Part shown: in pieces, positions 1 through 64,000 of the stretch
Layout: the number at the start of each line of letters is the position of its first letter
Position numbering within the stretch: position 1 is the first letter of the stretch
Source: Novibacillus thermophilus
GTDB lineage: Bacteria; Bacillota; Bacilli; Thermoactinomycetales; Novibacillaceae
Assembly (NCBI RefSeq): GCF_002005165.1
Contig: NZ_CP019699.1
Span: 372,001-436,000 of the forward strand
Reading direction: 5' to 3'
DNA length: 64,000 bases
The notes under the pieces: model-generated
What the model saw: the letters and a program-made list of their open reading frames with translations, nothing else
Databases searched by the model: none
What the model was told of the DNA's origin: nothing
Program-made: the position numbers and the translations under genes

Positions 1-32
1 GGCACTTCTTTCGCTGCTTCGAAGGAAGTGCC
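1..32 (-). terminator. hairpin after the ArsR-type regulator gene
   Basis: Inverted repeat GGCACTTC / GAAGTGCC (1-8 with 25-32) just beyond the stop codon of the minus-strand regulator gene. The tract that would follow the hairpin lies outside the window, so terminator function is inferred from position. Confidence 0.5.
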
Positions 33-35
33 GTT

Positions 36-947
36 TCAGTTCCGTTTCGTATAATACAGGCGGAAGCGCAAATCTTGGTCGTAGTTTCCGAAATTCGAAC
101 CGAACAGCGTGAGCCCTCCGATGTGTTCGGCGTCTTCCAAAACGGCGATGCGGAATGTCCACTGTTGTTTTTCCACGTCTACTTGATCCAACGTAACATC
201 CGAAATTTTTTCCCCGTCTAGAAAACATCCGTCTTTCTTCACTCTTAATATTTTCATTAACCCGTATTGGTTGATGTTGATATCCCACCAATCCGGCGTG
301 TAGCGACCCCGGTAACCTCCGAAATCCCCGGGGCTCGTCCACTTCCCTAAGTACACGCCGTTGAAAAAAAACGAGATGTCTGACGGCCAGTTGCTGTTGG
401 AAAAGGGAGCTTCCGAAGATAATTCCATCGAAATTTCCAACTCTTCAGCAATCTCTGATCGCAACAAGTAATTAGGAACTTTGTATTCGAGAAACCCCTG
501 TCCAAGCCACAAAATTTTCGCATCCACTCTTTCAGGCAACATAAAGCAGCGGGGGTCGTCAAACGTGCCGATGACTTTATCAGCTGTGGCCAAACCGCAG
601 GTCGGCTTTACGTCAAAATCCGAATAGTGGCCGACAGGAACATCGGTTTGATGGTATTTTCGCGTGTCGCGGGTCAGGTCTGGAAACAAGATTTCAATCT
701 TGTGCGCGTTTAAAAAACACATTTTCTGCCTGCCGCCTTTTCCAGGTCTCAACTCAGTCCGAATGATGTTAGCTCCCTCTAGCTTTCTGATGTGCATCGT
801 CATAATCGCGCTGCTCAGTCCGAGTGTTTGGGCCAGCTCTTTGACATTCATGGGCCGTCTGGCGAGTAAATGGATGACGTCAAGCCGGACTTTGCTGGCC
901 AACGCTTCAAAGACAGGCAGGCTGCGCTCGGATATGTCGATTTCCAA
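36..947 (-). CDS. ArsR-family winged-helix transcriptional regulator
   Basis: DNA-binding regulator of about 300 residues. An N-terminal winged helix-turn-helix (roughly residues 10-75) carries the ArsR-like pattern VFEALASKVRLDVIHLL followed by VKELAQTLGLSS as the recognition region. The remaining ~220 residues are a large domain I do not recognise, much longer than the classical ~100-residue metal-sensing ArsR proteins, so a ligand-binding role is inferred, not seen. The start is taken as TTG at 947 because GGAGG sits 8 bases upstream of it; ATG at 962 has no site. The gene is divergent from the GH51 arabinofuranosidase gene with about 200 bases between them, so control of hemicellulose-sugar genes is likely. 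Confidence 0.8.
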   Translation of the reverse strand: MEIDISERSLPVFEALASKVRLDVIHLLARRPMNVKELAQTLGLSSAIMTMHIRKLEGANIIRTELRPGKGGRQKMCFLNAHKIEILFPDLTRDTRKYHQTDVPVGHYSDFDVKPTCGLATADKVIGTFDDPRCFMLPERVDAKILWLGQGFLEYKVPNYLLRSEIAEELEISMELSSEAPFSNSNWPSDISFFFNGVYLGKWTSPGDFGGYRGRYTPDWWDININQYGLMKILRVKKDGCFLDGEKISDVTLDQVDVEKQQWTFRIAVLEDAEHIGGLTLFGSNFGNYDQDLRFRLYYTKRN

Positions 948-1028
948 CGACCATTCCTCCATTATCAATAATTAACATAAATATTAACATAGTGCTTCTT
1001 GAATAAACAATATTTAAGTGGGAGACGA

Positions 1029-1057
1029 TTGACAACATTGCATAAAAAAACTAAAAT
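1029..1057 (+). promoter_or_regulatory. sigma-A type promoter of the first GH51 gene
   Basis: TTGACA at 1029-1034 and TAAAAT at 1052-1057 with a 17-base spacer, a near-consensus vegetative promoter pointing to the arabinofuranosidase gene. The transcript would carry a leader of about 100 bases. Confidence 0.7.
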
Positions 1058-1082
1058 GACTATGTAAATAAAATAATTAATA

Positions 1083-1100
1083 ATTAATATATATATTAAT
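1083..1100. promoter_or_regulatory. perfect 18-bp AT palindrome, candidate operator
   Basis: ATTAATATATATATTAAT is its own reverse complement and lies about 25 bases downstream of the -10 element. Related TTAATAATTAA and TTAACAT motifs occur on both sides of the regulator/abfA gap. The position fits a repressor site for the divergent ArsR-type regulator. No binding data; inference only. Confidence 0.4.
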
Positions 1101-1152
1101 GTTAGGAGGTGAAAGACGCGCAAGAGACGCTTTAAGCCGTTAAAAACGATAG

Positions 1153-2676
<1,524 letters not shown>

Positions 2677-2682
2677 CACGTC

Positions 2683-2710
2683 GTGTCGGGCATCTCAAGG
2701 TGCCCGATAC
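2683..2710 (+). terminator. hairpin after abfA
   Basis: GTGTCGGGCA and TGCCCGATAC form a 10-bp stem with an 8-base loop directly after the abfA stop codon. There is no clear U-run, so it may stabilise the mRNA 3' end and not terminate. Confidence 0.4.
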
Positions 2711-2781
2711 AACTTGCAAAATTGGCAGAATTTATTGCAGTAAGTTTAACGGGAGTACTGGAAAAGGAGGAAACTTCAACT

Positions 2782-3266
2782 TTGCTGACGGCATTGTTCA
2801 GCATTCTGGCGCTGATTGCATTGTTTCCTTTGTTCTGCTGGCTTTTGGCATCGTTTAAGCCTTCGACTGAATTGGTGCGATTCAGTCTCAATCTGACGCT
2901 GCAGCCGGAACTGCTGAGCTTGGACAACTATATTTACCTTTTTACAGCAGTATCTATCTCAGATGGTACGTGAACAGCCTTTTCATTACGCTGATTGTGA
3001 CAGTACTGTGCTTGTTTTTCTCATCGATGGTCGGATATGCCCTCGCTGTCTATCAGTTCCGGGGGCGAAACCTCGTGTTTGTCGCAGTGCTCTTTATCTT
3101 AATGGTTCCCTTTGAAATACTGATGTTACCGCTATTTAGGTTGATGACCGCTTTAAACTTAATTGACACGTATGCGGCCGTCGTCTTGCCCTCAGTTATC
3201 GCGCCGATCGCTGTTTTCCAGTGTTACTTCATATCCGGCCTCACTGTCGGCGGGGTAAAAGGTTAA
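2782..3266 (+). pseudogene. decayed AraQ/MalG-type sugar ABC permease
   Basis: Two adjoining frames together resemble the intact permease at 10824-11663. The first (to about 2970) has an ALFPLF..LLASFKPSTEL N-terminal membrane segment and the LSLDNYIYLFT stretch. After a frameshift near 2960-2970, NSLFITLIV and FFSSMVGYALAVYQFRGRNL continue in another frame. After about 3220 the sequence jumps to the C-terminal end (FISGLTVGGVKG), so roughly 100 residues, including the EAA loop that contacts the ATPase, are deleted. A TTG start at 2782 follows AAAGGAGG. The remnant is GC-rich like its neighbours, unlike the AT-rich intact copy, so it is probably the ancestral permease of this locus. Confidence 0.8.
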
Positions 3267-3291
3267 ATGAAAATAAACAATAAAAAACCTG

Positions 3292-3319
3292 TTGAAAAAA
3301 TATAGAAGGATGCTACAAT
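3292..3319 (+). promoter_or_regulatory. promoter of araB
   Basis: TTGAAA at 3292-3297 and TACAAT at 3314-3319 with a 16-base spacer. An AraR-like box follows immediately downstream, in the expected transcription start region. Confidence 0.55.
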
Positions 3320-3327
3320 AATAGTGA

Positions 3328-3343
3328 AGTCATACGTACAAGT
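3328..3343. promoter_or_regulatory. AraR-like operator upstream of araB
   Basis: AGTCATACGTACAAGT matches the Bacillus AraR palindrome (ATTTGTACGTACAAAT, as I recall it) at 11 of 16 positions, with a well-conserved right half ACGTACAA. It lies just after the -10 element of the araB promoter, suited to repression in the absence of arabinose. Confidence 0.5.
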
Positions 3344-3441
3344 TGCAATTAAATGACAGTGAAAGAAAGGGCACGCTTAAATAACTGTCTATCACTGCCG
3401 TTTATGAAAGCGATTAAGTGATGGATGCAAGGAGGATGTAC

Positions 3442-5133
3442 ATGGCGACATACACTGTTGGCGTCGATTTTGGGACCCAGTCCGGCCGGGCCGTCCTCGT
3501 CGAAGTAGGGACGGGAAGTGAAGTCGCGACCGCGGTAAAAGCTTATCCCCATGGCGTCATCGATGATGTGCTGCCGGACGGTGTCACCCAACTGGAAGAG
3601 GACTGGGCCCTGCAGCACCCGGCTGACTACTTGGAAGTCTTACAGAAGACCATTCCTGAACTGCTCCAGCAATCGGGTGTGTCTAAGGACGACGTCATCG
3701 GGATCGGCATTGATTTTACGTCGTGTACGATGCTACCAGTTGATGCCGACGGCACCCCCCTCTGCATGACAGAAGCCTTCCGGCACAACCCCCACAGCTA
3801 CGTCAAACTGTGGAAACACCACGCCGCCCAGGACGAGGCCAACCGCCTCAACGCCATTGCAGAAGAAAGGGGCGAGGCCTTTTTAAAGCGCTACGGGGGT
3901 AAGATTTCATCGGAATGGCTCATACCGAAAATCTGGCAGATCTTAAACGAGGCCCCCGACGTATACGAAGCGTCGGCCCACATGCTCGAGGCCGGGGATT
4001 GGGTCGTCTCCCAACTGACTGGCGTCATCAAGCGGAACAGTTGTGCGACGGGGTACAAAGCGATCTGGCACAAACGAGAAGGTTACCCTTCCCGGGAATT
4101 CTTTAAGGCCCTGGACCCGCGGCTGGAACATGTCGTGGAGGAGAAATTGAGCGAAACGATTTACCCCATCGGCACAAAGGCTGGAGAAATCACGGAGGAG
4201 GCGGCGAAGCTTACCGGCTTGAATCCGGGGACCGCTGTCGCCGTCGCCAACGTCGATGCCCACGTCTCCGTACCGGCCGTCGGTATCACCGAACCGGGGA
4301 AACTGCTCATGATCATGGGCACGTCCACCTGTCACGTCTTACTCGGGGAAGACGAAAAAGTCGTCCCCGGGATGTGCGGTGTCGTCGAAGACGGCGTCAT
4401 CCCCGGTTACTTCGGCTATGAGGCGGGCCAGGCGTGCGTCGGGGATCACTTCGAGTGGCTGATTAAAAACGCCGTTCCTGAGCGTTACATGCAAGAAGCT
4501 GAAGCCAAAGGCATCGGGATCCATCAGCTGTTGACAGAAAAAGCGAGTCGTCTCAGCGCCGGTGAAAGCGGTTTGCTCGCCTTGGACTGGTGGAACGGCA
4601 ACCGTTCCACGCTGGTCGACGCCGACTTGACGGGCCTGCTCATCGGAGCGACGCTCTGGACCAGGCCGGAAGACATTTACCGCGCCCTCATGGAGGCCAC
4701 CGCCTACGGCACGCGCATGATTGTGGAAACCTTTCGGGAGGCCGGCGTTCCCGTCAACGAGGTGTACGCCTGCGGGGGCATCGCCGAAAAAAATCCGCTG
4801 ATGATGCAGATTTACGCCGATGTTTTGAACATGGAGATCAAAATCTCCGCCTCTCCCCAGGCGCCGGCGTTAGGGGCTGCCATGTTCGGCGCTGTGGCGG
4901 CCGGCAAAGAGAGGGGCGGCTACGACAGCATTACCGAGGCCGCCCAGGACATGGCGAAACTGAAAGACGAAGTCTTCCGGCCACAACCGGAGCACGTACC
5001 TGTTTACGACCAGTTGTACCGGGAATACGCGACGCTGTACGACTACTTCGGGCGCGGGAGCAACGACGTGATGAAGACATTGAAGCGCCTTAAACGGGAA
5101 GCTTCAGAACAGAAGGTGAACGAACCGTGTTAG
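3442..5133 (+). CDS. araB: L-ribulokinase
   Basis: Phosphorylates L-ribulose to L-ribulose 5-phosphate, the second step of bacterial L-arabinose catabolism. FGGY-family kinase of 563 residues (family about 560). The N-terminal nucleotide-binding signature [12 protein letters not shown] is near residue 7, a second actin-like domain begins around residue 290 (IMGTSTCHV), and the late glycine-rich [10 protein letters not shown] motif is present. ATG 3442 is chosen because AAGGAGG lies 6 bases upstream; earlier in-frame starts have no site. The 3' end overlaps araD by 7 bases, so the two are translationally coupled. The AraR-like box in front indicates arabinose control. Confidence 0.96.
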
Positions 5134-5834
5134 AACAGTTGAAAGCGGAAGTGTTAGAAGCGAACCTGTCCCTTCCGAAGTATCGGCTCGTGACCTTTAC
5201 GTGGGGAAACGTAAGTGGAATCGACCGGGAAACAGGATACGTGGTGATTAAACCGAGTGGCGTCGAGTACGGCGAGATGACGGCAGAAGACCTCGTAGTC
5301 GTCGACCTTGATGGAACGGTCGTCGAAGGAGACTTGCGGCCGTCTTCCGATACGCCCACCCATTTAGCCTTGTACCGTGCGTTTCCTGACATTGGCGGAA
5401 TTGTGCATACCCATTCGCCGTGGGCTACCAGTTGGGCCCAAGCTGGCCTTCCGCTCCCTGCTCTGGGGACGACTCATGCCGACTATTTTTACGGAGAGAT
5501 TCCGTGTACCCGGGAGTTGACGGAAAGGGAAGTTGAGACAAACTACGAGTTGGAGACCGGGCGTGTGATCGTCGAGACGTATCAGAAAAACGGGTTGGAC
5601 CCGACGGCGATGCCGGGTGTCCTCGTGAAAAACCACGCACCGTTCTGCTGGGGAGAGGACGCCCAGCAGGCGGTGCACCATGCGGTCGTTCTGGAAGAAG
5701 CGGCTAAAATGGCGTTCATCACGTATCAGCTGAACCCGGACGTCCGCCCCATCAGCCAGTGTTTGCTGGATAAACACTATTTGCGCAAGCATGGGGCAAA
5801 TGCCTACTACGGACAAAAGGAAAAGAGGGGCTGA
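5127..5834 (+). CDS. araD: L-ribulose-5-phosphate 4-epimerase
   Basis: Converts L-ribulose 5-phosphate to D-xylulose 5-phosphate, delivering arabinose carbon to the pentose phosphate pathway. The class II aldolase/epimerase fold is recognised by WGNVSG near residue 28, KPSGV in the substrate loop, the zinc-binding HTHSPWAT around residue 95 and a later NHAPFCWG segment. Length 235 is typical. The GTG start overlaps the araB stop codon (GTGTTAG). The gene order B-D-A differs from B. subtilis araABD. Confidence 0.95.
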
Positions 5835-5890
5835 TTGGCGGTTTTGGAGGAAGTTGTGCTGGTCAGACGTACGTGCCATTTTTTAGTCTA

Positions 5891-5919
5891 TTTACTTGTA
5901 CGACCAAGATAGGTATATT
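5891..5919 (+). promoter_or_regulatory. promoter of araA with an AraR-like box in the spacer
   Basis: TTTACT (5891-5896) and TATATT (5914-5919) are 17 bases apart. ACTTGTACGACCAAGA (5894-5909) overlaps the -35 element and spacer and matches the AraR palindrome at 11 of 16 positions. This gives araA its own arabinose-controlled start, separate from araBD. Confidence 0.5.
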
Positions 5920-5967
5920 TATAGTTTTTAAACCTATTAATCCGAACAACCTAGAGGAGGAACTTGT

Positions 5968-7452
5968 GTGATAGCGTTAAAGCCGTATGAATTTTGGTTT
6001 GTGACAGGAAGTCAGCACTTGTACGGGGAAGAAACCCTTCAGGAAGTTGAGGCCCATGCCAGACAGGTGATCGACGGGCTCAATGCCGACTCGTCCATCC
6101 CTTTTCCCATCGCATTCAAGCCTGTGTTAACGGAGCCAGATGCGATATTGAGGCTTTGCCTCGATGCAAACCGCGATGAAAAGTGTGCTGGCATCGTCAC
6201 CTGGATGCACACATTCTCTCCGGCCAAAATGTGGATCGCCGGCCTCTCTGCGCTACAAAAACCGCTGCTTCATCTCCACACCCAGTTTAACCGGGACATT
6301 CCGTGGAGCAGTATCGATATGGATTTTATGAATTTAAACCAGTCCGCCCACGGAGACCGCGAGTACGGATTCATCGGAAGCCGCATGAATGTCAGGCGCA
6401 AAGTGGTCGTTGGCCATTGGAAGAGTAAGGCTGTCCGGGAGCGGATTGGAGGCTGGATGCGTGTGGCCGTTGCCTATGTGGAAGGCAAACAGTTGAAAGT
6501 GGCCCGTTTTGGTGACAACATGCGGGAAGTGGCCGTCACAGAAGGGGACAAAGTCGAGGCTCAAATTCAGTTCGGCTGGTCGATTAACGGCTACGGAGTC
6601 GGGGACCTCGTACAGAGGATCAACGACATTCAAGAAGCGGAAGTCAATGCGTTACTGGACGAGTATGCTGAACAGTACGACATTGCACCGGAAGGGCTTA
6701 AAGAAGGTGCAGTGCGCGACTCCGTACGCGAACAAGCCAGGATCGAACTCGGTTTGAAAGCTTTTCTGCAGGAAGGGGGGTTTACAGCTTTTACGACCAC
6801 GTTTGAAGATTTGCACGGCATGAAGCAGCTGCCGGGGCTTGCCGTCCAGCGTTTAATGGCGGAAGGGTACGGTTTTGGCGGCGAGGGCGACTGGAAAACA
6901 GCAGCGCTCGTCCGCATGATGAAAATACTGGCGGACAACGAAGGCACGTCCTTCATGGAAGATTACACGTACCACTTTGAACCGGACAACGAGCTCGTAC
7001 TCGGCTCGCACATGCTGGAGGTATGCCCGACTGTCGCGGCCACGAAGCCGAGGGTGGAAGTGCATCCCCTCTCAATAGGTGGCAAAGAAGATCCGGCCCG
7101 CCTCGTCTTTGACGGGAAAAGTGGTGCGGCGTTAAATGCATCCCTCGTCGACATGGGGAACCGCTTTAGATTGCTCGTTAACGAGGTCGATGCCGTTCAG
7201 CCTGAGTGCGCCATGCCGAAGCTCCCGGTGGCGCGCGTGTTGTGGAAACCGGCGCCCTCCCTCAGCGAGGCGGCTGAGTGTTGGATTGTGGCGGGTGGGG
7301 CCCACCACACGTGTTTCTCGTACAGGGTGACTACTGAGCAGCTTATCGACTGGGCGGACATGGCTGGCATCGAATGTGTCGTCATTGACAAAGACACACG
7401 TCGGCACGCATTTCGCAACGAGCTTAAGTGGAATGAGGTGGTCTATGGGTAA
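5968..7452 (+). CDS. araA: L-arabinose isomerase
   Basis: Interconverts L-arabinose and L-ribulose, the first pathway step, and needs a divalent metal such as Mn2+. The 494-residue length is normal. The N-terminal [12 protein letters not shown] signature is present. The metal and catalytic region is visible as [30 protein letters not shown] and [11 protein letters not shown], supplying the expected Glu, Glu, His and His residues. GTG at 5968 follows GAGGAGG with a 7-base gap. It is transcribed after araBD from what looks like its own regulated promoter. Confidence 0.97.
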
Positions 7453-7486
7453 AAGGTGCAGGATCGGGTAGAAAATAAGATTTTAA

Positions 7487-7905
7487 ATGGAGAAACCTAC
7501 CCGCTATACAAGAAACATTTATTACGTAGAACAAGATCAACTGTACGTTAATTTATTTATTGCCTCTCAATTAGAGATCGGAAATGGGGACATTAAAGTG
7601 ATACAAAATACCTCCTTTCCGGAATCTGATAAGACAGACGACGTTACGTTTTGAGCAATCGAACGACGAGATGCTCACCGTTCGTATACGCGTCCCGTAC
7701 TGGGTACAGCAACTGCCGTAGTAAACGGGCAAGATGTATACACAAGAGGAGATAGCGGCTATCTGACGATCAGAAAAGACAGTGGAGGGGGTGGTTGTAT
7801 AAGTAAAACAATGAATCTACATCTGTACCAATCTATGGATAAATCCCGATAAGGGCGTTATTATGTACGGACTAGTTGTGTTGGCTGGAGTACTGCTGAA
7901 ACTGA
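7487..7905 (+). pseudogene. remnant of a GH127-type beta-L-arabinofuranosidase
   Basis: No open frame survives, but three-frame reading gives consecutive GH127-like blocks in order: YYVEQDQLYVNLFIASQL from 7520, FPESDKTD near 7620, LTVRIRVPYWVQ near 7675, VNGQDVYTRGDSGYLTIRKD near 7720, and VIMYGLVVLAG near 7860 (the family usually has YGPLVLAG there). Stops and frameshifts separate the blocks, and the N-terminal half is missing. An intact enzyme of this family removes beta-linked arabinofuranose. The assignment comes from motif order only; a profile search would settle it. Confidence 0.55.
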
Positions 7906-8108
7906 TATAGTGGCAAACTATCAGGATGTAGGGTGACAACACGTTAATTGACGTTCCAGTCCTTGTGACAAACGAGGGAAGATCGAACTGCGGTAAAAAA
8001 TACAGACTGACACGTAATCGGTCAGCACGGGAACATTTGCGTGACTCTTGTACCATTTATGTGTTGCACCACCGGTACACCTAATATTTTTTGGGAATTT
8101 GAGTAGAA

Positions 8109-8124
8109 ATTTGTACGTATAATT
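8109..8124. promoter_or_regulatory. strong AraR-like operator over the -10 of the importer promoter
   Basis: ATTTGTACGTATAATT matches the AraR palindrome at 14 of 16 positions, the best site in the window. It contains TATAAT (8118-8123), so a bound repressor would cover the probable -10 element. It lies about 125 bases before the solute-binding protein start. Confidence 0.65.
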
Positions 8125-8192
8125 TTATAGCCGTAAAAACTTTCTTTGAGCTTGAAAGGAAAATATTGATAATATATAATAAAAAAAGAAAA

Positions 8193-8208
8193 TGTTATAC
8201 GTACAAGT
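8193..8208. promoter_or_regulatory. second AraR-like operator before the importer
   Basis: TGTTATACGTACAAGT matches 12 of 16 positions. It is exactly 84 bases from the upstream box, a whole number (about eight) of helical turns, which suits cooperative binding with DNA looping. It lies in the leader of the solute-binding protein gene. Confidence 0.5.
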
Positions 8209-8249
8209 ATCGTACGAAAATTGTTCGGAAAAATGATGGAGGTGCAGTT

Positions 8250-9563
8250 ATGGGGAGGACGCTTCTGACTTTTGCTGCTATAACTATGTTGGTATTTTTA
8301 CTGGGGGCTTGTGGTGGTTCTAATGAAGCTGATAAAACAGAAGAAGGGGGAGCTGAAGGAACTGAATTAACATTTTGGACTTTTGCAGGCACTCACGCAG
8401 ACTTTTTTGAAAACGCTGCAGAAAGATGGAATCAAGAAAATCCTGAAAAACAGATCAATCTAAAAGTGGAAACGTACCCATTTGATCAAATGCATAATAA
8501 TTTACTGATGGCTTTACAATCTGGAGAGGGTGCACCTGATATAGTTGATATAGAAATAGCCAAATTTTCGAACTTCCTAAAAGGTGAAGTTCAGTTGGTT
8601 CCGCTTAATGATATCATTGAACCGGAAATAGATAGTTTTATTCCTGAAAGACTAAGAATTTATGAGAAAGATGGGAACTATTATGGCGCTCCCACACATT
8701 TAGGTGCTACAGTGGTTTATTACAATAAAGAAATTATGGATGAAGCTGGAGTTGATATTGATTCAATTGCAACTTGGGATGACTATGTCGAAGCAGGAAA
8801 GAAAGTAGTAGAAACTACTGGGAAGCCAATGACTACAGTAGCGATTAACTGGTATTCTATATGGCCGTTTATTGTACAAAAGGGTTCTGACTTTTTTGAC
8901 GAGAACGGAAATTTGACATTGGATAATGATACAAATATTGACACCTTAAGTTTTATTAATGATTGGGTGAACAAATATGGGATCGCAGAAGTCGCTCCTG
9001 GCGGTAATTACCATAATGAAGAGTTCTATGGATTTATGAATAATGGCGGTCAGGCGTCACTAATAATTCCATTATTTTATATGAAGGATTTTACCGAATA
9101 CATGCCAGACCTCAAAGGCAAAATGGAAATACGATTAATGCCAGCTTGGGAAGATTCTGACAATGTCTCGGCGCCTATGGGTGGAACAGGTACAGCGATA
9201 ACGAACCAAAGTGAAAGTGTAGAACTTGCAAAAGAATTTCTGTACTTTTCTAAATTGTCTAAAGATGGCAATATTCGACTATGGACAGAGCTAGGATTTG
9301 ACCCGTACCGTTGGGATGCTTTGGAAGATCCGATTATGGAAGAAGATAATGAATACTATGAATATTTTCATGATGGGATTTTTGACATTTTACTTGAGGC
9401 GGAAGATCGTATAGGTAGTGTGAATATAACAGAATTTACACCTGATGTTTTATCAGAAATTGAATCTAATGTCATGCATAATGTAATTAGGGAAAATGCA
9501 CAAGATCCAGAAGAAGCTTTAAAACAAACGGCCGATAATGTTAAAGAAATTATGGGGCAGTAG
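8250..9563 (+). CDS. sugar ABC transporter solute-binding lipoprotein
   Basis: Captures sugar outside the membrane and delivers it to the two permeases that follow; arabinose or arabino-oligosaccharides are the likely ligands from context. The signal peptide ends in the lipobox LLGAC, giving lipid-modified Cys21. The mature part is a family 1 extracellular binding protein (FWTFAGTHADFF start, ADIVDIE-like GAPDIVDIEIAKF, PMGGTGTAI near the end). ATG 8250 has GGAGG 7 bases upstream. The gene is AT-rich compared with araBDA, suggesting a different origin. No cognate ATPase gene lies nearby, as is usual for systems sharing an MsmX-type ATPase. Confidence 0.9.
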   Translation: MGRTLLTFAAITMLVFLLGACGGSNEADKTEEGGAEGTELTFWTFAGTHADFFENAAERWNQENPEKQINLKVETYPFDQMHNNLLMALQSGEGAPDIVDIEIAKFSNFLKGEVQLVPLNDIIEPEIDSFIPERLRIYEKDGNYYGAPTHLGATVVYYNKEIMDEAGVDIDSIATWDDYVEAGKKVVETTGKPMTTVAINWYSIWPFIVQKGSDFFDENGNLTLDNDTNIDTLSFINDWVNKYGIAEVAPGGNYHNEEFYGFMNNGGQASLIIPLFYMKDFTEYMPDLKGKMEIRLMPAWEDSDNVSAPMGGTGTAITNQSESVELAKEFLYFSKLSKDGNIRLWTELGFDPYRWDALEDPIMEEDNEYYEYFHDGIFDILLEAEDRIGSVNITEFTPDVLSEIESNVMHNVIRENAQDPEEALKQTADNVKEIMGQ

Positions 9564-9572
9564 TTGAGAAAC

Positions 9573-9609
9573 GGGGTAGACTTAGGCTCTGCCCCTCCTC
9601 TAAGTTTTT
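9573..9609 (+). terminator. intercistronic terminator after the binding-protein gene
   Basis: GGGGTAGA (9573-9580) pairs with TCTGCCCC (9588-9595, one G-U) followed by a T-rich stretch ending in TTTTT. It would let the binding protein be made in excess over the permeases 300 bases downstream. The rest of the 9564-9899 gap holds a second inverted repeat (AATTCCC / GGGAATT, 9671-9700) and no gene that I can see. Confidence 0.5.
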
Positions 9610-9899
9610 AAAATAGTGACGTTTTGTTGATTTTTGAATATGTGTCTTAGCAATATATAGAAATTAGAAGAATTCCCAAGTACGTGTCTTCTCGGGAATT
9701 TGCGGCGTCAGCATTATACACAAGTTGCTAACATTGAAAAAATACTCGGATGGAATTTTAACAGATCTCGGAAGACTGTGCAAATCACGCATGGCCTTGC
9801 ATTGTATTCCGAATATTCCGAACATATAGTTACTTAGAAATTATACATATGTGTGGATAAACCGATTTTAATCGACAAAAGCGCATTGGGGGGAAGACG

Positions 9900-10823
9900 G
9901 TGACGTTTGAAACTGAAAGCAAAAAGAATTCATTTACATTATTATCCATACTGAATTCAAAAAAAGTAGCACCGTATGTTTTTGTTCTACCGTTTATCGT
10001 ATCATTTTTACTTCTTACTTTATACCCAGCCATTCAAGCTTTTGTTATGAGTTTCCAAAAAATCCTACCTGGGCAAATAGAATTTATAGGATTGTCGAAT
10101 TATGAAAGTGTATTTAATCCGACCTTTTTTGTTGCATTAAAAAACACATTAGTATACACCGTCTTAACAATAACAATATTAACGGTAATCCCAATAATAC
10201 TGGCCGTTTTTCTAGACTCTAAGTTAATAAAATTTAGGACCTTTTATAGGTCAGCTTTATTTATTCCGGCTCTTACTTCAACTATTGTAGCAGGGATAAT
10301 ATTCAGATTAGTATTTGCGGATTCAGATAAGGCTATCGCGAATCAAATAGTAAGCTTTCTAGGTTTTGAACCATTTAATTGGTTAAGTACTGGCTGGTCA
10401 GGTATGTTTATTATGGTACTGATAGCTTCTTGGCGTTGGATGGGAGTAAATATTATGTACTTTTTAGCAGGTTTGCAAAACATACCTCATGAGCTCTACG
10501 AATCAGCGGAAATAGATGGTTCAAATTCCTTTCAAAAGTTTATGCATATAACTCTTCCTCAATTAAAACCAATTATTACTTTTGTAGTAACGATAAGTAT
10601 AATTGGCGGTTTTAGGGTTTTTGAAGAAAGTTACGTATTGTGGGAAGCAAATTCACCTGGCGATATAGGCCTAACCTTAGTCGTTTACTTGTATAGAGAA
10701 GGAATACAAAAAAACAATTTAGGTTTTGGAGCTGCTGTAGGAGTTATTGTCCTGATATTAATATTTGTTGTAAGTTTAGTTTACCTCATTATGTCTGGTT
10801 CATTTAAGAGGGGGGATAAATAA
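9900..10823 (+). CDS. sugar ABC transporter permease (MalF/AraP type)
   Basis: Inner-membrane subunit of the importer. 307 residues with six predicted membrane segments, starting at about residue 27 (VFVLPFIVSFLLLTLYPAI). The EAA loop that docks the ATPase is visible as ELYESAEIDGSNSFQKFMHITLPQLKP, with the conserved EAA-G pattern as ESAEIDG. GTG 9900 follows GGGGGGAAG. The stop codon abuts the next permease start. AT-rich like the whole transporter block. Which sugar it carries is inferred from the flanking arabinose genes and operators. Confidence 0.9.
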   Translation: MTFETESKKNSFTLLSILNSKKVAPYVFVLPFIVSFLLLTLYPAIQAFVMSFQKILPGQIEFIGLSNYESVFNPTFFVALKNTLVYTVLTITILTVIPIILAVFLDSKLIKFRTFYRSALFIPALTSTIVAGIIFRLVFADSDKAIANQIVSFLGFEPFNWLSTGWSGMFIMVLIASWRWMGVNIMYFLAGLQNIPHELYESAEIDGSNSFQKFMHITLPQLKPIITFVVTISIIGGFRVFEESYVLWEANSPGDIGLTLVVYLYREGIQKNNLGFGAAVGVIVLILIFVVSLVYLIMSGSFKRGDK

Positions 10824-11663
10824 ATGAACAAATCTCGCAACATTGTTACATCATCGGCGATCAATATATTATTAATTATTGCTTGTGTGTTATCATTATT
10901 TCCGCTTATTAGCCTTTTGATATCTTCCTTCCAACCATCAACAGAATTAATGAGAAACGGTATCTCTTTTTCAATTGATTGGGATCAACTGTCTTTAGAT
11001 AATTATTTATACATATTTACTCAAGAGACTCAATATTGGAAGTGGTACGGGAACAGCTTGATTATTACCTTTTTAACCATTATTTTATCGTTGTTTTTCT
11101 CATCCATGGTTGGTTACGCTTTAGCTGTATATAATTTTAGAGGTAAAATTTTAATATTTATACTTGTATTATTAATTAATATGATACCATTTGAAGTGAT
11201 GATGCTCCCCTTATATCAACTAATGATAGATTTAAAGTTAATTAATACTTATACTGGTGTAATATTGCCTTCTATAGTTTCTGCATTTTCAGTTTTCTTC
11301 TTCAGACAGTATTGTCTTGGATTACCTTCTGAGTTAATAGATGCTGCTAGAATGGATGGATGTACTGAATATGGTATATTCTTTAAAATCATGGCACCTT
11401 TAATGTTACCAGCGTTTTCTGCAATGGCAATCTTCCAAGGGCTGAGTAGCTGGAATAATTTTCTTTGGCCGTTAGTAGTTATTAGATCAAATGACCTTTT
11501 TACGCTCCCGATTGGACTGGCAACATTATTAACGCCATATGGAAATAATTATGATATCTTAATTTCTGGTTCTATTATGACCGTAGTTCCTGTAATGATA
11601 TTATATGTCGCTTTTCAAAAGTATTTTGTTGCAGGTCTGACAACAGGAAGCATTAAAGGATAA
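10824..11663 (+). CDS. sugar ABC transporter permease (MalG/AraQ type)
   Basis: Second membrane subunit; pairs with the preceding protein. 279 residues, six membrane segments, EAA loop LIDAARMDGCTEYGIFFKIMAPL and the family C-terminal ending AGLTTGSIKG. ATG lies directly after the stop of the first permease gene. It is the intact counterpart of the decayed GC-rich copy at 2782-3266; both share the PSTEL, LSLDNY and FFSSMVGYALAVY blocks, yet codon use differs sharply, so this is a homologue of separate origin and not a recent duplicate. Confidence 0.9.
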   Translation: MNKSRNIVTSSAINILLIIACVLSLFPLISLLISSFQPSTELMRNGISFSIDWDQLSLDNYLYIFTQETQYWKWYGNSLIITFLTIILSLFFSSMVGYALAVYNFRGKILIFILVLLINMIPFEVMMLPLYQLMIDLKLINTYTGVILPSIVSAFSVFFFRQYCLGLPSELIDAARMDGCTEYGIFFKIMAPLMLPAFSAMAIFQGLSSWNNFLWPLVVIRSNDLFTLPIGLATLLTPYGNNYDILISGSIMTVVPVMILYVAFQKYFVAGLTTGSIKG

Positions 11664-12066
11664 AGTAGTATAAATGAATTTCATATGTGTTAGCTCTTGT
11701 GTGGTCAGGGAATTAGTCCGAAAAAAGAGGTGTCTCCCAAAACTTGAAATAGTTAGCCGTGACACAAACGGTGACTGACATTCGTCCAGCTTTGCATACA
11801 GACCAAAGACACTGTGGCGATCGATGCCAGCGTATTGATTGAACACGTGATCGGGCGACGAAAACCAAAAACTGTGTTTAGCGTGTAGAACATGAGTCAT
11901 AAAAGAGAAAGAGCAAGGCACACCCTATCTGGGAAAGCTTACAAACAGTTGGAGAAGTAACTAAAAATATTGTTTATTTAAAGGGGAAAGAAAGTACCCC
12001 ATTACAAAAAAGCAGGATTACAAAGCCTGCTTAGGCATTATTTTATTCATGCTTCAAGGTGATTCA
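11664..12066 (+). other. gene-free gap between permease and YesL-like gene
   Basis: About 400 bases without a convincing coding region. Short open stretches on the minus strand (around 11601-11921) lack ribosome binding sites and family features. AGCAGG (12011-12016) and CCTGCT (12026-12031) form a hairpin flanked by an A-run and a T-rich stretch, a possible terminator. The GC content changes around 11700-11940, which may mark an old junction. Confidence 0.4.
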
Positions 12067-12687
12067 ATGAATGAGCAACATATTGTAAATAAAATAAATA
12101 ATATTTTTATCTGGACAACGAGATTAGCTTTTTTAAATTTATTATGGCTTGTTTTTATGATTTTTGGATTGGTGGTTTTCGGGGTGTTCCCAGCTACGGT
12201 AGCTTCATTGAGTGTATGTATGTATTGGATTAATGGAAAAACTGACTTACCAATTTGGAAAACCTTTAAAAGGGAATTTTTACATAATTTCTATATATCT
12301 AATGGTGCAGGATGGTTACTTTTGTTGGCTGGGTCTATTCTTTTTATAAATTACCAACATTTCGACAAAATTAGCGGTGTATTTTATTTTTTTTCTATAT
12401 TTTCATTTTACTTCGTAATAATAATTTATATTGCTTTATGGATATGGGTGTTTCCATTAATGTCTCATTACAATAATAAATTAACAAAACACTTTTTTAA
12501 TTCTCTTATATTGGGCTTTGGAAAAATTAAAACTACGTTATTAATTATTTTATTATTATTTTTAGTTATATATATTTCATTATCAATTCCAGGAATGATT
12601 CCATTCTTTTCTTTTAGTATTGGAAGTTATTTTTGGGCTTGGTTCTCCTTAAAAGTATTTAATGAGATTGATGAGGAAAACCCTTAA
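12067..12687 (+). CDS. YesL-like (DUF624) membrane protein
   Basis: Integral membrane protein of 206 residues commonly encoded beside carbohydrate ABC importers in Bacillota; its molecular function is unknown. Four to five hydrophobic segments are visible. The family N-terminal pattern is present: LAFLNLLWLVFMIFGL, then FGVFPATVASLSV, then a WINGKTDLPIWKTF stretch. ATG 12067 follows AAGGTGA. It is AT-rich like the transporter genes and probably arrived with them. A long-loop inverted repeat (AACCCTTA / TAAGGGTT, 12679-12719) overlaps its stop codon and may act as a weak terminator. Confidence 0.8.
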   Translation: MNEQHIVNKINNIFIWTTRLAFLNLLWLVFMIFGLVVFGVFPATVASLSVCMYWINGKTDLPIWKTFKREFLHNFYISNGAGWLLLLAGSILFINYQHFDKISGVFYFFSIFSFYFVIIIYIALWIWVFPLMSHYNNKLTKHFFNSLILGFGKIKTTLLIILLLFLVIYISLSIPGMIPFFSFSIGSYFWAWFSLKVFNEIDEENP

Positions 12688-13107
12688 AATTCCATTTGTA
12701 TGCAACCATACTAAGGGTTCTACATATATATTTAACCGTTACAAGATATCTCTTTACAGACTTTATATGGGGCGGCGGATAAGCTGATTAGCCACGCGAT
12801 TTGCTAGCTACCCAAGCTGCGAAAGGGGGATGTGCCTTTTATGCAGGATCGTGAAATACGGAGAAGGACGAATGCGGTTGGTATTTTTTCGGTTTGTTCG
12901 TGTTTGTCGGCTCGATTGTGAACTTTCTTGTGGTCGACAAGCATTCAATACGGGATTTTAAGCTGGATCAGTTTCTGGAGTTGGTTCAGTGTCTTTCCAT
13001 GGCCGTGGTACGGTTCGCCATATTTTTGACGGCTTTTGTCACGTATTTGGCGAGAAACAAAGCCGTCAGGCTGTCACAAGAAATTTCATAGGAAAGAGGG
13101 ATGTAAA
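12688..13107 (+). other. gap before the second GH51 gene, possible remnants
   Basis: After the AT-rich YesL gene the GC content rises again. A hydrophobic open stretch around 12870-13090 ([32 protein letters not shown]) would make a small two-helix membrane protein from TTG 12894, but it has no clear ribosome binding site and matches no family I know. I regard it as a possible remnant. No clear promoter or AraR-like box was found for the downstream gene. Confidence 0.3.
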
Positions 13108-14610
13108 ATGGGAGAACATACCATTGTCGTGAATGCGGACATTGAGCAAGCAACGATTAGCCGTTACATTTACGGTCATTTCGCAGAGCATTTGGGCAGA
13201 GGGATTTATGAAGGGATCTGGGTTGGAGAAAACTCTTCTATCCCAAACACGAAAGGGATACGCAACGATGTCCTCACTGCGTTAAAGCGGCTTGACATAC
13301 CTGTCATAAGGTGGCCAGGGGGTTGTTTTGCAGACGAATACCATTGGAAAGATGGGGTGGGACCCCGGGAAAAAAGAAAGCGCATGGTTAACACACATTG
13401 GGGCGGCGTGGTAGAGAACAACCATTTCGGGACCCACGAGTTTATGCTGTTGTGCGAATTGCTGGGGGCTGAGCCGTACATTTGTGGAAATCTCGGGAGC
13501 GGGACAGTCCAAGAGATGTCGGAATGGATTGAGTATCTGACATTCGATGGCGAGTCACCCATGGCTAATTGGAGGAAAGCCAACGGGCGAGAACGGCCCT
13601 GGCAGCTGAAGTACTTTGGTGTAGGGAATGAGAATTGGGGCTGTGGCGGCAACATGCGGCCGGAGTTTTATGCCGATCTGTATCGAAGGTATCAAACGTA
13701 TGTGAGAAATTACGGCGATCAAAAGATTTACAAAATCGCCTGTGGTGCAAATGTCGATGACTTCAGGTGGACTGAAGTGTTGATGCGGGAAGCGGGTCAG
13801 TTCATGGACGGTCTGAGCCTGCACTATTACACAGTACCAGGTGTTTGGGAAGAGAAAGGGCCAGCGACAGGGTTTACGAAAGACGAGTGGTTCATTACAA
13901 TGCGGAAAGCATTGTACATGGATGAATTGATCAAGAGGCACAGCACGATTATGGACCAGTATGACCCGGTTAAACGAGTCGGCCTGGTGATTGACGAGTG
14001 GGGAGCTTGGTACGATGTAGAACCCGGTACGAATCCCGGTTTTCTCTTTCAGCAAAACACCATCCGGGATGCTTTAGTGGCCGGTGTCACATTAAACATC
14101 TTCCACGATCATTGTGAGCGGGTACATATGGCGAACATCGCACAAATGATCAATGTATTACAGGCCATGATTTTAACTAAAGGTGCAAAGATGATTGTGA
14201 CCCCTACTTACCACGTGTTTGAAATGTTCAAAGTACACCAAGACGCCAAAAAGTTAGCCGTCACTTCGCAGGTCCAGCCTATCGATACCGGGGATTACGA
14301 GCTCCCGCAAATCAGTGTTTCAGCCTCCAGAGATCGTGAGGGGAACATCCATGTAAGTCTATGTAACTTGGATTGCGATTCAGGCGCAAACGTTCACATC
14401 GCATTGCGGGGAACGGAACAACTTGGTCACATAACAGGGCGAATTTTGACGGGGAAGGACATAGATGCCCACAATACGTTTGAAAATCCAAATGTCGTCA
14501 CCCCAGAGGTGTTTGAGGATTTCAAAATTGAAAGCCACCGTCTCGACGTCTTTCTCCCGTCCAAGTCTGTCGCTGTAATAACTGTTGAACCCTGGAGCAA
14601 GGGGGCTTAA
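13108..14610 (+). CDS. second GH51 alpha-L-arabinofuranosidase
   Basis: Intracellular arabinofuranosidase of 500 residues without a signal peptide. Acid/base Glu175 is in [11 protein letters not shown] and the nucleophile Glu297 in [10 protein letters not shown]. The N-terminal [15 protein letters not shown] and the [13 protein letters not shown] segment are GH51 hallmarks. Compared with the enzyme at 1168 it differs in most loops (for example [17 protein letters not shown]), so the two are distinct GH51 types, probably with different linkage or chain-length preference. ATG 13108 is preceded by AAAGAGGG. A strong hairpin follows the gene. Confidence 0.94.
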
Positions 14611-14738
14611 TTATCTCGTGGAAAACGTCAGATCCTGGTTTGGTCACGGATACGGGCAAAATTAAGAGCCCAGAGGCAGGTTCTGAGAGTAAGCATCAAA
14701 AGTAGCGAAACTGGCACAGGCCGATAACTGACGACTGG

Positions 14739-14772
14739 GACATCGTACGGCGTTTACCGTACGATGTCTCTC
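14739..14772 (+). terminator. terminator after the second GH51 gene
   Basis: Perfect 12-bp stem GACATCGTACGG / CCGTACGATGTC (14739-14750 with 14757-14768) with a 6-base loop and TCTCTTGT after it. It closes the arabinose region and faces the convergent peptidase gene. Confidence 0.65.
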
Positions 14773-14804
14773 TTGTAGAAACAGATTCTCATCCCGATGA
14801 AACC

Positions 14805-15850
14805 TTAAAGCGGCTCCGACTGGACGTAGTGGTACAGCAGGCGGTACGTGTTGTCCAGCGCTTCTTCATGGGTCCGCTCGTAGGCGTGGGATGCGTCAAC
14901 ACCGGGCCCGATAAGTCCGTGGATGAGATCGTACCCCGCTTTCACAGCGGCGCTCGCATCTGAAGAATAGTGGGGGTAAAGATCGACTTGGTAGTAAATG
15001 TCGTACGTTTTAGCCAAGTGAACCAATTTTTGTCTTAAGTCGTAATGGTACGGGCCGCTTGCGTCTTTGGCGCAAATGGAGACACAGTATTCGTCTGTTG
15101 CCTGTCCGTCCCCGATGGCCCCATGTCCACAGCTAAAAACTCCCGTGTGTGTTCTGGTATGGCCGCATTGGCACCGAAACCGACTTCTTCAAATGTGCTG
15201 AACATGACGTAGGTCGTACACGGGAGAGGCAGATTTTCCCTCACAACGCTGCGAACGAGTTCCATGAGCACGGCTGCGCTCGCTTTGTCGTCCAGATGTC
15301 GCCCTTTAACAAAGCCGGTATCTGTTTTTTCGGCGCGGGGAGCAAACGACACGAAGTCGCCGACGTTAATCCCGAGGGCGCGGACGTCATCGGCCGTTTC
15401 GACTTTGTGGTCGAGGCGTACTTCCATATTGTCTGTTGACCTTTTTTGCTTTTTGGCGTCGTCATATACGTGAACGGATGTGTGGGTGGCGAGAATCGTT
15501 CCGGTGATCATCTTTCCGTTCTGTGTCTCGACGGTGCAGTATTCACCGTCCACTGAGTGCCAAGAGAATCCGCCAATCTTGGAAAGCTTCAGCCGTCCGT
15601 TGTCTTTAATCTCTTTCACCATCGCTCCCAATGTATCGACGTGAGCTGTTAACACACGTCCGACAGATGGATCGCTTCCCGGAAGGATGACGGTCAGTCC
15701 GCCCTTGTTCGTCCGCTCATACGTCACATTCAAGTCAGACATGTGACGTTCGATGTACTGAATGGCGCGCTCTGCTCGGCCAGTTGGACTGGGTGTGTTT
15801 AATAAATCCAACAAGGTAGCGATAATTTCGTGTACAGGCGTTTTTACCAT
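14805..15850 (-). pseudogene. M42-family metallo-aminopeptidase, frameshifted as read
   Basis: Dinuclear-metal aminopeptidase (glutamyl aminopeptidase/YsdC type). The N-terminal part (15035-15850) has TAHVDTLGAMV, KGRHLDDKASA and FSTFEEVGFGAN, which supply the His, Asp and Glu ligands. The C-terminal part (14805-15026) is in another frame and holds YPHYSSDASAA and VDASHAYERTH. Restoring one G in the GGGG run at 15119-15122 joins them through MGAIGDGQATDEYC, exactly the family sequence, giving 348 residues. A sequencing error is as likely as a true mutation. The ATG at 15850 has GGAGGT upstream. It is probably monocistronic. Confidence 0.85.
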
Positions 15851-16090
15851 ACGGACTTCTGACCTCCTTTCGTGGACAAATAACTTGACTCCATTATAAA
15901 TGACCTTTGAAATTTTTAAAAATTACTTTCACATTTTTGAACATTCACTTTAGAGACGACATCACCTGACTTTCATTCCATAGTAAAGGATGCAGTGGGC
16001 CTGAGGAATCTTTAAAGGGGCGGTGTTGTCAGAATGGTCGTCAAAACGTTTATATGCGCCCGGAGACAGTTTTCTTCAGATGCCCGGAAG

Positions 16091-17662
16091 TTAACGATCA
16101 CTGTTCTGAATGTTTTCCTCGATAAGTTCTTCCAATTTTTGAATGCGTAACTTCTCTCTCTGCCGCTCTTTCGCCACTTCTGATTTCAACGTGCGGTTGA
16201 GGGAGACGACCATGAGCAACATCACGATGGAGAACGGCAGGGCTGCGATGAAGGAAGCGGTTTGCAACCCTTCCAGGCCGCCGCTCAACAACAGTACGGC
16301 GGCAATTCCTGAGATGAGCAGTCCCCAAATAATTTTAACGTACGTTTTAGGCTGGAGAGTACCGCCCTTCGACGTGATCGTTCCCAGCACAAAGGTGGCG
16401 GAATCCGCTGAAGTCACAAAGAAGGTGATAATCAAAGCCGTTGCCAGAATACTGAGGGCCGTACCGAGAGGAAATTGTTGGAGAGTCACAAAAAGGGCGG
16501 CCTCCATGTTCTCGTTGACGACGTTGGCGAGATTGACGCCTTTTTCCATCTGCAAATGCAATCCGGAACCGCCGAATACGGCGAACCAAAGTGCGCCGAG
16601 CAAAGTCGGCATGACCATGACGGTTAGGACGAATTCTCGAATGGTCCGCCCTTTGGAAATACGGGCGATAAATGTTCCGACAAACGGTGCCCACGCAATC
16701 CACCAAGCCCAGTAAAAGAGGGTCCACGTTCCAATCCAGTCACTGCCCGTAAACGGGGTTAACCTGAAGCTCATCGTGACAATATTGCCGATGTAACTGC
16801 CCAGTGTCGTCGTCAACGTGTCCATCAGAAAGATGGTTGGACCGGCCATCAGTACGAACAGGAGTAACAGACTGGCAAGACTTAAGTTCACGTTGCTCAG
16901 CATTTTGATCCCCCGGTCTAACCCTGATACGGCGGAGATCATGAATAGCGCAGTGACGGCGACAATGATGGCGAGCTGCGTTCCCGCACTGTTCGGCAAG
17001 CCAGTCAGGTGTGTCAGTCCCCCGTTGATCTGCATGGCACCGAGTCCCAAAGATGTGGCAACGCCTGCTGCCGTTGCGATGGCCGCTAACACGTCGATTA
17101 TTTTTCCGATCGGGCCGTTCACGCCATCTCCGATTAAAGGACGGAATGTGGCGCTGATCAAGCCAGCTCCCTCTTTGCGGAACTGTGTGTAGGCAAGTGC
17201 CATCCCGACGACGGCGTAGACCGCCCACGGGTGCAGGCCCCAGTGGAAAAAGGTGTAACGCAATCCAGTCCGCGCTGCTTCGACTGTTTCCGGTGTCACA
17301 CCTTCCGGGGGATCGGTATAGTGCATGATCGGCTCGGCAACCCCCCAAAACACGAGGCCGATTCCCATTCCGGCAGAGAACAGCATGGCCAACCATGAAA
17401 CGTACGAGTAATCTGGATCGTCGTCCTTTTTCCCCAATTTGATTCTTCCGTAGGGACCGAATGCGGCATATAGGGAAAACACGAGAAAAATGAAAGTGAC
17501 CACTAAGTAAAACCAGCCGAACGTTTCCGTGATGTACGAGAAGGCAGTCGATGTCGTCGCGCCCAACCTTGTGGGAGATACAATCCCCCAGATGACAAAC
17601 AGACTGACGATGATGACGGATAAATAAAAAACGATACCGACTTTTCTCGATCGTCTCTTCAC
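16091..17662 (-). CDS. BCCT-family transporter (betaine/choline/carnitine type)
   Basis: Sodium- or proton-coupled uptake of a quaternary ammonium compatible solute such as glycine betaine; the OpuD/BetP group is the closest I can name. 523 residues with 12 predicted membrane segments. Family signatures are MLFSAGMGIGLVFWGVAEP around residue 95 and the Trp-rich FYWAWWIAWAPFVGTFIARISKGR around residue 325. The C-terminal tail is charged and short. GTG 17662 follows AAGGGAGAT. The gene is monocistronic; a role in osmotic protection is expected from the family. Confidence 0.9.
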   Translation of the reverse strand: MKRRSRKVGIVFYLSVIIVSLFVIWGIVSPTRLGATTSTAFSYITETFGWFYLVVTFIFLVFSLYAAFGPYGRIKLGKKDDDPDYSYVSWLAMLFSAGMGIGLVFWGVAEPIMHYTDPPEGVTPETVEAARTGLRYTFFHWGLHPWAVYAVVGMALAYTQFRKEGAGLISATFRPLIGDGVNGPIGKIIDVLAAIATAAGVATSLGLGAMQINGGLTHLTGLPNSAGTQLAIIVAVTALFMISAVSGLDRGIKMLSNVNLSLASLLLLFVLMAGPTIFLMDTLTTTLGSYIGNIVTMSFRLTPFTGSDWIGTWTLFYWAWWIAWAPFVGTFIARISKGRTIREFVLTVMVMPTLLGALWFAVFGGSGLHLQMEKGVNLANVVNENMEAALFVTLQQFPLGTALSILATALIITFFVTSADSATFVLGTITSKGGTLQPKTYVKIIWGLLISGIAAVLLLSGGLEGLQTASFIAALPFSIVMLLMVVSLNRTLKSEVAKERQREKLRIQKLEELIEENIQNSDR

Positions 17663-17835
17663 GCTTATCTCCCTTTCATCCGAGGCAGAGTCTTCTCACC
17701 TGTAGTATGTCAATTTAATCAAAAAAAATGGACGGGGTTTGTGTCAAAAAACTGACCGGCCAAGTTGAAACTGGCTTCACAGTGTCGAATCGTTTATTAT
17801 TATGGACAGGGTGTTTTTACAATGGAGGTGGGAAT

Positions 17836-18126
17836 GTGAGTATTTCAAAAGAAGAGGTGCGGCACGTGGCCGAACTGGCTCGTTTGTCGCTCACTGAGGA
17901 AGAAACTGAGACGTTCAGCCTTCAGTTGAGTGACATTCTCGATTTTGCCGGGAAATTAAACGAATTGGATACAGAAGAGGTAGAGCCGACCAGTCATGTG
18001 CTGCCGATACAGAACGTCTTGCGAGAGGACGAAGTACGCCCTTCATGGCCCCGTGAAAAGGTTTTGTCCAATGCTCCCGATGTCGAGGCCGGGCAGTTTA
18101 AAGTGCCAGCCATTCTGGAGGAGTAG
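17836..18126 (+). CDS. gatC: Asp/Glu-tRNA(Asn/Gln) amidotransferase subunit C
   Basis: Small scaffold subunit that wraps around and stabilises GatA and GatB in the transamidosome, which makes Gln-tRNA(Gln) from Glu-tRNA(Gln). 96 residues, the family length. Signature [21 protein letters not shown] at the start and [19 protein letters not shown] near the end. GTG 17836 follows TGGAGGTG, so the longer upstream frame is not used. First gene of gatCAB; gatA starts 38 bases after it. Confidence 0.96.
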
Positions 18127-18164
18127 TCTCGTGTGCTTGTAGGAAAGGAGGAGAAAGAACGCGC

Positions 18165-19640
18165 ATGTCATTGTTGAGTTTGCCACTCAAGGAGTTACAT
18201 AAGCGATTGAGGTCAGGCGACCTCACTGCCGCAGATTTGGTAGACGAATCGCTCAATCGGATTAAAGAAGTTGACGGAGAGATTGAAGCCTTTCTGCTCG
18301 TGGACGAAGAAGGGGCACGCAAGAGAGCGAGTCAGCTGGACGAGCAGTTAGCCAAGACTGGTGAGCTTGGGATGCTCGCTGCCCTTCCGGCCGGCATCAA
18401 GGACAACATTTGCACGGAGGGGATTCGCACGACGTGTGCCAGCCAGCTGCTCGCCAACTACGAACCGATTTACAACGCGACGGTCATGGACAAGCTACGG
18501 GAGGCGCAGGCCATTCCCGTAGGTAAGCTAAACATGGACGAATTTGCCATGGGCTCCTCGACGGAAAACTCCGGCTTTAAGCGAACGTACAACCCGTGGG
18601 ATAAAAAACGAGTACCAGGCGGGTCAAGCGGCGGTTCCGCCGCGTCTGTCGCCGCGGGAGAAGTGTATTTCAGCTTGGGATCGGATACGGGGGGGTCCAT
18701 TCGCCAGCCCGCCGCGTTTTGCGGTGTAGTCGGACTGAAACCGACGTACGGTCTTGTCTCTCGCTTCGGACTCGTGGCGTTTGCCTCTTCCCTCGACCAG
18801 ATCGGACCGCTGACGAAGAATGTGGAGGACAGTGCTTACGTGTTGCAAGCCATCGCTGGGCATGATCCGCACGATTCCACATCGGTCCACGTCGACATCC
18901 CCGACTATGTATCGGCACTGACAGGCGAGGTCAAAGGTCTCAAAATCGGCGTGCCCAAAGAACTCCTCGGCGAAGGCATTGATTCCGGTGTCAAAGAAAG
19001 AGTCAGGGCCGCGCTGCGAGAACTGGAACGTCTGGGGGCCGTGTGGGAAGAAGTGTCTATGCCACATGTCGATTACGCGGTGGCCAGTTTCTACCTCATC
19101 GCTACGGCGGAGGCGTCGTCAAACTTGGCTCGCTTCGACGGCGTACGGTACGGTGTCCGGGCGGACAAGGTCGAAAATCTCATCGATCTGTACAGAGAAA
19201 CGCGCGGTCAAGGATTTGGCCCCGAAGTAAAGCGGCGCATCATGCTCGGAACGTACGCCCTCAGTTCCGGTTACTACGACGCGTACTACAAAAAAGCGCA
19301 AAAAGTGCGGACATTGATTAAACAAGACTTCGACCGCGTGTTCGAAAAGTATGACGTCATCATCGGGCCGACGACCCCGACGCCGGCGTTTAAAGTGGGA
19401 GAAAAAATTGCTGATCCGCTCACCATCTATATGGAAGACTACTGTACGATCCCGGCCAATTTAGCAGGTTTACCGGCCATTAGTGTACCGTGTGGATTTG
19501 TCGACGATTTGCCTGTAGGATTGCAAATTATCGGTAAAGCGTTCGACGAGTCGACTGTATTGCGCGTCGCCCATGCGTATGAACAGCAGACAGACCATCA
19601 TACGAAGCGGCCGGTGCTAACAGGAGGGGAAGCGCAATGA
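18165..19640 (+). CDS. gatA: Glu-tRNA(Gln) amidotransferase subunit A
   Basis: Amidase subunit: releases ammonia from glutamine for transfer to the activated glutamyl-tRNA. The Ser-cisSer-Lys triad fits Lys79 (GIKDNIC), Ser154 (PGGSSGGSA) and Ser178 ([11 protein letters not shown]), the same numbering as the S. aureus enzyme. 491 residues. ATG 18165 follows AAAGGAGGAG. Its TGA overlaps the gatB ATG. Confidence 0.97.
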
Positions 19641-21070
19641 ACCGATACGAAACCGTCATCGGACTAGAAGTGCACGTCGAACTGTCCACGAAATCGAAAA
19701 TCTTTTGCGGGTGTTCCACCGAGTTTGGCGCCCCTCCTAACACCCATACGTGTCCCGTCTGTTTGGGTCACCCAGGGGTGCTTCCGGTGTTAAACCGCCA
19801 GGCTGTCGAGTACGCCATGAAAGCGGCAATGGCGTTGAACTGTGACATTGCCACCCACAGCCAATTCGACCGCAAAAACTACTTTTACCCGGACAACCCG
19901 AAAGCTTACCAAATTTCGCAGTCTGATCAGCCCATCGGTGAGAACGGCTGGATTGAAATCGAAGTGGACGGGGAGAAGAAGCGCATCGGCATTACGAGGG
20001 TGCACCTGGAAGAAGATGCGGGAAAACTGATGCACGCAGAAGGGGGATCGGCGTCCCTCGTCGACTTAAACCGTGCCGGGTTGCCGCTCATCGAAATTGT
20101 ATCCGAACCGGATATGCGTTCACCGGCGGAAGCGCGGGCTTACTTGGAAAAACTGAAAGCGATCATCCAGTACACAGGTGTGTCCGACGTCAAAATGGAA
20201 GAAGGATCGTTGCGCTGCGATGCCAACATCAGTTTGCGGAAGCGGGGTGACACGACGTTCGGGGCGAAGACTGAGATCAAAAACATGAACTCGTTTCGTG
20301 CCGTGCAACGCGGTTTGGAGTTTGAGGAGAAACGTCAGGCCCGCGTTTTGGACCAGGGGGGGACACTCGTTCAGGAGACGCGCCGGTATAACGAGGCGGA
20401 CGGGACGACGATCTCCATGCGCTCTAAAGAAGAAGCCCACGATTACCGCTATTTCCCGGAACCGGATCTCGTCAGGCTCACTATTGACGATGCGTGGAAA
20501 GAACAGGTAAAAGCGTCCATTCCGGAACTGCCGGATTCAAGGCAAAAGCGTTACGTCGAGCAGTATGGATTGCCCCGTTACGATGCCGGCGTCATTACGG
20601 CGTCGAAGTCGCTGGCTGACTTCTTCGAAGACTGCCTCGAACATACAGAGAACGTCAAAGCTGTCGCCAACTGGATCATGGGGGATCTGTCGGCGCACTT
20701 AAACGCCAACGACCTCGACGTGACGGACGTGCCGCTCACACCGGAAGGACTGGGTAAAATGATTGCCCTGATCGACAACGGGACGATCAGCAGCAAGATT
20801 GCCAAAAAAGTGTTCAAAGACATGTTGGAAAACGGCGGTGACCCGGAACAGATCGTCAAAGAGAAGGGGCTTGTCCAGATTAGTGACGAAGGGAAGTTGA
20901 GAGAAATTGTGGCCGATGTGATTGCCAACAACCCGAAGTCAGTGGAAGACTTCAAGAACGGAAAAGACCGGGCCATCGGATTTCTCGTCGGCCAAGTGAT
21001 GAAAACGACGAAAGGGCAGGCTAATCCGCAAATGGTCAACGAGCTCATCCGCGAAAAACTGAAGAAATAG
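19637..21070 (+). CDS. gatB: Asp/Glu-tRNA(Asn/Gln) amidotransferase subunit B
   Basis: Kinase and tRNA-binding subunit: phosphorylates the glutamyl moiety on tRNA, then amidates it with ammonia channelled from GatA. 477 residues. The N-terminal [14 protein letters not shown] and metal-site cysteines ([20 protein letters not shown]), the catalytic [18 protein letters not shown] and the C-terminal YqeY-like tail (about residues 330-475) are all present. ATGA overlap with gatA. Last gene of the operon. Confidence 0.97.
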
Positions 21071-21282
21071 CACTGAGAGCCTCACCTCCAAGCCGAGTTT
21101 TGGCAAAAGGGTGGGGCCAATTTCGACTTCAAGGGGAATTGACTCGGGGCGAACAGTTCGACATCTTCGGCCGGGAACTGTACCGACAGGATGACGCGTT
21201 TCTCCGAATGCACCGCCTCAATTATCTCCAGATTAGCCCTTGTGCCCCAGCAATGAATGAAAATTGTGCGACTTGAAAAGGC

Positions 21283-21302
21283 GGGATGTGTGAACACATC
21301 CC
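21283..21302 (-). terminator. hairpin after the mnt operon
   Basis: GGGATGTGT / ACACATCCC palindrome followed on the minus strand by GCCTTTTC, about 65 bases after the mntD stop. The surrounding 21071-21367 gap has no gene that I can support. One minus-strand frame across it (to 21082) shows no ribosome binding site or recognisable family. Confidence 0.45.
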
Positions 21303-21367
21303 CCTTCGTTACGAATGACGCGACATGTGCTGGTGCGGTTAACATCGCCGGATGGCATTCATTTCGA

Positions 21368-22244
21368 TCACGACGGTGTCGAGCTACGGCGCAAGCGCCA
21401 CTGTCTAAAGAGAATGCCGTGCTTCGGAGAAAGGAACAAGGCGATGGCAAATAAGAGGCCAGCGACGCTCACCATCGCTCCGGAGATGGAGACGTTCAGC
21501 CATACAGCAGCCTGATAGCCGATGACGGCTGACAGAGTACCGGTGACAGCACTTCCAAACAGCATCCGGTTTAGGCGGTCGGTCAACAGGTAGGCCGTCG
21601 CTCCCGGTACGATGAGCATCCCGACGACTAAAATGGCGCCGACGCTGCTGAAGGCGGATACGGTCGTGAGGGAGACCATCCCCATCAACAAATAGTGCAT
21701 CGCCACAGCCGAGATTCCAAGGGCAGAAGCCATCGCCGGATCAAAGGCACACAACTTCAACTCTTTGTAAAACATTGTCAACAGGAGCAAGTTCAAAAGG
21801 AGAACACCGCCCACGAGCCAAACGGCCGACGGCAGTTCCACCCCCCGATTACAGTTGTATTGAACGGGACAAAGGCAATTTCTCCGTACAGGACGTGTTG
21901 CACATCCAGGTGGACGTTTTTGGCGTAAAGTGAAACGAGGACCACCCGAGGGCGAACAACGCCGTAAAGACGATACCAATGGCAGCATCCGCCTGCACCC
22001 CCCGGTTGTTCAAACTTTGAACGAGAAAAGCGGTGAAGAGACCGACGATGACAGCACCTATGAGCATGGCGACCCCGTCTAACGTCCGGGTAACTAAAAA
22101 AGCGCCGACAATTCCGAGTAATACCGTGTGGCTGATCGCGTCCGACAGCATCGCCATCCGGCGCAAAATGAGAAAAGAACCGACGATGCCACATGAGATG
22201 CCGACAAGGGAGGCCGTCAACACAATCCATGCTCCGTGGCTCAT
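21368..22244 (-). pseudogene. mntD: Mn/Zn ABC permease MntD-like, two frameshifts as read
   Basis: Membrane subunit of a metal importer (ABC-3 family). The protein runs through three frames: GIVGSFLILRRMAMLSDAISHTVLLG (from 22244), LVSLYAKNVHLDVQHVLYGEIAFVPF (middle) and VWLVGGVLLLNLLLL to the end at 21368. Each switch is repaired by one extra G, in the GGG run at 21945-21947 and the GGGGGG run at 21841-21846. The repaired product is 292 residues, close to B. subtilis MntD. The clean repair suggests base-calling errors, not decay. ATG 22244 overlaps the mntC stop (ATGA). Last gene of mntABCD. Confidence 0.85.
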
Positions 22245-23574
22245 TTGCTCACCGCTCCTTTCTCGTAGATGACATTTCCGACGTGTGGTTCTCCGCTAAA
22301 AGACGCTTCCAACCGCGGTGTCAAACCGTGCGTCTCCATCAACTCCTCCAACTCTTTTACGACAGAGGACGGAAGGGCGGCCACGAGTCCACGGGGATCG
22401 TCCCGCGCCACCCGCCATCCGGAAAAGCGGTGATCGTACATGAGAAGCAGTTGTTCCATCCGCTCTTCTTTCACGATCTGGTAGGCGCGGTTCAACCCTT
22501 GCCGGGTAAAACCGTACATATGCTCGCTTTGCGTTATCAAGTTGAGGCGTTCTGCTTGACGGGTCACTCGATTTAATTTGTGACGGGACCAGCCGGTCAA
22601 CGTCCGGAGCACATCTTCTGTGACCGTTGATTGTCTCTGGTCTTCCATGTGTCGGGCCATGCCCTCTAGTAAAGTGCGCAGACGGTCTTCACGGCGCACT
22701 TTTAGCTGTCTCAGGGCAGTGACGACGAGTCCGCGCCGCGTGCCAAACAGAAGAGAGGCGACAAAGGCACAGGTCGCACTCAACACGATGAGCGGACCCG
22801 TCGCCAGCCCCTCGCCTAACGTGCTGACAAGCGTGCCGACTATCCCGCTGATTCCACCGAACAGTCCGGCGAGGACGGCGAGAACCCCGAGGCGCTCCGT
22901 CCAGTATCTGGCGGCGATTGCCGGTGTAATAAGCATGGCCGCCATCAGGACGACGCCAACGGCTTGCAGACCGACAACGACGGCACACGTGACGAGGATC
23001 ATGAGGAAAGCTTCGATGACCCCCATCGGGAAACCGATCCCTCGCCCAAATCCTGGGTCAAAGCTCAGCAGCTTAAACTCTTTAAAAAAGAGGAACGAAG
23101 CGGAAAGCAACAGCAGCGAGACGGCGATCAGAACGTGGACGTCGCGGTCGACGAGGGAAGCCGCCTGTCCGAGCATATAGGCGTCGAGGCCGCTGTGGTT
23201 CCCGTACGGGCCGTTTTGAATGAGCGTCATCAAGACCACGCCGAATCCGAAAAAGACGCTGAGTACAATGCCGAGGGCGGCATCTTGTTTCATGCGGGAC
23301 TTTCGTGTCATAAACTGTATCGCCCATGCCCCGAAGAGAGCTGTTACGGCCGCCCGAACATCGACAGCCCGACGGATTTCACCCCTGTCAATAAAAAGGC
23401 GAAACATATGCCAGGTAAGGCAGCGTGGGACATAGCATCTCCGAGCAGGCTCTGCTTGCGCAGGACGACAAAGCTGCCGAGCACGCCACTCGAAATCCCT
23501 AACAGCATCGTGCCGGCAAGCACCCAGCGCACGTTGGCGCTTCCGAAGATGCTAAGGATCAGCTCCATCCCCAT
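22241..23574 (-). pseudogene. mntC: Mn/Zn ABC permease MntC-like with C-terminal extension, one frameshift as read
   Basis: ABC-3 family membrane subunit. The first ~75 residues (VLGSFVVLRKQSLLGDAMSHAALPG) read from 23574, and the rest reads in another frame from about 23350. Adding one G at 23353-23355 joins them (SMFGAAVTALFGAW) into 444 residues. Beyond the membrane part, the last ~150 residues form a soluble extension with helix-turn-helix character (STVTEDVLRTLTGWSRHKLNRVTRQAERLN in two parts), resembling DtxR/MntR-type domains. B. subtilis MntC also has a long tail (435 residues). ATG 23574 overlaps the mntB stop codon. Confidence 0.85.
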
Positions 23575-24329
23575 CACCCTCCTTTTGCGACAGACTCCGT
23601 CTGTTTTGTCACGAACGTCAACCGGCCCCCGTACGTTTTTTGCAAGTTGTCGGGTGTAAAGGTGACGTCTGTCGGGCCGATGGCTATCTTGCGCATGTTG
23701 AGAAGCAGAACCCAGTCGAAGTATTCAGAGACTGTTTGCAGGTCGTGGTGTACGACGACGACCGTCTTTCCTTCCCCGTTCAGCGTTTTTAATATGTTGA
23801 GAATCGCCGCTTCTGTAGCCGCGTCGACTCCGGAGAACGGCTCATCCATAAAGTACAGGTCCGCTTCCTGTGCCAATGCCCGCGCGAGGAACACCCGCTG
23901 TTGCTGACCGCCGGACAACTGGCTGATCTGCCGCCCGGCGTAATCAGCCATCCCGACTTTGTCCAGGCATTCCATTGCTATCGCTTTATCCCGTTTTCCC
24001 GGCCGTTTTACCCAGCCGACATGGCCGTAGCGGCCCATCAACACGACATCCAAAGCGTTCGTCGGAAAATCCCAGTCAACGGATTCCCGTTGCGGGACGT
24101 ACCCAATCCGTCGCCTCACGCGGCGGTACGGCTGACCGAACAGCTTCACGTCTCCGGCTGTTTTCGGCACCAGGCCGAGGATACTCTTTAACAGCGTGCT
24201 TTTGCCTGCGCCGTTCGGCCCGACGACAGCCAGCAATGTGCTGTCAGGTACAGAAAACGTGACGTCTTTTAACACGGGTTTATTGTGATAAGCGACCGTT
24301 AAGTGTTGAACGTCTAGCGGTTGCTCCAT
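23574..24329 (-). CDS. mntB: Mn/Zn ABC transporter ATPase
   Basis: Powers import through MntC/MntD. 251 residues with Walker [14 protein letters not shown]-loop [14 protein letters not shown] (the QR..DWDFP form is typical of metal-type ABC ATPases), signature LSGGQQQRV, Walker [13 protein letters not shown] and H-loop [11 protein letters not shown] 24329 follows AAGGGGGA. Second gene of the operon, 29 bases after mntA. Confidence 0.95.
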
Positions 24330-24358
24330 ATCGCTTCCCCCTTGTCATGATAGATCTG

Positions 24359-25315
24359 TTATTTCAGCGCATCGACAATTGTGTCCACGTTATGTTTGAT
24401 CATGCCGATATACGTCCCTTCTTCTGTTCCTTCCTCGCCCATAGCGTCGGAAAACAGCTCACCGCCGATGGTGAGGTCGTGACCCTTGGCTGCTGCTCCT
24501 TCCACGACAGCTTGAATCGCCTTTTCCGAGACACTCGATTCGATAAACACCGCTTTAATATTGTGTTCCGTGACCAGATCGACAATCGCGTTCACATCGT
24601 TGACACTGTACTCTGCGTCCGTGCTGATGCCTTGTAATCCTCGGACCTCCATGCCGTAAGCATTTCCGAAGTAGCCAAAAGCGTCATGGGCGGTAACAAG
24701 CATGCGGCTTTCCTCCGGAATTTCTGCAATGCGTTCCTGTATATACTCGTGTAAGTCCTGGATTTCCCTTAAATACGCCGCAGCATTTTCAGCGTAACGG
24801 TCAGCGTGATCCGGGTCTATCTCTCTCAAACGACTTTCGATCACTTTCACGGCTTCCTGCCACAACTTCAGATCAAACCAGACGTGGGGATCGTAAATCC
24901 CGTCCTCTACTTCGAGCAGTTGTTCCTCGGGTATCTGTTCCGTTACGGCGATGACCGGTTTGGACTGTGCCATGTTGACAAACATGTCGTTCATGTTGCC
25001 TTCCAAGTTGAGGCCGTTATAAAAGATGATGTCGGCCTCTTCCAGTTTGGAAATGTCGCCTTGAGACGTCCGGTACACGTGGGGGTCCGTTCCAGGTCCC
25101 ATGATCGCTTGCACTTTGACTCGATCGCCGCCGATATGTTGCACGGCGTCGGCAATTTGGCCGATGGTAGTCGTCACGCGAACTTTGTCCTCTGATTCGC
25201 TGGCATCTCCCATGTCTGTTTCTCCAGTTCCATCACCTGTGCCAGCCGATGAGCTGCATCCGATTAAAGCAATTGAAAGGGCGATGGTCAGTAAGAAAAG
25301 TTTCCACCCATTCAT
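24359..25315 (-). CDS. mntA: Mn/Zn-binding lipoprotein of the MntABCD importer
   Basis: Cluster A-I (family 9) metal-binding protein anchored outside the membrane. The signal peptide ends in lipobox ALIGC with Cys20. Metal ligands are expected in DPHVYRTSQGD, DPHVWFDLKLW, the long helix region, TAHDAFGYFGNAYG and a late acidic position (FIESSVSEK). There is no His-rich loop between the first ligands, which points to manganese rather than zinc. ATG 25315 follows GGAGGCG. First gene of mntABCD; two MntR-like boxes lie upstream. Confidence 0.93.
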   Translation of the reverse strand: MNGWKLFLLTIALSIALIGCSSSAGTGDGTGETDMGDASESEDKVRVTTTIGQIADAVQHIGGDRVKVQAIMGPGTDPHVYRTSQGDISKLEEADIIFYNGLNLEGNMNDMFVNMAQSKPVIAVTEQIPEEQLLEVEDGIYDPHVWFDLKLWQEAVKVIESRLREIDPDHADRYAENAAAYLREIQDLHEYIQERIAEIPEESRMLVTAHDAFGYFGNAYGMEVRGLQGISTDAEYSVNDVNAIVDLVTEHNIKAVFIESSVSEKAIQAVVEGAAAKGHDLTIGGELFSDAMGEEGTEEGTYIGMIKHNVDTIVDALK

Positions 25316-25360
25316 GTTATGTTCGCCTCCAAGATAAATTTGTTTGATTAGGGAACCTTT

Positions 25361-25376
25361 GTTTCCTTAGTGCAAC
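25361..25376. promoter_or_regulatory. MntR-like box proximal to mntA
   Basis: On the minus strand GTTGCACTAAGGAAAC, 13 of 16 matches to the B. subtilis MntR site as I recall it (TTTGCCTTAAGGAAAC). It lies 46 bases before mntA, where it would block the promoter when manganese is plentiful. The mntR gene is not in this window. Confidence 0.55.
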
Positions 25377-25451
25377 TTTATGCTCTAAGAGAACGCATGA
25401 TCCAAAAAAACCATACGTGTTCACCTATTTTTTGTGGACTAAGGTTAAAAT

Positions 25452-25467
25452 GTTTCCTTAGTACAAC
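25452..25467. promoter_or_regulatory. MntR-like box distal to mntA
   Basis: On the minus strand GTTGTACTAAGGAAAC, differing from the proximal box at one position; both are followed on the plus strand by TTT. The two sites are 91 bases apart. The region 25377-25520 holds no credible gene; the open frame starting at 25370 crosses both control elements and lacks a binding site. Confidence 0.45.
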
Positions 25468-25523
25468 TTTGTTTATCATGATAATACGCTTTCGTTGTTT
25501 TGTAAATACATTTTTGGGTTCGA

Positions 25524-25552
25524 TTGAACTTGATTGTCAAAAAAGGTATGAT
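25524..25552 (+). promoter_or_regulatory. promoter of the small membrane protein gene
   Basis: TTGAAC (25524-25529), 17-base spacer, TATGAT (25547-25552). It drives the plus-strand gene at 25655 with a leader of about 95 bases. Confidence 0.6.
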
Positions 25553-25654
25553 AAAGGCGACCTTGTAACGTCTGTCCAGGTTGTGCTGTCTATTGTGAAG
25601 AGATAGTGTGGGGGTTCTTGCGACACGCTTTTTCAGATGGAGTGAGGTGTTGGA

Positions 25655-25948
25655 ATGGCGGTTTTTTACGGGTTGATCTCAGGCTTTTTCATAGTGCTCG
25701 GCATTTTTCGTCTGCAGGAAGCGCCAGCTGCAGCTATACATAACTTTTTGATCGGTCTCTATTTCTTTATGACGTTATATGCTCTGATCGGAAAACCGTT
25801 CCCGAGGCGCGCGCACATGGCTTTAGCTGTTGGACTGTTAGGGGATGCGGGGTTACAGTTTTACGTTCAGGACGTACTGAGCGGTGTCATCAGTCTGTTA
25901 TTCGCGTACTTTGCGTACATAGACCGCAATCGCTTTGCGTCAAGTTAA
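25655..25948 (+). CDS. small hydrophobic membrane protein, unknown function
   Basis: 97 residues with three to four hydrophobic segments (GLISGFFIVLGIFRL, HNFLIGLYFFMTLYALIG, MALAVGLLGDAGLQFYV, VISLLFAYFAYI). I do not recognise the family. The ATG lies close to GAGTGAGGTG, and a good promoter is placed upstream, which supports real expression. It is divergent from mntA and sits before glcK, but no functional link is evident. Confidence 0.65.
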   Translation: MAVFYGLISGFFIVLGIFRLQEAPAAAIHNFLIGLYFFMTLYALIGKPFPRRAHMALAVGLLGDAGLQFYVQDVLSGVISLLFAYFAYIDRNRFASS

Positions 25949-26066
25949 ATGAGAGTGGCGTTTACACCGTCTTCATCCTACTGTTGACACCCAGAGCGGC
26001 ATTCCCAGAAAATCAGGGCGCATATGATAAAATGTAGGTGTGAGATGAATGTGTAGGAGGAGCGCC

Positions 26067-27038
26067 ATGTCGAAGAGTGTTACATATATTGCCGGGGTGG
26101 ACCTGGGAGGGACAAAAATTGCAACGGCCTTGTTGACGACGGAGGGGCACATCGTGGAACGGAAGCGACTGGATACGCTCGCAGAAGAAGGTCCCGATGC
26201 AGTAATCGAGCGCATGGCCCAATCCGTTAGAGACGTCCAAAAAGGCCGCCCCATTTTAGGTGTGGGGGTTGGAACACCCGGTCCGCTTGACAGTAAAAAG
26301 GGAGTCGTCTTGCACGGGCCGAATCTCGCCGGATGGACGAACGTCCCTTTGCGAGATCGCCTCCAAAATCTGCTGCAAACAGAAGTGAAGGTGGAAAACG
26401 ACGCCAATGCAGCAGCTTGGGGAGAATACGTTTTCGGCGCAGGGAAAGGCACGAAGAACATGGTGTACATAACGATCAGTACAGGTATTGGCTCGGGCCT
26501 CGTGTTAAACGGAGAACTGTTTGTCGGGAGCAACTCGTTTGCCGGTGAGCTGGGCCATACGATAATCGATCCGTCCGGTCCAAAGTGTGGTTGTGGAAAT
26601 GTCGGGTGTTGGGAAGCGTGTGCTTCAGGGACAGCCATTGGGCGTTACGCCCGTGAAAGCGCACAAGCGGGACAGACTAAAATGGCGGAACTGGCGGCAG
26701 AAGAAGGTGTGCCGGTGAGCGCCAAACATGTATTTGCAGCAGCTCAATTGGGCGATACTGCGGCACAGGCGATTGTCGACAAAACGGTGCACTACCTCGG
26801 CATTGGGCTGGCGAATACGGTCCATTCTTACAATCCGGAACGGATCGTCATCGGAGGCGGGGTGAGCAACGTCGGCGACTTTCTGTTTGACGCCCTGCGG
26901 GAAAAAACGGATTCCCTTGTCATGCCTCCCTACCGTAAGACGTATGAAATTGTACCGGCACAGCTCGGAGGCGATGTCGGTATATTAGGGGCTGCGGCGC
27001 TGTTTTTGGGGAAAACGAGCGGAACAGGCGTTAGGTGA
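26067..27038 (+). CDS. glcK: ROK-family glucokinase
   Basis: ATP-dependent phosphorylation of glucose to glucose 6-phosphate in the cytoplasm. 323 residues. The ATP-phosphate motif VDLGGTKIATAL is at the start, the sugar-binding ENDANAAAWGE and GELGHTIID are present, and the zinc-binding CGCGNVGCWEA defines the ROK family. ATG 26067 is chosen because AGGAGG lies 6-7 bases upstream; the earlier ATG at 26049 has none. It is followed by a lipid-kinase gene 4 bases later, probably in one operon with rlmCD. Confidence 0.9.
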   Translation: MSKSVTYIAGVDLGGTKIATALLTTEGHIVERKRLDTLAEEGPDAVIERMAQSVRDVQKGRPILGVGVGTPGPLDSKKGVVLHGPNLAGWTNVPLRDRLQNLLQTEVKVENDANAAAWGEYVFGAGKGTKNMVYITISTGIGSGLVLNGELFVGSNSFAGELGHTIIDPSGPKCGCGNVGCWEACASGTAIGRYARESAQAGQTKMAELAAEEGVPVSAKHVFAAAQLGDTAAQAIVDKTVHYLGIGLANTVHSYNPERIVIGGGVSNVGDFLFDALREKTDSLVMPPYRKTYEIVPAQLGGDVGILGAAALFLGKTSGTGVR

Positions 27039-27042
27039 TCGT

Positions 27043-27936
27043 ATGAAAGCGCGTCTCATCTACAATCCGACAGCCGGAAGGGAAGAAATCCGCCGACAAT
27101 TGCCTGACGTTCTTGAAATCCTCGAGGATGCGGGGTTAGAAACGTCTTGCCGCGCGACGAAAAAGTCCGGTGATGCGGTAGAGGCGGCGCGCCAGGCAGC
27201 GTCCAGCGGTTACGACGTCGTCATCGCGGCGGGAGGCGACGGTACTGTTTACGAAGTGGTCAACGGGTTGGCAGGTTTGCCAAGGCGACCGAAGCTGGGC
27301 ATCATTCCAGCAGGTACGACGAACGACTTCGCCCGCGCCAGCGGCGTCCCCCGCCAAATACACGAAGCGTGTCGAGTGATCGCCGCCGGCCACAGCAGGC
27401 CGATCGACGTCGGGAAACTGAACGACAAGTACTTTATCAACATTGCCGGCGGAGGATGGATGACCGACGTCACGTACGATGTCCCGAGTAAGCTGAAAAC
27501 AGTTATCGGACAGCTGGCCTACTACGCCAAAGGACTGGAAAAATTGCCGTCCATCCAGCCGATTCGGGTGAGGATGGAAACAAACGATCAGGTGCTGGAA
27601 GAGACGGTCATGCTCTTTCTCATCGCCAACAGCCCGTCGGTCGGAGGGTTTGAGAAGCTCGCGCCGACTGCCGATTTGGGTGACGGCCTGTTCGATGTAA
27701 TCGTCGTGAAAAAGACCAACTTGGCTGAATTTATTCGCCTTGCCGGTCTGGCCCTTCGCGGCGAGCATTTACACGATCCTCGCATCATCTACTTCAAGAC
27801 AAACCGTCTCCGCCTAAGCTCCCCGGACAGAGTGTTGTTAAATCTGGACGGGGAGCTGGGTGGGGAACTGCCTTGTGAGTTTGAAGTACTATCGCACCAC
27901 ATTCAACTATTGATCCCCGAAGGAAATTCTACATGA
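27043..27936 (+). CDS. dagK: diacylglycerol/lipid kinase (DagK/YegS family)
   Basis: Phosphorylates diacylglycerol, recycling it to phosphatidic acid; the DgkB/DagK group in Bacillota is soluble and membrane-associated. 297 residues. The nucleotide-binding signature AAGGDGTVYEVVNGL and the GTTNDFARASGVP motif are clear. The C-terminal half is the beta-sandwich domain with LNLDGELGG. It is tightly placed between glcK and rlmCD with a 4-base overlap downstream. Confidence 0.9.
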   Translation: MKARLIYNPTAGREEIRRQLPDVLEILEDAGLETSCRATKKSGDAVEAARQAASSGYDVVIAAGGDGTVYEVVNGLAGLPRRPKLGIIPAGTTNDFARASGVPRQIHEACRVIAAGHSRPIDVGKLNDKYFINIAGGGWMTDVTYDVPSKLKTVIGQLAYYAKGLEKLPSIQPIRVRMETNDQVLEETVMLFLIANSPSVGGFEKLAPTADLGDGLFDVIVVKKTNLAEFIRLAGLALRGEHLHDPRIIYFKTNRLRLSSPDRVLLNLDGELGGELPCEFEVLSHHIQLLIPEGNST

Positions 27937-29318
27937 GCCGACGAAAACCACCTGTCTGTTTACATCAAGAGATCACGCTGACCCTTACGGGACAGAGCCA
28001 CACCGGTGACGGTGTGGGCAAATATGAAGGATTTGCCGTGTTCGTACCCGGTGGCATCGCGGGGGAGACGGTTCGCGCCAAAGTGACGAAAGTCAAGCCG
28101 ACTTACGCCCATGCCCGCATCGTTCGCATTTTGAAAGAAAGTCCGGACCGGGTGACACCGCCGTGTCCGATTTTCGACCGTTGCGGCGGCTGTCAATTGC
28201 AACACCTGGCGTACGACGGCCAGTTAAAGATGAAAACCCGCCTCGTGCGGGACAACCTCGAGCGCATCGGTCAATTGAAAGAGGTCTCGGTCCGTCCAGT
28301 CATGGGCATGCGTGATCCGTGGCGCTATCGCAACAAAGCGCAAGTCCCGTTCGGCGAGGGCGAGGGAGGACTTGTGGCCGGTTTTTACGAACAGGGAACC
28401 CACGACATTATCGACATGGAATCGTGCCTCATCCAGCGCGAAGAAAGTGATGAAGTGGTGCGCACGGTGAAGGACATTGTCCGGGAACTCGGCATTCCCC
28501 CTTACCGGGAAAAAGACCACACAGGTGTCTTGCGCCACGTCGTCACAAAGGTGGGGGCCAATACTGGCCAGCTGATGATAGTCCTCGTCACGAACGGACC
28601 AGATCTGCCGCATCGGGACGAGCTCGTGAAGCGGTTCGTCGACCGCTTTCCCCAACTCCAATCGGTCATCCAGAACGTGAACAGCAAGCGGACGAATGTC
28701 ATCATGGGGGAAGACAGCCGCACTTTGTGGGGAGAGGACACGATAATTGATACGATCGGCGATATCGCCTTTGCCATTTCCCCCCGTTCGTTTTATCAAG
28801 TTAACCCTGAGCAGACGGAAGTCCTGTACAGAGAAGTGCTCAAGGCCGCAGATCTGAAAGGCGGCGAGACCGTCGTTGACGCCTACTGCGGCATCGGGAC
28901 GATCTCCCTCTTTTTGGCCCGGCACGCCCGCCGAGTGCTCGGCGTGGAAGTCGTCGATGAAGCCATTGCCGACGCAAAGCGCAACGCGAGGCTGAACGGC
29001 ATCGAAAACGTGCATTTCGCCGTCGGCAAAGCGGAAGACGTCATGCCGTGGTGGTACGCCCAGGGCGTGCGTCCGGATGTCATCGTCGTCGACCCGCCGC
29101 GCAAAGGCTGTGATGAACGATTACTCGACACCATTGCGGACATGAAACCCGAACGTACAGTTTACGTTTCGTGCAATCCGAGCACACTGGCCCGGGATCT
29201 GCGCATTTTAGCCGATCACGGCTTCACTGTAGAATACGTTCAACCCGTCGACATGTTTCCGCACACGGTACACGTGGAGTGCTGTGTGTTACTCGAAAAA
29301 AATAGAAGATATGTATGA
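27933..29318 (+). CDS. rlmCD: 23S rRNA (uracil-5-)-methyltransferase RlmCD
   Basis: SAM-dependent m5U methylation of 23S rRNA (in Bacillus one enzyme covers both U747 and U1939). 461 residues: N-terminal TRAM domain (residues ~12-70), iron-sulfur motif PCPIFDRCGGCQLQH, SAM-binding VDAYCGIGTISLFLA, catalytic VSCNPSTLARDL and DPPRKGCDERLL. ATG overlaps the dagK stop. The last residues (LLEKNRRYV) look altered, and the stop codon of a decayed serine recombinase on the other strand lies inside this 3' end. The gene is therefore the probable integration site of the adjoining element. Confidence 0.93.
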   Translation: MSRRKPPVCLHQEITLTLTGQSHTGDGVGKYEGFAVFVPGGIAGETVRAKVTKVKPTYAHARIVRILKESPDRVTPPCPIFDRCGGCQLQHLAYDGQLKMKTRLVRDNLERIGQLKEVSVRPVMGMRDPWRYRNKAQVPFGEGEGGLVAGFYEQGTHDIIDMESCLIQREESDEVVRTVKDIVRELGIPPYREKDHTGVLRHVVTKVGANTGQLMIVLVTNGPDLPHRDELVKRFVDRFPQLQSVIQNVNSKRTNVIMGEDSRTLWGEDTIIDTIGDIAFAISPRSFYQVNPEQTEVLYREVLKAADLKGGETVVDAYCGIGTISLFLARHARRVLGVEVVDEAIADAKRNARLNGIENVHFAVGKAEDVMPWWYAQGVRPDVIVVDPPRKGCDERLLDTIADMKPERTVYVSCNPSTLARDLRILADHGFTVEYVQPVDMFPHTVHVECCVLLEKNRRYV

Positions 29319-29986
29319 GTTCGAGAATCGGTAAAAGATTCTCGGACTTCCATCTTCTTTGATTTCAATACGTTCTATGAATTTGTGTAAGAATTCAGGT
29401 GTAAGTGTCGGATTTGCAATAAATTCTTCTAATTCTTTGTTCAGAGCATCAATGTTTAAAGCAGATGAACTTTCATTTAATGCTTCTTCAATTGACTGCT
29501 TTTTCGTGGTTAATTCTGTTAGCTTTTGGTTGTTATCTTCAATTAACAATTGATACTCTTCATCTCTTATCTCTTTTCTTACTTTCATCCGCAGAGCTTC
29601 GATCTTTTCGTTCTTCAAAGCCTCTAATTCCTTTTCAATCTTTGAAATAGTGCTTTATCCTTCTTGATGACTCTATTGACCTCTTTTTCAAGAATGGATA
29701 GATAATTGTCTTCATTGAGGCGTTGAAATAGGCTTTTTATTTCTAACGTCAGTAAATCCATTAATCCTGCTTCTTTAAAGTGATGGTCAGTACATAGAAT
29801 GCCTTTATGCTTATTATAGTTACCACATACATATCCCTTTCAATTGTCTTTGTAGTGCATGCTTCTACCACAATCGGCACAGAAAGCTATATTGGTAAAT
29901 AGATGTTTTTTAGCGTATGGTCTTTTTCGTTTACGTTGTTGTACTAATTGTTGAACCGTTTCAAAATTTTGTCTTGAAATAAAAGC

Positions 29987-31708
29987 TTCATCCTGAATTA
30001 TTCATAACCGCGTCTCAAATGTTTTAAAAAACCAGTTTCAAGCCTGATTTTTGTAAGTTTTTGGTTTCCCTAGATGTTTTCTCAAATATATTACCTAATC
30101 TACTGGAAAAACAGCAGGAAGTCATACGCTAGCTTTCATAATCGGCTGTAAAAGGGCACACTGATCCTGTGGTCAATGTGAATGCTATGAGATTGACTTT
30201 TCTAATATCATCTCATTCAACCAAACCGTGGGAGGTGATGGATGGTTCGTAAAGTCTGCCAATAAGCCTTTTGATACAGACAACTGCTGCACAGTTTAAA
30301 TGTCAGATATCTGCCTGAACGAACCAGCTTTCCCGCGATCTTAAGCAACTTCAAACGGATGTTGTCGATACGATTTTTGTTCATCGTTCTAGGTAGACAC
30401 AGTCGACGAAACCAGTTGTTGAAGTTATAGGCGAGCACCATGAGTTGCAGCTTTGTGGCGTTGCTGTAAAACGATGGACTGCTCATCTGATCGAAAGCAA
30501 AGCCGTTCTTGGCTTCTTTGATAAAGTTTTCCATCGTGCCACGGTTCGCATAAAGCTTGACGATGTTTTTGGGTGAGAGCCCCATGTTGGTCACGATGAA
30601 GGTGTAGGTGAAGAAAAGCTCACCTTCCGGTTTCTCCATCTTGACCACCACACGACGCGGCTTATCCCAAGCACGTGCCTGGTAGTCAAATGATGTGTAA
30701 AACACCTTGGCTTCTGTCGTGTTCAGATCAAACTGTTTCCAGAGTTCATCTTCAAATGGCTGTGCTTTTTGTTTCAACACGTTGTTTGCTTTTAAGCGGA
30801 TCACATAGTGGACATCATGTGTTTCCGCCAATTGATAGAGAGCCGGGATGGCAAAACCGCTGTCCCCGCGTATGCATAGCGTTGCCCATGGACTTTGCTT
30901 CCGATATCGCTTGATTTCAGGGCCGACAAAGCGGACGACTTGCCGGGATGTGTACACATGACCAGCGCGCAGTTCTGCTTTGAGACAATCTCCAGTCAGT
31001 CCATCAAACATCATCAGGGGATGGTAACCCTGGGCTTGATAATGCGTGTTAAAGGCGGATCCATGCTGTTCACCATAGGTGGCCAAGTTGGTCGAGTCCA
31101 GATCCATCATGATGTTTTCCTTGGGTTGGATGATATCGACTCGTTTTTGCATCAGTGAATTGACCGATTGCAACTGCTTCATCGTTTCCTTATCCAATTT
31201 CTGATTTAGCCGGGAAATGGTCGGTTGAGAAGCCAGGACTTCTTTACCCAAAATGGTGGTCAACACAGGTTCATGACGTAATTCATCGGCATGATCATCC
31301 GCATGATACCCGGCAATGTGCTGATAGATCTTTTGGATGATGACGTCATCGTTAAAATGGATGTGATGACGGTTTGGATCATTCACATTGAGGTGATCCG
31401 TGATCGCTTGACTGAGCCCGATTTTTTCATCAAATTCTTTATACAGTAACCAACCGGCATCTGAGGTCAGGTTTCCACCTTCAAAATTGACTTTCACACT
31501 TTTGTTGAAATGCATGGTCTGCTCGTTTACACTATGCATAAGGGAGCCTCCTTGGTTTGTATTGGTTTTGGTCACTTTTACAATACCAAAGGTTGGGCTC
31601 CATTTCTATTTTTCACCCATTGGGTGAAAAGGTGGAATGCTTTTAATGGCCTGGTATGACGCGCTTTTTGATATTTTAAGTTCAGCTATATGAATAATTC
31701 AGGTTCAT
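29987..31708 (-). mobile_element. IS1380-family insertion sequence, complete
   Basis: The element spans 29992-31703 (1712 bp). It has perfect 15-bp terminal inverted repeats, CCTGAATTATTCATA at 29992-30006 and its complement at 31689-31703. A direct target repeat TTCAT flanks it (29987-29991 and 31704-31708). Removing the element with one repeat restores the recombinase frame through ENTHEAF, which proves the ends. One transposase gene lies inside on the minus strand. Confidence 0.9.
30217..31575 (-). CDS. IS1380-family transposase
   Basis: DDE transposase of 452 residues, full length for the family. Features: NFEGGNLTSDAGWLLYKEFDEKIGL near the N-terminus, MDLDSTNLATYG (first Asp), CIRGDSGFAIPALY (second Asp) and YANRGTMENFIKEAKNGF with the glutamate. 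The C-terminal YNFNNWFRRLCLP is also typical. The gene is intact, so the element may still move. Confidence 0.93.
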   Translation of the reverse strand: MTKTNTNQGGSLMHSVNEQTMHFNKSVKVNFEGGNLTSDAGWLLYKEFDEKIGLSQAITDHLNVNDPNRHHIHFNDDVIIQKIYQHIAGYHADDHADELRHEPVLTTILGKEVLASQPTISRLNQKLDKETMKQLQSVNSLMQKRVDIIQPKENIMMDLDSTNLATYGEQHGSAFNTHYQAQGYHPLMMFDGLTGDCLKAELRAGHVYTSRQVVRFVGPEIKRYRKQSPWATLCIRGDSGFAIPALYQLAETHDVHYVIRLKANNVLKQKAQPFEDELWKQFDLNTTEAKVFYTSFDYQARAWDKPRRVVVKMEKPEGELFFTYTFIVTNMGLSPKNIVKLYANRGTMENFIKEAKNGFAFDQMSSPSFYSNATKLQLMVLAYNFNNWFRRLCLPRTMNKNRIDNIRLKLLKIAGKLVRSGRYLTFKLCSSCLYQKAYWQTLRTIHHLPRFG

Positions 31709-32230
31709 GTGTGTTTTCGACTATGATTTGTTCACTTTTATCTACCTTTTTACGTCTTTTTGTAGTTACACTGGCAGTTGTTTCTCTATTTTGAACTAAA
31801 TCGCCAGTATAATGTGGTTTTGATAAGATAATCCTTATTGTTGAATCGTGCCAATAGACACCACTATTTTTCCTACCTACGGTTTGACCAGGTGTAGGAA
31901 TTCCTTCTTTAGATAATTCGTTTGCGATTTTTCCAAAGCCTTTGCCCGCAATATAGTCTCTAAATATCCGCTTTACGACATCAACTGTAAAGTCATCACG
32001 AACAAATAATTTTCCACTTACGACATGATAGCCAAACGGGGGGATTGAACCTTTAAAATTCCCTTGCTGTGCAGAGATTCGAAGGGAGTGTTTAACCCGT
32101 TCACTAATACGTTGGGATTCCTGTTCATACAACCAAGCGTAAATTCCAAACATATGTGATTCACCTTTAGTTGTATCAATAGCATTGTCCAACGTAATTA
32201 TGTCGAATTCATTTTGTTCTGCAAGAAGTT

Positions 32231-33614
32231 AAGTCCTTATAATTGTGTAAAATGGATTCCTTAAAAATAAAGGAGCCAATTTCAAAATCCTCGGTTAGAA
32301 TGGAGTTGTCGGAAATACCATTCTGGAGAGGAGAATTTTGAAATGGCTCAATACCAGATTACCGTAGATCAAGAACTTTTGCAGCAACTTTTTTTAGGAC
32401 ATTCAAAAGACGCTGGTGTAGCGAAATTACTGGAATCGGTATTAAACCAAATTCTCCAAGCGCAGGTGACCGAACAGCTGGCAGCTGAACGCTATGAACG
32501 CACGGATTCCCGTCAAGGCTATCGCAATGGATCCTATCCTCATCAATTAACCACTCGGGTGGGGACCATTACGTTACGTGTTCCACGGATTCGAAACGGT
32601 CAGTTCTCCACTGAACTGTTTGCCCGTTACCAACGGAGCGAGCAAGCTTTGGTGTTGGCTTTGATGGAAATGGTCGTGAATGGGGTTTCCACACGTAAAG
32701 TGACTCAGATTACCGAAGAGCTTTGCGGCACTCATTTTTCCAAGTCCACCGTTTCAGACCTGTGCAAAAGGCTTGATCCTATTGTGGAGGCTTGGAATTA
32801 TCGTCCGCTTTCAGACCGCCGGTTCCCGTTTGTGCTGGTGGATGCCTTGTACCTCAAAGTCCGTGAGGATGGCCGGGTACGGTCCAGAGGAGTGATGATA
32901 GGAATCGGTGTCAACACAGACGGTTACCGGGAAGTCTTGGGGATCATGACCGGTGACACGGAATCGGAAGCCAGCTGGAGCGAATTTTTCAGTTGGTTAA
33001 AACAACGTGGTCTTGGTGGTGTCGATTTGATCACCTCTGATGACCATGGCGGTTTAGTCCGTGCCATTCGTCACCATTTCCAAGGGGTCACCTGGCAACG
33101 CTGTCAAACCCATTTGATGCGTAATATTCTGGATGCCACACCAAAAGCGCTGAGAGACGAAGTTCATCGCCATGTCCGTGGCATCCTGGATGCAGCGGAT
33201 ATCGAAACAGCCAGAATGCTTTTGAACGAAACGCTGAAAGTCTTTGAAGAGAAAGCGCCTAAAGCCATGCGTATTTTGGAAAACGGGTTTGATGATGCCA
33301 CCGCCGTTTTGGCTTTCCCTGAGAAGTACCGTAAGCGACTGCGTACCACCAACAGCGTCGAGCGGTTGAACGAAGAAATCCGCAGACGGGAACGTGTGAT
33401 TCGCATTTTTCCCAACCGCCAATCGGTGATTCGTCTGTTGGGGGCCTTACTCATGGAACAGGATGAGAAGTGGGCCAGTGGTCGGAAATACCTCGATATG
33501 GAAGATTACTTCACCTGGCGCAAAAGCCATTCAGCAAAAACACATAGTAAGGTGACACGCATCATGTAGGCAGCTTATCTAACCGAGGAGCTTTTTACAC
33601 ACAATTTTGGACTT
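32231..33614 (+). mobile_element. IS256-family insertion sequence
   Basis: 1384 bp. Imperfect inverted ends: AAGTCCTTATAATTGTGTAA at 32231 and, on the complement of 33614, AAGTCCAAAATTGTGTGTAA. No matching direct repeat is seen outside (GAAGTT on the left, GATCCAT on the right), so the flanks were probably joined by a deletion after insertion. Its left end abuts the truncated serine recombinase. Confidence 0.8.
32343..33569 (+). CDS. IS256-family (MuDR-like) transposase
   Basis: 408 residues, full length. The family N-terminal part has ERTDSRQGYRNGSY and the LRVPRIRNGQF strand. Catalytic residues are in VLVDALYLKVREDGRV (first Asp), LITSDDHGGLVRAI (second Asp) and NSVERLNEEIRRRERVIRIFPN (Glu). 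CQTHLMRNIL matches the conserved C/H region. The ATG follows GGAGAGGAG. It appears functional. Confidence 0.94.
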   Translation: MAQYQITVDQELLQQLFLGHSKDAGVAKLLESVLNQILQAQVTEQLAAERYERTDSRQGYRNGSYPHQLTTRVGTITLRVPRIRNGQFSTELFARYQRSEQALVLALMEMVVNGVSTRKVTQITEELCGTHFSKSTVSDLCKRLDPIVEAWNYRPLSDRRFPFVLVDALYLKVREDGRVRSRGVMIGIGVNTDGYREVLGIMTGDTESEASWSEFFSWLKQRGLGGVDLITSDDHGGLVRAIRHHFQGVTWQRCQTHLMRNILDATPKALRDEVHRHVRGILDAADIETARMLLNETLKVFEEKAPKAMRILENGFDDATAVLAFPEKYRKRLRTTNSVERLNEEIRRRERVIRIFPNRQSVIRLLGALLMEQDEKWASGRKYLDMEDYFTWRKSHSAKTHSKVTRIM

Positions 33615-34001
33615 GATCCATGGGTTTTATTTGGTCTATACTCATTTATTATACTATTTAATTTACTATTTCAACGTATCATCATTCGATTCACTGATTA
33701 TTACATAAATGAAGACACATTTAACAGATATGTTTTTACTCCAATGGACTCGAATGGATATTTTTAATTTTTTGAAGTTTAATTCGAATATCATTCCGTT
33801 TAAAAATACGATTGAATACCTAACTGGATCTGATCGTTTCATACAATTGGCAGTATCCTTGGGTTCTTACTTTTAAAGATAATAAAAAGTGTCATAACTT
33901 TACCGAAAGAAAGTTTCTTCCGAAGGATTACAAATTGATTCTTTTAAAAGTCCATTTGGAGAGGATTTATAGATAGATTAAAAAACGGGGAGTTAGCGTT
34001 T
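33615..34001 (+). other. AT-rich gap with a possible second VanZ-like remnant
   Basis: A 54-residue open stretch begins directly at the IS256 end (DPWVLFGLYSFIILFNLLFQ) and stops near 33765; I do not recognise it. At 33775-33880 a frame reads FNSNIIPFKNTIEYLTG, which resembles the N..IPFKTI segment of VanZ proteins and ends at a stop. It may be a fragment of a paralogue of the next gene. The rest is AT-rich DNA without a gene. Confidence 0.35.
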
Positions 34002-34244
34002 ATGAAAATTGTAATGAAATTAGGATTAACAATTGCATTATGCTTTTATCTGTTAATCCTTTCAAAGTTAATTCTGTTCAAATACCTTACGATTCCAGAC
34101 ATCATCGGTCACTTTACATTCAGTTACGAGGGCCCGTACTGGAATAGCCACAATTTTATTCCGTTTAAGACGATTACGTATTATTTGTTTTTGGCGAATG
34201 ATATAAATTTCAATATACGGGTTGAAAATCTAACTGGAAATATT

Positions 34245-35698
34245 ATTGGGTTTCACTACTGTTGCATAAAACTTGGCAATTACTTGATTGAATATTCAGT
34301 TATCCATATTTCATCTAATAGGGCTAAAAAGACAAATACCGCATAAAAGGTGGTGCTGCCCATTTGGTAATATTATACAGTTAGTCCTAGAGTGACAACG
34401 ACAAACACGCTTATGTCGAGAGTTTTCTCTTTCGCCTCATCGAACGAAATTGGATGCGGTGAAACCATTTTTCATAGGATTTCCAAAGAAAAGATTTTAA
34501 CCATCGTTTTAATTGCAAGATGGACTGCTTCGCTTTGGTCTCCATTTGCACGAGAACAAGCAGACAGTAGGCGATGAGTGCCATGAAAATCTGGTTTTGG
34601 ATGGCTTCCTCACTCGTTCCGAAAAAGGTTTTGATTCGCACGTGTTGCTTAAGCCACTTGAAAAACAGCTCGATCGCCCAACGCGAACGATAGATGTCAC
34701 CGATTTCTTCGGCGCTCAGGTCAAAACGATTGGTCACAAGGCGAATGACATTGCCTTTCGAATCAACGGTTTCAATGAGCCGGAATACATTTTCCGTTCG
34801 TTTCTGAGGGGTACCGATGACGACCATCGAATCTGACATAATGGGGCTTTCTTCCGCGACGGAAAACGTTTCAAGGGTGCGGATCACCGCGTTTTTCTTC
34901 AGACGCGAAGCGAAGAAAATCCCTTTATCACAATAGCGGTCAAATCTCTCGTAGTCGACATAACCGCGATCAAAAACGTACATCGCTTCTTTTTCGTCTA
35001 TGAGAACCTCCAATTGGGTACGGTCGTGGATGTTAGCCGGTGTAACGATGGCCTTTTCCGGATAGACCGTTCCTTTGTCCATAAAGACAAGGCGTAAGTG
35101 TAATTTGACACCGGCCTTCGTCTTGCGAAAAGTGGCCCATTTATAGCGGCTTAAACTTAAAGGAATGGTGCTGGAGTCAATGATTTTGACCGGTAGATCC
35201 ACCCGTTTCTTGCCTTGTTTGTGCCGATGGATTTGCTGAACGAGATGAAGAAACACATTGGCCATCAGCGATGGATCCACTTCCCTATTCTTTCGAGACA
35301 ATTGGGAAGCGCTAATCCCATCGAGTCCGAGTGCCTGCCCCAAATCTTCATCGAGTACGGCATCCGAAATTGCGCGTAAACTCTCTTCTTCCTGAAGATG
35401 TGCATACAGGAAAAGCATCAGATAAGCCTTTGTCGTGAGCTTCTTGGTGTATTTGTCCTGATTGGTGGCGGCAACTTGTTTTTCAAAATGGGAAAAATTA
35501 ATGGGTGCCACCCATTTACCAAATGATGAAATCAGTGTATTCTTGTCCATAACGGTATCCTTTACGTTGGATTTGGACAGGAACCACCCTGTACATCCAT
35601 TGTAAAGGATTTTTTTGTCAGTTGGACAACCGAAATGTGAACATTGAGGGTATTATGAATCATCGGATTTAATTAATGCAACACCAGTGATTGGGTTT
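34245..35698 (-). mobile_element. IS4-family insertion sequence with exact target duplication
   Basis: The element is 34254-35689 (1436 bp). The ends are inverted repeats: CACTACTGTTGCATAA on the left; the complement of the right end reads CACTGGTGTTGCATTAA. A 9-bp direct repeat ATTGGGTTT lies at 34245-34253 and 35690-35698. One intact transposase gene is on the minus strand. Confidence 0.92.
34411..35550 (-). CDS. IS4-family transposase
   Basis: 379 residues. DDE residues fit KIIDSSTIPLS, YVFDRGYVDYERF and the YREK signature in YRSRWAIELFFKWLK (Tyr-x2-Arg-x3-Glu-x6-Lys), which defines IS4-type enzymes. The N-terminal LTTKAYLMLFLYAHLQEEESLR is typical of the Bacillus subgroup. The gene is intact. 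Confidence 0.93.
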   Translation of the reverse strand: MDKNTLISSFGKWVAPINFSHFEKQVAATNQDKYTKKLTTKAYLMLFLYAHLQEEESLRAISDAVLDEDLGQALGLDGISASQLSRKNREVDPSLMANVFLHLVQQIHRHKQGKKRVDLPVKIIDSSTIPLSLSRYKWATFRKTKAGVKLHLRLVFMDKGTVYPEKAIVTPANIHDRTQLEVLIDEKEAMYVFDRGYVDYERFDRYCDKGIFFASRLKKNAVIRTLETFSVAEESPIMSDSMVVIGTPQKRTENVFRLIETVDSKGNVIRLVTNRFDLSAEEIGDIYRSRWAIELFFKWLKQHVRIKTFFGTSEEAIQNQIFMALIAYCLLVLVQMETKAKQSILQLKRWLKSFLWKSYEKWFHRIQFRSMRRKRKLST

Positions 35699-36141
35699 GT
35701 TCCATTTGGATTTATTCTTCCTTTATTGTCAAGCAAGTTTCATAGTTTTAAAGAGGTTACGATTGCAACGTTTTGTTTAAGTATGACATTCGAACTACTT
35801 CAACTTATTTTTAGATTTGGAAGTTTTGATGTCGATGATTTGATTTTAAATACCATTGGCGGAATGATAGGGTATATACCCATAAAACTTGCGAGCATGT
35901 ACATAAAACATAGACGGGGAAAACAAAAGAGTGTAATGGATTAAATTTGAAGGTTTAGGTGAATTCCACTACTCTTGTTACAGGTTGACTACATTCAGCA
36001 CTCTACGCATGTAGAGTGTGTCGCGCTACTATCCCTTATATAAAAGGATTTTTGCTCAGGAACTAACATCCTTCCACAGCAAATGTCATCACGATGCCAT
36101 GCTGTTTTGGTTGCATTGACGAAAGCGGGTCATTTTGGGAA

Positions 36142-36522
36142 TCACTGTCCGCATACGGTAGCCAGTATTTTTTGTATATCGTATATGCTCTTGTCTTTTC
36201 TAAACTGCCTACTTATTGTGGGAGTTGATGCACTGGATATCCAAATTTTTAATTCTGCATCTAAATCAAAGTGTCCGGCAGTTTCCACACTGAAGTGAGA
36301 GATGCTTTTGTAAGGAATGGAATGGTACTCAACTTTTTTGCCTGTTAGCCCTTGTTTATCAACTAATATAAGGCGTTTGTCAGTGAAGACAATTAAATCT
36401 CTTACCAATTTAAAAGCAACATCAACTTCTTCACCTTGTGCTAAGAGTTGGCCTATCTCCTTTGTTACCTCTTCTTGATTAGCGGTTGAAGCATTTCCCA
36501 TCAGTCCGCTTAACAAACCCAT
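36142..36522 (-). CDS. bacterial PH-domain protein (YvbH-like)
   Basis: 126-residue protein with a bacterial pleckstrin-homology fold: acidic N-terminal helix, then VRDLIVFTDKRLILVDKQGLTGKKVEYHSIPYKSI (shown only as a guide, split at VDK) and the ISRQFRKD..DIQKIL C-terminal helix. Function unknown. ATG 36522 has AAGGGAGG 7 bases upstream and is preferred. The same frame stays open to 36771 and encodes a soluble segment (PVLADIDLGLLQRF, EEREQIVREWLEQQKGG) that also looks protein-like, so a 209-residue form or a fused fragment is possible. Confidence 0.7.
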   Translation of the reverse strand: MGLLSGLMGNASTANQEEVTKEIGQLLAQGEEVDVAFKLVRDLIVFTDKRLILVDKQGLTGKKVEYHSIPYKSISHFSVETAGHFDLDAELKIWISSASTPTISRQFRKDKSIYDIQKILATVCGQ

Positions 36523-36771
36523 ATGAATTCCTCCCTTCTGTTGTTCCAACCATTCTCGGACGATCTGCTCGCGTTCTTCCTTTGATGCCGATAGGATGTC
36601 GTCGAAGAAAAGGGACTGGTACGGGTCCTCTTTGACACCCTCGGCGAATCGTTGTAAAAGCCCAAGGTCGATGTCCGCAAGAACAGGGTATTTTTTGGTT
36701 AGATCACCTGCCTGCTTGTCTGTCGGTGACTTTATACAAATAATACCACGTACTAACGCATTTCGATACAT

Positions 36772-37118
36772 ATGTAACGTAAGGAAAGTGTCTAAAGAAG
36801 TCTCGGACGTACTCGGCTTTGTTTATCCTGACTACGATACGGAGTTCAATCTATCAGGTGAAGGGCGCAAAAAAATTTTCTTACGCCCTTCACGATTGGG
36901 TGGGCCATCAGATTAGCTCAGACATAAGGATTGTACAGCGCGATCGTTTATTCGTGTGGTTTGGAAGCCTGCTGTTTCTTGGATGATGGTGAGTCTTATT
37001 CGGTTTGAACAGACTGCGCCGTGTGGAAGGCTACGATGATAAAAAAAGTTTGATGTTTTGTGCATAGTAGGTATAAGCCAACAGCAGATCAGGCAGACCT
37101 TTCGTCGGCAGACGCTGA
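36772..37118. other. gap with a long inverted repeat, no clear gene
   Basis: GTGAAGGGCG (36858-36867) and CGCCCTTCAC (36884-36893) form a perfect 10-bp stem around a 16-base A/T loop. A short plus-strand stretch before it (VSKEVSDVLGFVYPDYD, about 36790-36850) and a minus-strand stretch near 37050-37085 (LLLAYTYYAQNI) read like protein fragments but match nothing I can name. The region lies at the right edge of the accessory island and may hold transposon debris. Confidence 0.35.
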
Positions 37119-37529
37119 TTATTCACCGAGCACTCTTAAAGCTTGTCGTACTTTTCGCGCGAACGTAATGGGGTTTTCAACAGATTCGAAGTGGATGTAG
37201 AATAACCGCGGATTTTCAAACAGCCAGTGGTTGTGCAGAGCAGTCACGAGGATGCCGTTTTTGCGGAGGGCCGAGATAAAGGGGTTGATTTCTCGCTGCA
37301 AAATGACGGTTTCGCCTAAATTGAGCGCTCGGCCCCGCTGGTCAATATTTTCAAATGTAAAAAAGGTCGGGTTCACGAGGAGTGAACGGGTTCTGCGGCC
37401 GAGAATAGTGGGACGGATATTTCTGAATTTCTGAATAAAGCAGACGCCGTTTACAACACTGGGTGTTCCGTTTACAATTCTAGCAAATTCCCGACATAAG
37501 CGGTCAAGTGACGTATGTTGTCTACTCAT
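37119..37529 (-). CDS. DUF1259 (LppY/LpqO-type) domain protein
   Basis: 136 residues matching the DUF1259 pattern: LCREFARIVNGTP at the start, VNPTFFTFENID, then LQREINPFISALRKNGILVTALHNHWL and a C-terminal LFYIHFESVENP. Function unknown; no signal peptide. ATG 37529 follows GAGGAAGGTG. It is monocistronic; a convergent or neighbouring partner is not evident. Confidence 0.75.
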   Translation of the reverse strand: MSRQHTSLDRLCREFARIVNGTPSVVNGVCFIQKFRNIRPTILGRRTRSLLVNPTFFTFENIDQRGRALNLGETVILQREINPFISALRKNGILVTALHNHWLFENPRLFYIHFESVENPITFARKVRQALRVLGE

Positions 37530-37753
37530 GACGACACCTTCCTCTAAAAATAGTCTCATTTACATCGTTATATGACGGTGGACGTGTGACAGGAACGTTA
37601 AAAGTCTATGAAACGCAAAATGTGCCCTTGCTGATTGTCGGTATATAAACTCCCTTTTTCGTGACAAACCTTTCTGAATTCCGGGCGTTCCGTGATGTTT
37701 TCGTCGATTTATGCTAAGATAATGAGTGGAATCACACAGAAAGGAATATCCGC

Positions 37754-37939
37754 ATGAGCTTTGAATACATCCGACATCACTTTTACGTGCCGGCGCGGCA
37801 AAACATGAAGGTGCTGGTGGAAGGGAAGATGGGGGTCATTAAAGACGCCATCGGGCCGTACATCATGGTTTTGTTTGAAGGGGAACAAGAGTTAACCCCC
37901 TGCCACCCGAGGTTACATGTCGATTACTTGGAAGGGTGA
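37754..37939 (+). CDS. small conserved-looking hypothetical protein
   Basis: 61 residues, basic, with a KVLVEGKMGVIKDAIGPYIMVLFEGEQE core that alternates like a small beta-barrel. Not recognised. ATG 37754 follows AAAGGAATA; TAAGAT at 37715-37720 could be a -10. Its 3' end overlaps the convergent EamA gene by 16 bases. Confidence 0.55.
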   Translation: MSFEYIRHHFYVPARQNMKVLVEGKMGVIKDAIGPYIMVLFEGEQELTPCHPRLHVDYLEG

Positions 37940-38829
37940 GACAGCACGCCCAACCCGACAAGTAACAACCCGACCCCGAGCCAGGCAAAGGGGGACAGCA
38001 CCTCGCCTACGAGTACAATTCCGAGAACGGCGGCTGTCAGGGGCTCTCCCAGTGCAAGGGTAACGGCGTTAGCCGCCGGTACGCCTGTTAACCCTTTAGA
38101 GAAGAGGAGGTAGGCGAGGGCTGTGGCACACAGCCCGAGATGTAGTGCGACGGCCCATCCAGCTGTCTCTGCCAGCCAATGCAAGGGATACATAAACAGC
38201 ACAGGGGACAAAAACAAGGCGGCCAGACTGAAGACGAGGGCTGTCACCGCTTCCGGGGCATGGCCATTGATGAGCTGTTTACTGACGAAGGTGTAAACGG
38301 CGAACGACAGGCCGGCACCGACGGCCATCGCCACGCCAGTTGGCGTGACGAGATGAGCGTCGTGCGGGTGTGTGAACAGAACGACGCACCCGCCAATGGC
38401 CAAGGATGTGGAGATCCACCACTTGTGTTCAGGTTTTTTTCCGCCGAATATGTACTCGAGTAACCCGGCCAAAACAGGGGCACTCCCAATGGCGACAACC
38501 GTTCCGACGGCCACCCCCGTCGTAGCTACTGCTGAGAAGAAAAGCGGCTGATACGCTGCCATACTGGCAGCTGCTATCGCCGTTGGAGCCACAGGCCAAC
38601 CCTTGCCCTTTCTCAACTTTCCCCGCATAAGTACGAATAAAAGGAGGGCGCCTCCGCCGATGGCCAGGCGCATCGCCCCGACTGCCATCGGATGGGCGCT
38701 TTCGGGAGCAAACGCTTGCGCTGTTCCGGTCGTTCCCCACAGGACTGCAGCCAACAAAACGAGGAAACTCGACGCTCGTCGTGTCACGTTACCTTTTCCC
38801 ACGCTTTCTACTAAGCGGACGATTTTCAT
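37924..38829 (-). CDS. EamA/DMT-family exporter
   Basis: Ten-segment drug/metabolite-type transporter of about 300 residues with two EamA repeats: VLLAAVLWGTTGTAQAFAP opens the first and GVAMAVGAGLSFAVYTFVSK the second. The late TLALGEPLTAAVLGIVLVGE signature is typical. Relatives include amino-acid exporters such as RhtA. The exact start is unclear: ATG 38829 lacks a binding site, while GTG 38787 has AAAGGT a short distance upstream. It is divergent from a 2-oxoglutarate dioxygenase gene 120 bases away, so export of a hydroxylated amino acid is plausible. Confidence 0.85.
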   Translation of the reverse strand: MKIVRLVESVGKGNVTRRASSFLVLLAAVLWGTTGTAQAFAPESAHPMAVGAMRLAIGGGALLLFVLMRGKLRKGKGWPVAPTAIAAASMAAYQPLFFSAVATTGVAVGTVVAIGSAPVLAGLLEYIFGGKKPEHKWWISTSLAIGGCVVLFTHPHDAHLVTPTGVAMAVGAGLSFAVYTFVSKQLINGHAPEAVTALVFSLAALFLSPVLFMYPLHWLAETAGWAVALHLGLCATALAYLLFSKGLTGVPAANAVTLALGEPLTAAVLGIVLVGEVLSPFAWLGVGLLLVGLGVLSHPSK

Positions 38830-38952
38830 ACTGTATAGGTTAATATACCATAATTCTTCAGGGGAAGGAGTAAAAGAACTCGACACTGTCTTTTTAAGAT
38901 ACATACTGCCTTGCCCTTTGGAGTATGATGGTTTGATGGGAGAGGAAGTGCG

Positions 38953-39738
38953 TTGAACAGCCGTTATCAAGATGTACTTAGGCAAGAAGGATACGTCAAG
39001 TTCCAGTTGGCAGACGTCTTTACGGACATTCATCTGGAAGCAGAGCTGAAAGCGATAGGTGAAGCATTCGACCAATTGCCTGTTGATGCGTATGCCCCGG
39101 AATTCAATCGATACCGCCGGTATTCCCGGGCGGTTATACTGCCGAGAACCGGACAGGTGGAGTGGTTGCCGAATACGGTGGATGCCGCGGGCCAACCGGT
39201 GCAAGAATACTTCCAGGGGCCGTACAACCCGGAATATGCCGGATCGTATCGCCGCTTTCCGCCGCTCAGTGAGAAGATCAAAGCGAATCGACTGGTGGAG
39301 CGCATCATACAGTTTGACTTTTGTCAAACATTTTGGGATGAGCGGGATATTTTGCTCCCGGTTCATGTCGGGGTGCATTTCGTCAAGCTCAAAGTGGAAA
39401 CGGATGAAGACGAAGCCGTGTCCTCACCTAACTGTCTGCATCAGGACGGTGAACCTTTCACCTTTGTCCATTTGATAAGGCGGAAAAACGTCACCGGCGG
39501 AGTGAATACGATCGCAGAGCCAGCCTGTGCGGGGAGATTGCCACATGAGATAAAAGCGGAAAGTGTACGAGCCTCCTTTACGTTGAAGGATTCCTTGGAG
39601 TCATACGGCGTGTGTGATCAGAAAGTCAGTCACTACGTCAGTCCCGTGAAGAAAGGTTCTGAGGATGCAGCCGGGGAACGGTCCGCGATCTTAATTGACT
39701 TTCAGCCGACGGTCGTCGCTCCCCTTGAACAGTCATAA
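38953..39738 (+). CDS. 2-oxoglutarate/Fe(II) dioxygenase (amino-acid hydroxylase type)
   Basis: 261 residues of the 2OG-Fe family that includes the free L-isoleucine 4-hydroxylase of B. thuringiensis. The iron-binding HxD is visible as CLHQDGEPFTF (His and Asp) and the distal His as KVSHYVSPV. RSAILIDFQPT near the end carries no arginine in the usual 2OG position that I can assign. TTG 38953 follows GAGAGGAAG. The neighbouring divergent EamA transporter supports a role in making and exporting a hydroxy-amino acid, but the substrate is not predictable from sequence. Confidence 0.8.
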   Translation: MNSRYQDVLRQEGYVKFQLADVFTDIHLEAELKAIGEAFDQLPVDAYAPEFNRYRRYSRAVILPRTGQVEWLPNTVDAAGQPVQEYFQGPYNPEYAGSYRRFPPLSEKIKANRLVERIIQFDFCQTFWDERDILLPVHVGVHFVKLKVETDEDEAVSSPNCLHQDGEPFTFVHLIRRKNVTGGVNTIAEPACAGRLPHEIKAESVRASFTLKDSLESYGVCDQKVSHYVSPVKKGSEDAAGERSAILIDFQPTVVAPLEQS

Positions 39739-39794
39739 ACGAGCCCCATCTGCCATAACATGAATTAGATATTCAGGCGGATGGGGGGAGCGCG

Positions 39795-40196
39795 ATGGAG
39801 CAGCCAGTTGACGGGGCTTTTTCAGTGACGGAAGACATGGTGGAACGTTACGTCAAGCTCAATCGGGAAATGAAGGCGATAGAAAAAGAGTTGGCGAAAC
39901 TGAAAAGACATTTTAACCATTACTTCGACCACACTGCCGGGGTAAAGGAAAAAGGTGAGTTAATCCTCGGCAGTTTTAAGCTGCAGAGACAAGTGCGTCG
40001 GTCAGAACGGTACGTGGACGAGAAGACGGTTGAAAGATTAGAAGCCCTCAATTTGACGGACTGCATTCAAGTTGTCAAGCGCCCAGATGTAGAAAAAATA
40101 AAGGCAGCCATCTCCCTTGGAATACTGCCTGCTTCAGAACTTGAGGGGTGCAAGGAAGAGAAGGTCCAAACCGCCATTTATGTGCGGGAAGTGTGA
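39795..40196 (+). CDS. hypothetical protein with coiled-coil start
   Basis: 133 residues, highly charged. An N-terminal heptad-like helix (VKLNREMKAIEKELAKLKRHF) is followed by KLQRQVRRSERYVDEKTVERLEAL and ends in a basic segment. Some phage-type and YqaJ-associated small proteins look similar, but I cannot assign a family. ATG follows GGGGGAGCG, a good site. The gene lies 57 bases after the dioxygenase gene and could share its transcript. Confidence 0.6.
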   Translation: MEQPVDGAFSVTEDMVERYVKLNREMKAIEKELAKLKRHFNHYFDHTAGVKEKGELILGSFKLQRQVRRSERYVDEKTVERLEALNLTDCIQVVKRPDVEKIKAAISLGILPASELEGCKEEKVQTAIYVREV

Positions 40197-40323
40197 TGGA
40201 GGTTTCCCACATTTACGCGCTAGCGAGCTGATCGAACCGCGCTGTCAAAGCCTGAACGATGTCCTTAGAGATCCCTTTATCCAAGAAACGTGTCACAGAC
40301 TTTGATTTTCGAATGTTTTGTTT

Positions 40324-40345
40324 GGAGCCGTCAGGCTCCTTTTTT
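40324..40345 (+). terminator. Rho-independent terminator
   Basis: GGAGCC-GTCA-GGCTCC followed by six T. It ends the dioxygenase/hypothetical transcript. Confidence 0.8.
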
Positions 40346-40439
40346 GTGCAAAACGTGACAACTGTCATGTCGATTCCTTGACCGTTGTGAATATGCAAGG
40401 TGCTTAAGTCGGGGGTAAAATGCAACGTGACCAAACACG

Positions 40440-41644
40440 ATGAAACGAGGGATTGACGTGAAAGTACAGCACGGACGCATCCGAATACTTGATATATTGC
40501 GGGGATTTGCCATTTTGGGTACCCTTGGAACGAACATTTGGCTGTTTGCCAACTTGGGAGATCTGTCGTACGTCCTTACGTTGGACCGTCCGGCTTGGTG
40601 GACCTCGCTGGACGAGTTCATCCGGGTATTTGTCCTGTTTTTCGTAAATGGAAAATTTCTCAGCATATTAGCTATCCTGTTCGGCGTCGGGTTAGAATTA
40701 AAGTACCGGCAATCGCTGCGGAAAGGATCAGTTTGGCCGGGCTTGTACATCTGGACGTCACTGATTTTGTTGGCGGAAGGCTTTATTCACTTCACACTGG
40801 TGATGGAATATGACATTTTAATGAGTTATGCCGTGACAGCGATCATCGTTTCATTTATTGTTAAACGTGGGGACAAAGCGATTCAACGGGTCATGGCTGC
40901 CGTTTTAGTCGCACACGTTTCGATCGTCGTGCTTCTTTTTGGCGCGATGATCGCTGCTCACCTTGCCGGGGCCAATCTTTCCCTCGGCGATATGAGCGAA
41001 GTGGTGACGCTGTACAAAGACGGTACGTGGATGGAGCAGGTCCATTACCGCTTGTCCGATTTCTGGATTTTGCGCAGCGAGGTCATTTTTGTCATTCCGC
41101 TGAATGTGTTTTTATTCCTGTTCGGGATTCGCCTGATGCGCGCCGGTGCGTTTTCTCCAGAGGAAAGGGGAAGACGCATCCGCCGGAAAATGCTGAACGT
41201 TGGACTCGTTCTCGGTCTTCCCCTTAATTTACTCATATTGGTTCCCGGGGGATGTTTGATCTGCCAATTCGGTATTTGTTTGCACCGCTCATGGCGGTCG
41301 GTTACATGGCCTTCATCGCTAAGCTAGTCGAGTGGAATCCGTCCTTCAAGTTGTGGGCTTCCGTGGAGCGGATCGGCAAGATGGCCCTCAGCTGTTATAT
41401 ACTGCAAAATGTGTTGGCATCTTTTCTCTTTTACGGTTGGGGCCTTGGACTCGGAGGAAAGGTCGATGCACTCACAACCGTCTTGGTTTGGCTCGCCATG
41501 AGTGTATGTCAACTGGGAATTGCTTCACTTTGGCTGCGATATTTCCGTTTCGGCCCGATGGAATGGCTCCGCCGCTATATCGCTTCCCTGCCAGCTGGAG
41601 GAAGGATGCATGATTCAAAAGCTGTACCCAAAAGACCAGATTGA
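40440..41644 (+). pseudogene. DUF418 (YeiB-like) membrane protein, frameshifted as read
   Basis: Multi-pass membrane protein. The first frame (40440-41327) starts ILDILRGFAILGTLGTNIWLF and has FFVNGKFLSILAILFGVGLEL; the second (to 41644) has the C-terminal DUF418 part, RIGKMALSCYILQNVLASFLFY. Adding one G in the GGGGG run at 41247-41251 joins them as VPGGMFDLPIRYLF, giving about 400 residues, the family length. Base-calling error is likely. The start is ATG 40440, or GTG 40458 with a closer binding site. The gene overlaps desK by 35 bases, so it heads the desKR operon. Confidence 0.8.
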
Positions 41645-42734
41645 AAAATATTTGCTCATTGATGTTGTAACGATCGCGATCTTTACTTATTTAGTGTTCG
41701 TCAAGTACAACACGTTCGGCTTTTTCGGAAGCTTCGTTTTGTACGCCATGTTTTTGGGCGTTTTTTACGTCAACTTATGGTATCGGGATTGGCGGTTGCT
41801 CTTTTCTTCCTTTGTCGCGTTCGGAGTTTTAACTGTATTAGGCATTTTTTACCATCATGGGTTGCTCACTTTTGCCTTTTTACAAGCCGATTTATTGGGC
41901 CGTTCCCGTTCAAAGAAGATGATCGGAATCGGGATGCTCGGCATTCTCGCCATGTACATGACGACGTACTACGGACGTGAGGGACATCCGTTTGCGTTCG
42001 TTTACACGGCTTACTTGCCGGTCCTCATTGTCATGCTATTACTCCCCGTCATTGTCTACATCAGACAGCAATCGTTATCACTGGAGCACGCCCTGGACGA
42101 AGCGCATGATAAACTGGAGCGGTACATTCAAGAGGAGGAACGGAACCGGATCGCACGTGATTTACATGACACATTGGGCCAAACGCTGACGATGATCAAG
42201 ATGAAGAGTGAACTGGCGATGCGGTTAATGGATAAACAGCAGTCTGAACTGGCGAAAAAGGAGATGAAGGAGGTCATGGACGCTTCCCGTTTCGCCCTGA
42301 AACAAGTCAGGGAAATGGTATCGTCGATGCGGTATGTATCGATCGCGGAAGAAATTCGGCAAGCGGAAGAGTTGTTTCAGATGGCGGGAATAAAGCTTGT
42401 GATTCGAGGGATGAACGAGGTCCCGTCAAGTCTTTCCAGGGTTGCGGAAACGATGATCGCCTTATCGTTGAGGGAAGCTTTGACAAACGTCATCAAGCAC
42501 AGCCAGGCGAAAAACTGTGCTGTCGAGATACTTGAAAGGGACGGAGTGTATGAAATCAAAGTTGTCGATGACGGAATGGGGATCGGGAAGGGGATAGAGG
42601 CCGGGAATGGAATCGAATCCATTCGTGAGCGAATGCGCTTAGTTCAGGGATCAGCTGTCATCACCGAATCTTCTGGTGGCGGCGTCACGGTGACGCTCAG
42701 CATACCGACTGGTGAAAGGAGAAATGTGCCATGA
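41610..42734 (+). CDS. desK: DesK-type membrane sensor histidine kinase
   Basis: NarL-class histidine kinase. Four to five membrane segments fill residues 15-155, followed by a coiled linker and the dimerisation helix RIARDLHDTLGQTLTMIK with phospho-acceptor His186 (His188 in B. subtilis DesK). The ATP-binding domain shows LREALTNVIKHSQA (N-box) and VVDDGMGIG. ATG 41610 has GGAGGAAGG upstream; longer in-frame starts are not used. 374 residues. In B. subtilis DesK senses membrane thickness at low temperature. Here no desaturase gene is adjacent, so the target must lie elsewhere or differ. Confidence 0.88.
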   Translation: MIQKLYPKDQIEKYLLIDVVTIAIFTYLVFVKYNTFGFFGSFVLYAMFLGVFYVNLWYRDWRLLFSSFVAFGVLTVLGIFYHHGLLTFAFLQADLLGRSRSKKMIGIGMLGILAMYMTTYYGREGHPFAFVYTAYLPVLIVMLLLPVIVYIRQQSLSLEHALDEAHDKLERYIQEEERNRIARDLHDTLGQTLTMIKMKSELAMRLMDKQQSELAKKEMKEVMDASRFALKQVREMVSSMRYVSIAEEIRQAEELFQMAGIKLVIRGMNEVPSSLSRVAETMIALSLREALTNVIKHSQAKNCAVEILERDGVYEIKVVDDGMGIGKGIEAGNGIESIRERMRLVQGSAVITESSGGGVTVTLSIPTGERRNVP

Positions 42735-43336
42735 TCCGTGTCGTGATTGCTGAGGATCAGCAAATGTTGCGAGGGGCGTTAACGTCGCTGTTGCAGCTGG
42801 AAGATGACATCGACGTCGTGGCCCAGGTGTCTAACGGAGAAGACGCCCTTGATGCCATTGAACGACATCAACCGGATATCAGCATCCTCGACATTGAAAT
42901 TCCCGGGATGACGGGTCTCGACGTGGCTGAACAGATCAGACAACGCGGTATAGGGACAAAGATTATGATCGTCACGACATTTGCACGTCCCGGATATTTG
43001 CAAAAAGCGATGGACCTCAAGGTGGATGGATATGTGTTAAAAGATGAACCGATCGATGAATTTGTAGGAGCCATTCGAAAAATCATGAACGGAGGGCGTG
43101 TCGTTAGCCCTGATCTGATTGAGGCGCTCTTCAACCGGGAGGAGAATCCGTTGACGGAACGCGAACAAGAAGTGCTGCGCCTGGCGAAAGAGGGGAAAAC
43201 GACGAGGCAAATGGCCAAAACCCTTTATTTGTCTTACGGAACGGTGCGCAACTACTTGTCTTCTGCCATCCAGAAGCTAGAGGCCGAATCTCGCCATCAC
43301 GCCGTCTTAATAGCAGAAGAGAAAGGGTGGATCTGA
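42731..43336 (+). CDS. desR: DesR-type response regulator
   Basis: Receiver domain with Asp54 (SILDIEIPG), TTFARPGYLQKAM and the KDEP lysine, then a LuxR-type helix-turn-helix (LTEREQEVLRLAKEGKTTRQMA). The ARPGY block and IAEDQQMLRGAL start are shared with B. subtilis DesR, supporting the assignment over other NarL-type regulators. 201 residues. ATG overlaps the desK stop by 4 bases. Confidence 0.9.
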   Translation: MIRVVIAEDQQMLRGALTSLLQLEDDIDVVAQVSNGEDALDAIERHQPDISILDIEIPGMTGLDVAEQIRQRGIGTKIMIVTTFARPGYLQKAMDLKVDGYVLKDEPIDEFVGAIRKIMNGGRVVSPDLIEALFNREENPLTEREQEVLRLAKEGKTTRQMAKTLYLSYGTVRNYLSSAIQKLEAESRHHAVLIAEEKGWI

Positions 43337-43344
43337 TGCGCGTT

Positions 43345-43378
43345 TGGGGTGGAAACTGTCTTTCGCCCCTTTATTTTG
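43345..43378 (+). terminator. terminator after desR
   Basis: GGGGTGGAAA and CTTTCGCCCC form an imperfect stem around CTGT, followed by TTTATTTT. Confidence 0.55.
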
Positions 43379-43466
43379 TAGCGCCTGTCTGCTATAGTAG
43401 TTATAAGGGGAACATATGTTCTATCCGAAAATCATGTTCTTTTTCCAGGTGAAAGGAGCCAAGAGA

Positions 43467-44429
43467 GTGGGCAAGAGGACATACGAAGTCATCATTGCAA
43501 AGCAGATGATGAACCGTGTGAAAGCTCCACAGATGCCGTTTAGCTATTCGATTAACCCGTACCGCGGGTGCGCACACGGATGCAGTTTTTGCTATGCGCG
43601 GACAACGCACACGTTCCTGGGCTTTCACGCAGACGACACGTTTCAACACCACATTCTCGTCAAATCAAATGCCGCAGAGGCTTTGGAGACACAGCTTGCC
43701 AAGCTGGCTGTGAAGTACCAAGGCAACGTACGTGCAGTCGCCCGGCATGTCGGCCTCGTCGCTGTCGGGACGGCCACCGATCCTTACCAGCCCATCGAAG
43801 GGAAGGCGAAATTGACCCGCGACTGTTTGCGGGTGCTGGCGAAATACCGCATCCCGACGTCCATCACGACACGGTCTCCTCTCATCTTGCGCGATCTCGA
43901 CATATTGTGTGAAATGAATATAGCGGCGATCCATATCAGCGTCAATACGCTCAAGCCGGATGTTATTCAGCGACTGGAACCGGCTACGTCACCGCCGCGA
44001 AAGCGGTTGGACGTCGTTCGACAGCTGGCGGAAAGCGGTTTGCCCGCCGGTGTTTTCATCGCTCCGATCCTTCCGTATTTGACGGACGACATGGATGATC
44101 TGGAAGAATTAATCAAAGCGGCGAAAGAGCATCGGGCGCAGTTTGCAGTACCGTCTGTTTTGCGACTGTCGTCCGGAGTGAAGGTGTGGTATTTTCAAGC
44201 GGTACAACAACACTACCCCCATCTCCTCGCCGACTACGCAAAGCTGTACGCGTCCAAATATCCGGACGGGGACTACACGAACGCTCTATTGAAAGGCGTC
44301 CATCGTTTGCTCGAAAAGTACGGCTTGCCTTCGCTGTCGTCCGAGTTCCGTGTGGGGGACCGACAGTTCGCGCGCGGTGAAGACTCAAGGAGGCCGAAAG
44401 AAGGGGAGCAGCTCGCCTTTTCGTTTTAG
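43467..44429 (+). CDS. radical SAM protein (spore photoproduct lyase-like/Rv2578c group)
   Basis: About 320 residues. The SAM/iron-sulfur motif CAHGCSFCYAR (Cys-x3-Cys-x2-Cys) is near residue 35, preceded by the NPYRGC signature typical of the group. Later conserved blocks are GTATDPYQPIE and PTSITTRSPLILRDLDIL. Specific substrate unknown; many members are annotated as SPL-related, but the SPL catalytic cysteine cannot be placed with confidence. GTG 43467 follows AAAGGAGCC. Convergent with acylphosphatase. Confidence 0.85.
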   Translation: MGKRTYEVIIAKQMMNRVKAPQMPFSYSINPYRGCAHGCSFCYARTTHTFLGFHADDTFQHHILVKSNAAEALETQLAKLAVKYQGNVRAVARHVGLVAVGTATDPYQPIEGKAKLTRDCLRVLAKYRIPTSITTRSPLILRDLDILCEMNIAAIHISVNTLKPDVIQRLEPATSPPRKRLDVVRQLAESGLPAGVFIAPILPYLTDDMDDLEELIKAAKEHRAQFAVPSVLRLSSGVKVWYFQAVQQHYPHLLADYAKLYASKYPDGDYTNALLKGVHRLLEKYGLPSLSSEFRVGDRQFARGEDSRRPKEGEQLAFSF

Positions 44430-44437
44430 TGCCGTTA

Positions 44438-44710
44438 TCAATACTTCACTTGAAATGACGAATATCTGTTCATCCCATCGATCTCTTCCACGTGAATTCT
44501 TTTGACTTTGGAAGCGGGGCTGCCCTGTTTCACGGCGGCGGAAAGCCTATCCAGAGAAGCAGGATCACCCTGAGCGACAATCTCTACCGTGCCGTCCTGC
44601 ACGTTTCGGACCCACCCTTTAACCCCGAGCTTGTTCGCTTGCCGAAGGGTGTAATAGCGGAACCCCACCCCTTGCACTTTCCCGTACACTTTGATTCTAA
44701 CCGTTTTCAC
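44438..44710 (-). CDS. acyP: acylphosphatase
   Basis: Hydrolyses carboxyl-phosphate bonds such as acetyl phosphate or 1,3-bisphosphoglycerate. 90 residues. Catalytic Arg18 (GKVQGVGFR) and Asn36 (GWVRN) are in the standard positions. GTG 44710 has AAGGAG 8 bases upstream, so the longer frame to 44731 is not preferred. Confidence 0.92.
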   Translation of the reverse strand: MKTVRIKVYGKVQGVGFRYYTLRQANKLGVKGWVRNVQDGTVEIVAQGDPASLDRLSAAVKQGSPASKVKRIHVEEIDGMNRYSSFQVKY

Positions 44711-44936
44711 CGCAGTCACTCCTTCGTTCACGAAGTGGATGTCGACTCTTTTTTCATCAGCATCTGACTAAGTGAAACGTATCACAACAGGGAGGCTCTG
44801 GCAATCCCGGTTCAAGAACCTGACGGAGCCACGAGGTCGATCATGCATGAATTAATTTTGTATCACTGTGACAGGGGAACCGTATTTTTGATTTGTGAAG
44901 TGGGGCAGCCTCGCCTCTGATGTTAAAAAAAAGGGG

Positions 44937-44983
44937 TTGCAAAAGGGGAAGGAGTGTTATACTGTATATATTAACATTAACAC
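44937..44983 (+). promoter_or_regulatory. promoter and possible GntR operator of the ABC operon
   Basis: TTGCAA (44937-44942) and TATACT (44958-44963) with a short 15-base spacer. GTGTTA (44954-44959) and TAACAC (44978-44983) form an inverted repeat with an 18-base gap across the -10 and start region. The operon's own GntR (YtrA-type) regulator is the obvious candidate to bind it. Confidence 0.45.
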
Positions 44984-45032
44984 GTAAACACTTTTGAAAG
45001 CATCATTCGCTTTTGTCCAAGGAGGATGGGCC

Positions 45033-45776
45033 GTGTCTGATCAACAGTTCATGTGGCAGCTGGTGAAGTTTGAGTTAACTGGAACGCCGTTCAAGCAGCT
45101 GCTGTTGCGGATGTTAACCGTTGTCGTAATGGGCGCAGCGTTTGAACTGATACTGTTAGTCTTGGTGGAAGACAATCCTGATGGTTATGGCGCGATCATA
45201 TTTGATGTCGTTTTACTCAGTATCGTGTTGTATTATCCACTGCTGTTGCGCTTACCTCCTTTCCGTTCTGCCGATTTGAAAAGCGGCTTGTACGCTGCTC
45301 CGTTTTACGTCTATGCTACGCGGCTGCCGATTCCCCAACGTGTACTGATGAGGAGCCGGTTTGTCCTCTCCTTCGTGTATACAGTTGGAGCGACAGTGAT
45401 AGCCATTGTCTTAGCCTACGTATACCCCGGCACGGTTCGTTCGCTTTTTACACCGGGGGAATTTGGGGCGTTTCTCACAATGTGGGGCCTAGTGGCAGCG
45501 GCTGCTTCCGGTTTGATCGTAGCGGGTGAAGTGGGGGGCACTTACACGAAAAAGGAGATTTTTGGTTACAGCACTGTCTTTTTGTTCGTCGTCATTGTCG
45601 CACTGTTCGGTTTGAAGTGGTTCACAGGCGATATTTTCGTCGGCTTAACGATTGAACTGTCGAAAAACGCTCCGCTAAAGGGAATGGCTGGCACATTCGG
45701 ACTGGCTGTTGTCTTGAATGGGATATGGTACCTGGAAGCGAAAAGGTACGCGCGAAAGGTGGACTACCATGTGTAA
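45033..45776 (+). CDS. ABC-type exporter membrane subunit (YtrC/D-like)
   Basis: About 247 residues with six hydrophobic segments (VVVMGAAFELILLVL, FDVVLLSIVLYYPLLL, VLSFVYTVGATVIAIVLAYV, MWGLVAAAASGLIVAG, TVFLFVVIVALFGL, GTFGLAVVLNGIWYL), as expected of an ABC permease. GTG 45033 follows AAGGAGG and is the start, not the upstream ATG. First gene of a four-gene operon; it probably pairs with the ATPase encoded in the next frame. Confidence 0.75.
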   Translation: MSDQQFMWQLVKFELTGTPFKQLLLRMLTVVVMGAAFELILLVLVEDNPDGYGAIIFDVVLLSIVLYYPLLLRLPPFRSADLKSGLYAAPFYVYATRLPIPQRVLMRSRFVLSFVYTVGATVIAIVLAYVYPGTVRSLFTPGEFGAFLTMWGLVAAAASGLIVAGEVGGTYTKKEIFGYSTVFLFVVIVALFGLKWFTGDIFVGLTIELSKNAPLKGMAGTFGLAVVLNGIWYLEAKRYARKVDYHV

Positions 45777-45802
45777 GTTACCAGATGAAGGGGGCGGAGA
45801 CG

Positions 45803-47068
45803 GTGAAATTGCCCATCGACCTCTCGGAAGACTCCCGCGAACCGATGTACCATCAGATTGAAGCGCAGATTAAAGCGCTGATCGTGTCCGGCTATTTGAA
45901 ACCCGGAAGCCCGCTGCCGTCTATCCGCTCGCTGGCCAAAGATTTGTCGTGCAGTGTGATCACTACGGGACGTGCCTACAACAATTTAGAGCAGCAAGGC
46001 TATATCAAATCGGCACAAGGGAAAGGGACGTTCGTCGCCGACATGGATTCCGCTAAGATCGCTGAAGCGAAACGCGCGACGGTGATGCGGACGTTGGAAC
46101 GGGCTGTGCAGACGGCATTGCAACACGACTACAGGGCACAGGACATCCAAAACATGGTTGCCGACATATTGAGAAAAAGGGGAGGTCGCACAGTGAAGGC
46201 GATTGAACTGGCAAACGTCAGAAAAACGATGGACACGTTTACGATCGGTCCTGTCAATGTGAGTATCGATGCCGGAAGTGTCATAGGAATCGTCGGTAAC
46301 AACGGAGCGGGAAAATCGTCTCTGTTTCGTTTGATGGTGGGGCTCGTGAAGTGTGAAGCTGGTGACATCCGCCTCGTCGGATACGACGTGAAGAAAGACG
46401 CTGTCCAATTAAAGCGTGAAACTGCCTACGTCTCCCAAACGGTCAAAGAGCAGGGCAGTTTTACGTTAAACGATTTGGCCAGATTGCACCGGATCGCCTA
46501 TGGCGACTGGTCGACCACCGAGTTTCAGAGGTACGTGAACATCTTTCAATTGCCATTAAATCAACGTTTGGATACTCTGTCCATCGGTATGCAAAAAAAA
46601 GCAATGCTCGCTCTCCAATTGAGCAGGGGCTCCCGTCTGTTACTCTTGGATGAGCCGTATGCGGGGCTCGATTTGACGGGGCAGCACATCCTCGATGAGG
46701 AAATTGTGGCTTATATGGAGCGGGGAGAAGGACAGACCGTCGTCTTTACCTCCCACTCGGGAGATGAAATTAAACGGATGGCCGATTACATCTGGCTTAT
46801 TCGCGACGGGCAACATGCGGGGTTTTACGAGAAAGACAGCTTACAGCGCAGGTGGGGCAGAGTGTGGCTCAGTGAACCGCTTCCCCACGGACAGGATGTT
46901 CCCGGTGTCGTACGCGCGGAAGCATCCGGCACTGAGCTTGTCACTGACCGCCTAGGAGACACACTGGCTGCCCTTAACTCTAGCGTCGCCCACTGGCAGT
47001 CGATGGATTTGAGAGATATCGTGGCCGAACTGCTGCGGCAGCAGGGGAAGGGAGGAGTTAAGTTATGA
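45803..47068 (+). CDS. GntR (YtrA-type) regulator fused in frame to an ABC ATPase
   Basis: One frame encodes two proteins that are normally separate. Residues 1-130 are a YtrA-type regulator (EPMYHQIEAQIKALIVSGYL, SIRSLAKDL, QGKGTFVAD). From residue 131 an ABC ATPase follows, with Walker A GNNGAGKSSLF, signature LSIGMQKKA and Walker B LLLLDEPYAGLD. At the join, GGGGAGG precedes an in-frame GTG (46193), which would give a 291-residue ATPase, the size of B. subtilis YtrB. If the GGGG run at 46179-46182 lacked one G, the regulator would end at 46206 and the genes would overlap by 14 bases. A true fusion and a sequencing artefact are both open. GTG 45803 follows AAGGGGG. Confidence 0.8.
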   Translation: MKLPIDLSEDSREPMYHQIEAQIKALIVSGYLKPGSPLPSIRSLAKDLSCSVITTGRAYNNLEQQGYIKSAQGKGTFVADMDSAKIAEAKRATVMRTLERAVQTALQHDYRAQDIQNMVADILRKRGGRTVKAIELANVRKTMDTFTIGPVNVSIDAGSVIGIVGNNGAGKSSLFRLMVGLVKCEAGDIRLVGYDVKKDAVQLKRETAYVSQTVKEQGSFTLNDLARLHRIAYGDWSTTEFQRYVNIFQLPLNQRLDTLSIGMQKKAMLALQLSRGSRLLLLDEPYAGLDLTGQHILDEEIVAYMERGEGQTVVFTSHSGDEIKRMADYIWLIRDGQHAGFYEKDSLQRRWGRVWLSEPLPHGQDVPGVVRAEASGTELVTDRLGDTLAALNSSVAHWQSMDLRDIVAELLRQQGKGGVKL

Positions 47069-47964
47069 GTTTATCTATACAAGAAGTGTCCAAGCGCTTC
47101 GGAACGAAGACGGTTGTAGACCGCCTGTCTCTGTCAGTCGGACGCGGCCAGATGTTTGGTCTGCTCGGAGCAAACGGCGCGGGAAAAACGACGACATTCC
47201 GCATGATTCTCGGTTTGATGAAGCCAAGTGAAGGGTCGATTCGCTGGTCTGGAAAGACCTTAGACTACTCAAACTGCGATGTTGTCGGGTACCTTCCAGA
47301 AGAGCGAGGCCTGTATCCAAAACTGACGGCAGAAAAGCAGATCGTTCTTCTGGGGCGGTTGCGCGGCATGAAGCGGCGCGACGTTCTGCAGGAAATGCAC
47401 AAGTGGCTGGAATACTTTGGTATTCCCGAATACGCCAACAAAAAAATTGAAGAGTTGTCTAAAGGAAACCAGCAAAAGATTCAATTTATCGCCGCTGTGA
47501 TTCATCGGCCCGAACTCATCATTTTAGATGAACCGTTCAGCGGCCTGGACCCCGTCAATGTAGAAATACTGAAACAAGCCGTTTTGCAGTTGAAAGAAAA
47601 AGGGGCGACGATACTGTTTTCCAGTCACCGCATGGAACACGTGGAAGAACTGTGTGAAAAGTTGTGCATTTTGGATCACGGGCGTCCCGTTGTGTTGGGA
47701 GAGCTACAGAAAATTAAGCGGCAGTATCGAAAGAAACACGTGGTGATTGAAGCAGATTTCGACCTCGGTTTTCTCCAGGGAATACCTGGTGTCATTCGTT
47801 TGAAACAGCGGACGTCTGGGGCGCGAATTCAAGTTGAAGATGAAGCGGTCGCCAAACGACTTTTTCACGAAGTGGCAAAAAAAGGATTTGTGCGGAAGTT
47901 TGTCGTGGAAGAGCCGACGCTGAACGACATTTTTATTGAAAAGGTAGGGAACAAGGATGCGTAA
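47065..47964 (+). CDS. ABC exporter ATPase (YhaQ/NatA-like)
   Basis: 299 residues. Walker A GANGAGKTTTF, signature LSKGNQQKI, Walker B LIILDEPFSGLDP and H-loop SSHRMEHVEEL. The C-terminal ~80 residues are the extra domain of Na+/drug-type exporters. The start ATG overlaps the previous stop by 4 bases. It should energise the permease encoded directly downstream. Confidence 0.9.
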   Translation: MSLSIQEVSKRFGTKTVVDRLSLSVGRGQMFGLLGANGAGKTTTFRMILGLMKPSEGSIRWSGKTLDYSNCDVVGYLPEERGLYPKLTAEKQIVLLGRLRGMKRRDVLQEMHKWLEYFGIPEYANKKIEELSKGNQQKIQFIAAVIHRPELIILDEPFSGLDPVNVEILKQAVLQLKEKGATILFSSHRMEHVEELCEKLCILDHGRPVVLGELQKIKRQYRKKHVVIEADFDLGFLQGIPGVIRLKQRTSGARIQVEDEAVAKRLFHEVAKKGFVRKFVVEEPTLNDIFIEKVGNKDA

Positions 47965-49228
47965 ATACTGGACGATCGTCGGACACACGTTCTCCAAGTA
48001 CACAGGAAACAAGTCGTTTTTTATCTCAACCGTGATCAGCATCGTGTTTATCGTGGGACTCATCAACGCAGATGTGATGATGTCTTGGTTTAAAGGGAAC
48101 GACGGGCAACAGGAAGTTGCGGTTATTGACGACAGTGGGCTTGAACTGTATGAAGCGCTGCATGAAGCGTTGGCAGTACAGCATCAGAATGTGGCGTTAG
48201 AACCGTTCACAGGAACGGCAACAGAAGCGATCGCAAGTGTAAAAGAGGGAGAGGTCGGTGCATTTTTACACTTGGAGGCGTCTCAGAACGGTTTGCCGGA
48301 AGGGACTTTCCACGTGGCAGAGAGCGATGCGTTCGAACTTGCCCGACACATAGAGCAGGCGCTGCAAACAGTAAAAGAAACGGTCGCCTTAGAGAAGCTC
48401 GGAGTGTCTCCGGAGGTGCGAAAGTCAGTCAGCGAACCCGTTACTTTCCAGACACAAACTTATGACGAAGCCAATGGGATGTCCGAAGAGGCGCGGGAAC
48501 AGACGCGTTGGCTCGTATATGCGCTGTTGTTTGTTCTCTATCTCGGGATTTTAACGTACGGGAACATGATTGCCTTGGAAGTGGCAACAGAAAAGTCCTC
48601 CCGCGTTATGGAACTGCTCGTTTCAAGTGTCTCGCCTGTTACGCAAATGTTCGGCAAAATTACGGGAATAGCCTTGCTCGGACTATTCCAATTTGGATTG
48701 ATCGGGGGAGCAGGCGCCGTGTCCGTTTGGTATCGCCTCCAAAAGGACAGCGAAAGCGAATGGAGCGGGGTCATCGGTGCTCTCGGATTAGAACGCGTTC
48801 CGGTATCGACAATTGTGTACGTGGTCGTGTTCTTTTTGCTCGGTTACCTGCTCTACGCCACATTGTCTGCAACGCTCGGATGTCTGGTCAGCCGGTCGGA
48901 AGACGTCAACCAGGCCATTACACCCGTGATCTACCTTCTGATTACAGCTTTTTTCATCTCAATGTTCGGACTTTCGTCACCGGATTCGCCGTTCATCACC
49001 GCGATGTCGTTTATACCGTTCTTTACTCCGATGATCATGTTTTTGCGAGTCGGTATGACGGAGGTGCCGGCGTGGGAAGTGGGGCTCTCCCTTTTATTCC
49101 TGATCGGATTTATCGTGGCCTGCGCCGTATTCGGTGCACGTGTGTACCGGGGCGGCGTGATGTTGTACGGTAAGTACAGTTCCTGGAAGGACATCCGCAA
49201 GGCGTTTGTCATGAGTCAGGACACGTGA
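47957..49228 (+). CDS. ABC-2 type permease (YhaP/NatB-like)
   Basis: 423 residues: one N-terminal membrane helix (FFISTVISIVFIVGLI), a ~150-residue extracytoplasmic domain, then five helices beginning LVYALLFVLYLGILTYGNMIALEVATEKSSRVMELLVSSV, quoted here in two halves at GN. The EVATEKSSRVMELL block is the family signature. It overlaps the ATPase gene by 8 bases. The exported compound is unknown; relatives handle sodium, antibiotics or peptides. Confidence 0.9.
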   Translation: MRKYWTIVGHTFSKYTGNKSFFISTVISIVFIVGLINADVMMSWFKGNDGQQEVAVIDDSGLELYEALHEALAVQHQNVALEPFTGTATEAIASVKEGEVGAFLHLEASQNGLPEGTFHVAESDAFELARHIEQALQTVKETVALEKLGVSPEVRKSVSEPVTFQTQTYDEANGMSEEAREQTRWLVYALLFVLYLGILTYGNMIALEVATEKSSRVMELLVSSVSPVTQMFGKITGIALLGLFQFGLIGGAGAVSVWYRLQKDSESEWSGVIGALGLERVPVSTIVYVVVFFLLGYLLYATLSATLGCLVSRSEDVNQAITPVIYLLITAFFISMFGLSSPDSPFITAMSFIPFFTPMIMFLRVGMTEVPAWEVGLSLLFLIGFIVACAVFGARVYRGGVMLYGKYSSWKDIRKAFVMSQDT

Positions 49229-49279
49229 TGTCCAGGGGCATTCTGTCGCGTAGCGAGACTCACGAAGAAGTGAAAATAG

Positions 49280-49442
49280 GGGGGATGGTATAACGTAATC
49301 GTTTCTGGGAATACTAGAGATGACCCCCTCAGGCGGTGGAATTCCGCCTGTTTCCCCATCCGGTTAGTCCCGGATTACGCCTCAAGAACCCCCATTGGAC
49401 ACCTCGTTTTGTCCAACCTGCCAGACGGTAGGTTCTTTTTTT
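49280..49442 (+). ncRNA. candidate structured RNA ending in a terminator
   Basis: A 160-base gap segment with several helices: CGTAATC (49294-49300) pairs with GATTACG (49373-49379); AGGCGG/CCGCCT (49331-49336, 49344-49349) forms a hairpin; and ATCCGG/CCGGAT (49358-49363, 49370-49375) competes with the first helix. AACCTGCC/GGTAGGTT plus seven T (49415-49442) is a clear terminator. TATAAC at 49289-49294 could be a -10, but no -35 fits. It may be an independent small RNA or a structured 3' UTR of the ABC operon. I cannot match it to a known RNA family. Confidence 0.4.
49415..49442 (+). terminator. terminator of the ABC exporter operon
   Basis: 8-bp stem with one G-U, loop AGAC, followed by CTTTTTTT. 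Confidence 0.8.
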
Positions 49443-49460
49443 GTTGACCCCTTTTTGAGA

Positions 49461-49817
49461 TTAGTAGCGGTATATGTCACCGCGGTATTCGTCTATAATT
49501 TTTATCAGTTCGGCTATGTGTTCCCCGATAAACGGGAGCGAGACGAAGTTTTGTAAAATGAAGAAGAGGACGGCCAACACGATCGCAGTCCCGACAGTGA
49601 GCCCGAGGCCGCGGGCCACTCCGGCGATAAAATTGAGCCAGAGCAATCGGCGGGGATTGTTGATCGACATGAGGACGTCCCGCAAATTGTAGGCGTTCAT
49701 CATCTTCTCAATGAACGTGATCCGCTCGTTGACCTTTTCAATTTCCGAAATTTTATCCCGGTGCACCACCGTCATGTGAGGCTTCTTTGGGCAGATGTTA
49801 CCCGTTCGGTTCGGCAT
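49461..49817 (-). CDS. DUF5665-type membrane-associated protein
   Basis: 118 residues. A basic and amphipathic N-terminal half (IEKVNERITFIEKMMNAYNL) leads to NPRRLLWLNFIAGVARGLG and a single hydrophobic segment TAIVLAVLFFILQNFV, ending in a short soluble tail. This layout is that of the DUF5665 family in Bacillota, function unknown. ATG 49817 has GAGGGG 7 bases upstream. Confidence 0.7.
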   Translation of the reverse strand: MPNRTGNICPKKPHMTVVHRDKISEIEKVNERITFIEKMMNAYNLRDVLMSINNPRRLLWLNFIAGVARGLGLTVGTAIVLAVLFFILQNFVSLPFIGEHIAELIKIIDEYRGDIYRY

Positions 49818-49924
49818 GTACAACAACCCCTCATCGATAGGGAATCTCAGTTCAGTATAAGAAAGGTCGACGTTCATTATGAGTAGGAATGTTGCAATGT
49901 GAACCACGGGGTGATCGCTGTGTT

Positions 49925-50323
49925 TTAACGGCTTGTGTCATCCGGTTGGTTGACCATGTGCCGGGCAACTTGTGAGAGACGGGCGAAGATAAAGTCCCGC
50001 ACCGGGCCTTGGAGTCGAATGTCGTCCATTGCCCTGGACATGCAAGCTAACCAAGCTTTGGCTCTTCTGGGCGTAATCGGAAACGGAAGATGGCGCTTGC
50101 GCAACATCGGATGCCCGTGAACCTGACTGTACAGATGGGGCCCCCCAAGAAACTGGGTTAAAAACATGTACTGTTTTTCTCTCACTTCTGTAAAGTCGTC
50201 CGGGAAGATAGGGGAGAGGTCCGGGTCCTGGGCGACGCGCGCGTAAAAAGCGTTGACGAGATTGCGTACGGTCTCTGCTCCGCCAATCAGTTCGTACGGG
50301 GTTTGGTCTGGATCTGTTTGCAT
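49925..50323 (-). CDS. truncated (2/2) haemoglobin, group II
   Basis: 132-residue haem protein of the YjbI/trHbO type. PYELIGGAETVRNLVNAFY opens helix B, DLSPIFPDDF follows, then QYMFLTQFLGGPHLY and the proximal histidine in LRKRHLPFPIT. It may scavenge oxygen or nitric oxide, or serve peroxide chemistry. ATG 50323 follows GGAAAGGGTG. The reading frame continues upstream without a binding site. It lies downstream of korB with a 115-base gap. Confidence 0.9.
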   Translation of the reverse strand: MQTDPDQTPYELIGGAETVRNLVNAFYARVAQDPDLSPIFPDDFTEVREKQYMFLTQFLGGPHLYSQVHGHPMLRKRHLPFPITPRRAKAWLACMSRAMDDIRLQGPVRDFIFARLSQVARHMVNQPDDTSR

Positions 50324-50438
50324 GTTTGACACCCTTTCCTCCTGTATCATAACATGAGCGTTCACGCGAACAAAGGCAATGTGAAACAAACAGGCCCCGT
50401 CTACTTTCCGCGGGGCCTGTTGTGTAAAGGACACCGTA

Positions 50439-51302
50439 TTAGGCAAATTCGGCGACCAGTTCTTGGAACCGCTCTTCGCCGAGTTCTAATTCCTGTTTCA
50501 CAATAGGTTTATGATTGGCGTTCGGGAGAAGCTCCGTGTACGACGGGCGCTGTTCCTGGTAAATAATACTAGTACACAGCTCGTTCGTGGACATCACTTT
50601 TTGCATCGCCATCTCTCGGCTGCTCGGATCGTAATCCGGGTCATCTTCCAGGCTCACAATGTTCTCTTTAAACCAGTCGTACGTGTTAATCTTGTTGTAC
50701 GTGACACACGGGCTGAAGACGTTAATCATCGAAAACCCTTTGTGCTGAATGCCGGCTTCAATGAGTTTCGTCAGTTCTTTCGTGCTGCCGGAAAAACCTT
50801 GTGCCAAGAATGTCACACCAGAAGCGAGGGCCAGTTGCAGCGGAGAAATTTCGCGCTCCAGTGAACCGTCTGGGGTGCTCTTCGTCTTAAAACCTTGCGT
50901 ACTTCGCGGTGACGTTTGGCCCTTGGTCAGACCGTACACTTGATTGTCCATGACAATGTACGTAATGTCGATGTTGCGGCGCATGGCGTGAATGGTGTGA
51001 TTCGTGCCGATGGCGAAACCGTCGCCGTCCCCTCCTGCCGCAATGACCGTCAGGTCGCGGTTGGCCATTTTAATTCCTTGGGCTGCGAGTAGTGCGCGAC
51101 CGTGTACACCGTGGAATCCGTACGCTTTCAAGTAGCCGGAAATGCGTCCCGAACACCCAATTCCGGAGACGATGGCCATCTGTGACGGATCGAGATCGAG
51201 ATTGGCAGCCGCACGCTGCAAAGCGGCGAGAACGGAGAAATCGCCGCACCCGGGACACCAATTCGGTTTAACGGACGTACGAAAGTCTTTGACTGTTGCC
51301 AT
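50439..51302 (-). CDS. korB: 2-oxoacid:ferredoxin oxidoreductase beta subunit
   Basis: TPP and iron-sulfur subunit of an oxygen-labile or -tolerant 2-oxoacid oxidoreductase that makes acyl-CoA and reduced ferredoxin. 287 residues. Cluster cysteines are in NWCPGCGDFSVL, GIGCSGRISGYL and a later CVTYN; the TPP motif is GGDGDGFAIG..NHTIHA. ATG 51302 has AAGGAG upstream and overlaps the 3' end of korA by about 35 bases. 2-Oxoglutarate is the most likely substrate from the family, but pyruvate or others are not excluded. Confidence 0.92.
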   Translation of the reverse strand: MATVKDFRTSVKPNWCPGCGDFSVLAALQRAAANLDLDPSQMAIVSGIGCSGRISGYLKAYGFHGVHGRALLAAQGIKMANRDLTVIAAGGDGDGFAIGTNHTIHAMRRNIDITYIVMDNQVYGLTKGQTSPRSTQGFKTKSTPDGSLEREISPLQLALASGVTFLAQGFSGSTKELTKLIEAGIQHKGFSMINVFSPCVTYNKINTYDWFKENIVSLEDDPDYDPSSREMAMQKVMSTNELCTSIIYQEQRPSYTELLPNANHKPIVKQELELGEERFQELVAEFA

Positions 51303-53037
51303 GAGCCATCAACTCCTTCACGTGCTCGGTAATTTCAGACGGGTAATACGGGTCTCCGTTAAATTTCGTCTGACTGTAAATGGTGCTTATGTCTCCAACG
51401 TACTGTCTTAACTGGGCTGCCAGTTGGCCGGTTGCATTGTTCTCGACGACGAGGACGCGCTCGTAGCGGGAGAGGACGTCTTTGACTGACTGGGTCGGAA
51501 ACGGGGCGAGCACCCGAATGTGTAGGTGACTCGTGGGAATGCCGTCTGCCGCCAGTTGTTCTCGCGCTTCTTCGATCGGCCCGCGGGTGGAACCGAATCC
51601 GACGATGAGCCATTCGGCGTCGTCTTTCTCGCGAGTGATGAGGCTGTTAGGAAGTTGCACGTTCTCCAGTTTTCGCATCCGTTTTTTCATCATCTTTTCT
51701 CGGTTGGCGGTTCCTTCGAGCGGACGTCCGATTTCATTGTGTTCGACTCCGGTCACGTAGTGAATCCCGCCCTTTTGTCCCGGCATGGCCCGGGGGGAAA
51801 TGCCGTCCGGTGAATCGGCGTAGCGGGGGAAGTACCCATTCTCATCAGTCAGTGCGGCCACTTCTTCGTCAGATAGCAGCTTGCCGCGGCTGATTTTGAC
51901 CTGGCTGTAATCGAGTTGTTCGACGGTTTGCAGTGCCAGGGAAAGGGCCAGGTCGGTCATGAGTATCACTGGACACTGATATTGTTCGGCGTAGTTAAAT
52001 GCGTGTACCGTGTCGTAGAAACATTCCTCTGCAGTACTCGGCGCGAGAACGATGCGCGGAATTTCACCGTGCGATCCGTAAAGAACTGTATTCAAGTCGC
52101 TCTGTTCATTTTTAGTCGGCAACCCGGTACTCGGTCCGCCCCGCTGGGTATCGACGATGACTAGAGGGGTTTCCGTCATGCCGGACAAACCGATGGCTTC
52201 CATCATGAGGGACAGTCCGGGCCCTGACGTCGCGGTCATGGCGCGGGCTCCTGCGTAAGAGGCGCCGATGGCGGTGATGACAGCCGCAATTTCATCTTCC
52301 GTCTGCAACACGACGCCGCCGATTTCCGGCAACCTTTTGACTAAACTTTCCATGATATCCGAGGCCGGTGTGATGGGATAAGCGGGCATGACACGGCATC
52401 CGGCAGCCATGGCACCGAGGGAAATGGCGTCGTTCCCCATCATTAACAACCGGGACTTGCCGTCGGCAGGGGCGAGTGTGAAGTCTGTTTTCGGATTGAG
52501 TTGTTCTTTCGCACTTTCGGCTCCTTTGCGGATGGCTTCAAGGTTCGCTTGTACGATTTTGTCCCCTTTGCGGGCGAACTGCTTCTTGATCATGTCGGTG
52601 AAGATGGATGGGTCGATGCCGAGTATCGCTGTCGTCGCTCCGATGGCGACCATGTTTTTCATGATGCGCGATCCCAGTTCTTCGGCGATTTCTGTCAGCG
52701 GAATGTGTAGCAGTTGAACATCGTTGCGGTCGACCGACGGTTTGAACTTGCTGTCTCCGAGGATGAGGCCGCCCGGCTTTAGTTCGCGGGCATTCAGGTC
52801 GATCGTCTCCTGGTCAAAGGCGACGAGCATGTCGAGCGCGTCGGCGTTGGACAGGCGAGGCTTCGTGCTGATCCGAACTTTGTAGTTGCTGTGACCCCCT
52901 TTTATGCGCGAAGAGAAGTGGCGGTAGCCGTAAATAAAATAGCCTTGACGGTTGAGCGCTTTAGAGAGGATGGACCCAGTCGGGTCGATGCCTTCCCCTT
53001 GCTGCCCTCCAACCATCCAAGACAACTGGTGTAACAT
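51268..53037 (-). CDS. korA: 2-oxoacid:ferredoxin oxidoreductase alpha (gamma-alpha fused) subunit
   Basis: 589 residues. The N-terminal ~190 residues are the gamma domain (GGQQGEGIDPTG, FSSRIKGGHSNYKVRIST), then the pyrimidine-binding alpha part (NDAISLGAMAAGCRVMPAYPITPASDIME), TSGPGLSLMMEAIGL and a C-terminal transketolase-like domain. This two-subunit KorAB layout is common in Bacillales. ATG 53037 has AAGGAGTG 8 bases upstream; the frame to 53103 is too long. Divergent from the GltC-like regulator gene with ~130 bases between. Confidence 0.93.
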   Translation of the reverse strand: MLHQLSWMVGGQQGEGIDPTGSILSKALNRQGYFIYGYRHFSSRIKGGHSNYKVRISTKPRLSNADALDMLVAFDQETIDLNARELKPGGLILGDSKFKPSVDRNDVQLLHIPLTEIAEELGSRIMKNMVAIGATTAILGIDPSIFTDMIKKQFARKGDKIVQANLEAIRKGAESAKEQLNPKTDFTLAPADGKSRLLMMGNDAISLGAMAAGCRVMPAYPITPASDIMESLVKRLPEIGGVVLQTEDEIAAVITAIGASYAGARAMTATSGPGLSLMMEAIGLSGMTETPLVIVDTQRGGPSTGLPTKNEQSDLNTVLYGSHGEIPRIVLAPSTAEECFYDTVHAFNYAEQYQCPVILMTDLALSLALQTVEQLDYSQVKISRGKLLSDEEVAALTDENGYFPRYADSPDGISPRAMPGQKGGIHYVTGVEHNEIGRPLEGTANREKMMKKRMRKLENVQLPNSLITREKDDAEWLIVGFGSTRGPIEEAREQLAADGIPTSHLHIRVLAPFPTQSVKDVLSRYERVLVVENNATGQLAAQLRQYVGDISTIYSQTKFNGDPYYPSEITEHVKELMAHGNSQRLSYVR

Positions 53038-53171
53038 TCCATCAACACTCCTTGGTGAGTACATGTAAACGTTATTACTATTATAGTACGTGACAAAAAT
53101 CAATACGTCTAATATAATGTTTAGATAATAATGATCTCATTTTGAGATTGATAGAAAGGGAGCGACAGGGG

Positions 53172-54061
53172 TTGGAACTGAGGCAATTGGAATACTTTAT
53201 TGAAGTGGCCAAACGGGAGCATTTTACCCAGACGGCCAAGGAACTACATGTGGCCCAGTCTGCATTGAGCCGGCAGATTGCCCAGTTGGAAGAAGAACTC
53301 GGTGCCGCGCTCTTTGAACGGGAGGGGCGGAATGTCCGGTTGACGCGAGTAGGGAAACTGTTTCTCACCCGTGCCGAAAACGCTTTAGGCGAGATTGAAA
53401 GGGGAAGGCGGGAAGTGCGCGCTTTTCTCGATCCCGAAATGGGGGAAGTGCGCATCGGGTTTCCCCACAGCTTAGCGATACAACTCATTCCGAATTTGAT
53501 TGCTTCTTTCCGACGCCGACATCCGGGAACGCGCTTTTCCCTTCGTCAAGGACCGGCTGTTGAAGTGACAGACTGTATTGAGAGGGGAGAGCTGGACTTG
53601 GCCCTCGTCTCACCCCCGCCCAGAAGCACCCCGTTCATTGCCTCTGAAACACTGTTTACGGAAGAATTGTTGGCGATTGTCCCCCTGAACACCCCCTCGC
53701 GGTGAAAAAATCCATCCAGTTAAACGAGTTGGCGGACGAACCCTTTATTCTGCTGAAGTCCGGTTACACGCTGCGGTCAATCAGTTGGGAGGCGTGCCGG
53801 GCCGCGGGGTTTGAACCTCAGATTGCGTTTGAAGGAGAGGAGACAGACACGGTTCGCGGTCTGGTGGCCGCTGGGCTCGGGGTCAGCTTATTGCCGGAAA
53901 TTGCCCTCGTCGAGAGGGCGTCAGAATTACAACCTGTCTCGGTAAAGGTGACTGAACCGAAAATTACGCGAAAGTTCAGTGTAATTTACAATAAACAGAG
54001 CGAACTTACACCAGCTGCCCGACTGTTTCGGGAGTTTCTCATTGAAGTTTTAAGAAAATGA
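53172..54061 (+). pseudogene. GltC-like LysR regulator, frameshifted as read
   Basis: The first part (to 53705) has the LysR helix-turn-helix LELRQLEYFIEVAKREHFTQ...VAQSALSRQIAQLEEELG and the start of the effector domain. The second part (53702-54061) continues FILLKSGYTLRSISWE and GLGVSLLPEIAL. Adding one C to the CCCCC run at 53692-53696 joins them as PLNTPLAVKKSI, matching the PLNHPLA block of B. subtilis GltC, and gives 296 residues. Error and mutation cannot be separated. The divergent position suggests control of korAB, linking 2-oxoglutarate level to its oxidation. TTG 53172 is the likely start. Confidence 0.82.
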
Positions 54062-54135
54062 CCCCGGACGTTTTGTTGGATAAGGCGACAGTGGTAAGAT
54101 ATACAGAGACAGTTAATAGATGAGGAGTGACGTAG

Positions 54136-55941
54136 ATGGGCGAATCAGATCAAGGATTGCTTGAACGGCACGAGGTACCGGAAGAATACCGCTGGCGCCT
54201 GGAGGACATTTACGCTTCCGAAGCGGCGTGGCAGCAGGACTACGACGAAGTCAAGAGTCAGTTACCCGACTTAGAGGCCTTTCAAGGTAAGCTGGGATCA
54301 AGTGCAGAAACGTTGCTTGCGGCTCTCAAGTTAAGAGATGAGATCAGTCAGAAAACGGGTCTTTTGTACGCTTACGCCAAAATGCGCAAAGACGAAAACA
54401 CAGCGAACGCGAAATACCAGGCGCTAGACGACAAAGCGAGAGGGCTCTTGATCGACGTTCGGGGGGTTACTTCGTACATCGTGCCGGAATTGTTGGCGAT
54501 CCCGGGGGAGAGAGTGGAGCAGTTTATTAAGGAAAAAGAAGAACTCGGCCTATACCGCCACTATTTGGAAGACGTCCTCAGACAGAAGGATCACGTGTTG
54601 TCCCTCGAAGAAGAGCGGCTGTTGGCCCGTTTAGGGGAAGTGGCCCAGGCTCCGTCCTACATATTCGGCATGATTAACGACGCCGACATCCAGTTCCCGA
54701 AAATTCGAGACGAACAGGGTCGAGAAGTTCAATTGACGAAAGGTCGATACCGGCAGTTTATCGAGAGCCCCGATCGCCGCGTGCGGCGGGAAGCGTTCGA
54801 AGCGATGCACCAAACGTACAAAAGGCAGGAAAATACGTTGGCCGCGACGTTACAGGCGAGTGTGAAAAAAGACGTCTTTTACGCTCGCGCGCGCAAATAC
54901 GAGTCTGCCCGGCAGGCAGCCCTCGATGCTGACAACATTCCTCTCTCTGTTTACGACAACTTGTTGAAATCCGTGAATGACCACGTCCACTTGTTACACC
55001 GGTACGTCGCCTTGCGCCAAAAGCTCCTCGGGTTGGATGAGATTCACATGTACGACTTGTACACCCCGATGGTGCCGGACATGAACGTCAAAGTGACGTA
55101 TGAAGAAGCGAAAGAGACGATCAAAAAAGCACTGCAGCCGCTGGGTGAGGACTATTTGGCCAATTTGGAGAAAGGGTTGACATCCGGCTGGATCGACGTG
55201 ATGGAAAACAAAGGGAAACGGAGCGGGGCGTACAGTTTCGGTCCGTACGGCACGCACCCGTTCGTCCTGTTAAACCATCACGACACGTTGGATCACATGT
55301 TCACACTGGCGCACGAGATGGGTCACGCCCTTCACAGCTACTATTCCAACCAACATCAGCCTTACATTTACGCCGATTACACCATCTTTGTAGCAGAAGT
55401 GGCCTCCACGCTGAACGAAGCGTTGCTCATCCGCTACTTGCTGGACCGGTCTAAGACGAAAGAAGGTAAAAAGTATTTACTGAACCATTACATGGAGCAG
55501 TTCCGCACCACCCTGTATCGTCAAACGATGTTTGCTGAATTTGAAATGCTCACCCACCAGATGGTCGAGGACGGGGAGGCGTTAACGCCGGAGCGGTTGA
55601 GCGCACTCTATCACGACTTAAACGTGAAGTACTACGGCGATGACATTGTTGTCGACCGGGACGTGGACATCGAGTGGGGACGGATTCCCCATTTCTACTA
55701 CAATTTCTATGTGTACAAATATGCGACGGGATTTTCTGCGGCGACGGCACTGTCGCAGCAAATTTTACAGGAGGGAAAACCGGCCGTAGAGCGGTATTTG
55801 GACTTTCTCAAGAGCGGGAGCTCCGACTATTCTATCAACTTGCTCAAGCGGGCAGGGGTGGATATGACGTCTCCCGAACCGGTCAACAAAGCGCTGAAAG
55901 TATTTGAAGAACTGCTGGACGAAATGGAACGACTGACATAG
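54136..55941 (+). CDS. pepF: oligoendopeptidase F (M3B family)
   Basis: Cytoplasmic zinc oligopeptidase that cuts short peptides of about 7-17 residues. 601 residues. The zinc motif HEMGH (His393, Glu394, His397 in LAHEMGHALHSYYS) and the third ligand region VAEVASTLNEALL are intact. ATG 54136 follows GAGGAGTGA. It is followed by a strong hairpin. Confidence 0.95.
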   Translation: MGESDQGLLERHEVPEEYRWRLEDIYASEAAWQQDYDEVKSQLPDLEAFQGKLGSSAETLLAALKLRDEISQKTGLLYAYAKMRKDENTANAKYQALDDKARGLLIDVRGVTSYIVPELLAIPGERVEQFIKEKEELGLYRHYLEDVLRQKDHVLSLEEERLLARLGEVAQAPSYIFGMINDADIQFPKIRDEQGREVQLTKGRYRQFIESPDRRVRREAFEAMHQTYKRQENTLAATLQASVKKDVFYARARKYESARQAALDADNIPLSVYDNLLKSVNDHVHLLHRYVALRQKLLGLDEIHMYDLYTPMVPDMNVKVTYEEAKETIKKALQPLGEDYLANLEKGLTSGWIDVMENKGKRSGAYSFGPYGTHPFVLLNHHDTLDHMFTLAHEMGHALHSYYSNQHQPYIYADYTIFVAEVASTLNEALLIRYLLDRSKTKEGKKYLLNHYMEQFRTTLYRQTMFAEFEMLTHQMVEDGEALTPERLSALYHDLNVKYYGDDIVVDRDVDIEWGRIPHFYYNFYVYKYATGFSAATALSQQILQEGKPAVERYLDFLKSGSSDYSINLLKRAGVDMTSPEPVNKALKVFEELLDEMERLT

Positions 55942-55957
55942 CGGTCGCTCTGGTTAA

Positions 55958-55986
55958 CCCCCGCATCTGAAAAAAAGATGCGGGGG
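55958..55986. terminator. GC-rich hairpin after pepF
   Basis: Perfect 11-bp stem CCCCCGCATCT/AGATGCGGGGG with a 7-base A-rich loop. No T-run follows, so terminator strength is uncertain. Confidence 0.6.
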
Positions 55987-56080
55987 TGAGTCTGTCTCAC
56001 GCAATCTAGTAATTTACATAGTATAAAAGGGTAAAAAACGGTCCATGTTGTTAACAAACCTTGTGGAAGAGGTGAACAGC

Positions 56081-56926
56081 ATGGACCATAAACGTTGGAT
56101 AGCCGCATTACTTACGCTTATCGTCTGTTTAGGGTTGATGAACATTGGGCACGCTGAAATGAACGTGCTCTATGAAAAAGTAAAAAAAGAGTTGGACGCG
56201 TTCAAAGATTTGGAGGAAACCTTTGTCCAAACGGTAAAGGTGAAAGAAGGGGACACGCTGTACAAGATCGCGAGAGAATACGAAACAGATGTCCGAACGA
56301 TAGCCTTGGCGAACAATTTAAGTGACCCGAGTGTGATTCACGTCGGGGATGAACTGCGCATTCCGCAGGCGAAAGGGTTCTATTACAAAGTGAAAGAAGG
56401 CGACACATTAACGGAGATTGCCTCGCGGTACGGTGTATCCGAGGACACTATTCGGGAGATGAACCCTTTCGTCGACGCGAACTCACTGGCTAGCGGTGAA
56501 GAACTGTTTTTGAAAAACCCGAAGCGCTGGCCGGAAACGAAAGATTCAGGTGTCCAATTGGCATCTCGCCGCAGCGAAACGTCAGGGGACAGCACTGTGT
56601 CAGCTGCAGAAAGGGGAAGCTTTCTCGGTCACTTTACGTTGACGGCTTACACGGCAGGTCCTGAGTCGACTGGGAAGCGCCCCGGAGACCCCGGGTACGG
56701 GATCACCGCCAGCGGCGCGAAAGTGCAACCGGGTGTGACGATTGCCGCTGACCCTGACGTCATTCCGATGGGAAGTACCGTCTACATTGAGGGAATTGGC
56801 ACCCGGGTTGTCCAGGATACGGGAGGTGCGATTAAAGGGAACAGAATCGACGTATACATTCCAAATCTTCTTAAGGCCCGCCAGTTCGGCGTAAAAAAAG
56901 GGGTTAAAGTGTACGTCATGAACTGA
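56081..56926 (+). CDS. secreted LysM/3D-domain cell-wall protein (YocH-like)
   Basis: 281 residues. Signal peptide (WIAALLTLIVCLGLMNIGHA), two LysM peptidoglycan-binding repeats (KVKEGDTLYKIAREY and KVKEGDTLTEIASRY), and a C-terminal 3D domain like that of MltA/YocH (FTLTAYTAGPESTG, ITASGAKV, IAADPDVIPMGSTVYI, VVQDTGGAIKGNRIDVYI). The 3D motif carries the three conserved aspartates. It is probably a muralytic or wall-remodelling enzyme. ATG 56081 follows AGAGGTGAA. Confidence 0.92.
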   Translation: MDHKRWIAALLTLIVCLGLMNIGHAEMNVLYEKVKKELDAFKDLEETFVQTVKVKEGDTLYKIAREYETDVRTIALANNLSDPSVIHVGDELRIPQAKGFYYKVKEGDTLTEIASRYGVSEDTIREMNPFVDANSLASGEELFLKNPKRWPETKDSGVQLASRRSETSGDSTVSAAERGSFLGHFTLTAYTAGPESTGKRPGDPGYGITASGAKVQPGVTIAADPDVIPMGSTVYIEGIGTRVVQDTGGAIKGNRIDVYIPNLLKARQFGVKKGVKVYVMN

Positions 56927-56938
56927 ATGAGTACTTCC

Positions 56939-56966
56939 AGGGCGGGTTGTCGTATTCCCCCGCCCT
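56939..56966. terminator. hairpin after the LysM/3D gene
   Basis: AGGGCGGG and CCCGCCCT, 8-bp perfect stem with a 12-base loop. No U-run; termination is inferred from position only. Confidence 0.45.
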
Positions 56967-57066
56967 TCACCCGTGCTAGTTGACGTGGATGGATCTCCCG
57001 TATTGATTGAAGATCGGGCACAGCTGCGGTATGATTGATTCCAGATACGAGTGAACGGGTGATGCC

Positions 57067-57951
57067 ATGCCCACATTTGCCGTTAGTCCGACACAACCGT
57101 TCCACTTTCAGCGGATGGCGAGGCGGTTGCTTCAACTAGAGAAATCGACGTACAGGGAACTGAATGGATACGTCGTGCGCACTGTACGCTTGTCAAAGGA
57201 ACCTTTTCTCATCGGCTTCCGCTATGACGAAGGGGGTCAACAACTGCAAGTAGACGTGAAGGGCCAGGTGACAGACGAACAGCTCTCTGAAGCCGAGCAG
57301 CTTGTGCGCCACATGTTTTCAACAGACGTCGATTTGTCCCAATTTTACCGGCACGCGGCGGAGGATTGTCACCTGGCCCCGTTGACCAACCAATTTGCCG
57401 GTGTCCGCATGGTGCGTGACCCTGATTTGTTCGAGTGTCTCGTCAAAACGGTGATCAGTCAGCAGTTGAATCTGGCGTTTGCCGGGACACTGACAAAACG
57501 CTTGATCGCGTTGGCCGGAGACACCCTCGAAGCAGAAGGAAAGACGTGGCGTGTCTTTCCGACTCCGGAGCAAGTGGCAAAACTCCGTTACGAGCAGTTG
57601 CAGCAACTGCAATTCAATCGGCGCAAAGCCGAATACATTATCGACATCGCCCGCAAAATTGTGGACGGCGCACTCGATTTGGACAGCTTGTTGAATATGG
57701 CGGACGAAGAAGTGGTGGCGACGCTCACCCGCGTTCGCGGTGTCGGCCGGTGGACGGCAGAGTGTTTGCTTCTGTTCGGCATGGGGCGTCCTGATCTGCT
57801 TCCGGCAGCTGACATCGGTCTGCGCAACGCTGTGCGCCGCGTTTACAAACTTGACCGCCAGCCGACGGAAACTGAGGTTCGGAACATCGGGTCAGCCTGG
57901 TCGCCGTGGAGCAGTTATGCGACTTTTTACTTGTGGGAGTCACTCGGATAA
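57067..57951 (+). CDS. AlkA/YfjP-type DNA-3-methyladenine glycosylase
   Basis: Base-excision repair glycosylase for alkylated bases. 294 residues. The helix-hairpin-helix is in VRGVGRWTAECLLLFGMG, followed by the catalytic aspartate in LLPAADIGLRNAV. The N-terminal ~120 residues form the AlkA-type mixed domain, and LVKTVISQQLNLAFAG marks the fold core. ATG follows a weak GGTGATGCC site. Confidence 0.9.
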   Translation: MPTFAVSPTQPFHFQRMARRLLQLEKSTYRELNGYVVRTVRLSKEPFLIGFRYDEGGQQLQVDVKGQVTDEQLSEAEQLVRHMFSTDVDLSQFYRHAAEDCHLAPLTNQFAGVRMVRDPDLFECLVKTVISQQLNLAFAGTLTKRLIALAGDTLEAEGKTWRVFPTPEQVAKLRYEQLQQLQFNRRKAEYIIDIARKIVDGALDLDSLLNMADEEVVATLTRVRGVGRWTAECLLLFGMGRPDLLPAADIGLRNAVRRVYKLDRQPTETEVRNIGSAWSPWSSYATFYLWESLG

Positions 57952-58067
57952 AGGGAAGGCTTGATCACGACCGCCCAATCACCTTTTTTCCGGCCGACCG
58001 GTTGTGTCGAGGAGGGACGTCGTACGACTTCACACGAGAGATTGTCTTTGGAGGAGGAATGAATGGC

Positions 58068-58610
58068 ATGAGCAAAGCGTTGATCGTCGTCGATATGATT
58101 CACGACTTTGTCGCCGATGAAGGGTCGCTCACGTGTGGTAAACCAGGGCAGGCGATTGTACCGAACATCGTCCAGGAAATACACCGTACAGTCGATAACG
58201 GGGGGATCGTCTACTTGTGCGGTGATGCCCACGATCCGGACGATCCCGAATTTGATGCGTGGCCGGTACACGCGGTAAAGGGGACGCGCGGTGCCGCGTG
58301 GGTGGAGCCGATCGAGACCACTTTTCAGCAGCTCGAAGGGACAGGGCGGATAAAAAAAGTGAACAAAACGAAGTACGATGCTTTTTTCCGCACGGAATTG
58401 GAGGAAGAACTGAAACGGCGCGATCCGGACGAAGTGGAAGTGGCCGGGGTCTGCACGTCAATCTGTGTGAATGCGACTGTGGGAGGAGCTACATTTCGCG
58501 GCTATCCTGTCACGGTGCGACGCTCGTGTGTAGCCGACTTCGACCAGGAGAAACACGACATTTTCTTGGAACACATGGCGGCCATTTACAAAGCCAATAT
58601 CGTCGATTGA
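58068..58610 (+). CDS. cysteine hydrolase of the isochorismatase/nicotinamidase superfamily
   Basis: 180-residue hydrolase with the catalytic triad Asp9 (IVVDMIHDF), Lys (VHAVKGTRGAAW) and Cys (VAGVCTSICVNAT). The AHDPDDPEFDAWPVHAVKGT block resembles nicotinamidases (PncA), so nicotinamide to nicotinate is a reasonable guess, not a proof. ATG 58068 is preferred because GAGGAGG lies 10 bases upstream. Followed by a terminator. Confidence 0.85.
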   Translation: MSKALIVVDMIHDFVADEGSLTCGKPGQAIVPNIVQEIHRTVDNGGIVYLCGDAHDPDDPEFDAWPVHAVKGTRGAAWVEPIETTFQQLEGTGRIKKVNKTKYDAFFRTELEEELKRRDPDEVEVAGVCTSICVNATVGGATFRGYPVTVRRSCVADFDQEKHDIFLEHMAAIYKANIVD

Positions 58611-58619
58611 AGGAAGGGA

Positions 58620-58646
58620 GGCTGCGCTCAGACTGCGCAGCCTTTT
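58620..58646 (+). terminator. Rho-independent terminator
   Basis: GGCTGCGC/GCGCAGCC stem with a 7-base loop and TTTT after it. Confidence 0.8.
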
Positions 58647-58779
58647 GTGTCGTTCATAGGTAATTTTGCCCATTTGTCAACGTGTCGTAAATTCGGTAAC
58701 ATAAGCGAAAGGCGTAAGTCTCCCGTTAAAGGGTGCAATGTCCTGACGGGGTTTAGCCCAGTCACTGCTTTTGCTGTAG

Positions 58780-59910
<1,131 letters not shown>

Positions 59911-59952
59911 AAAAAGTGATACCCGACCCTCGACTGAAGGGTATCACTTTTT
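59911..59952. terminator. bidirectional terminator between mnmA and the copper locus
   Basis: AAAAAGTGATACCC and GGGTATCACTTTTT form a 14-bp stem-loop with A- and T-runs on the two arms, suited to ending transcripts from both sides. Confidence 0.85.
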
Positions 59953-59972
59953 CGCAATATTTGCCTGCTTTT

Positions 59973-60728
59973 TTATGGGACGTTTACGACTTCTTCCTTA
60001 TGTTCGTGCAACTCACCTTTTTCTACATGAACGGTCAACTGGTATTCTCCCGGTTCGGCAAAGGCTAGTTCTGCCGTGTACTTACCGTTTTGTCCTTCTG
60101 TCATGTCTACAAATTCGTGTTTTTCTTCACCTGTTTTCCAAAATTCCACCTTCACTTCAGCCTCCGATAGAGGGGCGCCATCTTTTTCAAGGTGAACCGC
60201 CCATTCAGCGCCCTCACCGGCTGCCAACGTTTCTGGCTCCATCAAGTGAATGACCAGAGCGTCGCCGTGCTCCCCGTGTCCGTGACCGCTCTCGTCACCC
60301 GCTTCCACATCGCCGACGATAAACTCTTTTTTCGGCATGGTGTGCATATCTCTCGCCGTAACGTGGGCAATCACTTCATAAATCCCGTCCTCATCAAATG
60401 TGTGCGTTAGAGTGTAACGCCCTTCTCCTGCATGTTCCGCATCAAAGTTTTCGGATTCATCCTCGTGCCCCTGCTTCCAAATTTCGAATACTACCTCATC
60501 TGCATCGTTGACCTGTTCGCCGCCTTGGGTCACCAAAACTTCTATCTCACCCGGTTCACCTGGTTTAAATGCGTCCGATGCAGTTAGAATCTCAACTTCT
60601 AACGGCAGTAGCGCCGCTTCGTTCCCTTGGTCGCCTTCAGCTTCCTGGTCTGAAGTGCTTTCGTTCCCACAAGCAACGAGTACCGTCAATACGACAACGG
60701 CAACGATCCACTTTAACTTTATTACCAT
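59973..60728 (-). CDS. YtkA-like lipoprotein with two copies of the domain
   Basis: Lipoprotein (lipobox LVAC, Cys20) of 251 residues. It holds two YtkA-like beta-sandwich repeats (VEILTASDAFKPGEPGEIEVLV and a second from about residue 150). The linker is histidine-rich (GHGHGEHGD), which fits metal binding. Downstream of a YcnK-type copper regulator by 11 bases, so a role in copper handling is likely; it is inferred from context. ATG follows TAGGAGATG. Confidence 0.8.
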   Translation of the reverse strand: MVIKLKWIVAVVVLTVLVACGNESTSDQEAEGDQGNEAALLPLEVEILTASDAFKPGEPGEIEVLVTQGGEQVNDADEVVFEIWKQGHEDESENFDAEHAGEGRYTLTHTFDEDGIYEVIAHVTARDMHTMPKKEFIVGDVEAGDESGHGHGEHGDALVIHLMEPETLAAGEGAEWAVHLEKDGAPLSEAEVKVEFWKTGEEKHEFVDMTEGQNGKYTAELAFAEPGEYQLTVHVEKGELHEHKEEVVNVP

Positions 60729-60739
60729 TTTGTCATCTC

Positions 60740-61333
60740 CTAATTTTTTACGTGGTGTTCACAACGGGGTTCACTCCGTCCACCCCGCATTTTCTCGTAA
60801 ACGACATCCATCGCCTTACGGAATTCGTATACGTGTCCGCCGAACCCTTTCACAAATTTCTCGGCGTGTTCACGCTCGGCGAACGGGAGAACGTGGGGGT
60901 GGCAACACGTGACGTTGAGGGAAGTTTCCATCACAAACCACGTCAGCGGAGCGCTCGTCGTCGTGTGCACGAAAAAGTCTTGACAAATCGCCTGTACGAC
61001 GTCATCGCCAAGTTGGCGGTGGCGAAGTAAGCCGCAATGGGCACAACAAGCGGTTTCCACTTTGTCCTTTGGCAAAAATAAGCGGTAAGCCCACTTATCA
61101 TGGTACGGCTTTTGGCAGTAAACACATCGGGTAGTATCGATCCCCTCTCGTTTTTCTACCAGTGAGACTCCGCCGAACGTTTTCTCGATCAGCCCTTCTT
61201 CAATTAAAGGCTTAATGTCGCGGTAAACGGTCATTTCCGACACTTGGAGGTACTCGCTCAACTCACTGATCTTTAACGTTTTTTTCTTTTGAATCAAGTC
61301 GCGTATGTGCTTTTGCCTTTCGATTGGCAGCAT
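60740..61333 (-). CDS. ycnK: YcnK-type copper-responsive DeoR regulator
   Basis: 197 residues. An N-terminal DeoR helix-turn-helix (ISELSEYLQVSEMTVYRDI) is fused to a NosL-like metal-binding domain with CVYCQKPY and CCAHCGLLRH cysteine pairs and a late CCHPHVLPF. This domain pairing is that of B. subtilis YcnK, a repressor that responds to copper. An inverted repeat lies just upstream. It forms an operon with the YtkA-like lipoprotein gene. Confidence 0.85.
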   Translation of the reverse strand: MLPIERQKHIRDLIQKKKTLKISELSEYLQVSEMTVYRDIKPLIEEGLIEKTFGGVSLVEKREGIDTTRCVYCQKPYHDKWAYRLFLPKDKVETACCAHCGLLRHRQLGDDVVQAICQDFFVHTTTSAPLTWFVMETSLNVTCCHPHVLPFAEREHAEKFVKGFGGHVYEFRKAMDVVYEKMRGGRSEPRCEHHVKN

Positions 61334-61357
61334 CGCATCCCCTCCCGTGTGAGTCTA

Positions 61358-61380
61358 TGATAATCTCTGATATATTATCA
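61358..61380. promoter_or_regulatory. candidate YcnK operator
   Basis: TGATAAT (61358-61364) and ATTATCA (61374-61380), a perfect 7-bp inverted repeat with a 9-base gap, 25 bases before the ycnK start and likely within its promoter. Autoregulation is inferred. Confidence 0.5.
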
Positions 61381-62008
61381 CAAAACTTCACAATGCTTTG
61401 GCACCATTAGTATACAATGAAAGAGGCACACTCCGTGTTTTCAATTATGACATTTGTATAAATCACGCGACTCGACGTCATGAGAGCAGGAGAGAGGACG
61501 AGGACCTGTTCGTCACGTGAGACAGGCAGGTACGTCAACGGGGTGGGGATACGGCAGAATGGGCATTGACGAAAAGGAGCAAAGGGAGGCGTCCGGAATC
61601 GGAAGGACTACACCCTTTGCTCGTATAGAGGTGACCTTGCGGAAAGCGATATTAGCGGCTTCTCTTCTGCACGCCTTTGTTCGTCGCAACACAGTGAGAT
61701 TTGCGGTTGCCGTAGCAGTGATGCTGTACGCTTCCGCGCTGTGCCATGGCGACTGAACGCTTTCCAGCAGGTTTTTGCGCCAGTGCTTGATCGACGGGGA
61801 TGTGTTTAAACAGACGTTGTATCCGTTTATGCGCCGTTAACAAAACAGTCACTCTCCTTTTCTAACTTCTCAATGACAGCGTATGAACGAACAGTGCTGG
61901 TGTAAAGGTTAGTGCCTGCTTCCCTATTTTTTGGGCAGACAACTTTTTAGAAACCAATCAAATGTGATATGATGGGATACAGAAAAAGACAATTTTAGAA
62001 ATTTTCGC
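61381..62008. other. long gap before the GGDEF-kinase gene
   Basis: Mostly non-coding. A minus-strand frame 61652-61843 (63 residues, basic, TTG start with AAAGGAGAG 10 bases upstream) has a good binding site but no known family; I give it low weight. A plus-strand frame from 61517 has none. An extended -10, TGATATGAT, lies at 61965-61973 and probably drives the kinase gene. Confidence 0.35.
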
Positions 62009-62026
62009 ATGTGGAGTGGGTCGTTC

Positions 62027-63634
62027 GTGGCCATCAATGTAATGTGCACTTTGTACGTCGTTTCCGTGACAGTGTCCTCCATATGGATGGATCTGTCACG
62101 CAATCAAGCCGTTCTGATGTGGTTCGCTTGCCTATTTTTGTGCAGCTTGTTCTTTGAAGATAAGGTTCCCGTTCTCCGTTACGTGCAAATTGCTTTCTTG
62201 GCACTTTTTCACTGGAACAGTCAGTTGAATTGGTGCCAGCCCCTTTACATGTTTCTCGCTTTTAAGGAATGTTACCGCATTCAACATTTAACGCGCTCCA
62301 TCGCACTTGCGTTTTTTATCGTCTCCATTTATTCGCTCATCCGTATCAGTTATGTTCCGGACACCCTTTACAACGTCTTAGTGACGTTTTTTGATGTCGT
62401 CAATGTCCTCGTGATCGTGTTTGCCGTTCATTACGTTGTCAAAGTAGAACAGGAAAAACGGTCATTGTTCAGAGAGAAAAAGCACCTCTCCACTCACGAT
62501 CCTTTGACAGGCCTGTTAAACTACCAAGAATATCACAGACAGCTGGCGACACTCTTAAAAAAAGGCGAACGCTTTGTCCTGCTCATCATCGACTGTATCG
62601 ACTTAAAGTCGATGAACGACCAACAAGGATACCAGGGAGGCAACCGCATTTTGATCAAAATGGCGAATTACTTGCGGACCTTCTTTTCAGAGGCGTACAT
62701 TATGGCCCACTATGGAGGGGATGAATTTGCTGTGGTCATAAGTGTGAAGGATCGGCGAAATCCGGTCGATGAGCTGACCCGACTGCTCGTCCACCAGCTT
62801 CCGAGGGAGTTAAAGATTGGGGTAACATATGGATACGCCGTATATCCCGAGGACGGTGAAACGAAAGATGCGCTAATTTCGGCAGCGGAGCAAAAACTGT
62901 TTAATATGAAGCGGGAGATGTGGCTGAAGAAAGAGGAACAAGAGTTACGTGCCGAAAAGCTCCGCGTGGTGGGGGAACTGGCAGCCGGACTTGCACACGA
63001 AATACGCAACCCTCTGACGACGCTGCGCGGCTTTCTGCAACTGTCCAAAAAAAACAACTTCGACATTTCACCGTACTATGAGTTGATGATGCAGGAAACA
63101 GAACGCGTCAGCGAGTTAACAGCAGAGTTTTTACAGTTTTCCAAAAAAAATGCTGCTGAATTCAAAGTTCAGGCCTTACAGGATTGCATTCAGCGCGTGG
63201 TTCACTTGCTGGAATCAGAGGCGACGTACCTGGGCCACGAATTGCATTGCACCTTAGTTCCGACGCCAGTCCTGGTGCTCATTGACAAGGATAAAATGGT
63301 CCAGCTTTTCATCAATTTGGTGCGCAATGCCTTTGATGCGATGGTGCAGCCGGGGACGGTGACGATCCGGCTGAGGCGGGACGGGGAGCACGGAGTAATC
63401 GAAGTGTGTGATACAGGCAGTGGCATTCCAGAAGAGCGGTTAAACGACATTTTTAATCCGTTTTATACGACGAAAGAGACGGGGACAGGATTGGGGTTGT
63501 CTATTTGCTACCAGATTGTACACCATCACAACGGAGCGATTGAAGTTGAGAGCAAAGTGGGGGAAGGGAGCACTTTTACGGTGAAGCTTCCCCTCGCGCA
63601 AAACGAACAGAGGCCACAGGCGCAGTCAAGCTAG
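62027..63634 (+). CDS. membrane protein with GGDEF and histidine-kinase domains
   Basis: About 535 residues. Four to five membrane helices occupy the first ~140. A GGDEF domain follows (SIGNATURE HYGGDEFAVVIS), in which the second aspartate of the usual DxDxFKxxND motif is replaced (DCIDLKSMND) and GH/GD become GY/GN. Then HisKA with LAAGLAHEIRNPLTTLRGFL and the HATPase with NLVRNAFDAM, DTGSGIP and GTGLGLSI. The kinase half is intact, and the cyclase may be weak or only regulatory. GTG 62027 is preferred. No response regulator is adjacent. Sporulation-type kinases of Bacillus have similar HisKA modules. Confidence 0.88.
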   Translation: MAINVMCTLYVVSVTVSSIWMDLSRNQAVLMWFACLFLCSLFFEDKVPVLRYVQIAFLALFHWNSQLNWCQPLYMFLAFKECYRIQHLTRSIALAFFIVSIYSLIRISYVPDTLYNVLVTFFDVVNVLVIVFAVHYVVKVEQEKRSLFREKKHLSTHDPLTGLLNYQEYHRQLATLLKKGERFVLLIIDCIDLKSMNDQQGYQGGNRILIKMANYLRTFFSEAYIMAHYGGDEFAVVISVKDRRNPVDELTRLLVHQLPRELKIGVTYGYAVYPEDGETKDALISAAEQKLFNMKREMWLKKEEQELRAEKLRVVGELAAGLAHEIRNPLTTLRGFLQLSKKNNFDISPYYELMMQETERVSELTAEFLQFSKKNAAEFKVQALQDCIQRVVHLLESEATYLGHELHCTLVPTPVLVLIDKDKMVQLFINLVRNAFDAMVQPGTVTIRLRRDGEHGVIEVCDTGSGIPEERLNDIFNPFYTTKETGTGLGLSICYQIVHHHNGAIEVESKVGEGSTFTVKLPLAQNEQRPQAQSS

Positions 63635-64000
63635 CTCTCTGCTGCGCTGGCAGCGTCAAGGGCGTTGTCGAATGCTGATATGATGTCTTCCGCATCTTCA
63701 ATCCCCACTGAAATGCGGACGAGGTTCGACGTTATGCCCAGCCGGTCCCGCATGTCAGCCGAAAGGGTGCGGTGCGACGTTCCGGCGGGATACGATACGG
63801 ACGTATCAACGCCGGCCAGTGTGGGAACGATTTTGATCCATGACAGCGATTTAAAAAATGATGCCACATCACACGCGTCCGCTAGTTCCATGCTGACGAT
63901 GGCCCCGTTGCCCTTTGCCGATACGCCTTTCGGATAGTACACGCGTTTGACAGAAGGGTGCCGTTTCAAATGTTCAGCCAGCGTCGCAGCATTTTTTGCT
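63631..64000 (-). CDS. Cys/Met-metabolism PLP enzyme, 3' part only
   Basis: C-terminal fragment of a cystathionine gamma-synthase/lyase-type enzyme; the gene continues beyond the window. Recognisable blocks are AKNAATLAEHLKRHP, VRISVGIEDAEDII and SLGWIK-like SLSWIKIVPTLAGVDTSVSYPA. It converts sulfur amino-acid intermediates; the exact reaction cannot be read from this part. The stop overlaps the GGDEF-kinase gene end by 4 bases (convergent). Confidence 0.85.
   Translation of the reverse strand, partial: AKNAATLAEHLKRHPSVKRVYYPKGVSAKGNGAIVSMELADACDVASFFKSLSWIKIVPTLAGVDTSVSYPAGTSHRTLSADMRDRLGITSNLVRISVGIEDAEDIISAFDNALDAASAAES

Follow-up and report, generated by a model that had tools for sequence, protein, structure and literature searches.

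The single reading frame in which a GntR-type regulator and an ABC transporter ATPase appear joined in Novibacillus thermophilus is, with good probability, a pair of ordinary adjacent genes that the loss of a single base has merged, most likely through a slip of the assembly. We infer that this slip is an assembly error and not a mutation. The missing base is the best explanation because the two genes lie separately in the nearest relative and in other relatives, and because further frame slips occur in the same assembly. In the window, that is, the whole stretch of 64,000 nucleotides analysed (contig NZ_CP019699.1, positions 372,001 to 436,000), positions 45803-47068 on the plus strand form a single open frame as assembled, which runs from GTG 45803 to TGA 47066-47068 and encodes 421 amino acids with no internal stop. 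The stop-to-stop frame around it begins at 45656; starting from ATG 45725, the longest ORF encodes 447 amino acids. The join holds a G run (46179-46182, plus strand), the motif GGGGAGG (46179-46185) and an in-frame GTG at 46193, downstream of which an out-of-frame TGA ends at 46206. An earlier sequence-only reading had described a regulator and an ATPase in one frame with an internal start at the join, and the open frame, GGGGAGG and GTG 46193 are all present.

The same reading had identified the parts as a YtrA-type GntR regulator and an ABC ATPase, which Pfam, NCBIfam and sequence relatives in the PDB bear out. The ATPase (46193-47068, plus strand) likely has its own ribosome-binding site and start in GGGGAGG and GTG 46193; its assignment rests on Pfam ABC_tran (PF00005; residues 150-286 of the joint frame, 84.7 bits against a cut-off of 25), on the NCBIfam family PmtA and on the ATG found at 2598 in the nearest relative (see below). 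Reading by eye, GNNGAGKS, LSIGMQ and LLLLDEP are found in this part, which we take to be Walker A, signature and Walker B, so that domain and motifs together are those by which ABC transporter ATPases are recognised. The regulator (45803-46206, plus strand) carries the N-terminal GntR winged helix of the YtrA subfamily at residues 16-78 of the joint frame (Pfam PF00392, 54.6 bits, cut-off 27), matches the NCBIfam family PmtR, and has among its PDB sequence relatives the short regulators Lmo2241 and Lin1836. About 50 residues separate the end of the GntR domain at residue 78 from the join (about residues 125-129), a fit by length alone to the YtrA subfamily, for which the accessible part of the source describes a short C-terminal region with two helices and about 50 residues (PMC4494728).

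The nearest relative found in a scan of named genomes is a metagenome-assembled Bacillota genome (MAG), two contigs of which, L009 and L010, cover the locus. Against the joint frame, L009 shows 90% identity in the regulator (126 residues) and 88% in the ATPase, of which it covers the first 199 residues before the contig ends; L010 covers the last ~128 residues at 85%. In the alignment, L009 has one more base than the window at the G-rich stretch 46179-46182. Regulator and ATPase are separate genes there and overlap by 14 bases: the regulator frame, which as assembled in the window continues into the ATPase, stops in L009 at a TGA equivalent in position to 46204-46206, and the ATPase starts with an ATG (2598) at the position of GTG 46193. 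The sequence-only reading had offered, as its alternative, that one base absent at 46179-46182 conceals two overlapping genes, and this is now the best-supported account, the layout of L009 matching it. As evidence against a fusion, that reading had named a relative in which the genes lie apart in precisely this arrangement, and L009 is such a relative. The leading idea of the reading, a transporter with its own DNA-binding domain, is not supported, given that L009 keeps the two genes apart, with the stop at the corresponding place and an equal overlap of 14 bases. Against the best explanation, however, it counts that the L009 contig comes from a MAG at low coverage (1.23 according to its title) and is the sole close relative. 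With respect to L009, dN/dS is 0.102 for the regulator (123 codons) and 0.125 for the ATPase (199 codons); both halves are under purifying selection, as is expected for two working genes. Programmed frameshifting at the join was also considered and is not supported; the run of five A beside the G run is not kept in L009.

According to the missing-base account, the last 14 bases of the repressor gene would normally lie within the ATPase gene, in another frame, and the ATPase would be translated from GTG 46193 by way of GGGGAGG. A base missing from the G-rich stretch before this GTG would cancel the change of frame, and the two genes would then be read as one.

Other genomes were surveyed at several depths for the joint frame. 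Among named genomes, the scan found 25 loci; both parts are visible in 22, and in all 22 regulator and ATPase are separate; the three others show a single part in the stretch examined (ATPase only in L010 and L033, regulator only in L029). In addition to these loci, the window's own genome has two paralogous regulator-ATPase pairs (L002/L006 and L005), both separate, and so is the pair L034 in G001, the only other genome sampled from the same family. In L032, where the two genes are separate, the ATPase frame is itself short. Among 398 genomes sampled from the class, 33 places besides the window's have both domains in the same frame, and 32 of them carry at least one stop, the exception being in genome G076; among 398 genomes sampled from the phylum, the same holds for 36 of 36. 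These counts were made by hand on the best four candidates per genome (E up to 1e-40 and 1e-35, respectively); gene pairs lying in different frames appear as single-domain matches outside them, and three genomes with two-domain places (G029, G063 and G092) were drawn in both samples. Twelve loci of the class sample were read base by base, of which 11 are separate (L048-L058, the only two-domain places for which the location of the stop was checked) and one is joined (L069 of G076). In 42 genomes of the order, with 42 candidates scored in most of them, all four two-domain places besides the window's (G784, G356, G122 and G215) carry a stop, three of the four being already in the class sample. 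Matches were also obtained in 18 plasmid records, 12 of which annotate GntR and ATPase genes under the match and six neither, a count that reflects annotation and not frames.

These surveys bear most directly on a true, selected fusion, in which the repressor's DNA-binding domain would sit on the ATPase and couple the state of transport to operator binding, while a separate ATPase is also made. Such a protein would matter, since it would enable a transporter to occupy its own operator, and the open frame and intact internal start are compatible with it. It could further draw on the independent joint frame of G076 (L069 4029-5372), which is unbroken and combines a GntR domain with a related ABC ATPase. 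That GntR domain, however, scores 20.8 bits where the cut-off is 27, and its match leaves out the first eight positions of the profile. The joint frame did not turn up in the four further genomes of the family that were examined; only one of these, G090, matches at E 1e-30, with the ATPase part alone, and tblastn did not find a regulator part beside it in the stretch examined. The G076 frame looks like a solitary relic, and no further joint frame was found in the samples searched. The check that the sequence-only reading had proposed, a search of genomes for the same fusion, went against it, with the eroded case of G076 as the single hit in the class sample and none in the named loci or the phylum sample. 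A joint frame kept in related genomes, as would mark a genuine GntR-ABC fusion, was not found, and in the window's nearest relative the genes are separate. In the literature search, titles and abstract openings described no GntR-ABC fusion, and the words 'fusion' and 'fused' are absent from the accessible part of PMC4494728. On the evidence of the relatives (L009, the named loci, and the class, phylum and order samples) a selected fusion was rejected as highly improbable, and it is just as doubtful that the strain makes a GntR-ABC protein tying the transporter ATPase to the operon's own operator, next to a free ATPase translated from GTG 46193.

The second line of support for a missing base comes from the rest of the assembly. 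Five other genes in the window, picked by eye from the ORF map, are each split across two frames, with halves that match one family in consecutive profile ranges: an M42 peptidase (14805-15922, minus strand; Pfam, the best NCBIfam match being the NAGGN-system M42 peptidase, below cut-off), two adjoining ABC-3 metal permease genes (21368-22295 and 22241-23724, minus strand; Pfam), a DUF418/YeiB-like protein (40431-41644, plus strand; NCBIfam) and a LysR regulator (53118-54061, plus strand; Pfam). Counted modulo three, four of the five breaks are net one base short, and the fifth has an extra base. Each of the five break intervals holds a G or C run of four or more; random coding intervals of equal lengths hold such runs at frequencies of 0.27 to 0.70, the product being about 0.03 (multiplied by hand). 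A run of five A or T is also present in three of the five, which counts against the best explanation. The sequence-only reading had mentioned other lost G bases in the window: this is largely right in view of the five split genes, four of them one base short and all with a G or C run, but one break has gained a base, and the lost base need not have been a G. Elsewhere in the assembly, the genes for ClpX (L063 10830-12148) and a P-type ATPase (L065 6876-9163) are also split, both with net one base fewer. ClpX being a core gene, its splitting speaks for sequencing slips over decay, though it falls short of proof.

The same data have to be weighed against a rival reading, a genuine deletion of one base that arose recently in this strain. 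The repressor would then have gained an ATPase tail, with a free ATPase still made from GTG 46193; the operon would probably be mis-regulated, and the joint protein would have no selected role. The assembled frame is open, each domain matches its family, and the internal start has kept its ribosome-binding site, all of which speaks for such a deletion, as does the occurrence of split genes in the control genome G215, of the same order. An ab initio scan for frame breaks gave six candidates in the window (64 kb), 14 per 200 kb in this genome (G000), four per 200 kb in G001 and 18 per 200 kb in G215, so that by raw count G215 is worse than the window's genome; the scan is too noisy for a comparison of rates, since it also picks up normal overlapping genes and overlooked two of the five breaks verified in the window, probably by discarding pairs in which a start codon follows a site resembling a ribosome-binding site. 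Scan pairs chosen by hand for strong signals were checked with Pfam. Five of the 14 pairs in this genome gave two verified splits and three cases of two different genes; all four pairs in G001 gave no verified split (one was two different genes, two had a match to one half and one had none); and five of the 18 pairs in G215 gave two verified splits and three without a match. The two verified of five in G215 imply that split genes occur outside this assembly too and that some may be real. On the other side, the G or C run in all five window breaks, together with the split in ClpX, fits assembly slips better, and a recent deletion is regarded as unlikely, if well ahead of a selected fusion. The missing base as an assembly slip is thus preferred, and apparent fusions and split genes in this single-contig assembly should be checked for one-base slips before any biological reading.

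With the missing base restored, the locus would be an ordinary YtrA-type ABC operon of membrane protein, GntR repressor, ATPase, second ATPase and permease. The first gene encodes a membrane-type protein (44994-45776, plus strand; ORF, true start uncertain) that has no Pfam or NCBIfam match and is probably the permease partner of the ATPase. Downstream follow a second, DrrA-like ABC ATPase (47065-47964, plus strand; Pfam ABC_tran and DrrA1-3_C) and an ABC-2 type permease (47957-49228, plus strand; Pfam ABC2_membrane_3, 194.6 bits). The regulator therefore occurs together with ABC transporter genes, the context of YtrA-type operons. L009 aligns to window positions 44858-46789 at 84% DNA identity and likewise has a membrane-protein gene upstream of the regulator. 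In L010 1-2700, the ATPase gene runs to 393; the next gene (850-2637) has the opposite orientation, and neither a second ATPase nor a permease lies beside the ATPase gene, which places the window's second ATPase/permease pair outside the conserved core.

Just upstream of the first gene, a repeat search found a palindrome of 30 bp, GTGTTA-N18-TAACAC (44954-44983, unstranded), with arms of 18 nt as found by the search and 72% complementary. According to the accessible part of PMC4494728, YtrA-type regulators mostly control one ABC-transporter operon through a single long palindromic site, in which GT and AC lie far from the centre. The palindrome is the only exact site in the 3.63-Mb genome, and with up to one mismatch there are three places versus 13 for a reversed control pattern. 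L009 keeps its inner 28 bases with three changes, the TGTTA/TAACA arms being intact and the outermost pair lost, and the neighbouring sequence is also partly kept there. Within the window, the palindrome at up to two mismatches is not beyond chance, which leaves position and conservation as what speaks for it. It is a possible operator, to which the repressor may bind and keep the operon off until a signal arrives.

Several known systems resemble the locus. The best NCBIfam matches of regulator and ATPase are staphylococcal PmtR and PmtA, of the phenol-soluble modulin exporter, at 99 bits (cut-off 200) and 130.8 bits (cut-off 350); the scores lie far under the equivalog cut-offs, so the window genes are not orthologues of these by the NCBIfam test. 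Pairs from Paenibacillus and Cohnella (L011-L028 and L030-L032) have the same two genes in the same order, with 29-36% identity to the joint frame in the best segment, but regulator and ATPase are separate in all 21. The ytrGABCDEF operon of Bacillus subtilis likewise has a GntR-family repressor, the separate gene YtrA, in an ABC-transporter operon (PMC12772383, accessible part). In contrast, the window has a membrane-protein gene before the regulator, a second ATPase/permease pair after it, and regulator and ATPase joined in the assembly. Expression of ytr is switched on by lipid II cycle inhibitors (PMC12772383, accessible part); by analogy, the signal that releases the repressor may perhaps be cell-envelope stress.
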